From the NCBI GenBank assembly GCA_027028145.1, contig JALVJV010000001.1:1-45122 (forward strand): a stretch of DNA of 45,122 bases. The letters are read 5' to 3'. The DNA is from Archaeoglobaceae archaeon. Lineage in GTDB: Archaea > Halobacteriota > Archaeoglobi > Archaeoglobales > Archaeoglobaceae. Made by a program: the position numbers and the translations under genes. Below, one piece after another: positions 1-45,122 of the stretch. Below the pieces are notes generated by a model. The model searched no databases. It was not told where the DNA came from and saw only the letters and a program-made list of their open reading frames with translations. How positions within the stretch are numbered: position 1 is the stretch's first letter; each line of letters starts with the position of its first letter.

Positions 1-1
1 G

Positions 2-157
2 TCTGCCTTTCTTGAATCCGAACTTGCTAAAGCTATTGTTTTAGCTGAAAGAGGTTTATTATCCAATTATGGAGCGGGCCGGGAGGGATTTGAACCCCCG
101 ACCGCGGGATTAAGAGTCCCGCGCTCTACCTGGCTAAGCTACCGGCCCACCCGTTAG
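2..157 (+). pseudogene. C-terminal end of an int(N)-like fragment of an SSV-type integrase, overlapping tRNA-Lys
   Basis: Frame 2 is open from the window edge to a TAG at 155-157. It reads about 22 protein-like residues (helical, FLESELAKAIVLAERG) and then GREGFEPPTAGL, which is the antisense reading of the 3' half of the tRNA-Lys gene. SSV-type archaeal integrases have this architecture: the attP site lies inside the gene, so after integration the N-terminal part int(N) ends in tRNA antisense (SSV1 integrase carries GFEPGTSG at the same place). The upstream part is outside the window, so identification rests on this junction. It could be a chance open frame, since tRNA antisense frames are often open. 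If it is int(N), the element lies to the left. Confidence 0.5.
75..148 (-). tRNA. tRNA-Lys (anticodon CTT)
   Basis: The minus strand folds as a full cloverleaf. The acceptor GGGCCGG pairs with CCGGCCC, the anticodon stem CGGGA/TCCCG holds loop CTCTTAA (anticodon CTT), the T loop is TTCAAAT, and the discriminator is G. There is no intron and CCA is not encoded. Its 3' half is shared with the integrase-like frame on the other strand. Confidence 0.96.
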
Positions 158-250
158 CCATTACTGATCCGAGATTTAAAAATCTTACCATGCTTCGGTC
201 ACCAACGAGATCGGAACAGCTTTATTCTACTACCCCTCAAGAACGTATGA

Positions 251-1201
251 ATGATCAGCGAGAACTTGACGCCGAGAGAGATCAAGGAAGAGTTCAGAAA
301 GATGAATCCGATGTTCGTGGAGAGGTATGAGAAGATAGACGATTCTGACGATTTCTACGTATATATGGCTAAACCACTAAGGAACAGCATAAGGGTCAAC
401 ACGCTCAAGGCGAGCGTTGAAGATGTCGTTAAAAGCCTAAGCGAGAGGTTCGAGCTTGAGCCGATTCCGTGGTGCAGGGAGGGTTTCTTCATCAACGCCG
501 AGAAGGTTGGAGGAACGATAGAGCATCAGTTGGGTTTGATCTTCTCCCAAGAAGCTTCCGCAATGATTCCCGCAGTTGCTTTGGATGTCAAACCGGGGAT
601 GCTCGTTTTGGATATGGCCGCCGCTCCCGGAGGAAAAACTACGCAGATAGCCCAGTATATGCAAAATGAAGGCTGTATAATTGCGAACGACGTGAAAGTC
701 GACAGATTAAACATTCTCATTTCGAATCTGCAGAGGTGCGGGGTTACCATTGCGAGGGTTACGATGAAGGACGGAAGATTCTTCAAGAGGTTCAGAGATA
801 CATTCGATAGGGTTCTTTTGGATGCTCCGTGCAGTAACGTTGGAATGATAAGGAAGAACTTCAAGTATCTGAAGATGTGGAGGCTTAGAGAGGTCGAATC
901 TTTGTCGAGATTGCAGAAGGAACTGATAATGGCCGGTTACAGAGCATTAAAGCCCGGCGGGATTTTGGTTTACGCCACATGCACGCTTGATCCTCTTGAG
1001 AACGAGGAGGTTGTGGATCATCTCATCATGAATACTGATGCCGAAGTCGTCGAAATAGATCTGCCGGTTAAAAGCCAAAGACCGATAACGAAGTTCGAGG
1101 ATAGGGAATACTGTAAGGATGTGCTGAAATGCCTGAGAATACATCCCCAAGACAACGATACCGAAGGATTTTTCATCGCTAAGATTTTAAAGCCGGCTTA
1201 A
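251..1201 (+). CDS. NOL1/NOP2/Sun family RNA (cytosine-5) methyltransferase
   Basis: SAM-dependent 5-methylcytosine methyltransferase acting on tRNA or rRNA. The 316-residue protein has an N-terminal RNA-binding part (about 1-100, with RNSIRVNTLK), SAM motif I with AAAPGGKT near 123-130, motif IV DAPCS with Cys194, and motif VI YATCTL with Cys244. In this family the motif VI cysteine attacks C6 of the base and the motif IV cysteine helps release product; both are present. The sequence ends soon after the catalytic domain, without a PUA extension. The next gene encodes a separate PUA-like protein typical of the C-terminus of this family, so the two may work together. Substrate (tRNA or rRNA position) cannot be told from sequence. 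Confidence 0.9.
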   Translation: MISENLTPREIKEEFRKMNPMFVERYEKIDDSDDFYVYMAKPLRNSIRVNTLKASVEDVVKSLSERFELEPIPWCREGFFINAEKVGGTIEHQLGLIFSQEASAMIPAVALDVKPGMLVLDMAAAPGGKTTQIAQYMQNEGCIIANDVKVDRLNILISNLQRCGVTIARVTMKDGRFFKRFRDTFDRVLLDAPCSNVGMIRKNFKYLKMWRLREVESLSRLQKELIMAGYRALKPGGILVYATCTLDPLENEEVVDHLIMNTDAEVVEIDLPVKSQRPITKFEDREYCKDVLKCLRIHPQDNDTEGFFIAKILKPA

Positions 1202-1257
1202 ACCTTCAGCGGTTCGGATGCGAAAATCCTAATATTCGTAACTCGAACACCTCATCG

Positions 1258-1674
1258 ATGCTCAAAGAGAAGATCGCGGAATTCCTCGAAAGGCAGTTCG
1301 GTGTGGACAAATCGGAATTCCTGAAGCTCAACTTGGAGTTTGAGGAAAGGGGAAAGCGCAGAGTTTACGCGTTCAAGAAATGCCGTATCGAAGTTCCGGA
1401 ATATCATCACGGACTATACTTCGGGACGCTTGAGGAGAACGGAATAAGGTTATCCATAGAAGGTAGCTTCATCGTCGGAAGAATTGCGAGGAAAAACGTT
1501 ATCGAGCTCGACGATGAAAAGGCAAGGGAGTGGATGAGCGGAAAAGACATAGAAGCTCCAATAAAGGGTTACGTCATTCTGAAATGGAAAAACTTCTTTT
1601 TGGGTTGCGGAAAAGGAAACGGTAAGTTCGTAAAGAACTACGTTCCAAAAGAAAGGAGAATTCAGTCAGCGTGA
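1258..1674 (+). CDS. PUA-like RNA-binding protein (RsmF/NOP2 C-terminal type)
   Basis: A 138-residue basic protein. Its last third has GKGNGKFVKNYVPKERR, a signature I associate with the archaeal proteins related to the C-terminal domain of RsmF/NOP2-type methyltransferases (COG3270-like). I see no catalytic motif, so an RNA-binding role is inferred. It follows the m5C methyltransferase by 56 bases on the same strand, which suggests it supplies a detached RNA-binding module for that enzyme. The end overlaps the convergent acyl-CoA dehydrogenase by 9 bases. Confidence 0.7.
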   Translation: MLKEKIAEFLERQFGVDKSEFLKLNLEFEERGKRRVYAFKKCRIEVPEYHHGLYFGTLEENGIRLSIEGSFIVGRIARKNVIELDDEKAREWMSGKDIEAPIKGYVILKWKNFFLGCGKGNGKFVKNYVPKERRIQSA

Positions 1675-2718
1675 ATCAAGCATATACCTTGCGATGATCG
1701 TCTTCATAATTTCGGATGTTCCTTCCCCTATATCCAACGCTTTGACATCCCTGTAAGCCCTCTCAACCGGTGATCCCCTTATCAATCCATGTCCGCCGTA
1801 TATCTCAACGGCGACATCGGCAGATTTCTTCGCAACCTTGGCAATTAGAAGCTTGCACATGGCACTGAGCTTGGTGACATCGTCTTTTTCCGCGAGCTCT
1901 GCTGTGTAATATATCAAGCGTTTTACGGCTTCGATCTCAGCCAAAACTTCAGCAAGCATCCACTGAATTCCCTGAAACTCCGCAACGCTTCTCCCAAATG
2001 CTTTTCTTTCCTTTGCATATCTCACTGCAAGCTCCAAGCATCTTTCCGCTATCCCCAAGCCCAACGCCGAAAAAACTACTCTGCTCTTTGAGAGCGTCGC
2101 CAAGATAACCTTCAGACCCTTTCCCACTTCAAGCAGAACGTTATCGGCGGGAACTTCTACACCCTTAAATCTTACAGATGCTATTCCGCTTCCCCTCATT
2201 CCGCACAGCTCGATCTTTCTAAATTCCATATCGTCGCATCTCTCAACGATGAAAGCTGTGGGCTTGTCTTCAACCTTCGCAAGGACTACGAATATGTCGG
2301 CAAAGAGGGCGTTCGTTATGAACGTTTTGTTTCCGTTCAGAATAAACGAATTCCCTCTTTTCTCAGCCTTAAGCCTTATCGCCGCGACATCGCTTCCGGC
2401 ATGTGGCTCCGTCACCGCAAAAGCTCCCACATGCTTTGTAAGCTTCTTCAACCAATCCTCATTCCCGAACATCTTTACGCAGTTCACGGCCATGTGATGG
2501 GCGGCAACGCTTAAGGAGAAGCCGGAATTTACCTTTGCGAGCTCTTCAACGACTTCGCAGAGTTTAACGTATCCCTCTCCAAGCCCGCCCAAATCCTTTG
2601 AAACGGTCACGGACATCAAACCCCTCTCGAACGCGAGCTTAAGAAGTTCGGGATCCATTTCATCCTTGGCATCCATCTCATAGGCTTTTGCGGAGGCGAG
2701 CTTTAGAACATCATTCAT
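1666..2718 (-). CDS. acyl-CoA dehydrogenase
   Basis: FAD enzyme oxidising an acyl-CoA thioester to the 2-enoyl-CoA. Diagnostic segments are FAVTEPHAGSDVAAI (FAD/substrate contact), a helical C-terminal domain with RKAFGRSVAEFQGIQWMLAE, GGHGLIRGSPVERAYRD, and IGEGTSEI near the end, whose glutamate corresponds to the catalytic base of short- and medium-chain enzymes. At 350 residues it is about 30 short of the usual length. The first N-terminal helix is abbreviated, and I see no better upstream start. No other beta-oxidation gene or electron-transfer flavoprotein lies nearby, so the substrate (fatty or aromatic acyl-CoA) is unknown. Confidence 0.9.
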   Translation of the reverse strand: MNDVLKLASAKAYEMDAKDEMDPELLKLAFERGLMSVTVSKDLGGLGEGYVKLCEVVEELAKVNSGFSLSVAAHHMAVNCVKMFGNEDWLKKLTKHVGAFAVTEPHAGSDVAAIRLKAEKRGNSFILNGNKTFITNALFADIFVVLAKVEDKPTAFIVERCDDMEFRKIELCGMRGSGIASVRFKGVEVPADNVLLEVGKGLKVILATLSKSRVVFSALGLGIAERCLELAVRYAKERKAFGRSVAEFQGIQWMLAEVLAEIEAVKRLIYYTAELAEKDDVTKLSAMCKLLIAKVAKKSADVAVEIYGGHGLIRGSPVERAYRDVKALDIGEGTSEIMKTIIARYMLDSR

Positions 2719-2825
2719 ACAGTTTCCTTTATTTGGAGCTATTTAGAAGTTTGCATGACTGTCATCGACCGTTATTAACAAAAAATACCGAAAAATATTT
2801 AAACTTTAGAAAGATATATTAATTA

Positions 2826-3636
2826 GTGATTGATTTAAAAAACTTAATTGCTGAGATAAAGGAGTTAAGAGAAAGGGGTTTGAGCTACTCTGAGATTGCG
2901 AGAACGCTCGAATCTAAAGGCGTCAAAGTTTCGAGGGTTACGGTTATGAGGTGGTGTAAAGGTCTGCACGATCCTTTCAACAGGATGAACTCGGTTAGGC
3001 TTGAACCTTCTCCCGAATTGGCTTATATCGTTGGTGTGATGTTTGGAGACGGAAGCGCAAGTTTTAGGAAGTCTGGAAGATCGTATAAGTATAGAGTAAG
3101 GCTAAAAGTCGTTGATAGAGAGTTTGCGGAGGAGTTCAAGAGGTGCTTGGAGGTTATAGGTCTAAAACCATCTCTGAGATTCGAAAGGAATCGGGCAAGA
3201 TGCGATAGGTGGTGCGTTGAAGCTAACAGTAAGATGCTATACGAATTTCTAAAGCAACCGAAGGAGAAGCTTTTTGAGGTCGCTGAAAAATTTCCAGCCG
3301 AGTTTTTAAGGGGCTTCTTTGACAGCGAAGATTGTGTTAGCTGGAATGAAAAAAAGTAAAACGCTGGTTATAGATGTCTCCAACTACGATAAAGTCGTTT
3401 TAACTTTTGTAAGGGATCTGCTACAGTTGTTAGGTATTCACTCAAAAATTTACAGAACAAAGAGAAAAGGACAGAAAGTTAGAATTAGAGACAAAATTTA
3501 CAGTTATAACTCAGACCTGTACTCCCTAAGGATACACCGCAGAAGGGACGTTTCTAAATTCGCTAAAACTGTAGGATTCACAATCAAACGAAAGATGAAC
3601 GCCTTGATTTATGCACTAACAGTCCTAAGCATTTAA
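2826..3636 (+). pseudogene. LAGLIDADG homing endonuclease with N-terminal HTH, frameshifted
   Basis: The first part starts at GTG 2826 and encodes a helix-turn-helix (LSYSEIARTLESKGVKVSR, about residues 18-36). It continues with a first LAGLIDADG helix (YIVGVMFGDGSA) and a second (FLRGFFDSEDCV). The frame then stops at TAA 3357-3359, immediately after a run of seven A at 3349-3355. The continuation (TLVIDVSNYDKVVLTFVRDL onward) is in the +1 frame and ends at 3636. Removing one A would join both parts into one protein of about 269 residues, so the gene looks complete apart from this tract. It is free-standing, in neither an intron nor an intein. Possible explanations are a decaying selfish gene, a homopolymer sequencing error, or slippage. 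Confidence 0.75.
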
Positions 3637-3664
3637 ATTTCACAAAAATTATAAAAAAGCCGCA

Positions 3665-3739
<75 letters not shown>

Positions 3740-3823
3740 TCAGTTACATTTATGACGTTCTCGGTATTTAAACTTTGAGGTGCAAAAAGTTTTTAATTGT
3801 CTTTTTTCATAATTACTATTAGT

Positions 3824-4314
3824 ATGATGGACGACGACAAGGATGGTAGGCGATTCAAGGTAATAAAACTCGAAACGCTCCCTCCTGACATACTCGATGA
3901 GGACGAAATACCCTTGCTCGAAACAAGACCGATCGTGCTTGGATTTATAATTAAACCACTTATTTTGCTGTTCATAAGTCTAATTACGCTTTCCATCGGT
4001 ATCGGTGCGATACTCCTATTAATATCCATAATTTGGCTAACAATCGAATTACGTAAATGGAAAAAAATACATCTTATGTTATAACCAATAAGAGGGTAAT
4101 AATAAAAACGGGAATAATAGGTATAGACTACACTGATGCCAATCTGAGCAAAATAAACAACATCTTTTTCAAGCAAGGAATACTTGGGAGAATTTTCAAC
4201 TATGGCTCAATATGGATAGCAACCGCAGGTGTTATGGGAATGCCCTTCGTAGAATTTAAAAGTATAAGGAACCCCAAAGGAACACTGAGATTACTTAAAA
4301 AGCTAATCTCTTAA
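3824..4314 (+). pseudogene. membrane protein with bacterial-type PH domain (bPH2), frameshifted
   Basis: The part from ATG 3824 gives an acidic N-terminus, a conserved-looking LLETRPIVLGFIIKP, and two hydrophobic segments (about residues 43-80). It then runs out of frame after the seven-A run at 4061-4067 and stops at 4084. The continuation in the -1 frame (from about 4068) is a typical bPH2 domain: YVITNKRVIIKTGIIG, a central strand ending NYGSIWIATAG, and FKSIRNPKG. Adding one A gives WKKNTSYVITNKRV and a normal two-TM plus PH protein (YdbS/DUF304 type) of about 163 residues. A TTG at 3797 is a possible earlier start but gives no clear benefit. The end overlaps the convergent nikR by 12 bases. 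Confidence 0.7.
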
Positions 4315-4716
4315 AGCCGTAATTAGTTTAACGTTCGTGACGCCTTTGAGGGTCGTTATCTTGTCCACCAGCTTCTTCACCCTACCCATGTCCCCCTTCA
4401 CAAGAATCATTTCGAGGCAGTAATCCCTATTCAGATGGATGTGCAGTGTTGTGGTAATTATGTCCAAGAAGTCGTGTTGCAGAGATATTATCGTATCGCT
4501 TACACCTCTCACGTGGTGATCGTAAACGACGTTTATAACACCTACAATCTCGCCCTCTTCCCTCTCAAGCCATTTGTATTCCATGATGTAGTTTCTTATA
4601 GCGTCTCTGATCGCCTCGCTTCTTGATGAGTAACCCCTCGTTTTGATAATACTATCGAACTCTTCAAGCAGATTTTTTGGCAAGCTGACCCCGATTCTTG
4701 TGATGTTTTCTTCCAT
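4303..4716 (-). CDS. nikR: NikR nickel-responsive transcriptional regulator
   Basis: A 137-residue protein with an N-terminal ribbon-helix-helix DNA-binding domain ([20 protein letters not shown], then [16 protein letters not shown]) and a C-terminal ACT-like regulatory domain. The nickel ligands of the NikR family are all visible: His in LQHDF, the HIH pair in TTTLHIHL and Cys in RDYCLEMI. It normally binds palindromic operators when nickel is plentiful and represses uptake. A cobalt/nickel ECF transporter operon (43.0-45.1 kb) and a [NiFe]-hydrogenase (7.7-12.4 kb) in the same window are likely beneficiaries or targets. An imperfect palindrome (TTGATATCGAA, minus strand) lies just before its start and could allow autoregulation. 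Confidence 0.94.
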
Positions 4717-4756
4717 ATTTTTGTCTTCGATATCAATTATAAAAACCTTTTCTGGT

Positions 4757-5113
4757 TTATCTGCTCAATTCAACTCTAACCCAAACCTGAGCACCCTTCG
4801 GAATCCTTATATCTATCGGTTCTTCGAACTCCTCCGCATCCTCAAAAACCCAGACGAAAAGCTTGCAGTTATTGGCGTATCTCTTTAAGTCTTCATAACT
4901 GACCTTATGCTTATCCGAATGCTTCGCAAGCTCCTCAGCTGTAAATGGCCCCAAGACGTCCACAAGCTTAACCTTTCCCACGATTTTACCGTTCGATATT
5001 ATAAATATATCTCCCCTGATGTTCGTTCTCCTCTTTCTGATCTCCCATACCTTTTCTCCCTTAACGATCAGAGTTGCGTAGGGTTCTTTGACTATCAAAC
5101 CCCGCATGAACAT
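4757..5113 (-). CDS. ASCH domain protein
   Basis: A small 118-residue protein with the ASCH fold signature at its N-terminus ([22 protein letters not shown]) followed by a [20 protein letters not shown] strand-turn region. ASCH domains belong to the PUA-like superfamily and are thought to bind RNA or modified nucleotides; a specific role for this protein is unknown. The first methionine (5113) is two codons before another (5107), and the second fits the family N-terminus better. It is divergent from the acetyltransferase-ATPase fusion, with 43 bases between. Confidence 0.8.
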
Positions 5114-5156
5114 AGTTATCGTAACTTAAAAAAAGGTTTATCCGAAATTATTACGG

Positions 5157-7046
5157 ATGATAGGAAAAGTTGTTGAAAGAGAGATACCGAAATTCAAACA
5201 TCGCTGGTTCGGAACACTCGATATCGAAGCTGATGGAAAAACATACACAGTCTATACTGCCGGAGTTGCCAAATGGCTTTTCGAAGGTGATACCGTTGAT
5301 CTGATCATCAAGTCCAAACCGAAGGAAATTAAGGGTTCTCTCGTTCTCTTCTTTGACGATTACGAGCTTTATAGATTCTACGGCAAGGATAAGGTTAAGG
5401 TTTGGCCCTATTGGGTTAAGGATGTGAAATCTCCTCGTTACAGTCCGTTCGGAAACGTCCTATACGAATACAGGATTAGGGCGAGAGAGGCTGTATTTGA
5501 ATCGGATTTTGAGGCGATAGCGGAATTGGAGCAGTATCACTACGCTTCTGATAAGGAGAAGATCGCCCTTTGGCGTTGCGACGGTTGCGAAGAACTGTTT
5601 GAGGCAAACGTCAGGCAGAACTGTCCGAAGTGTGGAAGCGATGACGTTCACATCGTCGAGATAAGGGGTTCAACTCCGGCATCGAGATTTCTGATCCTCG
5701 AACTCTTGGAGAGAGAAGAATTTGAACCTCAAATAGTCGCTTACGTTCGAGTGGATCCGCCGATACCTCTGATGCACCGAAGGTTGCCGGACGGAAGGAC
5801 AGTTAAAAACATAAGAGAAAAGGTCTTTCCATACAGCTGGTTCCATCCCGTTTACAGCCCAGAGCTGGTGATGAAGCAACTGTTTAAGGAGCTAAGACGG
5901 AAGTTCAGCAGAAAGATCGCAAGGCAAAAGCTGTGGGAAATTGCGAGTTGGGAAGCGATGAAAAGGAGCAACACAGCATGTTCCAGAATAGCGAGGGTGG
6001 TAGTTCATCCCGACTACAGATCGGATGGCTTGGGAATGCTTGCCGTGAAGCTTGCGATAGAGTGGATAGAGGAGAGGAGAATTCCGGAGATGAAGAAGAG
6101 GAAGCATCTTGTCGAAACTATCGCTCAGATGGCGAGATTCAATCCGTTCTTTGAGAAGGTAGGATTTAAGTATGTCTGGGATACCGCTTCGGGCAGACCG
6201 GTCTTGTATTATCCCATAAGCGATGAGGCGGAGAAGTTCTTACAAAAATTCTTCGAAGAAGACGAAATAGCAAAGCAACATAAGGGAAGGCTTTGCGTTT
6301 CTAAATACGGAAGGGTTGAGATGTTAAAAGAGCCGATAGTTTTTAAAAACGTCTCAAAGGTTTTCAGGAATTACTTGGACGTTTCTAAGCTGAAAAGGGA
6401 AGTTCGAGACCTTCTTTCCGCCTTCGGAGTTAAACACAGAATTATAGAGAGGCAGGTTATAAGGAATGCGACGTTCGAGATTAAACCGGGAAATGTTGTA
6501 GTGGTAGTGGGTGCAAGCGGAGCCGGTAAGACGACTTTGCTAAGGCTGATTCTTGGTGCGGTAACCGGAATCAAGGGCGAGAAGTTCGAGCCAACTTCCG
6601 GTGAGATTCGTTCCCCAAGGGCTAAGGTCGGTGTTCTGATCCCGCAGGAGTTCGAGCCGGAGTTTGGAGAGGAGAGCATACTCGAGCATGTCTATGCTAA
6701 GGCTAAAGATCTGCATGTTGCGGTTGAGATACTGAACAAAGCCGGACTTTCGGATGCGGTGCTGTATAGAGCTAAGTATTCCGAACTATCTACTGGGCAA
6801 AAGGAGAGGGCGAAGTTGGCTTCCATTCTGGCTGAGAAGCCGAGTTTGATTCTTATAGACGAATTCGCATCGCACTTGGATAGCCTAACAGCGATGAGGG
6901 TTGCGAGGAAGATAGGAGAGATCGTGAGGAGTGCGGGAATAACGCTTGTAGCGGTGACCCATCGAAAAGAAGTCGTAGATGCTCTTGAGCCGGATAAAGT
7001 TATATACGTCGGATACGGGATCGCCAAGGTTGAAGAACTGAGATAG
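5157..7046 (+). CDS. GNAT-like acetyltransferase fused to ABC-type ATPase (COG2401 type)
   Basis: A 629-residue soluble fusion. Residues 1-130 form a beta-rich N-terminal region. A zinc ribbon follows (CDGCEELFEANVRQNCPKCG, about 141-161). The middle part (about 270-360) resembles a GNAT acyltransferase (ARVVVHPDYRSDGLGMLAVK, FNPFFEKVGFKYV). The C-terminal half is an ABC ATPase with Walker A GASGAGKTT, an ABC signature LSTGQKERA, Walker B SLILIDEF and a switch histidine in AVTHRK. No membrane segments are present, so it is not an ordinary transporter. I recognise the layout as the archaeal COG2401 family, whose function I do not know; RNA modification is a reasonable guess because of the acetyltransferase and zinc ribbon. 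Confidence 0.85.
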   Translation: MIGKVVEREIPKFKHRWFGTLDIEADGKTYTVYTAGVAKWLFEGDTVDLIIKSKPKEIKGSLVLFFDDYELYRFYGKDKVKVWPYWVKDVKSPRYSPFGNVLYEYRIRAREAVFESDFEAIAELEQYHYASDKEKIALWRCDGCEELFEANVRQNCPKCGSDDVHIVEIRGSTPASRFLILELLEREEFEPQIVAYVRVDPPIPLMHRRLPDGRTVKNIREKVFPYSWFHPVYSPELVMKQLFKELRRKFSRKIARQKLWEIASWEAMKRSNTACSRIARVVVHPDYRSDGLGMLAVKLAIEWIEERRIPEMKKRKHLVETIAQMARFNPFFEKVGFKYVWDTASGRPVLYYPISDEAEKFLQKFFEEDEIAKQHKGRLCVSKYGRVEMLKEPIVFKNVSKVFRNYLDVSKLKREVRDLLSAFGVKHRIIERQVIRNATFEIKPGNVVVVVGASGAGKTTLLRLILGAVTGIKGEKFEPTSGEIRSPRAKVGVLIPQEFEPEFGEESILEHVYAKAKDLHVAVEILNKAGLSDAVLYRAKYSELSTGQKERAKLASILAEKPSLILIDEFASHLDSLTAMRVARKIGEIVRSAGITLVAVTHRKEVVDALEPDKVIYVGYGIAKVEELR

Positions 7047-7073
7047 ATTGATTTTTATGGATAATTTACTTTC

Positions 7074-7655
7074 TCAAACTTTAAGTATCTCACCCAATTT
7101 TTCCAAACAGAACGAAATTCTATTTTCTAAGCTCTCATCTGGAACGTCAACCACTCTTTCCCTATCTACGAGTAATCTTATAGTAAGATCTTGAATATCA
7201 ATATAATTTAAATCGTAATCCCTAAAACCGTCCTTTGCGTTGTTTCTCAAAGGCTTGCAGAAGAATATCAAATCGTATCTCCTTTCCCCCAAACTCTTAA
7301 ATATGCCTACGTATTCCTTCAAGGTTTTCCAGTCCATGGAGTTCCAGAAAATGGTGTAAAAGAGGTTGTCGTAGATCGTTCTATCGCTTAAAACTATTTC
7401 TACTCTATTCAAAGCCGAATTTTCCCTCTCTATCTGAGTTTTTAAAACTTTAAGCTGAAATTGAAAGTGATGTTCGCTCTCCCTAAGCTCCTTCAAATCC
7501 CTAAAGCCGTAGAGCCTCTGAAAAACTCTGAATACATCCCTAACGACTTCTCCAACTAACTCCACGTTATATCCTTTTTTTCTTAATTCCTTCGCTAAAG
7601 CGTTGGCTAAAGTCGTTTTACCGGAGTTGCAGGCTCCAGAAAAACCTATCAGCAT
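7074..7655 (-). CDS. P-loop ATPase/nucleoside kinase-like protein (NadR-like)
   Basis: A 193-residue protein beginning with a Walker A loop at once (MLIGFSGACNSGKTTLANAL). It continues with GYNVELVGEVVRD, a lid-like middle, LSDRTIYDNL (nucleoside-kinase style DR motif) and YDLIFFCKPL (Walker B region). This matches the AAA_28/NadR-like kinase group of small metabolite or nucleoside kinases; the substrate is not evident. It stands alone, convergent with the fusion gene to its left and separated by 71 AT-rich bases from the end of mvhA. Confidence 0.75.
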   Translation of the reverse strand: MLIGFSGACNSGKTTLANALAKELRKKGYNVELVGEVVRDVFRVFQRLYGFRDLKELRESEHHFQFQLKVLKTQIERENSALNRVEIVLSDRTIYDNLFYTIFWNSMDWKTLKEYVGIFKSLGERRYDLIFFCKPLRNNAKDGFRDYDLNYIDIQDLTIRLLVDRERVVDVPDESLENRISFCLEKLGEILKV

Positions 7656-7726
7656 CCGATGTATAGCTTCGCAGTTCAGAATAAAAGCTTAGCTCGATTG
7701 GGATGTATATTTAAAAAAGTATAAAA

Positions 7727-9187
7727 TTAGCCGTTTCTTATAAATCTCTTATATAGCTCCCCGTTCCAGTAGATGTCCACTACGAGCGGCATACTTCCGG
7801 GTAATGCATGGCTCGCACAGGCTAAGCACGGATCGTAAGCCCTTACGGCCATCTCTACCATGTTCAGAATCTTATCGTCGACCTTTCCGTTCTTTATCAG
7901 TTTACTTGCCGCCTTCTTTACCGACAGATTTATTGCCGGATTGTTCTGGACTGTGGCAACGATCAGGTTGACTTCCTTAACGACTCCGTGGCTGTCGGTA
8001 ACGTAGTGATGTATCAGAACTCCACGAGGCGCTTCGACCACTCCAACACCTTCGCTCGGCTTCTTCTTCGGCAGATTTCGCACGTCTTTGCTCGTAACCT
8101 CGGGATCCTGAACGAGTTCGAGTATCCTCTCCGCCCCGTATAGTATTTCGATCAACCTTGCCCAGTTGTAGGCTAAGATGTTGTGAACCGGCTTCTTTCC
8201 GAAGAAGTCAAACATAGTCTCGTAAGCTTCTTGAGCCAAAGGCGTTGCCATACCATCTGCAACGTTAAGCCTTGCCAAGGCGTTTACCCTGTAAATCCCG
8301 CTGTCTTTCCCGTCCACAATCCCCTTCCAGCCGATGGGCTTTAGATACGGGAACTTCACGTAGCTCCAAGGTTCCACGTGCTCCGCTATGTATTCGAGGT
8401 AATCCTTGCCTTCGAACGTGCATATGACGTTTCCTTCCGGATCGACGGCTTTTAGTATCCCGTCGTAGAAGTTTACGTGTCCATTCTCATCGACCATTCC
8501 CAAGTAGTTCGTTTCCTGATAATACACGTCCCTCTCCTTTATCAATTCGAGGATCTCTTCATTTTTTAGAACGTGGTTCTCGAATATCTCAAGTCCCTTC
8601 TTCCCGAATTCCACGAGCTTTTTAGCCATCTCCTCTATTTCTTTCCTCTGGTCTTCCTCAAGCGGTTTCGAAACACCGCCGGGCAATCCGAAGACGGGGT
8701 AGATGGGATGCCCAGCCAATATCTCCTGAATCTTCTGCGCATAACCTCTGCACTGCAGAACTTCAGCTACGATGTCCTTCCCCAAAACGTTGAGAAGTCC
8801 GAAGATGTTCCTATCCTTCGGATCGGCTGATATGAGGAGAAGGTCGGGAAGCGCAAGCGCGTAGAAGTGCAACATATGGCTGTGGATCACGTGGGCGTTG
8901 TAGAATATCTCCCTGATCTTTTTAGCAGTTTCCGTCGGTTCAACTTCAAATACGGCATCGCAGGCTTTGGTTGAAGCCATGTGATGGGCTCCGGGACAAA
9001 CGCCGCAGATCTTCGGAGTTATCCTCGGTAACTCCTCAACGTGCCTACCTTCGCAGAACTTCTCGAAACCCCTGAACTCCACAACCTGAAAGTAAGCATC
9101 CTTAACGTTTCCGTCGTCATCTAAAATTATCTCCACCTTACCGTGTCCTTCAAGCCTCGTATTCGGGTCGATACTAATCTTCTTCAT
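7727..9187 (-). CDS. mvhA: F420-non-reducing [NiFe]-hydrogenase large subunit MvhA
   Basis: Catalytic subunit that oxidises H2 and passes electrons through MvhG to MvhD/HdrA. The four nickel ligands are present: Cys61 and Cys64 in KICGVCPGAH, and Cys454 and Cys457 in DPCLACASH. The last ligand is cysteine, not selenocysteine. A tail of 26 residues follows His460 and would be removed by a maturation endopeptidase after nickel insertion, so the gene encodes an immature precursor. Length is 486 residues, normal for the Mvh/Vhu group. The start overlaps the mvhG stop by 4 bases, showing translational coupling. It is the last gene of the hdrA-mvhD, mvhG, mvhA operon. No maturation genes are in the window. 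Confidence 0.95.
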   Translation of the reverse strand: MKKISIDPNTRLEGHGKVEIILDDDGNVKDAYFQVVEFRGFEKFCEGRHVEELPRITPKICGVCPGAHHMASTKACDAVFEVEPTETAKKIREIFYNAHVIHSHMLHFYALALPDLLLISADPKDRNIFGLLNVLGKDIVAEVLQCRGYAQKIQEILAGHPIYPVFGLPGGVSKPLEEDQRKEIEEMAKKLVEFGKKGLEIFENHVLKNEEILELIKERDVYYQETNYLGMVDENGHVNFYDGILKAVDPEGNVICTFEGKDYLEYIAEHVEPWSYVKFPYLKPIGWKGIVDGKDSGIYRVNALARLNVADGMATPLAQEAYETMFDFFGKKPVHNILAYNWARLIEILYGAERILELVQDPEVTSKDVRNLPKKKPSEGVGVVEAPRGVLIHHYVTDSHGVVKEVNLIVATVQNNPAINLSVKKAASKLIKNGKVDDKILNMVEMAVRAYDPCLACASHALPGSMPLVVDIYWNGELYKRFIRNG

Positions 9188-10128
9188 TTCAGATCACCCA
9201 ACTTCGATTTAGGTAAACAGAAGTGATAGATCAGCCCGACAACATCCTTAATCTTATCAACAGTCTCCGTAGTTCTCATCGGAGGTAGATAATCTTCTCC
9301 GGTTCCAGCCATGGCGATTGCGGTGATAGCTTCCGTTCCGAAGTCGACCGCGTTCGGAACCTTTCCGTAGCAACCTCTACACGGCATGTTAGCCTTTATG
9401 CACCTCGCTCCGCATCCGCCTCTAGTAACAAATCCCAAGCAAACAATTCCTTGCTCCAAGAAGCACCTCTCCTGATCAGCTACGATCTCATGCGGACGGT
9501 TGATGGTTGGAGGTCTAACCAACGACTTGAACCTCGGACATTCGTAGCATAGCGATTTGTCCGAAGCTAAAACCCTCTTTTCGGGCTTCTCGCCCCTCTT
9601 GAGTTTCAGCAGAAGTTCTACCATCTCCTCGATAGTGGAAGCCGAAGGAGGACAGCCCGGAACGTAGTAGTCAACTTCAACGACTTCGTCGAGCGGTTTA
9701 ACCTTGTCTAAAAACTTTGGAAGCGTCAGTTCAGTATCGTTCAGCTTTGTGACCGGCTGGGGTATCTTTCCTTCCGTAGTTGATGGTGTTTCTACGTAAG
9801 CCCTTTTGAGTATTTCATTGGCGTCGAACTGGTTCCCCAATCCCGGAATACCTCCGAAGCATGCGCAAGAGCCGTATGCTATCAGAACATCGACTTTGTC
9901 CCTTATCAGCTTCACCTGCTCCTCCTGCTCGGAAGTTCTGACTGCTCCATTCACGATCGCGATGTCAGCTTTATCGAGCGACTCCAAATCTTTCTTCTTG
10001 AAGTCCAATGCTACCGGCCAGTAAACTATCTCAAACTCCTTGATAACGTCGAGTATCTTGACACCCAGATCCAAGATCGAAACGTCACAACCTCCGCAAG
10101 ATGCGAGCCAATCTATAACGACCTTCAT
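9184..10128 (-). CDS. mvhG: F420-non-reducing hydrogenase small subunit MvhG
   Basis: Iron-sulfur small subunit that wires the nickel site of MvhA to MvhD. The 314-residue protein starts with DWLASCGGCD (proximal cluster Cys11 and Cys14), then has YGSCACFGG and VPGCPPSAST, which complete the proximal cluster. A C-terminal cysteine-rich part (CYECPRFK, CFLEQGIVC, GGCGARC, CRGCYG) holds the medial and distal clusters. There is no Tat signal, consistent with a cytoplasmic enzyme. ATGA overlaps of 4 bases at both ends place it in one transcription unit with the HdrA-MvhD fusion upstream and mvhA downstream. Confidence 0.95.
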   Translation of the reverse strand: MKVVIDWLASCGGCDVSILDLGVKILDVIKEFEIVYWPVALDFKKKDLESLDKADIAIVNGAVRTSEQEEQVKLIRDKVDVLIAYGSCACFGGIPGLGNQFDANEILKRAYVETPSTTEGKIPQPVTKLNDTELTLPKFLDKVKPLDEVVEVDYYVPGCPPSASTIEEMVELLLKLKRGEKPEKRVLASDKSLCYECPRFKSLVRPPTINRPHEIVADQERCFLEQGIVCLGFVTRGGCGARCIKANMPCRGCYGKVPNAVDFGTEAITAIAMAGTGEDYLPPMRTTETVDKIKDVVGLIYHFCLPKSKLGDLK

Positions 10129-12419
10129 GGTCTCAACCTCTCAGTCATTTCCTTAATCGCCTTAGCAAGCGGACCCCACATCGCAACGCCTATATACTCC
10201 CACCTGAGCTTATCCGGATTGATTCCAAGCTGTTTCATAGCCTCGTTCATGAGCTTGATCCTCTTCGCTGAAACGTAGTTGCCCCAGCCGTGGTGACAGT
10301 TCTTAGGCGGGCATCCCGCTATTAAAACGCCATCGACCTTTTTCAGTATCTCCAAAAGCGTTCCGGCGTTTACCGATGACGAACACCTTATCCTGATGCT
10401 TCTGAAGTTTGCCGGAAGCTTCAATCCCTTCACTCCCATGAGGTCAGCCGCGGCATACGAGCACCAGTAACAGAGTAGGGCGAGAATCCTCGGCTCTCCC
10501 TCCTTGGCATGCTTGAACGCAACCTCAACTTGGTCGAGCAACTGCTTGTCCTCGAAGTTTATAAGCTGGATCGCGTGGTTCGGGCAGACCGACATGCACA
10601 AACCGCATCCCCTGCAGAAAGCAGAATCCACTTCCGCCCCGTCCTCCTTAATTCTTATGGCATCGTGCGGACACATGGATGCACAGATTCCGCATTTGGA
10701 GCATAGATCCTTGTTCACATACGAAACGAACTTCTGAAGCCTCTTTTCTCCGTCCTTCAGCATCTCAGCGATTCTCATTGCTACTGCACTTCCCGATTCC
10801 ACGCTCTCCTGAACTATACCCGGCCCCTTAGCAGTTCCAACGACGAAGACCCTGTCAACGTAGGTTTCGTTCGGATTTATTATACGCGGCTGGAACTCTA
10901 TCGGAAATCCGAACTTATCGGTAACGACACCGAACTTCTTAAGGAGTTGGACTCCTGCTGGGATCAGAGCTTCAGCTAAAACGACCATATCGGCTTCTAT
11001 CTCCTCCTCACCGCCGTCTTCCTTGAAAACGGTAACCTTCAGTTTTCCGTTCCCGTCGGCGATCTCATCGACCTCTCCCTTAACGAACTCCACACCCTTC
11101 CTTTCCACCATCTTGTAGAAGTCTTCGAGCTTTCCGGGCGTTCTGATGTCTTTGTAAATTACCGTTATCTCGGTTTCGGGGAATAACGTCGCTATCCTGT
11201 TCGCAAGCTTCATTATGACGGAACAGCAGATCTTGGAGCAGTATGGAACTCCGTTACCGTTTTCGCTCCTCGAACCGCTACACAGAACGAACACCAAGCT
11301 TTCTGGAGTCTTTCCGTCCGACGGTCGCTTGAAGCCCTTAGTGAGCAGTCTCTCGAATTCCAAGCTCGTCACGACATCCGGATGAGCGTAATTGAGCTCT
11401 GCTATCTTGGATAGATCGTATCCTTGGAATCCGGTAGCGATTACTACTGCACCGAATTTGTAGTTGTAGATCGAAGGTTTTGCGTCCAAGTTTATCGCGT
11501 TCGTCGGACAGACCTTCAAGCATTCGCCGCATCTGTTACAGTATTCGTCCGCGATGTTGTATGTATCCGGGATAGCCAAAGCGAAGTCCTTGTCTATAGC
11601 CTTTCTCTTGCCGAATTTCATGTCGAATTCGTTGGGAACTTCTATTGGACAAACTTCCGCGCATTTTCCACAGCTAACGCATTTGTTGGGATCGACGAAC
11701 TGCGGTTTCTGTTCTATGGTAACGGAGAAGTTACCGTTTACCTTCTCAACTTCTTTAACCTCGGCGTTGGTTATTATAGTTATCTTATCGTTGAATACCG
11801 TTTCCCTCGCTATTACCGGCACTATACACTCGCTCGTGCACATCGAACTCCAGCCTTCGCACTGGAACAGCAACGGAATCTGTGCGGTGTGACCACCCAA
11901 ATACGGATTCTTTTCGACCAACACGACATCTATTCCGGCCTTCGCCAGATCTATAGCACATTGCATTCCCGCAACTCCACCACCAACCACAAGAACCCTC
12001 TTCTCCAACTTTACCGCTTCTCCCGTCGGTCTGTTCGACCTCAGCTTAACGTAAGCCATCATCAACTGATCCAAAGCCTTCCTCGTAGCTCCGTCCCTGT
12101 CTTCATGCACCCATGCACACTGCTCCCTTATGTTGGCAACTTCAAACATCGCCCTGTTAAGACCAATCTTTTCAAGTATCTGGGCTATTTTATCTTCGTT
12201 CATTTTCAATGACGATCTCTCCGAACAGCCTACAAACAACAACCTGTCCACCTTTCCCTTCATCTCTCGAACTACTTCCTCGTATTCCTCGCAGAATAGG
12301 TCAACCTTCTTGACTATCGAAACATCTTCAAGTCCCTCAGCCAACTCAATGAGTCTGTCAATGTCTATTCTTTCACTTAAAGTATTACCACACGTGCAAA
12401 TAATAACACCGACGCTCAT
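10125..12419 (-). CDS. HdrA-type flavoprotein fused to MvhD
   Basis: A 764-residue iron-sulfur flavoprotein. An N-terminal HdrA region is followed by a FAD-binding fold (VLVVGGGVAGMQCAIDLA, about 143-159) and inserted ferredoxin motifs (CVSCGKCAEVCP, CNRCGECLKVCP). After the second flavin part come two more clusters (CSKCGICASMCP, CRGCGLCMSVCP). From about residue 644 the protein is MvhD (LLCYWCSYAAADL, AGCPPKNCHH), the subunit that links hydrogenase to HdrA. The fusion replaces separate hdrA and mvhD. Compared with the second copy in this window it is divergent: the HdrA-typical CSPxxHExTF is replaced by CSERSSLKMNEDK, and the cysteine loop before the first clusters reads CEGWSSMCTSECIVP. 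HdrB and HdrC are absent here, so its final electron acceptor is open. Confidence 0.92.
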   Translation of the reverse strand: MSVGVIICTCGNTLSERIDIDRLIELAEGLEDVSIVKKVDLFCEEYEEVVREMKGKVDRLLFVGCSERSSLKMNEDKIAQILEKIGLNRAMFEVANIREQCAWVHEDRDGATRKALDQLMMAYVKLRSNRPTGEAVKLEKRVLVVGGGVAGMQCAIDLAKAGIDVVLVEKNPYLGGHTAQIPLLFQCEGWSSMCTSECIVPVIARETVFNDKITIITNAEVKEVEKVNGNFSVTIEQKPQFVDPNKCVSCGKCAEVCPIEVPNEFDMKFGKRKAIDKDFALAIPDTYNIADEYCNRCGECLKVCPTNAINLDAKPSIYNYKFGAVVIATGFQGYDLSKIAELNYAHPDVVTSLEFERLLTKGFKRPSDGKTPESLVFVLCSGSRSENGNGVPYCSKICCSVIMKLANRIATLFPETEITVIYKDIRTPGKLEDFYKMVERKGVEFVKGEVDEIADGNGKLKVTVFKEDGGEEEIEADMVVLAEALIPAGVQLLKKFGVVTDKFGFPIEFQPRIINPNETYVDRVFVVGTAKGPGIVQESVESGSAVAMRIAEMLKDGEKRLQKFVSYVNKDLCSKCGICASMCPHDAIRIKEDGAEVDSAFCRGCGLCMSVCPNHAIQLINFEDKQLLDQVEVAFKHAKEGEPRILALLCYWCSYAAADLMGVKGLKLPANFRSIRIRCSSSVNAGTLLEILKKVDGVLIAGCPPKNCHHGWGNYVSAKRIKLMNEAMKQLGINPDKLRWEYIGVAMWGPLAKAIKEMTERLRP

Positions 12420-12807
12420 TTCGATCGGTCTATTTTAGAAATGTGTAGTATATAACATTATCTATTTTTATGCTTTTAAATATTTTTTCATAAAATTTAG
12501 CGATAATATTCATTTAGTGGTAGCGAAATCTTACCTCTAATTTTGTTAAAAGAAATACATAATAAATAATAAGCAACGTTTGATGTTCGGGTGTATGCAA
12601 CACGCACGACAGCGGAAATTTAAGTATTTTTATAATTAATTTATAATATATTTTATTTTATTAATATTATCAATGAATTATTTACAGCAGATCGATTATC
12701 GATTTCTTAAATTTTACGTATGTTTTTATGTTTTTAACTTTAAATTTAAAGTGCCGAACAGTCAACTGAAACAATAAGGGAATGCAAATTTTTAATTGGC
12801 TGAACAG
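12420..12807. other. AT-rich intergenic region upstream of the hdrA-mvhGA operon
   Basis: About 390 bases without a gene that I can support. The left end contains the promoter of the minus-strand hydrogenase operon. The rest is strongly AT-rich, except for a GC-richer island at about 12576-12617 containing the small imperfect palindrome GTGTATGCAACAC. No open frame longer than about 20 codons with protein-like content and no recognisable RNA were seen. Confidence 0.6.
12448..12456 (-). promoter_or_regulatory. TATA box of the hdrA-mvhD/mvhG/mvhA operon (candidate)
   Basis: The minus strand reads GTTATATAC centred about 33 bases before the ATG at 12419. That spacing would start transcription a few bases before the start codon, as is common in archaea. 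No other good TATA-like element lies closer. Confidence 0.4.
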
Positions 12808-12880
12808 TGGGCCCGGAGGGACTCGAACCCTCGACCTCCGCCTCGTGAGGGCGGCGTCATAACCCCTAGACCACGGGCCC
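12808..12880 (-). tRNA. tRNA-Val (anticodon CAC)
   Basis: A minus-strand cloverleaf with acceptor GGGCCCG/CGGGCCC, anticodon stem CCGCC/GGCGG around loop CTCACGA (anticodon CAC), T loop TTCGAGT and discriminator A. No CCA and no intron. A TATA-like TTTTTAAC lies about 25 bases upstream. Confidence 0.95.
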
Positions 12881-12987
12881 TATATGGAGTATCCCGGAAT
12901 CGTTAAAAACATTTCGCTGATCAGACCCGGGCACGTTTATATTGGAGACTTCGAAAAGATTTGAATACCCAAAGACATCCTTGCGTT

Positions 12988-14130
12988 ATGAAGTATCTCC
13001 TTCTCATTCCAGATGGAATGGCCGATTGGAAGGTTAAAAAGTTGGGCAACAAAACTCCGCTTGAAGTAGCTGATACTCCGAACATGGATTTTCTCGCTAA
13101 GGAGGGAGCATGCGGATTGGCAAAAACCGTCCCGAAGGGATTCGAGCCGGGGAGCGATGTTGCGAATCTAACCATTTTGGGCGTTGACGTTCGGAAATAC
13201 TACACTGGCAGAGGGCCAATAGAGGCACTTGCAAAGGGAATTAAGGGAAAGCTCGTTTTTAGGTGTAACCTCGTTTACGTTGAGAACGGGATAATGGTAG
13301 ATTACAGCGGAAGAAGGATCGACGATGAGGAGGCTAAGGAGGTTATAGATGCTTTGAACGAAGCCGTAGAATACGATTTCGTCCGATTTCATCACGGAAC
13401 GAGCTACAGAAATCTCGTAACGATCGACAAGGACTTCAACGACAACGTTAAGACAACACCACCGCACGACATTCAAGGCGAGCCGATTTCGAAGTATCTG
13501 CCCAAAGATAAAGATCTCGCGAAGCTTCTGATCGAGCTGATGGAGACTTCGAAGAAGATAGTTCCGGAGGTTACGAAAAAAGCCAACATGGTGTGGATAT
13601 GGGGCGGAGGAAGGATGCCAAACTTTCCGAAGTTCAAGGAGAGGTGGGGCATAAGCGGGGTTATGATATCCGAGGTCGATCTTCTCAAGGGGATCGGAAG
13701 GGGTTTGGGATTTGAAGTGGTGGAGGTGGAGGGAGTCACGGGCTACATCGATACGAACTACAGAGGACTGGCAAAGGCTGTGCTGAAGAGCTTAAAGGAC
13801 AAAGACTTCGTTGTTCTGCATACCGAAGGAATAGACGAAGTCGGTCACGAAGGCGATGCGGAGAAGAAGGTGGAGGCAATCTCGATATACGACGAGAAGA
13901 TAGTCGGATACCTGATCGACCGGCTGGATTTGGAGGAGACGAGAATAATGTTATTGCCCGATCATCCCACTCCCGTTGAAGTGAGAACGCACGTTGCTGA
14001 ACCGGTTCCTTTCTTGATATACAGGTGGAAGAAGGATGACGTTAGGGAGTTCAACGAATTCAGCTGTAGGAAGGGCAGATTCGGGCTTGTAGATGGATTG
14101 AAGCTCATGGAGATCATGTTCGCCAAGTAA
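12988..14130 (+). CDS. apgM: cofactor-independent phosphoglycerate mutase, archaeal type
   Basis: Interconverts 3- and 2-phosphoglycerate in glycolysis/gluconeogenesis. The 380-residue protein belongs to the alkaline-phosphatase superfamily: the metal-binding start [10 protein letters not shown], the catalytic serine region [29 protein letters not shown] with two metal ligands, and [14 protein letters not shown] near the C-terminus. I start at ATG 12988 ([10 protein letters not shown]) because this is the conserved family N-terminus; the in-frame TTG at 12961 would only add nine unconserved residues. A TATA-like GTTTATATT lies at about 12935-12943. The DUF2070 gene follows 29 bases later. Confidence 0.95.
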
Positions 14131-14159
14131 ATGCAAGAGTTATATTCCCAGCCGGAGCC

Positions 14160-15797
14160 ATGGAGACGATGGACGTATCTCTGATGGAGAAATTCTACTC
14201 GAAGCTGTTCAGCACACCGAAGGAGTTCGTATCCGCCGGTATCATAGCCATTTCCATAATCCTCGCATCGATTTTGAACGGAAGAAGCTCATTCTTCGGC
14301 TTGAGGTATCTCTCTCTGAGCCTAATTACGTTCGTAGCTCTGCTAATATATCAGAAATTTTTGAAGCTTGCAGTTAACAAGAGGAGACTTCTCTTCTTCG
14401 TGATGACCGTTCTCATTTTTATCGAGCTTTTTGACATATTGTCCGTCCACGTTTTCGGCGGAGATCTCATCGTTTTAGCTCCTGCTTCAATTACAGCTTT
14501 GCTTACCGTTTCCTTCTACTTCATTTCGGAATCGTCTGAAGTCAGATGTGCCGTCGCTTCTTTGATTCTATCAATTCTGCTGTATCCCGTATCTTATTAC
14601 TTTTCGTTTCAAGCTCCTCACAGAACACTGGGATATGTTGCAACAGCTTTAGTCGGTTCGGTTTTGGGATATCTATTCGTAAAATACCTCGACAAGAATT
14701 TCGAGTTCTTCAACGTTAAAAGATTTCTAAAGGCTTTCCTTCTCTTTTGGCTTACCTGCGATGCGGAATACTTTGAAAAGGAACTCAGAAAAGTAGGAGT
14801 TCGGTTTAGGGGATGGGTCAAGTGTCTGAGGATCGGCAAGGCTAAACTGATCTCGACATCCTTCCATCCCGGGCCGATGAGGAACATCGGCGGAGCGAAA
14901 TTGGTTCATCGAATCCTGAGCTCGATAGAAAACTCAATTTTCCTTCATACAGCCGTGGGACACGAGTTAAATCCCGTAGATGGTGAGAACGTTGAAAGGA
15001 TAGTTTCAGCCGTTAAATGCGATTGTGCTGAGCTTAAAGCCGAAAAGCCGTTCGAAATAGAGGGAAATCTGTATATCTTGAGGGTTTTCCCTTTCGAAAA
15101 GGTCAGACTCATGATATTGATCGGCAAGAATGAAACCGACGATCTCCCCTTCGAATTGAACGAAGTAGCCGGAAGGGATGTCATGTTCGTTGAAGCCCAC
15201 AGCGCGCACAGATCGAATTTCGAAGTTACCGAAGACCACGTTAGGGAAGTGAAGGATCTGATCGAAAGGTCGAAGAACGTTAAAACCGACAAGGCCGATT
15301 TGAAATACTTCTTTAAACGAATTAGAGCGGAGACCAAGAATATTTGCGGATACGTTGCAATTCTAATTTTAGATTACGGAGACGAGAAGCACGCCATACT
15401 GATGCTCGACGGAAACAACGTCGATCTGAGCTTTAGAAATGAGATCGAGAAATTTTGCGAAAGTTTCGGTGTTAGGGTTACAGTGATCTCAACAGACAAC
15501 CATTCAAAAACCGGAATATCACCAAAAATAGGTTACAAACCGGTTGGAGCTGATGAAGAGGATCGAAAGATCGTGTTTAGGTTTTTGAAGGATGTTTTTG
15601 AAAATGTAGAGCTTGAAAAATGCGATGTTATAAGCTACGGATTCAACGAGGTGGAAGTTAAGGTTATGGGAAAGAGGTTTTTCGAATTGGTTGAACTTGC
15701 GTTCAGAAGTATAGGTGAAAAAGCCATCTACCTGTTTTTCTCAATGATCGCCTTTCAATTCGTTTTGGCTTCGATTTTGGGAAGGATCATCATGTAG
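14160..15797 (+). CDS. DUF2070 family membrane protein
   Basis: A 545-residue archaeal membrane protein. Hydrophobic segments fill about residues 20-180, and one more segment lies at the C-terminal end (about 520-543). Between them is a soluble domain rich in conserved-looking histidines and aspartates: SFHPGPMRNIGGAKL, TAVGHELNP, VEAHSAHRSNF and STDNHSKTG. This arrangement matches the DUF2070 family. The histidine motifs suggest a metal-dependent hydrolase, but that is inference and no reaction is known to me. It closely follows apgM on the same strand; the tail overlaps the convergent DUF2207 gene by 8 bases. Confidence 0.8.
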   Translation: METMDVSLMEKFYSKLFSTPKEFVSAGIIAISIILASILNGRSSFFGLRYLSLSLITFVALLIYQKFLKLAVNKRRLLFFVMTVLIFIELFDILSVHVFGGDLIVLAPASITALLTVSFYFISESSEVRCAVASLILSILLYPVSYYFSFQAPHRTLGYVATALVGSVLGYLFVKYLDKNFEFFNVKRFLKAFLLFWLTCDAEYFEKELRKVGVRFRGWVKCLRIGKAKLISTSFHPGPMRNIGGAKLVHRILSSIENSIFLHTAVGHELNPVDGENVERIVSAVKCDCAELKAEKPFEIEGNLYILRVFPFEKVRLMILIGKNETDDLPFELNEVAGRDVMFVEAHSAHRSNFEVTEDHVREVKDLIERSKNVKTDKADLKYFFKRIRAETKNICGYVAILILDYGDEKHAILMLDGNNVDLSFRNEIEKFCESFGVRVTVISTDNHSKTGISPKIGYKPVGADEEDRKIVFRFLKDVFENVELEKCDVISYGFNEVEVKVMGKRFFELVELAFRSIGEKAIYLFFSMIAFQFVLASILGRIIM

Positions 15798-17013
15798 TTT
15801 CAAAAAGGAGGATCTCCGTAATCATATACTCCACTGGAGACATGAACCTCCTTACGTTTTTGGCCACACCCAAAGCTGTTCCGTAAACGAGCCAATCCTT
15901 CCACACTGATAGATCCTCTGGAGAGTATTTCTCCACCATGGCAAAATTTTCAAGAAATCTTCTGAAAGCTTGCCATTCGAGCTTCTCTTTGTAGTATTCG
16001 TCCCTCCACCTTCCAAAGAGCTGTGTGGGTGTGGAGTAGCATATCAGGGACTGAAAGAACAACACCAAACAGAGTGCTAAAGCATCTGGAAACGTTAAAC
16101 TCGAAGCTACTGCGAAGAAAAGAGTAACTGCAAATACATTTCTGCCCTTTAAATCGATCAGTTTTATTCCGTAGAACTTTCCTACGGGGAAGGCTTGATT
16201 GTAGTATGTTTTGGCAGTTGTCTCTCCTGGAATAAAAAGACTTGAAACATCGTTGAATAGTTCAAAAAATATCTTTTTACTTAATTCTGGATCAGTTTTT
16301 ATGCTTGCCATTGCTGGATCTAACGAGATTATACCTCTTTGTCTGTATATGCAGGCTCTTATTATTTTGGGATCAAATACACCATCTTTGGAATACTTGC
16401 GGATGAAGCTTATGACCTTCCTTTCGTATCCGTCAAGTTCACCGTTGTTCTTCATGACGACTATTTTTCCATCTTCCAAAAGCTTTAGGAATCCTCTTCT
16501 ATGGAGATCCAGAATCGTAGCGGTTATTCCGTCCATGTCGAGCGTTTGAGCGTCACCCTTAAACACGAAATTGACAAACCACGGTTTTCTGCTCTTGTTC
16601 GGCACGTAGCTTAAGTATTCGGGAACAACGAAATTCTTTTCTCTTCCAAATATTAAGTAAACCACAAGAGCGAGAAGAGGATAGGTTAGTATCAACGAAA
16701 TTAATACAATATAAATCGGATGAATTTGATAGTAGTTCACGGGGTTTTCTTTAATGGGTGTGAACAGCAGTCCAATCATTGCGACGAGTAAAATCGTAAA
16801 GACAAGAGCAAATCTTTCGCCAAACTTCTCGTATATTCTAATCGTAATGTTATACACTATGAACATAACGAAAAATCCAACGACACTTTCTACGAGTATC
16901 GCTACATATAGTGAGGTTGGAGCGTTGAGTGTCAACATCCATATCCACGCCGCGAGTCCCATGACAGCCAAAACGATAAGAACCGACCGATCAAGGATAT
17001 AATCTAGATCCAT
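15790..17013 (-). CDS. DUF2207-like membrane protein
   Basis: A 407-residue protein with four N-terminal hydrophobic segments (about 12-30, 35-55, 65-83, 98-120). A cytoplasmic-looking domain follows with PNKSRKPWFVNFVFKGDAQTL... DGITATILDLHRRGFLKL, which resembles the winged-helix-like part of DUF2207 proteins. A central hydrophobic pair (about 290-330) and a C-terminal segment rich in Trp and Tyr come next. It lacks the long extracellular beta domain of many DUF2207 members. The start ATG 17013 is supported by AAGGTGATC five bases upstream. Function is unknown. Confidence 0.65.
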   Translation of the reverse strand: MDLDYILDRSVLIVLAVMGLAAWIWMLTLNAPTSLYVAILVESVVGFFVMFIVYNITIRIYEKFGERFALVFTILLVAMIGLLFTPIKENPVNYYQIHPIYIVLISLILTYPLLALVVYLIFGREKNFVVPEYLSYVPNKSRKPWFVNFVFKGDAQTLDMDGITATILDLHRRGFLKLLEDGKIVVMKNNGELDGYERKVISFIRKYSKDGVFDPKIIRACIYRQRGIISLDPAMASIKTDPELSKKIFFELFNDVSSLFIPGETTAKTYYNQAFPVGKFYGIKLIDLKGRNVFAVTLFFAVASSLTFPDALALCLVLFFQSLICYSTPTQLFGRWRDEYYKEKLEWQAFRRFLENFAMVEKYSPEDLSVWKDWLVYGTALGVAKNVRRFMSPVEYMITEILLFETT

Positions 17014-17106
17014 ACCTGATCACCTTACATTGAAAATTAGTCTTAATCATACACTTAAATTTTACTTTAAATCGAATCGACAAGATTTATAAAAAATCGA
17101 AGCGAA

Positions 17107-17349
17107 ATGTGGATCATGGTTATCGGCGTTACCATGGTAAACGTCCAGCCGGGAAAGGAGAAGGATGTCTACAACGCGATAAAGAAGATAAAGAACGTTA
17201 GGGAGATATACCACGTTTTCGGCGAGTTCGATTTCGTCGTGATAATTCAGGCGAACAGCCTTTCAGAGCTAAATAAGACCGTCGATGAAATCAGAGGAAT
17301 AACGGGCGTTACGAAGACGCAAACGGTTGTTGGTGCAGAGATATCATGA
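17107..17349 (+). CDS. stand-alone RAM (Lrp/AsnC effector-binding) domain protein
   Basis: An 80-residue protein that is only the ligand-binding and oligomerisation domain of Lrp/AsnC regulators: [20 protein letters not shown], then [19 protein letters not shown] and [18 protein letters not shown]. It has no helix-turn-helix, so it does not bind DNA by itself in the usual way; such proteins may bind amino acids and modify a partner. Its stop overlaps the start of top6B by four bases (ATGA), which implies translational coupling. An ATG three codons downstream is an equally plausible start. Confidence 0.85.
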
Positions 17350-19154
17350 TAGCTGAGGAGTTGGCTAAGAAGCTCAAGGAGATCAGCATTGCGGAATTTT
17401 TCGAGAAGAACAAGCACATCTTAGGATACTCTAATCCGGCCAAAGCACTCGTTACGTGCGTTAAAGAAGCTGTCGATAACGCCCTCGATGCGACAGAGGA
17501 AGCGGGAATTTTGCCAGACGTAATGGTCAGAATTGCCAAGATCGACAGATCTGTCTGCAGAGTAATCGTAGAGGATAACGGGCCGGGAATAGTCAAGCAC
17601 CAGATTCCCAAGATCTTCGGAAAACTCCTTTACGGATCGAGATTCCATTCTATAAAGCAGACGAGAGGTCAGCAAGGGCTCGGAATAAGTTCGGCAGTTC
17701 TTTACGCTCAGCTTACAACCGGAAAACCGGCTGTCGTAATTTCGAAAACTTCCCCGAAGGAGAAGGCATGCAGAATGGAGATAATGATTGACACGAAAAG
17801 GAACGAACCTGAAGTTATAAGCGAAAGCTTAATCGAGTGGCATCGTCCCCACGGAACGAGGGTGGAGCTTGAAATCGTCGGCAGTTACGTTAGGGAGAGA
17901 AGGCAGAGCGTTTACGAATACTTGAGGCAGACATCCATAGTTAATCCCCACGCTAAAATAACGTTCATAGAGCCTGATGGGACTATCCACGAATTTGAGA
18001 GGGTAAGCAACGAGCTACCTAAGATTCCGAAGGAGATTAAACCGCATCCTCACGGAATAGAATTAGGAACTCTTTTAGCTATGCTCAAGACGACGAGGGC
18101 TAACAATCTGAAGAGGTTTTTGAAGGATGAGTTCGTTCGAATTGGCGATAAGATCGCGGATGAGATAATAGCCAAAGCCGGATTCAGCGGAAGGGAACAT
18201 CCCCGTTCGTTGGGCAGAGAGCAAGCCTTAAGATTGCTCAACGCTTTTAAGGAAGTCCAACTTCTACCCCCTCCAACGGACTGCCTTTCTCCGATAGGTG
18301 CGGATCTGATAATGAAGAGTTTGATGAAGGAGTTCAACGCTGAATTTGTCTATGCGATCACGAGAAAGCCCAAGGTCTACTCCGGACATCCGTTCTTGGT
18401 CGAAGTCGGCATAGCTTACGGAGGGAGCATCAAGAACGACAAAGTTGAGATCCTCCGATTTGCGAACAAGATCCCACTGCTGTATCAGCAGGGAGGTTGC
18501 GCTCTAACTAAAGCTGTTGAAAGCGTTAATTGGAAGACCTACGGATTACAGCAGAGTAAAAACGAACTGCCGAACGCTCCCGCAGTTATCTTAATTCACT
18601 TGGCATCGACGAACATACCATACACATCCGAATCGAAGGAGGCGATTGCGGGAATCCCCGAAATATTCGACGAAGTTAAACTGGCTCTGCAGGAAGTCGG
18701 TAGGAAGTTGAAAGAATATATTGATAGAAAGCAGAAGTTGCAGAAGAAGAAAAAGAAGGAGGAGGTTCTGCTCAAGATAATTCCGTTGCTTGCGAGGAAG
18801 GTGTGCGAAGTTTTGGAGAAAGAGCCGATCGATGCGGATAGGATCGTTGCCAGAATTATGGGTAAAGTTCATTTTGAAAGGATTGCCGAAGGTGATAGGA
18901 TCAAACTCAGAGTTGCGAATTACTCCAAAGCTAAGAAGTCTTTCAAGGTTTACGAGATGTGCGAAGGCGAAGTCGAAGCTAATGCTAAAGTTATTCAATC
19001 GTCGACCTATTCAACAATCGTATGGAACGTAGAACTAATGCCGGATGAAGAGATCGAACTCGAATACAGATGTAAAAGGATCATTAACAGAAAGCCGATA
19101 GTGGAGGGATTGGGTGAAGAGATGGTAAGCGGGGCTGAGGTTTCTACGTTTTAA
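17346..19154 (+). CDS. top6B: DNA topoisomerase VI subunit B
   Basis: ATP-binding subunit of the type IIB topoisomerase that relaxes and decatenates DNA. The 602-residue protein shows the GHKL ATPase motifs (EAVDNALDA near 39-47, VEDNGPGI, and [13 protein letters not shown]) followed by the H2TH region and the transducer domain. A lysine-rich stretch (about residues 455-472) and a beta-rich C-terminal domain finish the protein, normal for euryarchaeal Top6B. The catalytic subunit gene top6A, often adjacent in archaea, is not in this window. The gene is instead coupled to a RAM-domain protein upstream. Confidence 0.96.
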
Positions 19155-19221
19155 AATTTTGATAGTTGAGCAATCGTTCGACACCGCAACATTTATCTAT
19201 GATCGAGTTCCATTATCATAA

Positions 19222-19287
19222 GGGGCGCCCGTTGGCATCGGTTATAACGATCCCCGCCGTCACCACTGTATCCGTTTTTGGCGCCCC
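19222..19287. repeat. inverted repeat with 50-base loop between top6B and the winged-helix gene
   Basis: GGGGCGCC at 19222-19229 is the exact complement of GGCGCCCC at 19280-19287. The arms are very GC-rich in an AT-moderate region. The loop contains the perfect palindrome GTTATAAC at 19240-19247, flanked by ATCG and CGAT halves. The right arm touches the stop codon of the regulator gene (19288-19290). It could be a structured RNA, a 3'-end element of either convergent transcript, or an operator; the sequence does not decide. Confidence 0.5.
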
Positions 19288-19602
19288 CTACGATTTGCCA
19301 CATCTATCGATGACTTTTGCAATCTCAATCAGCCTCTTCTTTATAGTTTGGGCGACCTTATCTGGATCTTCTGCATAATACACGTATCCGATCCATCCCC
19401 TCTCTATCAGCTTCCTTCCGACTATGCCGTCTTTTACAAGCCTCTTCAGTCTCTCGCGAACTATTCTCGTAGATAGCTGTAGCTCTTCCGCGATTTCCCT
19501 TACGGTCAATTCTCCCTTCTTTAGCAAAAGTTTGTAAATCTCCACTTCCGACTTGTTGAACTGCAACTGTTTGAGTAGCGAATTTATGCTGTCCAACACC
19601 AT
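19288..19602 (-). CDS. winged-helix transcriptional regulator (TrmB/MarR-like)
   Basis: A 104-residue DNA-binding protein with a single winged helix: VEIYKLLLKKGELTVREIAE, recognition region LSTRIVRERLKRLVKDGIVG and wing RGWIGYVYYA. A C-terminal helix (VAQTIKKRLIEIAKVIDR) is probably for dimerisation. No effector domain is present. I start at 19602 rather than at the ATG of 19623, because GGTGATG lies just upstream as a ribosome binding site and a TATA-like TTATAAATC sits about 28 bases upstream. It is divergent from the radical SAM gene, with mirrored sequence blocks at both starts, so autoregulation and control of that gene are likely. Confidence 0.8.
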   Translation of the reverse strand: MVLDSINSLLKQLQFNKSEVEIYKLLLKKGELTVREIAEELQLSTRIVRERLKRLVKDGIVGRKLIERGWIGYVYYAEDPDKVAQTIKKRLIEIAKVIDRCGKS

Positions 19603-19696
19603 GACCATCACCTTAGGATGCAAAGATTTATAACTTGTGAAGTTTAACTTTCATGGGTCGAACTGCTATAAAAACCTTAGGTGGTGATGATCATGG
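19599..19696. promoter_or_regulatory. divergent promoter with mirrored CCTWAGGTG...TCATGG blocks
   Basis: CCATGACCATCACCTTAGG at 19599-19617 is mirrored by the minus-strand sense of CCTTAGGTGGTGATGATC ATGG at 19675-19696. Each block covers the ribosome binding region and start codon of one divergent gene. TATA-like boxes lie just inside: GATTTATAAC at 19625-19634 for the leftward gene and CTATAAAAAC at 19666-19675 for the rightward gene. The symmetry suits an operator pair for the winged-helix protein, though part of the similarity comes from the shared GGTGATG ribosome binding motif. Confidence 0.45.
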
Positions 19697-21075
19697 ATGC
19701 GATGATAGAGTTCTTCAGCTTGGTTTTATCGAATCCGATCACGAAAAGGGCGATAAAGCATAGCCTAAAGAGGGACAGAGACGGAGTCGTTAAACTCGAC
19801 AAATACCTGAAAGCATACGCCTACGACGAAGAGCTGAGCAGTCTTGAATTCAAAGCCCTTAAGAAGCTCATAGAAGCCGGCTTAAGAGCTTTCGGCGGGA
19901 GAGAGGACTTGCTTAAGGAAAGGCTCAGAGATGCATACTGGAGGAGGGGATTCATAAGCGTTCTTAGAGGACTTGTCGAATTCGGGGTCAGAAAACCTTT
20001 CGTTCCCGGAGCACCGTTTCTGATCGTTTGGGATGTAACGTATAGATGCAACCTCAGATGTAAGCACTGCTATTCAACTGCTGGCAAGCCTTGGAAGGAC
20101 GAGCTGAGCGAGGAGGAAGCGATGAAGGCTTTAAAGATTTTAGCGGATGCCGGAGTTACCGCAATAGCCTTCAGCGGAGGAGAACCGTTGCTGAGAAAGG
20201 ACTTCTTCGATTTGGCGAGAACAGCTAAGGATTACGGAATGTTCGTTTCGATAGCGACGAACGGAACTTTGCTGACGAAAGAGAACGTAAAGAAGCTTAA
20301 GGAATGCGGAGTCTGGTTCGTTCAAATAAGCTTGGATGGAACCAAGGAAACGCACGAGAGGTTCAGAGGAATAGAGGGAATCTACGAGAGGGTTATCGAG
20401 GGTATAAAGAACTGCGTTGAGGAGGGGCTGATAACTTGCATCTCAACGACTGCAACCAAGCTGAACTATCACGATATTCCGAAGGTCATGGATTTAGCTG
20501 AGGAGCTCGGCGTTCAGTGGTTCATGCTCTACAACTTCATTCCGGTCGGCAGAGGAGACTTCGAGATGGATTTAAGTGCGGAAGAGAGGGAGGAGCTTTT
20601 AAAGGAGCTTTGGAGGAGATTGAAGGCTACTGGGATAAACTTCATGTCCACAGCACCGTATTATGCGAGGATAGCTATGCAGGAGGAGAGCTCGATAGTT
20701 CCGACTCACTTCTACAACTCGAACTTGGAAGGAAAGTTGAAGGTTCTCGCCGACTTCATAGGCGGTTGCGGTTGCGGTAGATTTTATATAGCTATGAGGG
20801 CGAACGGCAACATAGAACCTTGTGTATTCTTCCCGCTCACACTTGCGAACATAAAGGATTTCGAGAGCGGGGATGAATTCCTACGATTCTGGAAGGAAAA
20901 TAAAGTCCTGAATGATTTGAGGGATAAGGACAGACTTGAGATATGCGGAGAATGCAGATACAGATACGTCTGCGGAGGTTGCAGGGCGAGGGCTTACGCA
21001 TACTTCAAGGACTACATGAAGCCGGATCCGGGATGCATATTGGTAGAAAGGAGGCTTAAAGCTAAGTCTGGCTGA
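19693..21075 (+). CDS. radical SAM/SPASM domain protein
   Basis: A 460-residue enzyme. After an N-terminal helical region of about 105 residues comes the radical SAM core with the CNLRCKHC motif (Cys119, 123, 126) that binds the [4Fe-4S] cluster and S-adenosylmethionine. [11 protein letters not shown] (the GGE motif) and [15 protein letters not shown] follow. The C-terminus is a SPASM domain for auxiliary clusters: [20 protein letters not shown] and [17 protein letters not shown] with a final cysteine in DPGC. Such enzymes modify peptides or build tetrapyrroles and other cofactors; the substrate is not evident. I start at ATG 19693. The end overlaps the convergent polyferredoxin gene by 14 bases. 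The divergent winged-helix gene probably regulates it. Confidence 0.85.
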
Positions 21076-22273
21076 ATTCGATCGATCTCCTAATTTTAGG
21101 ACTCTTCAGCCTTTTCTCAATCTCCTCAAGCTTTCTCAGCAGTTTTTCATCGATCTCCGGTTTCTTTGCCGGCACAAGCTCGATTTTTATTTTGGTTTCC
21201 GTTTTGATTTCCTCCGTTTCTTCCGATACTTCCGCAACCTTCTCATGCATTATCCTTTCAACCGCTTTCATCCAACCTTCCGTCCATGGCGTTTCGTTCC
21301 TTCCGACATCGATCTTCTCCCTTCGAACGACTATCAGATTCTGATGGCAGGCATTTTTGCATGCTCCGCAGAATATGCATATGGCCTCATCCACTCCGAG
21401 TTTTCCTTCATCGATACTCCAAGCTTCGGTCGGGCAGATCGCAATGCAGGCTTTACAGCCCGTTAGATCGCACTTCTCATCGAGCAGTCCCTCGTAAAGT
21501 AATATTCTTCCGGAAATCGGTTTTTTAACTTCCACGCCGTCATAAGGACAGGCTTTAACGCATCTCGCGCAGAATATGCATCTGTCGGAATCTATAAAGA
21601 CCTCCGCAACATCGGGCATCTCTCCTTCCACTATCCTCTTTCCCTCAACTTCTATCGCTTTGTTCGGGCAGACGTCTTCGCAAAGCTCGCAGTAATCGCA
21701 CTTGGATTCGTCTATGAGTATCTTCTCGAAAGGCTTCAGTCCTTCGCCTTCTATAGCCTTAAAAGCTTGGCAGAACTCCACGCATGTGCCACACAGCTTG
21801 CACTTCTCCTCATCGATCCTGATCGAGCCTTTGATACCTTCGTTTCTAACGGGGATGTCCTCCCTCTTAAGCTTGATTTTCCTCTCTATCGCATTCGTGG
21901 GGCAGATTCTATAGCATATCGCACAGTTTACGCAGTTCTCCAACTTCTTGATTTCTCCTCTCAAATAAGCGGGCGTCATGTCTTTTTTAAATTCGAAATC
22001 GTCGATGATAAATCTGAAGGCGTTCAGAGGGCAGAATGCGAAGCATATCCCGCAGAAGACGCATTTGGTGTGATCTATCATAATCGGAGGCATTTCCAAG
22101 CCCAAGGCTATGTCGTGAACCGGCTGAAGCTCTATAGCATTAACCGGGCATGCATAGATGCAGATTCCGCATCCCGCGCACTTCTTATAATCGTAAATAA
22201 GCTTTCTAACCTCAACTTCGCTCTTCTGCTGAAACACGAATTCGTTTCCTTCTACTTCAACCGTTCTTTCCAT
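21062..22273 (-). CDS. eight-cluster polyferredoxin (FwdF/MvhB-like)
   Basis: A 403-residue electron carrier with eight CxxCxxCxxxC-type motifs: [86 protein letters not shown] and [12 protein letters not shown]. The count matches FwdF of the formylmethanofuran dehydrogenase complex rather than the longer MvhB. Motif 7 has an extra residue, and motifs 4 and 8 lack the usual proline. After the last cluster a charged, probably helical tail of about 85 residues is not ferredoxin-like. The start overlaps the end of the upstream HdrA-MvhD fusion by 22 bases, so the two are one unit and the polyferredoxin probably exchanges electrons with it. Confidence 0.88.
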
Positions 22274-24489
22274 TTCCTAACCTCCTCGACGAATTCCTTA
22301 ATATCATCCACGATCTCTATTTCCCCGGCCGATCTCCAAACCGCTTTAACTCTCCAAGCATCTTCGCCGAGCAAATCCTTAAGGGCTTCAACCCTCGATT
22401 TCGCCTTGAAGTTTCCACTTCCGAAGTGGCACTCCCCGAGCCTGCAACCCGCAACGATCACACCGTCGACTCCCTTCTTTAGCGCGTGGATTATCCATTC
22501 CGGCCTAACCCTACCGCTACAAGGAACCATTATCGTTCGAACATTCGCCGGATATCGAACCTTCATAACTCCGGCCAAATCCAAAGCTGAGTAGGCACAA
22601 TAACTGCATGCGAACATTAAGATCAGCGGATCGGCGTTCTTCTCTTCAGTCAACGCATCTATTTCGGCGATTATTCCGTCGTTCGTGAAGTAGTTCATGT
22701 CTATAGCGTTATTTGGGCAGGATGCCGAGCAGACTCCGCAACCCAAGCAAGCTGATGGGTTTATCTCAGCCTTCCTCCTCTCGTTGATCCTTACAGCTTT
22801 AAACTCGCAAGCTTGAACGCATATCCTACACCCTATACATCTTTCCTCGTTTACGAATGAAAAGAAGGGATCCGATTCAACGTAATCTGACATAACGATC
22901 TCAAGAGCTTTCGCCGAAGCCAAGCCGGCTGATTCGACGCTTTCTCTTATATCCATAGGAGAGCTTGAGGTTCCGGCTAAGAAAATACCCCTCACATTCG
23001 TCTCAACCGGTTTAAGCTTCGGATGAGACGGCATGAGAAATCCGTTTTCATCCACCGCTATCCCCAAAACCTCAGCAAGCTCCGGATTTCCTTCCATCGG
23101 AGTTGCCAAAACAGCAAGATCGAATTCCTCTTCCCTAACGCATCCCCTCAAAGTATCTTCGAACCTTAAGACGACCCTCCCGTTCCTTTCCTCAACCTTT
23201 GGCTTTCCCCTCACGAACTTGACTCCCATCTCCTGAATTCTCTTGTAAAGTTCTTCATGATAGGCACGCATATCGATGTAGAATATCCAGATTTCAGCAT
23301 CCGGATACCTCCTCTTTATCGTGAAAGCGTTTTTCAGCGTTGCAAGGCAACAGACCCTGCTACAGTAAGGCTTATTTTTTTCATCCCTGCTTCCAGCACA
23401 GAGAACGAAGGCTATCTTCTTCGGAATTTTTCCGTCGATCAAGAGCTTACCTTTTGTTGGCCCGCTCGCTGAAAGTAGTCTTTCCAACTGCATAAGACTG
23501 ATTATCCTTTTGGAACCCTTGAAGTTGAGTTTGTATCCCGTCGCAACTATTATCGCCCCTACGTCCAATTCGATCTCCTCTTCCCTCTGATCGAAGTTTA
23601 TCGCATCCTCCGGACAAGCTGAAACGCATTGAAGACAACCTATGCAGTTCTGAGCATCTATAACCGCGCACATCGGTATAGCTTGGGGAATGGGCAAATA
23701 TATCGCCTTCCTCATCTCCTCGGGAACGTAGATTGGGCAAGCTTTACTGCAGAACTCTATGCATCCCTTGCACTTCTCCTCATCGATGAATCGGGGATGC
23801 CTAACGATCTTAACCCTGAAGTTTCCGACGAATCCCTTAACATCCCTAACCTCCGCATTGGTGATAATTTTGATATTCGGATGCTTCCAAACCTCGCTCA
23901 TCTTCGGTGCCAAGATGCATATCGAACAGTCGTTCGTTGGAAAAACCTCGTTAAGTAAAGCCATGTGCCCGCCTATGGTGGGAGATTTCTCCACAAGATA
24001 GACCTTTACGAAGTTTGCCAAGAGAAGTGAAGCTGTTATTCCGGCAACTCCACCGCCTATAACGAGCACTGATCTTTTAACCGGAGTTTTTACCTTGCTC
24101 AGCGGTTTAAGGTGCCTCGCCCTCGCTACTGACATCCTTATAAGGTCTTTAGCCTTCAGATTGGCTTCAACTCCGTTGTGAACCCAAGAGCACTGCTCCC
24201 TTACGTTTGCTACAACGAGCATGTATGGATTCAGCCCTGCTTCCTCAAGCAGATTGCGGAACGTGTGTTCGTGCAACTTCGGAGAGCATGCGGCGATTAC
24301 TATTCTGTCGAGGCCGTGCTCTCTAATCGCATCGGCGATCTCCTTCAGCCCGGAATCAGAACATGCGTATTTTACGTCGGCGCTGTAAGCTACGTTCGGC
24401 AGACTCTTTGCGTATTCAGCGAGGGCTTCGACATCCAAAACTCCGGCTATGTTCAATCCGCAGTGGCATACGAATACCCCAATTCTCAC
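22252..24489 (-). CDS. HdrA-type flavoprotein fused to MvhD (second copy)
   Basis: A 745-residue protein with canonical HdrA features: an N-terminal region with ACSPKLHEHTF, a FAD fold with VLVIGGGVAGITASLLLA (about 141-158), the cysteine loop TNDCSICILAPKMSEV, ferredoxin motifs CKGCIEFCSKACP and CIGCLQCVSACP, and two more clusters (CIGCRICVQACE, CLGCGVCSASCP). From about residue 622 it is MvhD (LMFACSYCAYSALDL, VAGCRLGECHFGSGN). HdrA is the electron-bifurcating subunit of heterodisulfide reductase; MvhD receives electrons from hydrogenase, formate dehydrogenase or ferredoxin. Here the partner is the polyferredoxin encoded next, not a hydrogenase, and no hdrBC is present. It is closer to standard HdrA than the copy at 10-12 kb. 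Confidence 0.92.
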   Translation of the reverse strand: MRIGVFVCHCGLNIAGVLDVEALAEYAKSLPNVAYSADVKYACSDSGLKEIADAIREHGLDRIVIAACSPKLHEHTFRNLLEEAGLNPYMLVVANVREQCSWVHNGVEANLKAKDLIRMSVARARHLKPLSKVKTPVKRSVLVIGGGVAGITASLLLANFVKVYLVEKSPTIGGHMALLNEVFPTNDCSICILAPKMSEVWKHPNIKIITNAEVRDVKGFVGNFRVKIVRHPRFIDEEKCKGCIEFCSKACPIYVPEEMRKAIYLPIPQAIPMCAVIDAQNCIGCLQCVSACPEDAINFDQREEEIELDVGAIIVATGYKLNFKGSKRIISLMQLERLLSASGPTKGKLLIDGKIPKKIAFVLCAGSRDEKNKPYCSRVCCLATLKNAFTIKRRYPDAEIWIFYIDMRAYHEELYKRIQEMGVKFVRGKPKVEERNGRVVLRFEDTLRGCVREEEFDLAVLATPMEGNPELAEVLGIAVDENGFLMPSHPKLKPVETNVRGIFLAGTSSSPMDIRESVESAGLASAKALEIVMSDYVESDPFFSFVNEERCIGCRICVQACEFKAVRINERRKAEINPSACLGCGVCSASCPNNAIDMNYFTNDGIIAEIDALTEEKNADPLILMFACSYCAYSALDLAGVMKVRYPANVRTIMVPCSGRVRPEWIIHALKKGVDGVIVAGCRLGECHFGSGNFKAKSRVEALKDLLGEDAWRVKAVWRSAGEIEIVDDIKEFVEEVRKWKERLK

Positions 24490-24567
24490 AATCGATCGTT
24501 AATAATTGGAATATTAAGTTTTGGCTGTAGCGGAAAAGTTAAGCCACCATCCGTATTTCTTGGTGTT

Positions 24568-25110
24568 ATGGATCCACTGCATGATGTCTTCTTTTGGGCT
24601 ACGATAGCGACTGCAACGATTGTCTTGGAAATGGTAGTATTCATATCGAGAAGGAAGCATAAAAGAATTGTCTACGCGTCCGCCGGCATATCGGCAATAA
24701 TCCTGTTCGAGGTTCCGCGTTTTGTCATTCCTACACTCCCGCAACCATCCCTTAACCTGAATCCGAATCTCGCCACGATCTTGGGAGGAGCTATTTTCGC
24801 TATCGGCATCGCGATAATGCTGATTTCGTTCGTTCAACTGATGAAGGCTAAGAAAGAGGGCTGGAAACTCCGAACGACCGGGATATACGGAGTGGTCAGG
24901 CATCCCATGTATTTGGGAGACATTTTGTGGGCTTTGGGCTGGAGTATAGTCTTCAACGCGCTTTATGCGTTGGCTCTAACCCCGCTCTGGCTGTTTCTGA
25001 GGTATTCTCTCGCAGTGCTTGAGGAGGAGAAGCTGATCGAAAAGTATGACGGTGAGTATATAAGATACATGCAGAAAGTCAGGTGGAGGGTTCTGCCGTT
25101 CCTCATCTGA
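24568..25110 (+). CDS. membrane methyltransferase of the ICMT/PEMT family
   Basis: A 180-residue membrane protein with about four to five hydrophobic segments and the family signature in the C-terminal half: TTGIYGVVRHPMYLGDILWA, then EEEKLIEKYDGEYIRYMQKVR. This is the isoprenylcysteine carboxyl methyltransferase/phospholipid methyltransferase fold, which binds S-adenosylmethionine at the RHPxY region; the substrate (an isoprenoid or lipid) is unknown. The open frame extends upstream to 24178, but that part is antisense to hdrA, so I start at ATG 24568. The end overlaps nurA (convergent) by 8 bases. Confidence 0.82.
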   Translation: MDPLHDVFFWATIATATIVLEMVVFISRRKHKRIVYASAGISAIILFEVPRFVIPTLPQPSLNLNPNLATILGGAIFAIGIAIMLISFVQLMKAKKEGWKLRTTGIYGVVRHPMYLGDILWALGWSIVFNALYALALTPLWLFLRYSLAVLEEEKLIEKYDGEYIRYMQKVRWRVLPFLI

Positions 25111-25996
25111 CCTTACTCATCCATTTGAAAGAAACGCCGTGGCTCTTCACTGCTTTCATGAAGCTCGCCCTCGCCTTCGCATCGATACATGAGTAGTGAT
25201 GGGCTCTTTCCAGTATGTAGGGATAACCCCTCGTCTTCCCCAAGAGACACTCGGCAAAAACGATCTTCACTATATCCTCGTGCATATCGGACATCCATTC
25301 GGGGTATTCTATCCTGACCGGCATCGACGGATTTACCATAAGATAGGCGTAGCGGATCCTATCTCCGAAGGGTTGGGTGTAGGAGAAAACATCCATAACG
25401 TCCGAAAGCAGAAACGAATCGTAGATGTCCAATCCGAACCTTCTTGCGATGTCCTTTGAAAAGCTCTTGTCTATGTAGCCTATTATCGGTGTCCGAGTCT
25501 CCTCACTCGCCTCAATTACTCTCGAAACTGTCTTCGTAAATTCATCTCTTATCGACTGCTCCAATGCGTATGGCATCAAGCTCCCGTCGAAGAATAGCCA
25601 GCTTCTGCCGTCCATCTCCTCCATTAGCATCTCAAGTTCGAGCTGGAATCTTCTCAGATCCAAGTTCTCCTCAAGTTTTATAAAAGTCGTTTTGTAGCTT
25701 TTGCCGTATTCTCCCTTTCCGTGGATAACCCATATCTTAGCAACTTGAATGACCCCGATGGGAATTCCAAGCTCTCTCAGCGGAGCGATCTGACTTCCGT
25801 CTACACCCACAACCCTTTTACCCTCTAAAACTCTTAGATGCCATCTGCTGTCGATTTCAATGCGTTCGATCTTCAACGAATTTAGGATTCGATTCTCAAC
25901 GCTCTTCTTTTTCTTTTCGATCTCGTCGTTGTATTTCTTAAGAAATTCTTTGAATCTTCCTATGTTTTCAATCAGACTTCCCCTAAAGCTGGTCAT
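25103..25996 (-). CDS. nurA: NurA 5'-3' nuclease domain protein
   Basis: Nuclease that works with the HerA helicase, Mre11 and Rad50 in DNA end resection. The 297-residue protein has the family landmarks: GKRVVGVDGSQIAP with the first catalytic aspartate, SWLFFDGSLMPY with the second, ARRFGLDIYDSFLLSDV, and YILERAHHYSCIDAKAR near the C-terminus. herA, mre11 and rad50 are not in the window, which is unusual because they often cluster. Upstream of its start three TTATCC-type elements lie within 60 bases. Confidence 0.85.
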   Translation of the reverse strand: MTSFRGSLIENIGRFKEFLKKYNDEIEKKKKSVENRILNSLKIERIEIDSRWHLRVLEGKRVVGVDGSQIAPLRELGIPIGVIQVAKIWVIHGKGEYGKSYKTTFIKLEENLDLRRFQLELEMLMEEMDGRSWLFFDGSLMPYALEQSIRDEFTKTVSRVIEASEETRTPIIGYIDKSFSKDIARRFGLDIYDSFLLSDVMDVFSYTQPFGDRIRYAYLMVNPSMPVRIEYPEWMSDMHEDIVKIVFAECLLGKTRGYPYILERAHHYSCIDAKARASFMKAVKSHGVSFKWMSKVR

Positions 25997-26004
25997 TCGA
26001 AGTG

Positions 26005-26053
26005 TTATCCGTCTTTAGGATAATTGTCCTTTTCCATTCGAAGGATTATCCGT
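26005..26053. repeat. TTATCC/GGATAA repeats upstream of nurA
   Basis: TTATCCGT at 26005-26012, GGATAA at 26018-26023 (inverted relative to the first) and GGATTATCCGT at 26043-26053, whose TTATCCGT repeats the first element directly. All lie 9-57 bases upstream of the minus-strand nurA start. The grouping suggests a binding site; no known regulator is assigned. Confidence 0.4.
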
Positions 26054-26136
26054 TTCGATAGCCGGATTTTTATATTATCTTATACAGTCATTGATTCAGC
26101 AGTTTTTCGTTTGCAATTACTCTATGTAGGTATGGC

Positions 26137-26265
26137 TCAGATTTTCGTTACGTCCTCACTTCCGCACATCGGACAAACTATCGGAAACTTGAACGGATCT
26201 TCCTGAAATACGTATCCGCACGTGTTACACTGGAAATAGACTTTGTCTGATGGTAGCTCTTCCAT
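26137..26265 (-). CDS. 42-residue rubredoxin-like zinc ribbon protein
   Basis: A very short gene from ATG 26265 to TGA 26137, encoding MEELPSDKVYFQC, NTCGYVF and IVCPMCGSEDV. The two cysteine pairs (CNTCG and CPMCG, 17 residues apart) make a rubredoxin-like or zinc-ribbon fold; the first knuckle YFQCNTCGYVF and second CPMCGS are typical. Archaeal genomes carry many such mini proteins of unknown role. The start has a strong GGTGAT ribosome binding site five bases upstream. It follows the last prepilin-like gene by 13 bases on the same strand and may be co-transcribed with that operon. Confidence 0.8.
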   Translation of the reverse strand: MEELPSDKVYFQCNTCGYVFQEDPFKFPIVCPMCGSEDVTKI

Positions 26266-26278
26266 TTTATCACCTTAT

Positions 26279-27100
26279 TTAGCCCGAAACTGTTACGTTA
26301 TAGATGGCAATCGTCACATTTAGACTTTTACCCTTTGGAGGATTTATAACTATCCAATCCGACGGTCCTTTCCACTTTTTGATTGTCCCATTTAAAGCAT
26401 ACTCAATACTGTTTAGCCATAGCTCCGTAATTTGAGTGTTGTTCCAGCCAAATTTAGATGCATTGGTAATACTAACTCTAATCCTTATCTGACTTACAGA
26501 TGTATTATATATTAAAGTAGTTTTAGTGTTGTTGAATATCAACATCTTCTGCCCAGAAAAGCTAACATCACCCTTCAAATTAATTAAACTAATATATATA
26601 TCATTTCCCTCCCTAAATATTCTCGGATATATCAGTAGTCTATTATTGACTCGTATAGAGTTTGCAGATGCCGGAAATACCGCGTTTCCGTATGCTTCAA
26701 GTATGACTCCGTTATCAAGTATTAGTCCTTTACCGTTATTGCCTAAATATATAATAGCTCCGTAAGGATAGGAATAGGATTTATTAAATTTATATTTACC
26801 TGACTTATTTATACAAATGGATAAAATACCCCAATCTGGAATAACTGCAATAGATCCCCCTTCCGCTCTAACGGTTACCGCCTTTTCCGGGGTTATGTTG
26901 TAGGCAACCAATCTCTCGACGTTCTGCAAAACGTAAAAAGTATTCTCCATGCTCCTAAAAACTGCTATATCTTCCTGACTTCTTATCGCCGGCATTCCAG
27001 CCGCGTATATAACGGTGATGGTGGCAACTACCACAGACAAAACGAGTATGTATCCCAAAACTTCCGAAACGGCTTTGCCGTTCAGTCGGAACACCCCCAC
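26279..27100 (-). CDS. prepilin-like secreted protein 5
   Basis: A 273-residue protein with a class III (type IV pilin) signal: a short basic start, then GKAVSEVLGYILVLSVVVAT, in which cleavage after Gly would free a hydrophobic helix. The rest is beta-rich and carries many N-glycosylation sequons (for example NKSG, NTSV, NGT). It is the last of five prepilin-like genes in the leftward operon. The start is GTG 27100, adjoining the preceding stop; GTG 27094 (MFRLNGKAVSEV) is an alternative that matches the N-terminus of the neighbouring MFRLTNRKGVSS protein. It resembles the pilin-like proteins found beside PilB/PilC-type genes in haloarchaea; the exact role is unknown. Confidence 0.75.
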   Translation of the reverse strand: MGVFRLNGKAVSEVLGYILVLSVVVATITVIYAAGMPAIRSQEDIAVFRSMENTFYVLQNVERLVAYNITPEKAVTVRAEGGSIAVIPDWGILSICINKSGKYKFNKSYSYPYGAIIYLGNNGKGLILDNGVILEAYGNAVFPASANSIRVNNRLLIYPRIFREGNDIYISLINLKGDVSFSGQKMLIFNNTKTTLIYNTSVSQIRIRVSITNASKFGWNNTQITELWLNSIEYALNGTIKKWKGPSDWIVINPPKGKSLNVTIAIYNVTVSG

Positions 27101-27528
27101 TACACAAGCCTATTAGCACGGATTGTTATTTTACCACCGCTTGAAGTTGCGTTTATGCTCGAACTCATGTTTATTTCATACTTTACTCCGCCAATTATAT
27201 ACCTTGCCGTGTATCCGAACGTCGAAACGTTAACCGACTCTTTGCTCGAATTCAGCTCTATCCAGTATCCCTGTCCAGCTACATCCACCGGCAGTCTTTC
27301 CGTGTATTCGATCTTTCCACCGTGAGGAAGGGAAAGAACTATTTCCACAACATCGTTTGCGAGGATGTTTCCTATGTCGTCAAATTGATTTCTTATGACG
27401 ATCTTTTTCGGAGCTTCGGTCATAACGTTATACAGCTGTAGCGTAGATATGAACATGATAAAAGCGGATAACGTCATTATTATAAAAAGTAAGGACGATA
27501 CACCTTTTCTGTTAGTAAGTCGGAACAT
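27100..27528 (-). CDS. prepilin-like secreted protein 4
   Basis: A 142-residue protein beginning MFRLTNRKGVSSLLFIIMTL, a class III signal with a basic n-region, Gly and hydrophobic helix. The remaining sequence is beta-rich with several NSS/NMS/NAT sequons and no cysteine. The start ATG 27528 has GGTGGAG upstream. It overlaps the preceding gene by 17 bases and shares one base with the next. Its small size suits a minor pilin or a pseudopilin that primes assembly. Confidence 0.72.
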   Translation of the reverse strand: MFRLTNRKGVSSLLFIIMTLSAFIMFISTLQLYNVMTEAPKKIVIRNQFDDIGNILANDVVEIVLSLPHGGKIEYTERLPVDVAGQGYWIELNSSKESVNVSTFGYTARYIIGGVKYEINMSSSINATSSGGKITIRANRLV

Positions 27529-27874
27529 TCTTCTCCACCTCCAGCTTAACTCTGTCGGTTTCGAACGTCAGATTTAGTTTGTATAGGCTACTACCGATAG
27601 GCGTAGCGTTCACGACGAGGAAGTATCCGTGTCTCGCATATATCTTCGACATATTTCGGTAGAATTCCGAAATATCATTCTGATTTTTATATAGTTTTAT
27701 AGCCCTCGTGGCTTCGTAAACGCTCGATCTCATCTCGTAGTATGGCAGACCCCAAGGGGAATACGAAACTCTGTAACCCGAAATCGAAGCTGTAGTTAGG
27801 TAAAGTGTAATCAGAGCAACACTCATTGCGATCAGCATTCCCGAAAGTAGGAGAAGCTGTCCTTTATTGTTCAT
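27512..27874 (-). CDS. prepilin-like secreted protein 3 (KGQ motif)
   Basis: A 120-residue protein that starts MNNKGQLLLLSGMLIAMSVA. The KGQ motif directly before the hydrophobic helix is the hallmark of archaeal prepilins. The mature part contains conserved-looking aromatic and NATPIG/NLTF stretches. The ATG 27874 has GAGGTGATTGT before it. It lies nine bases after gene 2 and overlaps gene 4 by 17 bases, so the order is fixed in one operon. Confidence 0.74.
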   Translation of the reverse strand: MNNKGQLLLLSGMLIAMSVALITLYLTTASISGYRVSYSPWGLPYYEMRSSVYEATRAIKLYKNQNDISEFYRNMSKIYARHGYFLVVNATPIGSSLYKLNLTFETDRVKLEVEKNVPTY

Positions 27875-27883
27875 ACAATCACC

Positions 27884-28327
27884 TCACACATACCAGAGAT
27901 ATAACCTGACTTCGTAAGCGTAAGGTGGACTTGAGACGGGAACAACCCTAAAGCTTGAAACCGCACCTTCTGGCGGTGGTGGGCCATACGAATATACTAC
28001 TTTTCCGTTCGGATCTAAAACTTCGACATGCATTAAAATACTCATGTTATCTTTTAAATTTTGTTCGATGTTCTTCCAGATCGTGTCCGTAAAACCGTAT
28101 GTTATACCATTTTCCACCCACTGAGAAAGTAAACTCTTATGTGTTGAATTTTCTAAATCTAAAATCTCCAGAATGTCGTCCGCGTATTTCTTCAACTGCA
28201 AAGTAGTAAACTCCTTTGTCTCAGTTCCGAATTGGGGGGATGCGTTGATGGCGAATATGACTACTCCGAAAATTATCAGAGATGCCAACAGAGCTTCAAG
28301 CGTATACATCTGTCCCCTTCCGTCCAT
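27884..28327 (-). CDS. prepilin-like secreted protein 2 (RGQ motif)
   Basis: A 147-residue protein starting MDGRGQMYTLEALLASLIIF, again with an RGQ class III processing site and an acidic residue five positions into the mature helix (GQMYTLE), like the Glu5 of type IV pilins. I use ATG 28327 rather than GTG 28339 because GGTGATTAAC precedes it and the other start would lie before the upstream stop. The mature domain has few cysteines and several aromatic residues, including a PPPPEG loop. Confidence 0.74.
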   Translation of the reverse strand: MDGRGQMYTLEALLASLIIFGVVIFAINASPQFGTETKEFTTLQLKKYADDILEILDLENSTHKSLLSQWVENGITYGFTDTIWKNIEQNLKDNMSILMHVEVLDPNGKVVYSYGPPPPEGAVSSFRVVPVSSPPYAYEVRLYLWYV

Positions 28328-28332
28328 GTTAA

Positions 28333-29061
28333 TCACCACACGTAAACTACGAGTCTCCTTAACGATTTTATGAGATCTCGAGACGTATTTACGTTCGGAT
28401 TGTAATTTTTATCTATCACGACAATTCTCTCGAATTTCCCAAATTCTTGGGGAATGAACTCTCCGTTAACGTAAAGGGGATACCCTATCCATAACTTGCC
28501 GATTTTTGGATCGTATACGACCGTTCCGTTCATATATCTTAAAGATACATTGTAGTAGTAATGCCTAATTGAAGAGTTAAGACCGATTAAATTGGCGAGT
28601 CTATCCAATGTGTAATTGTATGGATAGTTTTGCTTAGGTGGGAACACTCTGACCCACAGGCTCTTATTGAAGAACATCTCAACTTTGGTTTCGTTCAAAT
28701 AGCACGGAATTCTAACCTCGTAACTAAGCTCAGTTAGATAAGTCGCAGATGTGTTTGCCAATCCGATCCTCTTTAAGCACGATCTCGTCTCGTTTGGATT
28801 CAACTTTACGTGATTTGCCCAATCCGATTCGAGGAGTTGATTTCCGGTAACCCATAGACCGCCGTCTTCACTCAATATCATCGCCACTCTGTATGCAGAA
28901 GCTTGGAGATCGATGTCTCTACTCGAATAAGGAACGAAAGCCGAGATAACGTAATAAGACGCCATGGTTATCGACAGAACCATTATCGCCACCGCTATCA
29001 GCAGATCGACACTCATCTGTCCCTTCGAATTCACATAACAACTTTTACTATTAAAGAACAT
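28333..29061 (-). CDS. prepilin-like secreted protein 1 (KGQ motif), first gene of the leftward operon
   Basis: A protein of about 242 residues with NSKGQMSVDLLIAVAIMVLS, a KGQ class III signal, and a large mature domain with many N-glycosylation sequons (NETR, NTSA, NKSL, NSSI). Start choice: the open frame reaches 29169, but the AT-rich box at 29081-29096 lies about 27 bases before ATG 29061 and the divergent gene starts at 29117, so I prefer 29061 (29073 is also possible). It resembles the DUF7287/DUF7288-type pilin-like proteins next to archaeal PilB/PilC; this is a family impression, not a search result. Confidence 0.72.
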   Translation of the reverse strand: MFFNSKSCYVNSKGQMSVDLLIAVAIMVLSITMASYYVISAFVPYSSRDIDLQASAYRVAMILSEDGGLWVTGNQLLESDWANHVKLNPNETRSCLKRIGLANTSATYLTELSYEVRIPCYLNETKVEMFFNKSLWVRVFPPKQNYPYNYTLDRLANLIGLNSSIRHYYYNVSLRYMNGTVVYDPKIGKLWIGYPLYVNGEFIPQEFGKFERIVVIDKNYNPNVNTSRDLIKSLRRLVVYVW

Positions 29062-29080
29062 AAAGCTTTGCATCGAAGAG

Positions 29081-29096
29081 TAAATAATAAATAAAG
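29081..29096. promoter_or_regulatory. shared AT-rich core of the divergent pilus-like operons
   Basis: TAAATAATAAATAAAG sits about 27 bases from the start codon of the leftward operon (29061) and about 28 bases from that of the rightward operon (29117). On either strand it can act as a TATA box, which would give nearly leaderless transcripts both ways. A single core promoter box for both would tie their expression together. Confidence 0.4.
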
Positions 29097-29116
29097 TTTC
29101 GAAATACTGATTTGGT

Positions 29117-29590
29117 ATGGATATCCCTCTGCTGATTATCCTAATCATCCTAATCGTCGCGGTAATCATCCTAATCGCAAAAAGGAGAAAGGAGAGCGAA
29201 TCCGAAATTAAAGTAGTCCGGCTTAAGGATTTAAAGAGGAAAGGTGTTCTTGCCGAAGTTGAAGATGAGCTTGAAGAATTTGAAGAAATCGAAGAAGAAG
29301 AGGAAGATAAAAGAGAAAGAAGGTTCGACGAGATCGTAATAGCCGACGGCTTCGGTGAGATAATCTATACGACGGGAAAGGAATCCTTAGTCGATCCATT
29401 TTACGTTTTCCCATATGCCGACAGAATCGTAGTTGAATCGGATAAATGCGAAACTTTTGTAAAACTTGAAAACGGTTTTATCTATATAAAGTCCAACAGA
29501 CCCGTAGATAGTAGGAGTGCCAAGAGAATAGCAAAAAAGATTATTAAGAATAAAACCACAGAGAAAAGGTTGAAGAGCGTAATATCATAA
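29117..29590 (+). CDS. small membrane-anchored protein, unknown component of the pilus-like operon
   Basis: A 157-residue protein with one N-terminal membrane segment (LLIILIILIVAVIILIA, residues 5-21), a basic stretch, then a strongly acidic linker (about 50-67, almost only Glu and Asp) and a compact C-terminal domain (about 70-150) that appears beta-rich. I do not recognise the family. As the first gene before the ATPase, it may anchor or regulate the ATPase at the membrane. The ATPase start follows 19 bases later. Confidence 0.6.
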   Translation: MDIPLLIILIILIVAVIILIAKRRKESESEIKVVRLKDLKRKGVLAEVEDELEEFEEIEEEEEDKRERRFDEIVIADGFGEIIYTTGKESLVDPFYVFPYADRIVVESDKCETFVKLENGFIYIKSNRPVDSRSAKRIAKKIIKNKTTEKRLKSVIS

Positions 29591-29609
29591 TAGTAATGAG
29601 GGGATGTTT

Positions 29610-31337
29610 ATGGCCGAAGAAGGTAAGGTTAAACGCATCAAACCCAAGAAGGTTTCAAAACAGAAGCTCGTAGAGGTGGTTAGCGAAGTTAAGGCTCCGG
29701 ATAAGATTTCGGATAAGGTTCTTGAAGATATAACGGACGTTCTCAAAGAAATCGAGATTGAAGAGATTTCCGAACTTTTCAAGCAGGTTAGGGAAGTTGC
29801 GAAGTATGGGACTATTGAAGAGTTCTTGGATACCTCCTTCCCGAGCGGTTACGATGTAGTGGAGGAGTATTGGGTTTACAGACCATTCGCCAAAGTTTTC
29901 ATACTCTTCAGCAAGGAATCTAACGATTACATTTATTTCCTCTCGGAACCCCGGCTCGACAAGGCTGAGAGGTATCTGCTCTACGAAGTCAAGGAATTGG
30001 TTCGAAACAAGCTTATATACGGCAAGGTTTCAGAAAAGAAGAAGTCCGACAAAGAAAGGATACTCGAAAAGACTCTTGAGGAGGTTCTTGAGGAATACGA
30101 TCTTTACGTTGATAAGCAGACCTTCCACAAGTTCTTCTACTACATAAGGAGGGATTTCATCGGCTTCTACAAGATCGACGGAATAATGAGGGATCCCTAT
30201 ATAGAAGATATATCTTGCGACGGCTGGAACATCCCGATCTTCGTCTATCACTGGAACTACGGAAACATGCAGACTAACATAAAGTTCGATAGGAGAGAAC
30301 TCGATTCTTTCGTGATCAGGCTCGCCCAGAGAAGCGGAAAGCACATCTCAACATCTAACCCGCTCGTCGATGCAACGTTGCCGGATGGGAGCAGAATTCA
30401 GTTAACCTTGGGTAAGGATGTCACGACGAGGGGTAGCACTTTCACGATAAGAAAGTTCAGGGAAATTCTGATTACCCCCGTCGATTTGATAAGGTGGGGA
30501 ACGTTCTCATCCGAGCAGATGGCTTACCTTTGGCTCGCGGCTGAAAACGGTAAGAGCATGCTCTTCGTGGGCGGAACGGCAAGCGGTAAGACGACTTCTC
30601 TGAATGCTGTAGCTCTTTTCATTCCTCTGAACGCTAAGATAGTTACGATCGAGGATACGAGGGAGCTCAAGCTTCCGCATATGAACTGGATTCCAGCAGT
30701 AACGAGAGAGAGCTTCACCGGAGACGAGAGGGGTAAGATCGACATGTATGATCTGCTGAAAGCCGCTTTGAGGCAGAGACCCGAATACATCATAGTCGGA
30801 GAGGTCAGAGGTAGAGAGGCTCAGACTCTCTTTCAGGCTATGTCAACCGGGCATACGACGCTTTCTACTTTCCATGCGGATTCCGTTGAAGCTGCGATAC
30901 ACAGACTCGAATATCCGCCGCTGAGCGTCCCGCGTTCCATGATCTCAGCCTTGGACATAGTCAGCGTTCAAGCCCAGACGTTCGTCGGCGGAAGGAAGGT
31001 TAGAAGGAACTTGGAAATAGCTGAGATCACCGAGATAGATCCGGTTACGAAGAACATAAAGACGATGACGATATTCAAGTGGGATCCCATGACGGATACG
31101 CACAGATTTTTGCTAAACGACGTCTGGAGCTCTAAGGTTATGAGGGATATAATGCTGTTCAAGGCTTGGGATGAAAGGAAGCTCGTGGAGGAGTTCGAGA
31201 AGAGGCGGATGATACTTGAGTATATGGTTGAGAAGGGAATAACCGCTAACGAATTCCTGAAGTTCATAAAGGCTTATCATTCGAATCCAGAGGAAGTTTT
31301 CAAGATGGTAGAGGAGTATGAAGCCGCCAGAAGCTAA
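29610..31337 (+). CDS. type IV pilus/secretion ATPase (TadA/GspE/PilB type)
   Basis: A 575-residue hexameric assembly ATPase. The N-terminal part (about 1-170) is charged and family-specific, followed by the GspE core: PLVDATLPDGSRIQLTLG, Walker A VGGTASGKTTSLNA, the Asp box TIEDTRELKLPHMNW, Walker B RPEYIIVGEVRGREAQ and the His box TGHTTLSTFHADS. It is of the archaeal TadA/VirB11-like group rather than archaellar FlaI. I start at ATG 29610 because GAGGGG lies seven bases upstream; ATG 29604 is two codons earlier. The stop overlaps the next gene by 20 bases. It powers assembly of filaments, probably from the five prepilins encoded divergently. Confidence 0.92.
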   Translation: MAEEGKVKRIKPKKVSKQKLVEVVSEVKAPDKISDKVLEDITDVLKEIEIEEISELFKQVREVAKYGTIEEFLDTSFPSGYDVVEEYWVYRPFAKVFILFSKESNDYIYFLSEPRLDKAERYLLYEVKELVRNKLIYGKVSEKKKSDKERILEKTLEEVLEEYDLYVDKQTFHKFFYYIRRDFIGFYKIDGIMRDPYIEDISCDGWNIPIFVYHWNYGNMQTNIKFDRRELDSFVIRLAQRSGKHISTSNPLVDATLPDGSRIQLTLGKDVTTRGSTFTIRKFREILITPVDLIRWGTFSSEQMAYLWLAAENGKSMLFVGGTASGKTTSLNAVALFIPLNAKIVTIEDTRELKLPHMNWIPAVTRESFTGDERGKIDMYDLLKAALRQRPEYIIVGEVRGREAQTLFQAMSTGHTTLSTFHADSVEAAIHRLEYPPLSVPRSMISALDIVSVQAQTFVGGRKVRRNLEIAEITEIDPVTKNIKTMTIFKWDPMTDTHRFLLNDVWSSKVMRDIMLFKAWDERKLVEEFEKRRMILEYMVEKGITANEFLKFIKAYHSNPEEVFKMVEEYEAARS

Positions 31338-33234
31338 GGTAAGCAAGCTTGCATATTCGATTTTCGGAAAAAAACTTAAGGCTGAGAAATCGAAGTATGC
31401 GAAGTTAGACCGCCTTCTCAAAGCGGCAAGAATTCCAAAGACATACGACTACTACTTGGCTGAAGCCAAACTTTACAGCATAATTTCAGCCGTTTTTGGT
31501 GCTATAACTGGAATGATCGTTTACCCGTTCATTAGACCGCAACTGATGAAGGTATTCACGAACGTTTACAATCCAGAGGTTCCCTACAGTTTGCCCGTAA
31601 GCCTACCTTCTCTGCCGAAGATAACGATAAACCTCGGAAGTATCGGAAACTACATATTGATGGTTCTCGTAATCCTAATTTTCACAGCCCTCTTCTACTA
31701 CCTCGTTTACGGTTTATTCTTGCTCTATCCTTCGATTAAGGTAGATGAAAGAAAGAGGGAAATCGAGAGAATGTTGCCTTACGCCGTAAACTACATGTTC
31801 GCCTTGAGTAGGGGTGGGGTAAGCATCCTCGACATAATATATTCCCTCGCTAACCACGAGGAAACCTACGGAGAAGTGGCGAGAGAGTTCCAATTCGTAG
31901 TTTACCATATGGAATTCTTCGGAATGGATCTACATGCCGCGATGATGGAGCTCTACGATGTAACCCCTTCGCCAACTCTGAAGGAGCTCATCAGCGGTCT
32001 GCTTACCACCATAGACAGCGGTGGAGACATATCGGTTTTCTTAGCCGGAAAGTCGGAACAATACGCCGAAAAGGCTAAGGTCGAGCAAAAAGGATTCTTA
32101 GACACTTTAGCCCTTCTTGCCGAAGCCTACGTTACCGCCGCCGTTGCTACGCCCCTCTTCCTCTTCATAATCGAAAGCATAATGCTTGCGATGGGTAGCG
32201 GAGACATCTCAACTATGTATGCCATCGCTTACGTAATGGTTCCCCTCGGATCGATCTCCTTCGCCGGCTTGATTTACTTCATAACTCCAAAAGGAACGGA
32301 GAGGGTGGCGATTCTTGAGGTTGAGGAGGAAAGGATGGAACCGACGGAAGAAGTTAAGGAGAGCGAACTCTACCGTAGATTCGTTAGAGCTACGAAAAAG
32401 AAGAAGAGTCTCCAGTTACTTAAAGCTCCTCTACGCGTTATTAGGGAGAAGCCGATATATTCTCTGGTTTTCTCAGTTCCGATTGCTTTGATCTACTTGG
32501 TTTTAGCCATACACACGATCCGTCCAGAATTCGCCGTTGTGATAGCCATAATAATCGCCTTGGCTCCGCTTTCCTTCTTCCATGAAATGAAGAAGAGGTG
32601 GATGAACAGAATTAAAGAGCAGATACCGGAGTTTTTGAAGGACTTAGCTGGAATATGCGCTACGGGAGCGACTCTTCAGCAGGCAATCGAGATAGTTGCC
32701 GAAACCGGAAAGGGAGGTATATACGATGAGGTAAAGAAGATGCAGAAGGATGTGGAGTGGGGTGCGGGTTTGGTCGAAGCCTTCGCGAAGTTCAGCAACA
32801 GGCTTAGGGTTCCGGCGTTGACGAGGGTAGTTGTAGTTTTGATGGACGTTCTGCGAATAGGAGGAGATTTAACAGAGGCTTTACATCTCTGTGCGAGAGA
32901 TGCCGAACTCGAAAGAACGCTTGCGAAGGAGAGAAAGGTCAGCATGCTTATATACGTGATCATTATATACATAGCTTTCTTCGCGTTCTTGGGCATAATG
33001 TATATGCTGTTCACGAAGTTCTTCCCGTCCATGTTTCAATCGAGCGGCGGGATTTTCAAGAGGACCGTCAGCAAGGATGAGCTGATATGGGTCATGAGTC
33101 AGGCTACGCTCTTCCAAGGACTGTTTTCCGGAATAGTTGCCGGAGTGATGGGCGAAGGCGATCCGCTCAGCGGTATAAAGCATTCGATAATCATGCTGAT
33201 AGTCACACTGGGGGTGTTGATATCGGTGATTTAG
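31318..33234 (+). CDS. double TadC/GspF-type membrane assembly platform protein
   Basis: A 638-residue membrane protein, twice the length of a single GspF protein. The two halves look alike: each has membrane segments at its start and end with a helical T2SSF domain between (first about 150-300 with MLPYAVNYMFALSRGGVSIL; second about 430-590 with QIPEFLKDLAGICATGATL). The same arrangement is seen in archaeal pilus platforms of the FlaJ/TadC group. The start ATG 31318 is preceded by GAGGAG and lies within the ATPase gene end. It should form the inner base on which the ATPase acts. Confidence 0.9.
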   Translation: MKPPEAKVSKLAYSIFGKKLKAEKSKYAKLDRLLKAARIPKTYDYYLAEAKLYSIISAVFGAITGMIVYPFIRPQLMKVFTNVYNPEVPYSLPVSLPSLPKITINLGSIGNYILMVLVILIFTALFYYLVYGLFLLYPSIKVDERKREIERMLPYAVNYMFALSRGGVSILDIIYSLANHEETYGEVAREFQFVVYHMEFFGMDLHAAMMELYDVTPSPTLKELISGLLTTIDSGGDISVFLAGKSEQYAEKAKVEQKGFLDTLALLAEAYVTAAVATPLFLFIIESIMLAMGSGDISTMYAIAYVMVPLGSISFAGLIYFITPKGTERVAILEVEEERMEPTEEVKESELYRRFVRATKKKKSLQLLKAPLRVIREKPIYSLVFSVPIALIYLVLAIHTIRPEFAVVIAIIIALAPLSFFHEMKKRWMNRIKEQIPEFLKDLAGICATGATLQQAIEIVAETGKGGIYDEVKKMQKDVEWGAGLVEAFAKFSNRLRVPALTRVVVVLMDVLRIGGDLTEALHLCARDAELERTLAKERKVSMLIYVIIIYIAFFAFLGIMYMLFTKFFPSMFQSSGGIFKRTVSKDELIWVMSQATLFQGLFSGIVAGVMGEGDPLSGIKHSIIMLIVTLGVLISVI

Positions 33235-33776
33235 TCAAGAGCGGAATCAGGGTTATAGATAGGGCTATCGGAGGATTTCCGTCGCCGTCGGTGATTTTGG
33301 TCTTAGTCGACCCTTTAGCATCGCCAGAGCTTGTAATATACAATCTCAGCGACGGAAACTACTACCTTCCGACTTTGAAATCTCCGGATATCGTCGAGGA
33401 GGAGTTGAGGCTCTTGGGGTTTAATGCTATCATAATTGAGAAGTTGGAGGATTTGGAAAAACTCGCGAACTGCAAGGTCGTAATAGAGTTTACGTTTAAA
33501 GCAGATGAGGTCATAAGAATTAGGGAAATCTCAATCAGAAACAATCTGATCGTTTACTTGGTAGTTCTCAAGGATTACTACGACGAAAAAACGACGAATC
33601 AGTTGAAATACATCTGCAACGGTATAATACTTGTGGAAGCCGAAAAGATGGGTGAGAGGTTCGTTTACAGATTTGCAATTCCCAAGATGATCGGCGGACA
33701 ATCCCTTTCGAGCTACATTCGATTTAAGACCGAAAGAAGCGTTCTCGAAATTGACACTTCGAGGGATATAGTTTGA
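33222..33776 (+). CDS. RecA/KaiC-like fold protein lacking Walker A
   Basis: About 184 residues from the first protein-like codon. The start region SGIRVIDRAIGGFPSPSVILVL matches the strand-loop opening of KaiC/FlaH/RadA domains, but where these have GxxGxGKT it reads VDPLASPELVIYNL, so ATP binding by a Walker A loop is lost. Later parts (NNLIVYLVVLKDYYDE and GIILVEAEKMGERFVYRFAIPKMIGG) match the strands of the RecA fold. Start codon unresolved: the nearest canonical ones in frame are ATG 33087 (148 bases inside the previous gene) and GTG 33291 (inside the domain), so these bounds mark the recognisable part. The sequence resembles FlaH, the archaellum ATP-binding regulator; a non-catalytic structural role is inferred. 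Confidence 0.55.
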   Translation: MGDLVKSGIRVIDRAIGGFPSPSVILVLVDPLASPELVIYNLSDGNYYLPTLKSPDIVEEELRLLGFNAIIIEKLEDLEKLANCKVVIEFTFKADEVIRIREISIRNNLIVYLVVLKDYYDEKTTNQLKYICNGIILVEAEKMGERFVYRFAIPKMIGGQSLSSYIRFKTERSVLEIDTSRDIV

Positions 33777-34228
33777 AGGCTGTTATCGCCACTTCCCTTT
33801 TAATTTTGATGACCTTCGCATTCTTCTTTTCTCTATATGCGGTCATGGAGCCGTTTGGAATTCCAAAATGCGAATACAAGACTTTAAAGTTCGAAGTTTT
33901 TGCTCGCAACGTATCGAACCTTCAGAGAATAACGATAGTAAATATCGGAGATGATCTAAAGCTTGAGGATGTCGTAGTAGCTATCTCCACCGATAAAGAC
34001 ACTCTCGTGCTTAAAGACCTTCCCGTTCGGGCTGTGGGAATTCCGAAAACTCATGGAATTGGTGGTGTGTTCTCGAAGAAGGGTGACACGTGGAAATTCG
34101 GTCAATATGGCTACGTCAACCTTGCGAAAAGCTCTTTCGGTATATTGAAGAGCGGTGATAAAATAAGGGTGGAGATCAGCTATAAAAATTTGAAATGGAA
34201 ATCATCAGTAACGTTCAACGACACTTAG
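33773..34228 (+). CDS. small secreted/anchored protein, last gene of the pilus-like operon
   Basis: A 151-residue protein with an N-terminal hydrophobic segment (about 4-24, IATSLLILMTFAFFFSLYAV) and a beta-rich remainder (VFARNVSNLQRITIVNIGDDLKLEDVVVAIS). It starts with TTG 33773, which overlaps the upstream TGA stop. Unlike the five divergent proteins it has no KGQ-type signal before the helix, so it may be a signal-anchored component, perhaps the external part of the assembly base. It resembles FlaG/FlaF-type beta-sandwich stator proteins of archaella in size and layout, but that is only a guess. Confidence 0.6.
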   Translation: MKAVIATSLLILMTFAFFFSLYAVMEPFGIPKCEYKTLKFEVFARNVSNLQRITIVNIGDDLKLEDVVVAISTDKDTLVLKDLPVRAVGIPKTHGIGGVFSKKGDTWKFGQYGYVNLAKSSFGILKSGDKIRVEISYKNLKWKSSVTFNDT

Positions 34229-34930
34229 CCCGTTCAGAGACATGTCGCATTTCACACCCTTTGTCTTGTAGCTCTTCATTTCGGTGGTCATGGTTATAGA
34301 TGTCTGACCGAAGTTTGCGGTGATTTCGGCTTTGATCGGAATGTAATCGGCTTTGGATATCCAAACCTTCACGTTAGCTGTTTCGGCGAATGCGATACTG
34401 GGGTATCGAAGCGAATATGCTACGACGTAGTAGTTTCCGTTTTCGTCGATCAATCTGACGTCTTTAGCTTTGTCGAAGAATTTCGCAAGGTCTAAGCAAG
34501 TTACTATCGGAATGAACTTGTATCTCGGCAAAGATTCAGCCGGCTTATACTCGCCAACCTTACCTTTCATATACGCCAGATTCGGTGTGTAAACGTAGAA
34601 AACGTCACCCTTATCGAGAATCCAAGCATCCTTTAACGCTATCTTCATCTTCTTGTGAACATCCGCAAGCGATTGATCGGTTGTTTTGTATGAGTAGTTG
34701 AGGAAAAATACCTTCGTTGTATTGTTCAGTTTGACGACTCTTAGATCGTAACGGGTGTAATCCGTAAATTTTGGAGATTTGATTGTTAATTCAAAAGTTG
34801 CGTTGGCATCCAAGTTTGTGGAAGCTACCGCTCTTTCGGCTTTGGTAAGAATATCGTTGGGCTTTTCAGCTTTTTGCCCGGCACAGCCGAGCAGAATTAA
34901 AGCCAAAAGTAAAATTACAATTCTCTTCAT
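34205..34930 (-). CDS. lipoprotein, LolA-like fold suspected
   Basis: A 241-residue secreted protein. It has a lipoprotein signal (MKRIVILLLALILLGCAG) with a cysteine at the end, so it is lipid-anchored on the outside of the membrane. The mature part looks like alternating beta strands (YDLRVVKLNNTTKVFFLNYS, VFYVYTPNLAYMKG, YYVVAYSLRY, VKVWISKADYIPIKAEI), reminiscent of archaeal LolA-like outer-membrane-lipoprotein-sorting homologues. Function is unknown. The end overlaps the convergent pilus-operon gene by 24 bases. Confidence 0.6.
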   Translation of the reverse strand: MKRIVILLLALILLGCAGQKAEKPNDILTKAERAVASTNLDANATFELTIKSPKFTDYTRYDLRVVKLNNTTKVFFLNYSYKTTDQSLADVHKKMKIALKDAWILDKGDVFYVYTPNLAYMKGKVGEYKPAESLPRYKFIPIVTCLDLAKFFDKAKDVRLIDENGNYYVVAYSLRYPSIAFAETANVKVWISKADYIPIKAEITANFGQTSITMTTEMKSYKTKGVKCDMSLNGLSVVERY

Positions 34931-34971
34931 CGCTCAAAATTTAACATCAAAAAATATTAAGCTTGTTGTTA

Positions 34972-35550
34972 TCATCTTTTATCTCTCGGCATGCAGATTA
35001 TCTCCTTGATCTGCATGTTGAAAAAGCTGTTGGTGTGAGCCGGTCTAACGACTACAGCAGTATCCGCTCCGCTCTCCCTTCCAGCCACAGCGACTACTTC
35101 TTCAATCGGAATTGCTCCGCTATCCGCCGCCATTATCGAGATTTCAACGCAGACCTTCAAGCCGTGTCCGAACAGAGCCCTCAAAGCTTCAGCGACAGCT
35201 TCGCTTCGCGAAAGCCCGCCGAATTTCCTCGTAAAGCTTCTCTCCAAACCGGATAAAACGTGAGATTGTCTGACGATCGTAACTCCCATTTTACGTAGGT
35301 AATCCTCCGTTTTCGGATCCATTGTGTTTATACCTTCCCCCTCGAAGCCGGTGTGATCCGTTACGACTACGAGCTTGATATCCTTGCCCTTCAGCATCTC
35401 CAAAGCCTTCTTAGCGGTTTCTCCGGTTGAGGAAGCAACTACGAGATACCTGATTCCAAGTTCTTCACACCTCTCGATGGCGAGCTTCAGCGTTTGCTCA
35501 GTATTCTGCTTGCCGGGCTTTTCGAAATATACGATCTTCCTTTCGATCAA
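34972..35550 (-). CDS. pyruvate kinase C-terminal-like alpha/beta protein (COG1751 type)
   Basis: A 192-residue soluble alpha/beta protein with [39 protein letters not shown], and [16 protein letters not shown]. The pattern matches the conserved archaeal family related to the C-terminal domain of pyruvate kinase (COG1751), whose activity I do not know. I place the start at TTG 35550 because GGAGGTGATC, a near-perfect ribosome binding site, lies directly before it; the ATG at 35574 would put that site inside the gene. It is the last of three tightly packed genes with two DUF131 membrane proteins. Confidence 0.72.
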
Positions 35551-35554
35551 GCGA

Positions 35555-35869
35555 TCACCTCCAGTATGGGGCAAACATGAGCAGAAATACCATGAGCATC
35601 AAGATTATAGTTAGAATTAACGCGTAGACTGCAAATCTCGATTCGCCGAATACTATAGGAATAGGCCCGATTAAAATTACTCCGCCCGTTTTTACCTCGG
35701 TTTTCCTCTTTTTCTTTTTCCTCCAATCCTCTTCTTCGAATTCCGGCTCAACGAATTCCTCGAATTCGTGCTCGACCTCGTATGGTTTTTCGTAGGTCTC
35801 CGTAAGTCCTCTAAAGATCAGAAATACTCCGAAGACGATCAGGATTATTGCAATTAGCTCCAGCAACAT
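35555..35869 (-). CDS. DUF131 family membrane protein, larger paralogue
   Basis: A 104-residue membrane protein: N-terminal helix ([21 protein letters not shown]), a highly charged linker (residues about 28-58, rich in Glu and Lys), then [17 protein letters not shown], the DUF131 signature, and a second helix ([19 protein letters not shown]). Its paralogue lies one base upstream and carries the same signature without the linker. Function unknown. Confidence 0.8.
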
Positions 35870-35870
35870 C

Positions 35871-36092
35871 CTACCACCTCAGCAGTGTGAGCATAATCAG
35901 TAGCATTATCACTGCGAATATTATTCCAAGCACAGCCATATCCAATGACGAGCCGAAAACGATCGGGAAGGGCCCTATGATTATAACTCCGCCGTATTGA
36001 ACGTTTGCGGAATGCACGGCTGAAGAGATCATAAGCAGAGCCAAACCCATGAAGATCAGCGTAATCCCGGCGAACACCTTTTCGATTTGCAT
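35871..36092 (-). CDS. DUF131 family membrane protein, short paralogue
   Basis: A 73-residue protein with two membrane helices flanking GGVIIIGPFPIVFGSS, the family motif also found in the next gene. The start ATG 36092 has GAGAGG upstream, and a TATA-like TTTTAAATT about 25 bases before it gives the promoter of the three-gene unit (DUF131, DUF131, COG1751-like). Gaps within the unit are one to four bases. Confidence 0.8.
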   Translation of the reverse strand: MQIEKVFAGITLIFMGLALLMISSAVHSANVQYGGVIIIGPFPIVFGSSLDMAVLGIIFAVIMLLIMLTLLRW

Positions 36093-36136
36093 AGATGTTA
36101 ATTCCTCTCTGAGAATTTAAAATTTGGGCTGTAAAA

Positions 36137-36393
36137 CGGGGGAGTGGCGGTAGTAAGCCCCCTTCTGTTTCTAGGCGGCATTAGTCTGAGCGGCCTTACG
36201 GCCTTGCACCGGCGGGGTCGGCACGTTTCATCCCGCTTGGGTGACCTCATCCTTTCGGAATCATCGCGTTTCCCCAAGCGGGTGTCGTTTCTGTGCCGTT
36301 GCCGCCCCTCTCGGGGCACCCCCTTGCGGGGGTCCGCCTTTTGACGGTGGGGGGACTTTCCTCCTCACGGACAGCCGCCCACCGCCGCTCCCC
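36137..36393 (-). ncRNA. rnpB: RNase P RNA
   Basis: The catalytic RNA that trims 5' leaders from tRNA precursors, encoded on the minus strand (about 257 nt). Universal conserved parts are visible in order: GAGGAGGAAAGTCCCCCC (CR-I) after the 5' arm; GGCACAGAAACGACACC (CR-II/III region); and AGACTAATGCCGCC followed by ACAGAAGGGGGCTTAC (CR-IV/V) near the 3' end. The 5' GGGGAGCGGCGG pairs with the 3' CCGCCACTCCCC to close P1. GC content is much higher than in the surroundings, normal for hyperthermophile RNA. The short length suggests the reduced type M architecture reported for Archaeoglobus, but the fold was not computed. Ends are placed from the P1 helix and may be off by a few bases. Confidence 0.95.
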
Positions 36394-36414
36394 GAATATA
36401 ATAAAACTTGAGAG

Positions 36415-36422
36415 TTTATAAG
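36415..36422 (-). promoter_or_regulatory. TATA box of the RNase P RNA gene
   Basis: CTTATAAA on the minus strand is centred 25 bases before the predicted RNA 5' end at 36393, the usual archaeal spacing. Confidence 0.7.
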
Positions 36423-36430
36423 CCTTTGGT

Positions 36431-37483
36431 TTAAACGTTCATGTATATTTCCTCGATTCTTCCAATAACCGCGTTCCAGTCGTATTTTTCCTCAACTCTC
36501 ATCCTTCCTTTCTTGCCTAACGATCTGGCTAATCTATCGTTCGTAGCAAGCTTGAGGATCTTATCCGCCAAATCCTCAACATCGTAGAATACCAAACCGC
36601 CCTCCCTCGCTACATCCCTAACTCCAGCCGTATTTGAACCTATCACGGGAGTTCCGCAAGCCATAGCTTCGAGCAGAACTATTCCAAAAGCTTCAAGCCT
36701 CGATTGAGACGGAAGAACCAGAATCCTCGCCCTCTTTATGACGTCGATCTTTTCCCTCTCCGGCAACCTCCCTTTGAATTCAACATCGACTCTCAACTCC
36801 TTGGCAAGCTTCTCGAATCTTTGCCTGTCTTCACCATCGCCTACAACCACGAGCTTGATCGGCAACTCCCTTTGAATGATCTTCATAGCTTCAAGTAAGA
36901 TCGGCAAGCCCTTATACTCAACCAACCTGCCAACGTAAACGACGTAATCATCCTTTTCGTTGCAGAACTCGTATTTTTCGACGTCTATCGCGTTCGGAAC
37001 GATCTCCACATCAAATTCTCCCAGAATTGGAGACGATTCGGCATAGCTTTCGGTGGTTGCAATTATAACATCCGCGGATTCCAATATCGGAACTGTTACG
37101 TCTTCGTTTATCTTTTCAACGATCTTTCCGATCTTCGCCGGAATTCGTCTGCCATCTACTCTTTCCGGAATAACGACGTCGTTGTGATACGTAACGACGT
37201 GAGGTTTAAGTCTTCTTTTGGCGATTTCCCTCGCAAAAAACGGCGATGGGATGTGAGAATGATAGACGTCTCCGCAAACCTTCGGAAACCTCAGCGGGAT
37301 AGGTGAGTATGGTATCGGAATTGAAGGAACCGTTCTGACCTTCACCGAATCGTCGAAGCCGGCTGAGGTTACAACTTCGACTTCGTAGCCTTTGAGCTTA
37401 AGTTTTAAAGCGAGATTCTGAACGTGAACCTCAACTCCGCCTAAGTGCGGCAGGTAGTATGGCGTTGTGAGGATAACCTTCAT
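36431..37483 (-). CDS. family 4 glycosyltransferase (GT-B fold)
   Basis: A 350-residue cytoplasmic enzyme that transfers a sugar from a nucleotide-sugar donor. It begins MKVILTTPYYLPHLGGVEVH, with the glycine-rich acceptor loop of GT4 enzymes. The second domain has YVGRLVEYKGLPILLEA, LVVVGDGEDRQ, and the donor-binding SQSRLEAFGIVLLEAMACG with its E(x7)E motif. I prefer ATG 37483 over ATG 37495 because the family starts here. It is probably used for glycolipid, S-layer or N-glycan synthesis; the acceptor is unknown. It faces away from the MFS gene. Confidence 0.88.
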   Translation of the reverse strand: MKVILTTPYYLPHLGGVEVHVQNLALKLKLKGYEVEVVTSAGFDDSVKVRTVPSIPIPYSPIPLRFPKVCGDVYHSHIPSPFFAREIAKRRLKPHVVTYHNDVVIPERVDGRRIPAKIGKIVEKINEDVTVPILESADVIIATTESYAESSPILGEFDVEIVPNAIDVEKYEFCNEKDDYVVYVGRLVEYKGLPILLEAMKIIQRELPIKLVVVGDGEDRQRFEKLAKELRVDVEFKGRLPEREKIDVIKRARILVLPSQSRLEAFGIVLLEAMACGTPVIGSNTAGVRDVAREGGLVFYDVEDLADKILKLATNDRLARSLGKKGRMRVEEKYDWNAVIGRIEEIYMNV

Positions 37484-37536
37484 TTGGCAAGCCAAAGTTC
37501 ATTAATTTTATCTACCTTACGCATTCATTGTGCCCC

Positions 37537-38655
37537 GTGAAACCTCTTAGGTTCATACTTTTGATGGGTCTCGTAAGTCTGCTCGGCGATATTGCATACG
37601 AAGGGGCGAGAAGTGTTCTGGGTCCGTTTCTTGCCACGTTGGGCATCAGCGCATTTACTCTCGGCTTGATAATCGGTTTTGCCGAATTCGCCGGTTACGG
37701 CTTTAGGCTCGTTTCGGGATACATCGTCGATAGGAGTCGAAGGTATTGGCTCGCAACTTTTCTGGGCTACGGCTTAATTTTGACCATTCCTCTACTCGCC
37801 CTATCTTACGACTGGAGAATTGCGGCTATTCTGATAATCCTCGAAAGGCTTGGAAAGGGTATTAGAACTCCCGCGAGGGATACCATACTCTCTTTCGCAA
37901 CTAAAAAGGTGGGAAGGGGCTTTGGATTCGGAATTCACGAAGCCATGGATCAGATAGGAGCATTTTTAGGGCCTATCGTTATCTTTGTAGCTTTGTATCT
38001 CGGTCTGGGCTATCGTTTCGGTTTTGCCATTTTGGCGATACCGTCCATCCTATTGCTCGCCGTATTGATCTACGCCTCGCTTCAGGTTCCTAATCCTCAA
38101 AAGTTCGAAGAGGAAAACGTTTCGAAGCCGAGTGGAGCGTTCTGGCTTTACCTGATCTTCATATTTTTGAGCGTAGCCGGATTCGTAAACTTTCAACTGA
38201 TCTCGTATCACTTCAAGCTTGCAAAGATGGTGAGCGACGATGTAATTCCGATCCTTTACGCTGTGGCGATGGGAGTGGATGCGGTGTTTGCGTTAATAGT
38301 CGGTAAACTCTACGATAGGATTGGATTTAAGACTCTGGCAGTCGCACCCGTTTTAACGATCCTCATACCTTTGGCGTTCTTGCATCCCGTCGCCGTTCTG
38401 TTTTACGGCTTGGTTATGGCAGTTCACGAGACGATCATGAGATCCGCCGTAGCCGATCTTGTGGAGATAAGCAAAAGGGGAACCGCTTACGGCTTACTTA
38501 ACTTAGCATATGGACTCGGCTGGTTCTTCGGAAGTTCGACGGTCGGATTTCTTTATGATATATCGCTAAGTCTCGTCTGGATTTACGTTGTTTCCGTGGA
38601 GATTCTGGCTACGATTTCGGTGTTGTTCCTTATAAGACGAATCAATCAACTTTAA
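37537..38655 (+). CDS. MFS transporter
   Basis: A 372-residue secondary transporter with about 12 hydrophobic segments. The major-facilitator signature between helices 2 and 3 is visible (GYIVDRSRRYWLATF), as is a second-half counterpart (GKLYDRIGFKTLAV). Conserved-looking segments include LGKGIRTPARDTILS and IHEAMDQIGAFLGPI, which I associate with a subgroup of archaeal and bacterial MFS proteins of unknown substrate. Start: GTG 37537 (MKPLRFILLMG) looks better than TTG 37528, three codons earlier. The end overlaps the convergent lipoprotein by 14 bases. Confidence 0.85.
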   Translation: MKPLRFILLMGLVSLLGDIAYEGARSVLGPFLATLGISAFTLGLIIGFAEFAGYGFRLVSGYIVDRSRRYWLATFLGYGLILTIPLLALSYDWRIAAILIILERLGKGIRTPARDTILSFATKKVGRGFGFGIHEAMDQIGAFLGPIVIFVALYLGLGYRFGFAILAIPSILLLAVLIYASLQVPNPQKFEEENVSKPSGAFWLYLIFIFLSVAGFVNFQLISYHFKLAKMVSDDVIPILYAVAMGVDAVFALIVGKLYDRIGFKTLAVAPVLTILIPLAFLHPVAVLFYGLVMAVHETIMRSAVADLVEISKRGTAYGLLNLAYGLGWFFGSSTVGFLYDISLSLVWIYVVSVEILATISVLFLIRRINQL

Positions 38656-39049
38656 ACTTCAATTCCCTAACTACATTCCCGTTGACCCTTATCAGAATCG
38701 TGTAAGTTCCTTTTGCGAGCCTTCCCAAGTCTATGGTTTTGTTATACTTTTGCAGAACTTGAATGCAAACCGTCCCCGGCTTAGGGGGTGTGTATTTGAA
38801 GTCTATGGTTATAGTGTTCCCCTCGATCTCCATTCCCTCAAATTTAACTTTGTGACAAGGATTCGGAAGTTCGAAGAACACGACAACTTTGTAGTCGCCG
38901 TCGACCTTCATAACCACAGCCTGCTTAAGATACGGCATCGAGGACAACCTAACTGGCGTCGTCGGTATAGTTTGGTTCGTTTCGTTGTGCTTAACGCTCG
39001 CGCATCCGATCAGCAGTAGCACCACTGCAACGATCAGCAATCTTTTCAT
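38642..39049 (-). CDS. small lipoprotein, unknown function
   Basis: A 135-residue secreted protein with lipoprotein signal MKRLLIVAVVLLLIGCAS (lipobox ending in cysteine at 16). The mature part is beta-rich with two further cysteines (NPCHKV and GTVCIQV) that could form a disulfide, and a C-terminal strand pattern (TYTILIRVNGNVVRELKFKV) like an Ig-type domain. No family recognised. Confidence 0.6.
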   Translation of the reverse strand: MKRLLIVAVVLLLIGCASVKHNETNQTIPTTPVRLSSMPYLKQAVVMKVDGDYKVVVFFELPNPCHKVKFEGMEIEGNTITIDFKYTPPKPGTVCIQVLQKYNKTIDLGRLAKGTYTILIRVNGNVVRELKFKVD

Positions 39050-39072
39050 TGTAACGAATTCGCAAAGCGAAG

Positions 39073-39531
39073 TTAAAAATATTCCGAATTGCAGTGGAGA
39101 TAGAGTATGCAGAATGTTAATATTCCCAAAATTAGCATGAGTTTGTTTACGATCACGTTATCCGATCTAAAAAGACCCAACGCTATTTTACGCTTCGAAA
39201 GTGGATAGAGCGGAGCGAAGGCTTGGTATGTCAACAGATCTCCCAAGATGTGAAGTGTTACCCCACCGAAAGCTCCCAGAAATCCAGCTTCGAAGCTCAA
39301 GCCGGACATCTTCGCTATCCAGCCGGAAGCTAAGCCGACGATAAGACCGAAGAAGACGCTGTGTGTCCACTTTCTGTGGGCTATTCCAAGCTTTAAATCG
39401 ACGTCCGGAAACGTTGAAAATCCCAGAGCTATTATAGCCGTAATCAATGCTTTAAAGTCCCAAGAATTGAGCAAACTCATGACGATCGAAATGACGATCA
39501 GCGAAAAGCCGATGTGACCTTCGCGATGCAT
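39073..39531 (-). CDS. YdjM-like membrane-bound metal-dependent hydrolase (DUF457 type)
   Basis: A 152-residue membrane protein with four hydrophobic segments. The likely metal-binding motifs of the family are present: REGHIGFSL near the N-terminus, FPDVDLKLGIAHRKWTHSVF, and HILGDLLTYQAF. These match the YdjM/DUF457 membrane hydrolases (predicted phospholipase C-like fold). The substrate is unknown. It ends 23 bases before the lipoprotein gene start on the same strand. Confidence 0.8.
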   Translation of the reverse strand: MHREGHIGFSLIVISIVMSLLNSWDFKALITAIIALGFSTFPDVDLKLGIAHRKWTHSVFFGLIVGLASGWIAKMSGLSFEAGFLGAFGGVTLHILGDLLTYQAFAPLYPLSKRKIALGLFRSDNVIVNKLMLILGILTFCILYLHCNSEYF

Positions 39532-39601
39532 GGGATCAATTTAACTTAGGTTTTATTATCGATTCCGCAATCTATTTTTGACCTTAAGCAGACTGGAGGT
39601 T

Positions 39602-40654
39602 ATGGCGAACGAACTTAAATCTCTTTTGAAGAAGCTCAGCGATGCGCACGGCATAAGCGGTTACGAAGACGATATAAGGGAGATTATCAAAGCGGAGCTT
39701 GAAGATTACGTGGATGAAATCAGGGTGGACAAGCTTGGCAACGTAATATGCATCAAAAACGGAAGCGAATTTAAGGAGATGATAGCCGCGCACATGGATG
39801 AAATCGGCTTCATTGTGAAATACATCGACGATAAAGGATTCATTCGCTTTACACCTATCGGCGGCTGGTTCGATCAAATCGCTTTGGGACAGCGAGTTGT
39901 TTTGCACGGGAATAAGGGAAAGGTTTACGGAGTCATAGGCTGCAAGCCGCCTCATCTGATGAAGGGTGACGAAAGGAAGAAGGCTGTGGAGATAAAGGAC
40001 ATGTTCATCGACATAGGCGCAACTTCGAAGGATGAAGTCCTCGATATGGGCATCGAAATCGGAACCCCCATCACCATCGACAGGGAACTTGTGGGGCTTG
40101 AAAAGAGCAGGGTAACCGGCAAAGCCCTCGATAATAGGGCCGGAGTTGCGATGATGATACAGGCGTTGAAGGAAACCAAGAGCGATGCAACTATATACGC
40201 CGTTGGAACAGTGCAGGAAGAGGTCGGCTTGAAGGGTGCGAGGGTTTCCGCATTTGCAATAGAGCCGGATGTCGCGATAGCTACGGATGTTTGCATAGCC
40301 GCCGATTATCCCGGAACCGAGTCGGCTCACATGGATGTGAAGATGGGCAAAGGCCCGGCTATAACGGTTGTAGATGCAAGCGGGAGGGGTCTTATAGCTT
40401 CGAAGAACGTTTTGAGATGGCTTAGGGAAACCGCGGAGAAGTATGAGATACCTTATCAGCTTGAAGTTGCTGAAGGCGGGACTACCGATGCAACGGCTAT
40501 ACACCTCACGAAATCGGGGATCCCCACCGGAGTCATCAGCGTTCCGGCGCGATACATCCACAGCCCCGTTGAAGTGATAGACTTGGAAGACCTAAAGAAC
40601 GGAGCTTTACTCATAGCAAGAGCTTTGGAAAGGGCGGAGAAATACTTTAAATAA
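39602..40654 (+). CDS. M42 family metallo-aminopeptidase (TET-like)
   Basis: A 350-residue dinuclear zinc peptidase, normally assembled into large tetrahedral dodecamers that trim peptides from the proteasome. Metal and catalytic residues are in place: IAAHMDEIGF (His), KALDNRAG (bridging Asp), GTVQEEVGLKGA (catalytic Glu pair), IATDVC (Asp) and RYIHSPVEVID (His). The start ATG 39602 (MANELKSLLKKLSD) follows GGAGG closely; a TTG at 39578 would give eight extra residues and also has a TATA-like element 25 bases before it, so the start is not certain. Subfamily (glutamyl, leucyl or lysyl) is not evident. Confidence 0.92.
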   Translation: MANELKSLLKKLSDAHGISGYEDDIREIIKAELEDYVDEIRVDKLGNVICIKNGSEFKEMIAAHMDEIGFIVKYIDDKGFIRFTPIGGWFDQIALGQRVVLHGNKGKVYGVIGCKPPHLMKGDERKKAVEIKDMFIDIGATSKDEVLDMGIEIGTPITIDRELVGLEKSRVTGKALDNRAGVAMMIQALKETKSDATIYAVGTVQEEVGLKGARVSAFAIEPDVAIATDVCIAADYPGTESAHMDVKMGKGPAITVVDASGRGLIASKNVLRWLRETAEKYEIPYQLEVAEGGTTDATAIHLTKSGIPTGVISVPARYIHSPVEVIDLEDLKNGALLIARALERAEKYFK

Positions 40655-40726
40655 TTTTTCTTCGTCATAACGGCTAAGAACGATTTCAACGCTAAGGCTT
40701 TTCTACTTTGTCGACAATTTTTAACC

Positions 40727-41632
40727 ATGCTTGAATTGAACGGTGTGCAGGTGGAAGATACGTATTGCGAGGCTTTCGACGGCATATACGTCAGATTGAT
40801 AGTTACCGCAAAGCACAGATGGTTGCTCGAAAAAGCAGTTTACGGTTCTACGGCTTTGCCGAGCACCGTCTTCGGAGAATCGGAAGCTGGTATTGAGAGA
40901 TGGCTCAGCCCAACTGAAACGCCGGACGGCAGAATCGGAGCGTTAATTCAGATATGGGTTCCGAAAACGAAGAAGTTTATGGATATTCTGATGAGGGAAA
41001 CGAGCAAGAGGATAAGGCAGGGAATTTTGGTCGTTCCGACCACGAGGGTTTTCAACGCCTGCGAGAGCGAAAACAGGATAGATGCGGAAATAAACGTCGG
41101 AAGATGCGGAGACGGTTACGAATGGTTTGAAAGGAGATGGAACAGAGATGTTATAGTTGTTCCGATAATGTTCGGCGAGTTCGTTATCGAGCGTTATTTG
41201 GGTTATGCGGAAGGTGTTGCTGGAGGAAACATCTGGTATTTCTGCGAAAGCGAGGAATCGGCTTTGGAAGTCGGAGAAAGGGCTGTTGAAGCCTTAAAGG
41301 ACGTCGAAGGGGTTGTAACTCCGTTCGATATCTGTTCGGCCGGCTCGAAACCGGAAACGAAGTTTCCTGAGATAGGGCCAACGACGAACCATCCCTACTG
41401 CCCGACGCTTAAGGGTAAGATTCCCGACTCGAAGGTGCCGGAAGGTGTTAAGGCAATTCCGGAAGTGGTGATCAACGGAACAAGCTTGGAAGCCGTAAAG
41501 AAGGCTATGGCAGTATGCATAAAGGTTGGAACGGAAGTTGATGGAGTCGTTAGGATCTCAGCCGGTAACTACGGCGGAAAGTTGGGCAGATACAAAATAC
41601 ATCTAAAAGAATTAATAGAAAAATATTTATAA
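40727..41632 (+). CDS. ftr: formylmethanofuran:tetrahydromethanopterin formyltransferase
   Basis: Transfers the formyl group between methanofuran and tetrahydromethanopterin, the second step of the C1 pathway (used in reverse for oxidation of acetyl groups to CO2 in Archaeoglobales). The 301-residue protein has the expected length and conserved segments: VQVEDTYCEAFDGIYVRLIV at the start, ESEAGIERWLSPTETPDGR, RIRQGILVVPTTRVFNA, YAEGVAGGNIWYFCESE, GPTTNHPYCPTL and SAGNYGGKLGRYKIHLKEL at the end. Soluble cytoplasmic homotetramer in known members. It stands alone, 72 bases after the aminopeptidase and 23 before cbiA. Confidence 0.97.
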   Translation: MLELNGVQVEDTYCEAFDGIYVRLIVTAKHRWLLEKAVYGSTALPSTVFGESEAGIERWLSPTETPDGRIGALIQIWVPKTKKFMDILMRETSKRIRQGILVVPTTRVFNACESENRIDAEINVGRCGDGYEWFERRWNRDVIVVPIMFGEFVIERYLGYAEGVAGGNIWYFCESEESALEVGERAVEALKDVEGVVTPFDICSAGSKPETKFPEIGPTTNHPYCPTLKGKIPDSKVPEGVKAIPEVVINGTSLEAVKKAMAVCIKVGTEVDGVVRISAGNYGGKLGRYKIHLKELIEKYL

Positions 41633-41655
41633 ATTTTTAATAGGATTTTGAATCC

Positions 41656-42942
41656 ATGAACGCCGTCGTGATCGGCGGAACCAGAAGCGGAGTGGGAAAG
41701 ACGACGGTAGCTCTGTGCATAGCTTCAGCCTTGAAAAAGAGGGGATTCAGAGTTCAACCCTTCAAAGTCGGACCCGATTTTATAGATCCAACTCACTACG
41801 GTTTTTGTGGTTACGCCGTCAACTTGGACGTATTTATGATGGGAGAATACGGAGTCCTGAAGTCGTTTACCAAGTGGATGAAAGACAAGGACTTCGGAAT
41901 AGTCGAAGGCGTTATGGGTCTCTTCGACGGATACAGATTCACGGATTACTCCTCCACGGCTCACATCGCAAAGCTCTTAGGCATTCCCGTAATCCTCGTG
42001 ATGGACGTCAAAGGTGTCTCCCTTTCGGCTCTGGCAATTTTCGAGGGTTTCAGGAACTTCGATAGGAACGTAAATTTGGTCGGAGTTATCTTCAACGGCT
42101 GTTCCGAGAGAACGTATGATAAGCTTAGGAAGGTGTTTGAGAACAGATACCGCGTGTTCGGTTACATTCCGAAAAGCGAGGAACTCAAAATTGAAAGCAG
42201 ACACTTAGGATTGATTTTGGGCAGTGAGGCTAAGAAAAACTGGAGAACCTTTGCGGAATTTGGGGAGAGATTCTTGGACATAGACGGTATCTTGGAAGTA
42301 GCTGAAATAAAGGTAAGGTATACGAAAGGGAGCGAAGGGAAGGAGGAAAGTAGAAGAATTAGAAGGATCAAGCTGGGAGTCCCCTTCGACAACGCCTTTG
42401 CATTCTATTACCGAGATAACTTGGAAATTTTAAAGAGTTTCGCCGATCTGATTTTCTTCTCTCCCTTAAAAGGGGAATGGGTTGAATGTGACGCGTATTA
42501 CATAGGCGGAGGATATCCGGAGCTGTATCCAGAGCTTAAGCGATTCGGAAGGTTCATGCGAAGGGAGGCTGAAGACTGCAAGCTTATATATGCGGAGTGC
42601 GGCGGAATGATGTTCCTTTCGAGATGCATAGATGTCGAAGGTAAAAGGATAAAAATGGCTGGAGTTCTCGACATAGACATCGTTTTTACGAGAAGGCTTC
42701 AGGCTCTGGGATACGTTAAAGGAGATGTTATAAGGGACAATCCGTTCTTTGCTGGAAGCTTTAGAGGGCACGAGTTTCACTACAGCTACGCCATTCCCGA
42801 TGATGACGTTAAATTCGCTTTCAGGACGGATGGCAAGGGGATCAAAGACGGATTCGACGGAGCGATCGTTTACAACACCTTAGCCGGTTATTCGCACATA
42901 CATTTTTACTCAACTCACCTCAAGCTTAAAAATTTAAAATAA
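41656..42942 (+). CDS. cbiA: cobyrinate/Ni-sirohydrochlorin a,c-diamide synthase (CbiA/CfbB family)
   Basis: Glutamine-dependent amidotransferase that amidates acetate side chains of a corrin or hydrocorphin precursor. The N-terminal ATPase domain has GGTRSGVGKTTVALCIAS (P-loop), PFKVGPDFIDPTHY and EGVMGLFDGY; the C-terminal glutaminase domain has YIGGGYPELYPEL, YAECGGMMFLSRC (catalytic cysteine) and GHEFHYSYA (catalytic His). 428 residues is slightly shorter than bacterial CbiA (about 455). Its position just before a cobalt/nickel transporter suits cobalamin synthesis (methyltransferase corrinoids). The annotation CfbB, for F430, is less likely in this lineage but cannot be ruled out. Confidence 0.9.
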   Translation: MNAVVIGGTRSGVGKTTVALCIASALKKRGFRVQPFKVGPDFIDPTHYGFCGYAVNLDVFMMGEYGVLKSFTKWMKDKDFGIVEGVMGLFDGYRFTDYSSTAHIAKLLGIPVILVMDVKGVSLSALAIFEGFRNFDRNVNLVGVIFNGCSERTYDKLRKVFENRYRVFGYIPKSEELKIESRHLGLILGSEAKKNWRTFAEFGERFLDIDGILEVAEIKVRYTKGSEGKEESRRIRRIKLGVPFDNAFAFYYRDNLEILKSFADLIFFSPLKGEWVECDAYYIGGGYPELYPELKRFGRFMRREAEDCKLIYAECGGMMFLSRCIDVEGKRIKMAGVLDIDIVFTRRLQALGYVKGDVIRDNPFFAGSFRGHEFHYSYAIPDDDVKFAFRTDGKGIKDGFDGAIVYNTLAGYSHIHFYSTHLKLKNLK

Positions 42943-43002
42943 ATTATTTTAATAATTATTTATTATAAATTGGTTTATAATCTATAATGATTAAACGTAA
43001 AA

Positions 43003-43056
43003 TTTTTATGCAACCCTTAGTCAAACCAATTTGATCTCGGATCAAGTAAACTTGAT
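43003..43056 (+). promoter_or_regulatory. promoter and tandem palindromes upstream of cbiM (candidate NikR operator)
   Basis: A TATA-like TTTTTATG at 43003-43010 would start transcription near 43033. Two overlapping palindromes lie there: TTGATC-TCG-GATCAA at 43031-43045 and ATCAAGT-AA-ACTTGAT at 43041-43056. Both lie 15-40 bases before the ATG at 43071. Position over the start site fits a repressor such as NikR, encoded at 4303-4716. The palindromes do not match the GTATGA-type NikR boxes of bacteria, so the link is inference. Confidence 0.5.
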
Positions 43057-43070
43057 TTAGGGGTGGTAGC

Positions 43071-43721
43071 ATGCACATATCGGACGGGATACTTCCGTTG
43101 ACGTGGTGCGGGATTTGGTATGCGGTGTGCATCCCCTTTTGGATACTGGGAGTCAGAGAGATAAGAAGGAGAACCAAGGAGGATCCGAAATACCTACCGA
43201 CCTTGGCAATGATCGGAGCGGCGGTTTTCGTGATATCGGTTTGGCACATACCGGTTCCGGTAACGGGATCGTGCTCGCACCCAGTCGGAACGCCTATGGC
43301 GGCGATAATCGTAGGGCCTTTCGCAACCGTGGTTATATCGAGCATAGCGCTGTTCTTCCAAGCGTTTTTGGGGCACGGAGGAATAACGACGTTGGGAGCC
43401 AATACCTTCTCTATGGGTATCGTCGGAACGTTTACGGGATACGCGACATACGTCCTTCTAAAGAACAGAGCACCCGTATGGCTTTCAGCCGGACTTGCCG
43501 GATTCGTTGGAGACATGATGACCTACGTAACTTCAGCGTTGGAGTTGGCTTTAGGTTTAAATCCGCACTCCGTAATTTACCACTGGTGGCTCTACTTCTT
43601 GGGATACGGACCGACGCAGATACCTCTGGCTTTGGCTGAATTCGCCTTCACAGCCGGAGTCGTGAGCTACATAGCTGAAAACAGACCGGAACTCCTGAAG
43701 GTGGGTGTCGCTCATGGATAG
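43071..43721 (+). CDS. cbiM: cobalt/nickel ECF transporter substrate-binding component CbiM
   Basis: Membrane protein that captures Co2+ or Ni2+. The N-terminus MHISDGILP is the hallmark: the free amino group and His2 bind the metal. Six to seven hydrophobic segments follow, with HIPVPVTGSCSHPVGTPMA, LFFQAFLGHGGITTLGANTFSMG and DMMTYVTSALELAL typical for the family. 216 residues is the usual size. It opens the operon cbiM, cbiN-like, small membrane ORF, cbiQ, cbiO, with 8-base overlap to the next gene. Metal (cobalt or nickel) is not decidable from sequence; cbiA upstream favours cobalt, NikR and hydrogenase favour nickel. Confidence 0.94.
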   Translation: MHISDGILPLTWCGIWYAVCIPFWILGVREIRRRTKEDPKYLPTLAMIGAAVFVISVWHIPVPVTGSCSHPVGTPMAAIIVGPFATVVISSIALFFQAFLGHGGITTLGANTFSMGIVGTFTGYATYVLLKNRAPVWLSAGLAGFVGDMMTYVTSALELALGLNPHSVIYHWWLYFLGYGPTQIPLALAEFAFTAGVVSYIAENRPELLKVGVAHG

Positions 43722-43992
43722 GTTTACTGTGTATTCGATAGCCCTGCTCTTTCTGATATCATCGGCAATAATCGTCGCCAGCTACGTAGGACATAAGAAA
43801 GGCGCGCTTGAAGGAACCGATGACATAGTGGAGGACTTGGCAACATCCACTACGCACGTTCAGGCTAAGGAGATAGTCCCAGCGATTCCGGAAAAATTGG
43901 AACCTATTGGATTCACCTTAGCCGGCGTTTTTGGAGGTCTGCTCGTCGGATACTTCTGGGAAGACGTGTTCGGGGAGGGTAGAAGGGAATGA
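43714..43992 (+). CDS. CbiN/PDGLE-like accessory membrane protein
   Basis: A 92-residue protein with two membrane helices (about 6-24 and 70-88) and a central loop GALEGTDDIVEDLA resembling the G-(A/T)DG-x-x-E-x-(A/I) box of CbiN and PDGLE proteins, the second component of Co/Ni ECF transporters that assists metal insertion into CbiM. The start ATG 43714 (MDRFTVYSIALLF) overlaps the cbiM stop. It ends with an ATGA overlap with the next small ORF. Confidence 0.75.
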   Translation: MDRFTVYSIALLFLISSAIIVASYVGHKKGALEGTDDIVEDLATSTTHVQAKEIVPAIPEKLEPIGFTLAGVFGGLLVGYFWEDVFGEGRRE

Positions 43993-44099
43993 TGGACTGG
44001 CTCAGCGGTGATGCCGTAAACGGATTGGGAACGACCATCGGCTTCTTCTTAGCTTTGATAGTTGGGAGGTATCTGAGGAAATGGAGGTATTCAGCGTAG
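43989..44099 (+). CDS. 36-residue single-helix membrane protein within the transporter operon
   Basis: From ATG 43989 to TAG 44099: a soluble tip (MMDWLSGDAVNG), one membrane helix (TTIGFFLALIVG) and a basic end (RYLRKWRYSA). The ATG overlaps the stop of the upstream gene (ATGA) and its end overlaps cbiQ by 19 bases, so it is tightly embedded in the translation relay of the operon. No family is recognised; tiny extra components (NikL-type) are known in nickel ECF systems. It may be a real micro-protein or a chance coding leader that couples cbiN to cbiQ. Confidence 0.55.
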   Translation: MMDWLSGDAVNGLGTTIGFFLALIVGRYLRKWRYSA

Positions 44100-44818
44100 C
44101 AACTAAAGAGAACGGATTGCAGAAGATCGACGGAAGGGTTAAGCTTATTTCAACGATAGCCCTACTGCTCGCAATAGTTTCGATGAACGAACCCTACATT
44201 CCCCTCATACTTTTTTTAATAAATCTGTCACTGCTGATTTACGTTGGCGTTCCGATCAAAAAGCTCCTCTACCCTCTATACATATCCGTCGTTATCTTCA
44301 TCGTATTGGCGTTCACGACACCGGGAAAATCTGTAGGCGTATTCACGGTTACGAGGGAAGGCTTGAAGCTCGCATTTCTCGTAATGGCTAAGGTCTTGGC
44401 TTGCACGAGCATTCTGTTATTGCTGATAGCGACGACGCCGATTCACGAAATTATCACAGCTTTGTGCTGGATCAGGCTACCGAAGGTAGTTGTAGATTTG
44501 ACTGTTCTGATGATGAGATATGTTGATACGCTTGCGGAGGAACTTCAAACGCTAACTTATGCGTTAAAAATGAAGAACGCCTTTTCAAAATTCGTAAGCT
44601 GGAAGAAGAAGGTTTACAACATGGGCATAGCCAGCGGGGCTCTCATAATCAAATCCATAGATAGGGCGAGCAGGGTTTACATGGCTATGACTCTCAGGGG
44701 CTACGGAAGTTCCGGCATGATCAAATCCGAAAGGATCGAGCTTAAGGATTCGTTGATGATACTTATTTCCGTAGCTTTTGGAATCGCTCTCATCTTCCTC
44801 GACAGGGTGATGTCATGA
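44081..44818 (+). CDS. cbiQ: ECF transporter transmembrane component CbiQ
   Basis: The T component that couples ATP hydrolysis to transport. The 245-residue protein has five to six membrane segments, and the coupling helix region carries LMMRYVDTLAEELQTLTYAL and RVYMAMTLRGYGSSG, whose short AxxxRG-type motif contacts the ATPase. The start ATG 44081 lies inside the previous small ORF; it ends with an ATGA overlap with cbiO. Confidence 0.93.
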   Translation: MEVFSVATKENGLQKIDGRVKLISTIALLLAIVSMNEPYIPLILFLINLSLLIYVGVPIKKLLYPLYISVVIFIVLAFTTPGKSVGVFTVTREGLKLAFLVMAKVLACTSILLLLIATTPIHEIITALCWIRLPKVVVDLTVLMMRYVDTLAEELQTLTYALKMKNAFSKFVSWKKKVYNMGIASGALIIKSIDRASRVYMAMTLRGYGSSGMIKSERIELKDSLMILISVAFGIALIFLDRVMS

Positions 44819-45122
44819 TCGAAGTTAGCAATTTAACTTTCGAGTATCCCGACGGAACCTTGGCACTATCAAACGTTACCTTCAACGTGAAAAAGTGCGA
44901 AAAAGTGGCGATTTTGGGTGAAAACGGTAGCGGTAAGACGACGCTGTTCCTCTGCATCGTCGGACTGCTTCGCCCGCGGAGTGGAAGGGTGTTGGTAAAA
45001 GGAATTGAGGTAAACAGAAAAAACGAGGATAAGATCAGAAGGATCGTCGGCTTGGTCTTTCAAAATCCGGACGATCAGGTATTTCTGCCGAAGGTTTACG
45101 ATGACGTGGCTTTCGGTCTAAG
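44815..45122 (+). CDS. cbiO: ECF transporter ATPase CbiO (truncated by window end)
   Basis: The first 102 codons of the ABC ATPase: MIEVSNLTFEYPDGTLALSN, Walker A GENGSGKTT and the Q-loop VFQNPDDQVFLPKVYDDVAFG, typical for cobalt/nickel ATPases of the CbiO/EcfA class. The signature motif and Walker B lie outside. It is the fifth gene of the transporter operon, and its start overlaps the cbiQ stop by four bases. Confidence 0.95.
   Translation, partial: MIEVSNLTFEYPDGTLALSNVTFNVKKCEKVAILGENGSGKTTLFLCIVGLLRPRSGRVLVKGIEVNRKNEDKIRRIVGLVFQNPDDQVFLPKVYDDVAFGL

Follow-up and report, generated by a model that had tools for sequence, protein, structure and literature searches.

The region from 26279 to 34228 of the DNA analysed here (45,122 nucleotides of an Archaeoglobaceae genome, referred to as the window) encodes a filament assembly machine of the type IV pilus superfamily, as proposed in its preliminary description. 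The core families are recognised: an ATPase with an intact Walker A motif, a GspF/TadC platform and class III prepilins in the locus, and a prepilin peptidase elsewhere in the genome. The locus fits the euryarchaeal clade-2, PilB4-type pili of Makarova et al. (2016; PMC4858521), a kind already known through comparative genomics. In this heat-loving archaeon the machine, which would span the envelope, probably builds a pilus for attachment, in which five locus-encoded prepilins (A to E) would form a priming or tip complex, PilA-type pilins the bulk of the filament, and a KaiC/ArlH-like protein, H, an adaptor.

Organization of the locus

All ten open reading frames first listed for this region are present at their positions. 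Five consecutive minus-strand genes encode prepilins: A (26279 to 27100, 273 aa, DUF7289, PF23960 at 5.3e-12), B (27100 to 27528, 142 aa, DUF7266-like, PF23928 at 3.7e-4, below the cut-off), C (27512 to 27874, 120 aa, DUF7261-like, assigned by a family HMM and its position, with a weak PF23922 match of 0.14), D (27884 to 28339, 151 aa, DUF7288, PF23959 at 9.9e-10) and E (28333 to 29034, DUF7287, PF23958 at 4.1e-7). They diverge from a plus-strand motor operon, and the A/T-rich intergenic region (29035 to 29116), 82 bp long after correction of the start of E, presumably holds the promoters of both. The plus-strand operon consists of an assembly ATPase (29604 to 31337, PF00437 at 5.7e-39), a two-domain GspF/TadC (PilC) platform (31318 to 33234, PF00482 in two stretches, 1.1e-31) and H (33222 to 33776, DUF7125 family, PF23442 at 1.8e-8), flanked by one membrane-anchored protein at each end, X157 (29117 to 29590) and Y151 (33773 to 34228). 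This content agrees with the preliminary description, as do the run of five prepilin genes, the KGQ/RGQ signals of three of them and the lack of a prepilin peptidase: none was found on the window's contig, and the best candidate of the genome lies on contig C5 (PF01478 at 1.1e-13, G000:C5:75704).

The translation of X157 shows an N-terminal transmembrane helix, an acidic linker and a small C-terminal domain; its family search returned 4 members, all within the genus, and no relatives beyond it. Y151 combines an N-terminal helix with a beta-sandwich of the archaellin/ArlF/ArlG type in its AF2 model (pLDDT 71), for which Foldseek gave FlaG as the best match (5tuh, 1.3e-4), together with FlaF (4zbh) and archaellins. 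FlaF/G, archaellins and pilins have one common fold, so the match is not diagnostic, and the model suggests a minor pilin-like or stator-like subunit. A minus-strand gene for a putative lipoprotein (34205 to 34930) converges with the motor operon; it is kept beside the locus within the genus and occurs near the prepilin set in genome G015, and its membership in the machine is uncertain.

The gene order E-D-C-B-A, or a close variant, recurs in about 30 loci from Archaeoglobi and other Halobacteriota. Lack of conserved linkage between the two operons had been named as evidence against the proposed system; the gene-order comparison shows that linkage does recur but is not universal. Of about 32 loci examined that carry the prepilin set, 14 have it next to the motor operon, and in most ordinary Archaeoglobi the two are apart. 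PilA-type pilins are encoded in all 47 DUF7288-carrying genomes among the 60 examined, a co-occurrence counted regardless of kinship and confounded in the genome studied here by a second, PilB3-like motor on contig C19. The three PilA genes of this genome all lie on other contigs.

The five prepilins

Class III signals were found in all five proteins: KA|VSEVLGY in A, KG|VSSLLFI in B, KG|QLLLLSG in C, RG|QMYTLEA in D and KG|QMSVDLL in E. When a strict FlaFind-like rule was applied to 51 greedy gene models of the window, six passed, namely A to D, Y151 and one MFS transporter; E failed solely through a listed start too far upstream, and its translation most likely begins at GTG 29034 (MNSKG|QMSVD) instead of ATG 29169. 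The N-termini differ characteristically from subunit to subunit. A motif with Asp at position 5 fits 32 of 32 members of the E family and one with Glu at position 6 fits 32 of 32 members of the D family, the window's copies included; most A proteins have Glu at position 3, and none of 28 C proteins has an acidic residue among its first 10 mature positions. Such distinct signatures fit subunits that occupy one place each. A set of unlike subunits, as suggested in the preliminary description, is supported.

The putative glycosylation that had been suggested for the large subunits finds a counterpart in an excess of N-glycosylation sequons in A (10 against 3.4 in shuffled sequences) and E (9 against 2.9); in B to D the excess is marginal or absent. 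A-type prepilins are duplicated in relatives and range from about 170 to 550 aa; going by the description in PMC4858521, A is probably the arCOG02911-type minor pilin. Orthologues of B hold the same operon position: in ten other Archaeoglobi loci this fourth prepilin is 790 to 993 aa long and carries vWA and often PKD modules, whereas the window has a short form devoid of them. C may bear Ig modules in other Archaeoglobi, and in the sister genus (G015) a separate gene for a vWA/PKD/Ig protein adjoins the prepilin set.

The motor

The ATPase belongs to the GspE/TadA/ArlI family, seems clade-2 like and retains an intact Walker A motif (GGTASGKTT) in its translation. Its best PDB match, 2oap, the structure of the archaeal secretion ATPase AfGspE of Archaeoglobus fulgidus, indicates nearly full-length homology (8e-144), although the other pilus ATPase of the same genome, on C19, is closer to that structure (681 against 483 bits). 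The FlaI model is matched at 1.4e-125, yet below its cut-off. Compared with other set-linked euryarchaeal ATPases and with the genome's own ArlI, the ATPase groups with the former, far from the latter. The window motor is a lineage apart from the ordinary Archaeoglobi motor, which is new here. The platform protein gave no phmmer match in the PDB.

Protein H, a KaiC/ArlH-like partner

Profile comparison places H with proteins of the KaiC-type RecA fold (KaiC 6e-14, PH0284 3e-13, ArlH 1.6e-10), and the Walker A motif (G....GK[ST]) is absent from the window H, in line with its first description as a RecA-fold protein without Walker A, as well as from all of the about 60 family members examined. 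The AF2 model of H, built from four near-identical sequences, is poor (pLDDT 45). The family spans Halobacteriota and ends in a nearly invariant tail, IDTSRDIA/V; the window H keeps this tail (IDTSRDIV) and lacks about 60 central residues. A purely haloarchaeal distribution of DUF7125 was rejected, as the family occurs in Archaeoglobi and methanogens too. The pilus-associated family with its tail, and the probable AUC start described next, are further new findings.

The reading frame of H probably opens at about 33222, at a conserved AUC codon, and not at the listed 33087. Two other readings were rejected. Against a start at GTG 33291, the 20 codons that precede it show none but synonymous changes in relatives, and in genome G003 the codon itself is GTA. 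As for a -1 frameshift that would fuse GspF to H, the junction contains no evident slippery site, and initiation at AUC is the better fit.

The genomic distribution of H associates it with pili. H and DUF7288 co-occur in the 60 genomes (44 with both, 3 and 1 with one of the two, 12 with neither; Fisher 4e-9, with kinship ignored), the H gene adjoins motor genes in many families, and some genomes have the order H-I-J (L061, L070). Most copies in haloarchaea and most Archaeoglobi are stand-alone, away from type IV pilus loci, and the neighbours of stand-alone copies in haloarchaea and methanogens include nothing recognisably pilus-related, gene calls being poor in the high-GC genomes. Tentatively, H may be a nucleotide-independent ArlH/KaiC paralogue that serves as a conserved working part of Halobacteriota clade-2 pilus machines and docks by its tail; jointly with this reading, and with the same reserve, the two copies of the genus could have lost complementary pieces: the stand-alone one would have kept the core without the tail, the pilus-linked one the tail with part of the core. 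If H is such a part, an ArlH-type component would not be special to the archaellum. A phylum-wide KaiC-like family devoid of Walker A and with a near-invariant tail suggests an ArlH-like part in ordinary archaeal pili, which bears on the origin of the archaellum motor from a pilus motor.

Proposed function and alternative explanations

In the reading that we favour, prepilins A to E would enter the membrane and be trimmed by the peptidase encoded elsewhere, after which the ATPase would extract them through the double-TadC platform. Most likely they would assemble in order, each at a fixed place, into a hetero-oligomeric complex that primes or tips the filament and onto which the PilA-type major pilin encoded in trans would be added, and the resulting surface filament would attach to surfaces or cells. 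H, which is incapable of conventional ATP binding, is most likely placed on the cytoplasmic side of the ATPase, where it would serve as an adaptor independent of nucleotide and dock by its tail on a part of the machine. Y151 may bring the envelope subunits of pilin-like or ArlF/G-like character to six. With the subunit-specific N-termini and the B proteins that bear vWA/PKD, the tip or adhesin model can be put to the test; the window's own B is without these modules, an observation that goes against the adhesin reading.

The preliminary description preferred a secretion pseudopilus to an adhesive pilus, a preference that finds no support. A device like type II secretion would be consistent with several prepilins of unequal size, as in GspH-K, and with the missing N-terminal acidic residue of C. 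GspK likewise lacks Glu5. Neither a cargo, nor a secretion-specific partner, nor a T2SS-specific gene was recognised among the ten open reading frames, vWA, PKD and Ig modules of the adhesin type are found on subunits in relatives, and tested relatives act in adhesion; secretion is very unlikely. Adhesion is better supported, since the fourth prepilin of other Archaeoglobi bears vWA and often PKD and PilA-type pilins occur in every set-bearing genome. Those PilA genes also tell against a filament made wholly of the five subunits, in which one of the five would be the dedicated major pilin and PilA would play no part. Makarova et al. predict a dedicated major pilin for the PilB4 type (PMC4858521, section 11) and assign arCOG03926 to this role, which would make PilA unnecessary; a PilB4-C4 pilus of two large co-regulated pilins has been suggested (PMC4371748), and the set is operon-like and lies beside the motor in the 14 linked loci. 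Apart from the often-duplicated A, however, no subunit shows the multiple copies or the strong conservation of PilA major pilins, and single copies in fixed order resemble a minor-pilin operon; we regard this composition as somewhat unlikely.

A role in taking up DNA or in contact between cells, instead of surface attachment, is unlikely. The gene for NurA, a nuclease that processes DNA ends, lies nearby (25103 to 25996), and PMC10133366 catalogues natural-transformation genes of Methanococcus and discusses type IV pili, but the linkage of NurA to the locus is known from the window alone. A derived, archaellum-like rotary device, with ArlI-, ArlJ-, ArlH- and ArlF/G-like parts in one operon, would account for the resemblance of H to ArlH/KaiC, for the FlaG, FlaF and archaellin matches of Y151 and for the FlaI score of the ATPase. 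Against it stand the absence of an archaellin tandem from the locus, the grouping of the ATPase with pilus ATPases, the missing nucleotide site of H and the undiagnostic nature of the Y151 match. Moreover, the genome has a separate archaellum locus on contig C21, with ArlI and a Walker A-bearing ArlH, which bears out the earlier statement that the window locus is not an archaellum and leaves the rotary reading extremely improbable.

Comparison with known systems

The locus had been presented as lacking a described function in Archaeoglobales. This stands for experiments, none having been found in literature on DUF7289 and PilB4, and literature on Archaeoglobus veneficus pili and cryo-EM yielded cytochrome-nanowire papers only; it does not stand for the kind of system, as the clade-2, PilB4-type organisation is described in PMC4858521, where Archaeoglobales loci are discussed. 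With these pili (PMC4858521, Fig. 4B; the Hfx. volcanii PilB4 locus) the window has in common a VirB11/GspE-family ATPase, a TadC platform, here with two TadC domains in one protein, and a dedicated multi-prepilin set including the duplicated DUF7289 type of 250 to 550 aa. It differs from them in its separate motor lineage, a B protein without the large adhesin module, a truncated linked H and the genus-restricted X157 and Y151. Similar sets had been noted near haloarchaeal PilB/PilC, and indeed the haloarchaeal DUF7289, DUF7288 and DUF7287 models score over their cut-offs and the PilB3_N/C models match weakly. The PilB1-C1 operon of Hfx. volcanii has pilin families of the clade-2 kind in common with the window, but it is haloarchaeal and its motor belongs to another clade (4C); a pilB1::tn mutant is adhesion-deficient (PMC6491452), and the pil-1 motor of Hbt. 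salinarum is needed for adhesion (PMC4292770). H resembles ArlH (FlaH) and KaiC in its RecA-like fold and ArlH in its place next to a motor; unlike ArlH, it has no Walker A, is tied to pili and not archaella, and ends in a tail absent from the genome's own ArlH. By analogy, the fixed set of distinct prepilins recalls the modular pilins of bacteria and the priming complexes of their minor pilins and PilY1, where vWA on one subunit would correspond to B in the relatives of the window.

Organization of the pilus locus

The divergent two-operon locus with five prepilins proposed in the preliminary description is real: ten ORFs in two divergent groups are in place at window positions 26279-34228, with a prepilin signal on all five pilin-like proteins. 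The minus strand is transcribed in the order E (DUF7287), D (DUF7288), C (DUF7261-like), B (DUF7266-like) and A (DUF7289), and the plus-strand motor operon in the order X157, ATPase, double GspF platform, H (a KaiC/ArlH-fold protein) and Y151. Pfam scores are above cut-off for A (5.3e-12), D (9.9e-10) and E (4.1e-7), under it for B (3.7e-4) and by themselves not significant for C (0.14); the assignment of B and C is secured by family HMMs derived from the genes that occupy this place in the operons of relatives. In the motor operon the scores are 5.7e-39 (ATPase), 1.1e-31 (GspF) and 1.8e-8 (H). The start listed for E overlaps X157, and GTG 29034 as the start gives MNSKG/QMSVD and an 82-bp intergenic region. 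The AF2 model of Y151 (pLDDT 71) has an N-terminal helix and a beta-sandwich, for which Foldseek ranks FlaG (1.3e-4), archaellins and FlaF at the top with TM values of 0.4-0.6. This model says that Y151 would be a pilin superfamily member and does not imply a stator, since the fold is common to pilins, archaellins and FlaF/G.

Near the pilin operon lie genes for a 42-aa rubredoxin-like CxxC-CxxC protein (MEELPSDKVYFQCNTCGYVF...; 26137-26265, minus strand), immediately 3' of it, and a NurA nuclease (25103-25996, minus strand; PF09376, 1.8e-23). A putative lipoprotein gene (34205-34930, minus strand) is also linked to the locus, and its homologue in the sister genus G015 (L075, 3034-3708) overlaps the gene for a PilA-like pilin.

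A conserved pseudo-KaiC partner

The RecA-fold protein without Walker A was confirmed. A profile of 30 H members matches KaiC (6e-14), PH0284 (3e-13) and ArlH (4yds; 1.6e-10), and none of the approximately 60 members, which come from Archaeoglobi, methanogens and haloarchaea, has Walker A; two Walker A-bearing matches in the search are weak and belong to ordinary KaiC paralogues. The C-terminal end, I-D-T-S-R-D-I-A/V, is nearly invariant. H is solitary in haloarchaea and most Archaeoglobi, and in many loci it directly follows ATPase-GspF or lies ahead of them in the manner of the archaellum (motor-adjacent in L049, L053, L056, L061, L070, L098, L122, L131, L136, L138, L139, L141 and L151). H was scored as present where a family match extended into the tail or far outscored ordinary KaiC. 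On that basis its distribution coincides with that of DUF7288 in 56 of 60 genomes: both occur in 44 and neither in 12, with 3 + 1 discordant (Fisher 4e-9, ignoring phylogeny). By the same rule, four genomes with a related ATPase and no DUF7288 (G043, G048, G051 and G057) also have no H. In the window lineage the linked H keeps the tail but has lost approximately 60 central residues, the Walker B-like Asp among them. The stand-alone copy of the genus (contig C3 of the window genome, L039, 9454-10170) keeps the core and in five genomes is without the tail; the two copies show complementary decay.

A comparison of the window with three relatives gives 16 synonymous and zero non-synonymous changes in codons 33231-33290 (pairwise sum), which are thus translated in the H frame, and no usable in-frame ATG, GTG or TTG lies close upstream of them in any of the five genomes of the window genus examined. 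GTG 33291 of the window is GTA in G003. All five genomes have ATC at 33222, in exact alignment with the ATG of the sister genus's stand-alone copy (MKRIIESGI versus IGDLVKSGI), and GGGGGTG lies five bases before it. On the simplest reading of these sequences H probably starts at AUC 33222, overlapping the end of GspF, an overlap that itself also constrains the bases concerned.

Linkage and motor lineage

In gene maps of around 100 fetched loci, some 30 show the order E-D-C-B-A or a close variant, and these come from Archaeoglobi as well as from other families of the phylum. Of the 60 relatives sampled, 47 have DUF7288; the only one of 14 control genomes to have it is Hfx. volcanii. Linkage of the two operons, which had been taken as a test of the locus, holds in part: the motor lies within 11 kb of the set in 14 set-bearing loci (four mapped genomes of the window genus, G015, G009, G025, G027, a second locus in G002, G038, G044, G046, G062 and G085), but the two are separate in most ordinary Archaeoglobi, and the linked fraction should not be read as unbiased, loci having been picked by matches to ATPase, DUF7288 or H.

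The window is the entire contig C1. The near-complete Archaeoglobaceae assembly to which it belongs comprises 1.52 Mb in 24 contigs and encodes three type IV filament motors, since an archaellum locus (C21; ArlI, and ArlH with GEHGSGKS) and a second pilus motor (C19; vWA gene upstream, 543-aa DUF7289-like protein downstream) accompany that of the window. A prepilin peptidase candidate is on C5. On C16 (L004, 790-3359) a PIN-domain/KH ATPase is followed by a multi-pass protein with YD and GxGD-like motifs that resembles presenilin-type aspartyl proteases.

Concordant trees of the ATPase (38 rows) and GspF (36 rows) group the window genus and G015 with G164 and G206, from other families of the phylum (support 100/99 and 100/100), outside a distinct clade of 15 ordinary Archaeoglobi motors (100/99 and 100/100); the window motor is therefore a separate lineage, arisen by old duplication or by transfer, between which the data favour neither. 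G002, of the window genus, carries both motor types, with complete pilus loci of window and ordinary type (L041 and L061) in one genome. In G009 (L064, 2329-11530) map and tree show the set adjoining a motor that groups with the C19 motor, a natural motor swap and an instance of the exchange of motors and pilins proposed by Makarova et al. (2016; PMC4858521).

Subunits and function

With prepilins aligned at the cleavage site, all 32 E sequences fit a motif with Asp at +5 and all 32 D sequences one with Glu at +6, these motifs having served as alignment anchors, so that the counts measure fit and not blind discovery. Of 28 aligned B sequences 18 have Glu at +6, which is lost in the window genus; most A sequences have Glu at +3, and C has an acidic residue within the first ten positions in 0 of 28. 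The subunits of bacterial systems are ordered by acidic residues of this kind, and the tip subunit GspK is without one. By analogy C might be the tip subunit, which is only a suggestion because archaeal PilA also lacks the residue.

A heteropolymer or a secretion pseudopilus had been favoured over a simple adhesive pilus, and we found no positive evidence here for a secretion role; the relatives point to adhesion. In ten loci of other Archaeoglobi, B is a protein of 790-993 aa; a scan of all ten matched vWA models to nine over cut-off and to one weakly (L072), and a PKD model to six, five of them over cut-off. Some genomes (L065, L079 and L092) have Big/Ig-like domains on C, and in G015 a 1097-aa vWA/Big/PKD protein is encoded separately next to the set. 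The Hfx. volcanii pilB1::tn mutant has an adhesion defect, its pilB1 operon carrying clade-2 type pilins (PMC6491452), and in Hbt. salinarum the flaI and pilB1 double deletion loses thin pili and adheres ten-fold less (PMC4292770). By analogy these haloarchaeal relatives support a probable adhesion role. PilA-type pilins, three of them in the window genome (C11 and C10), occur in all 47 genomes with DUF7288; this allows PilA as a bulk subunit in trans, though the second motor in these genomes could also explain it.

Comparison with known systems

The preliminary description considered the function undescribed in Archaeoglobales; the organization at least has a precedent, as the main text of Makarova et al. 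(2016; PMC4858521) describes the clade-2, PilB4-type arrangement, its several pilins and the associated KaiC-family ATPases. Those main-text sections make no mention of Walker A loss or a conserved tail in the KaiC-family partner, and the novelty of these features is uncertain. In Hbt. salinarum, OE2210R, which might be an H homologue, is the third gene co-transcribed with pilB1-pilC1 (PMC4292770). The locus is of a known kind, probably clade-2 and PilB4-type; its lineage is divergent, and its conserved pseudo-KaiC partner is noteworthy.
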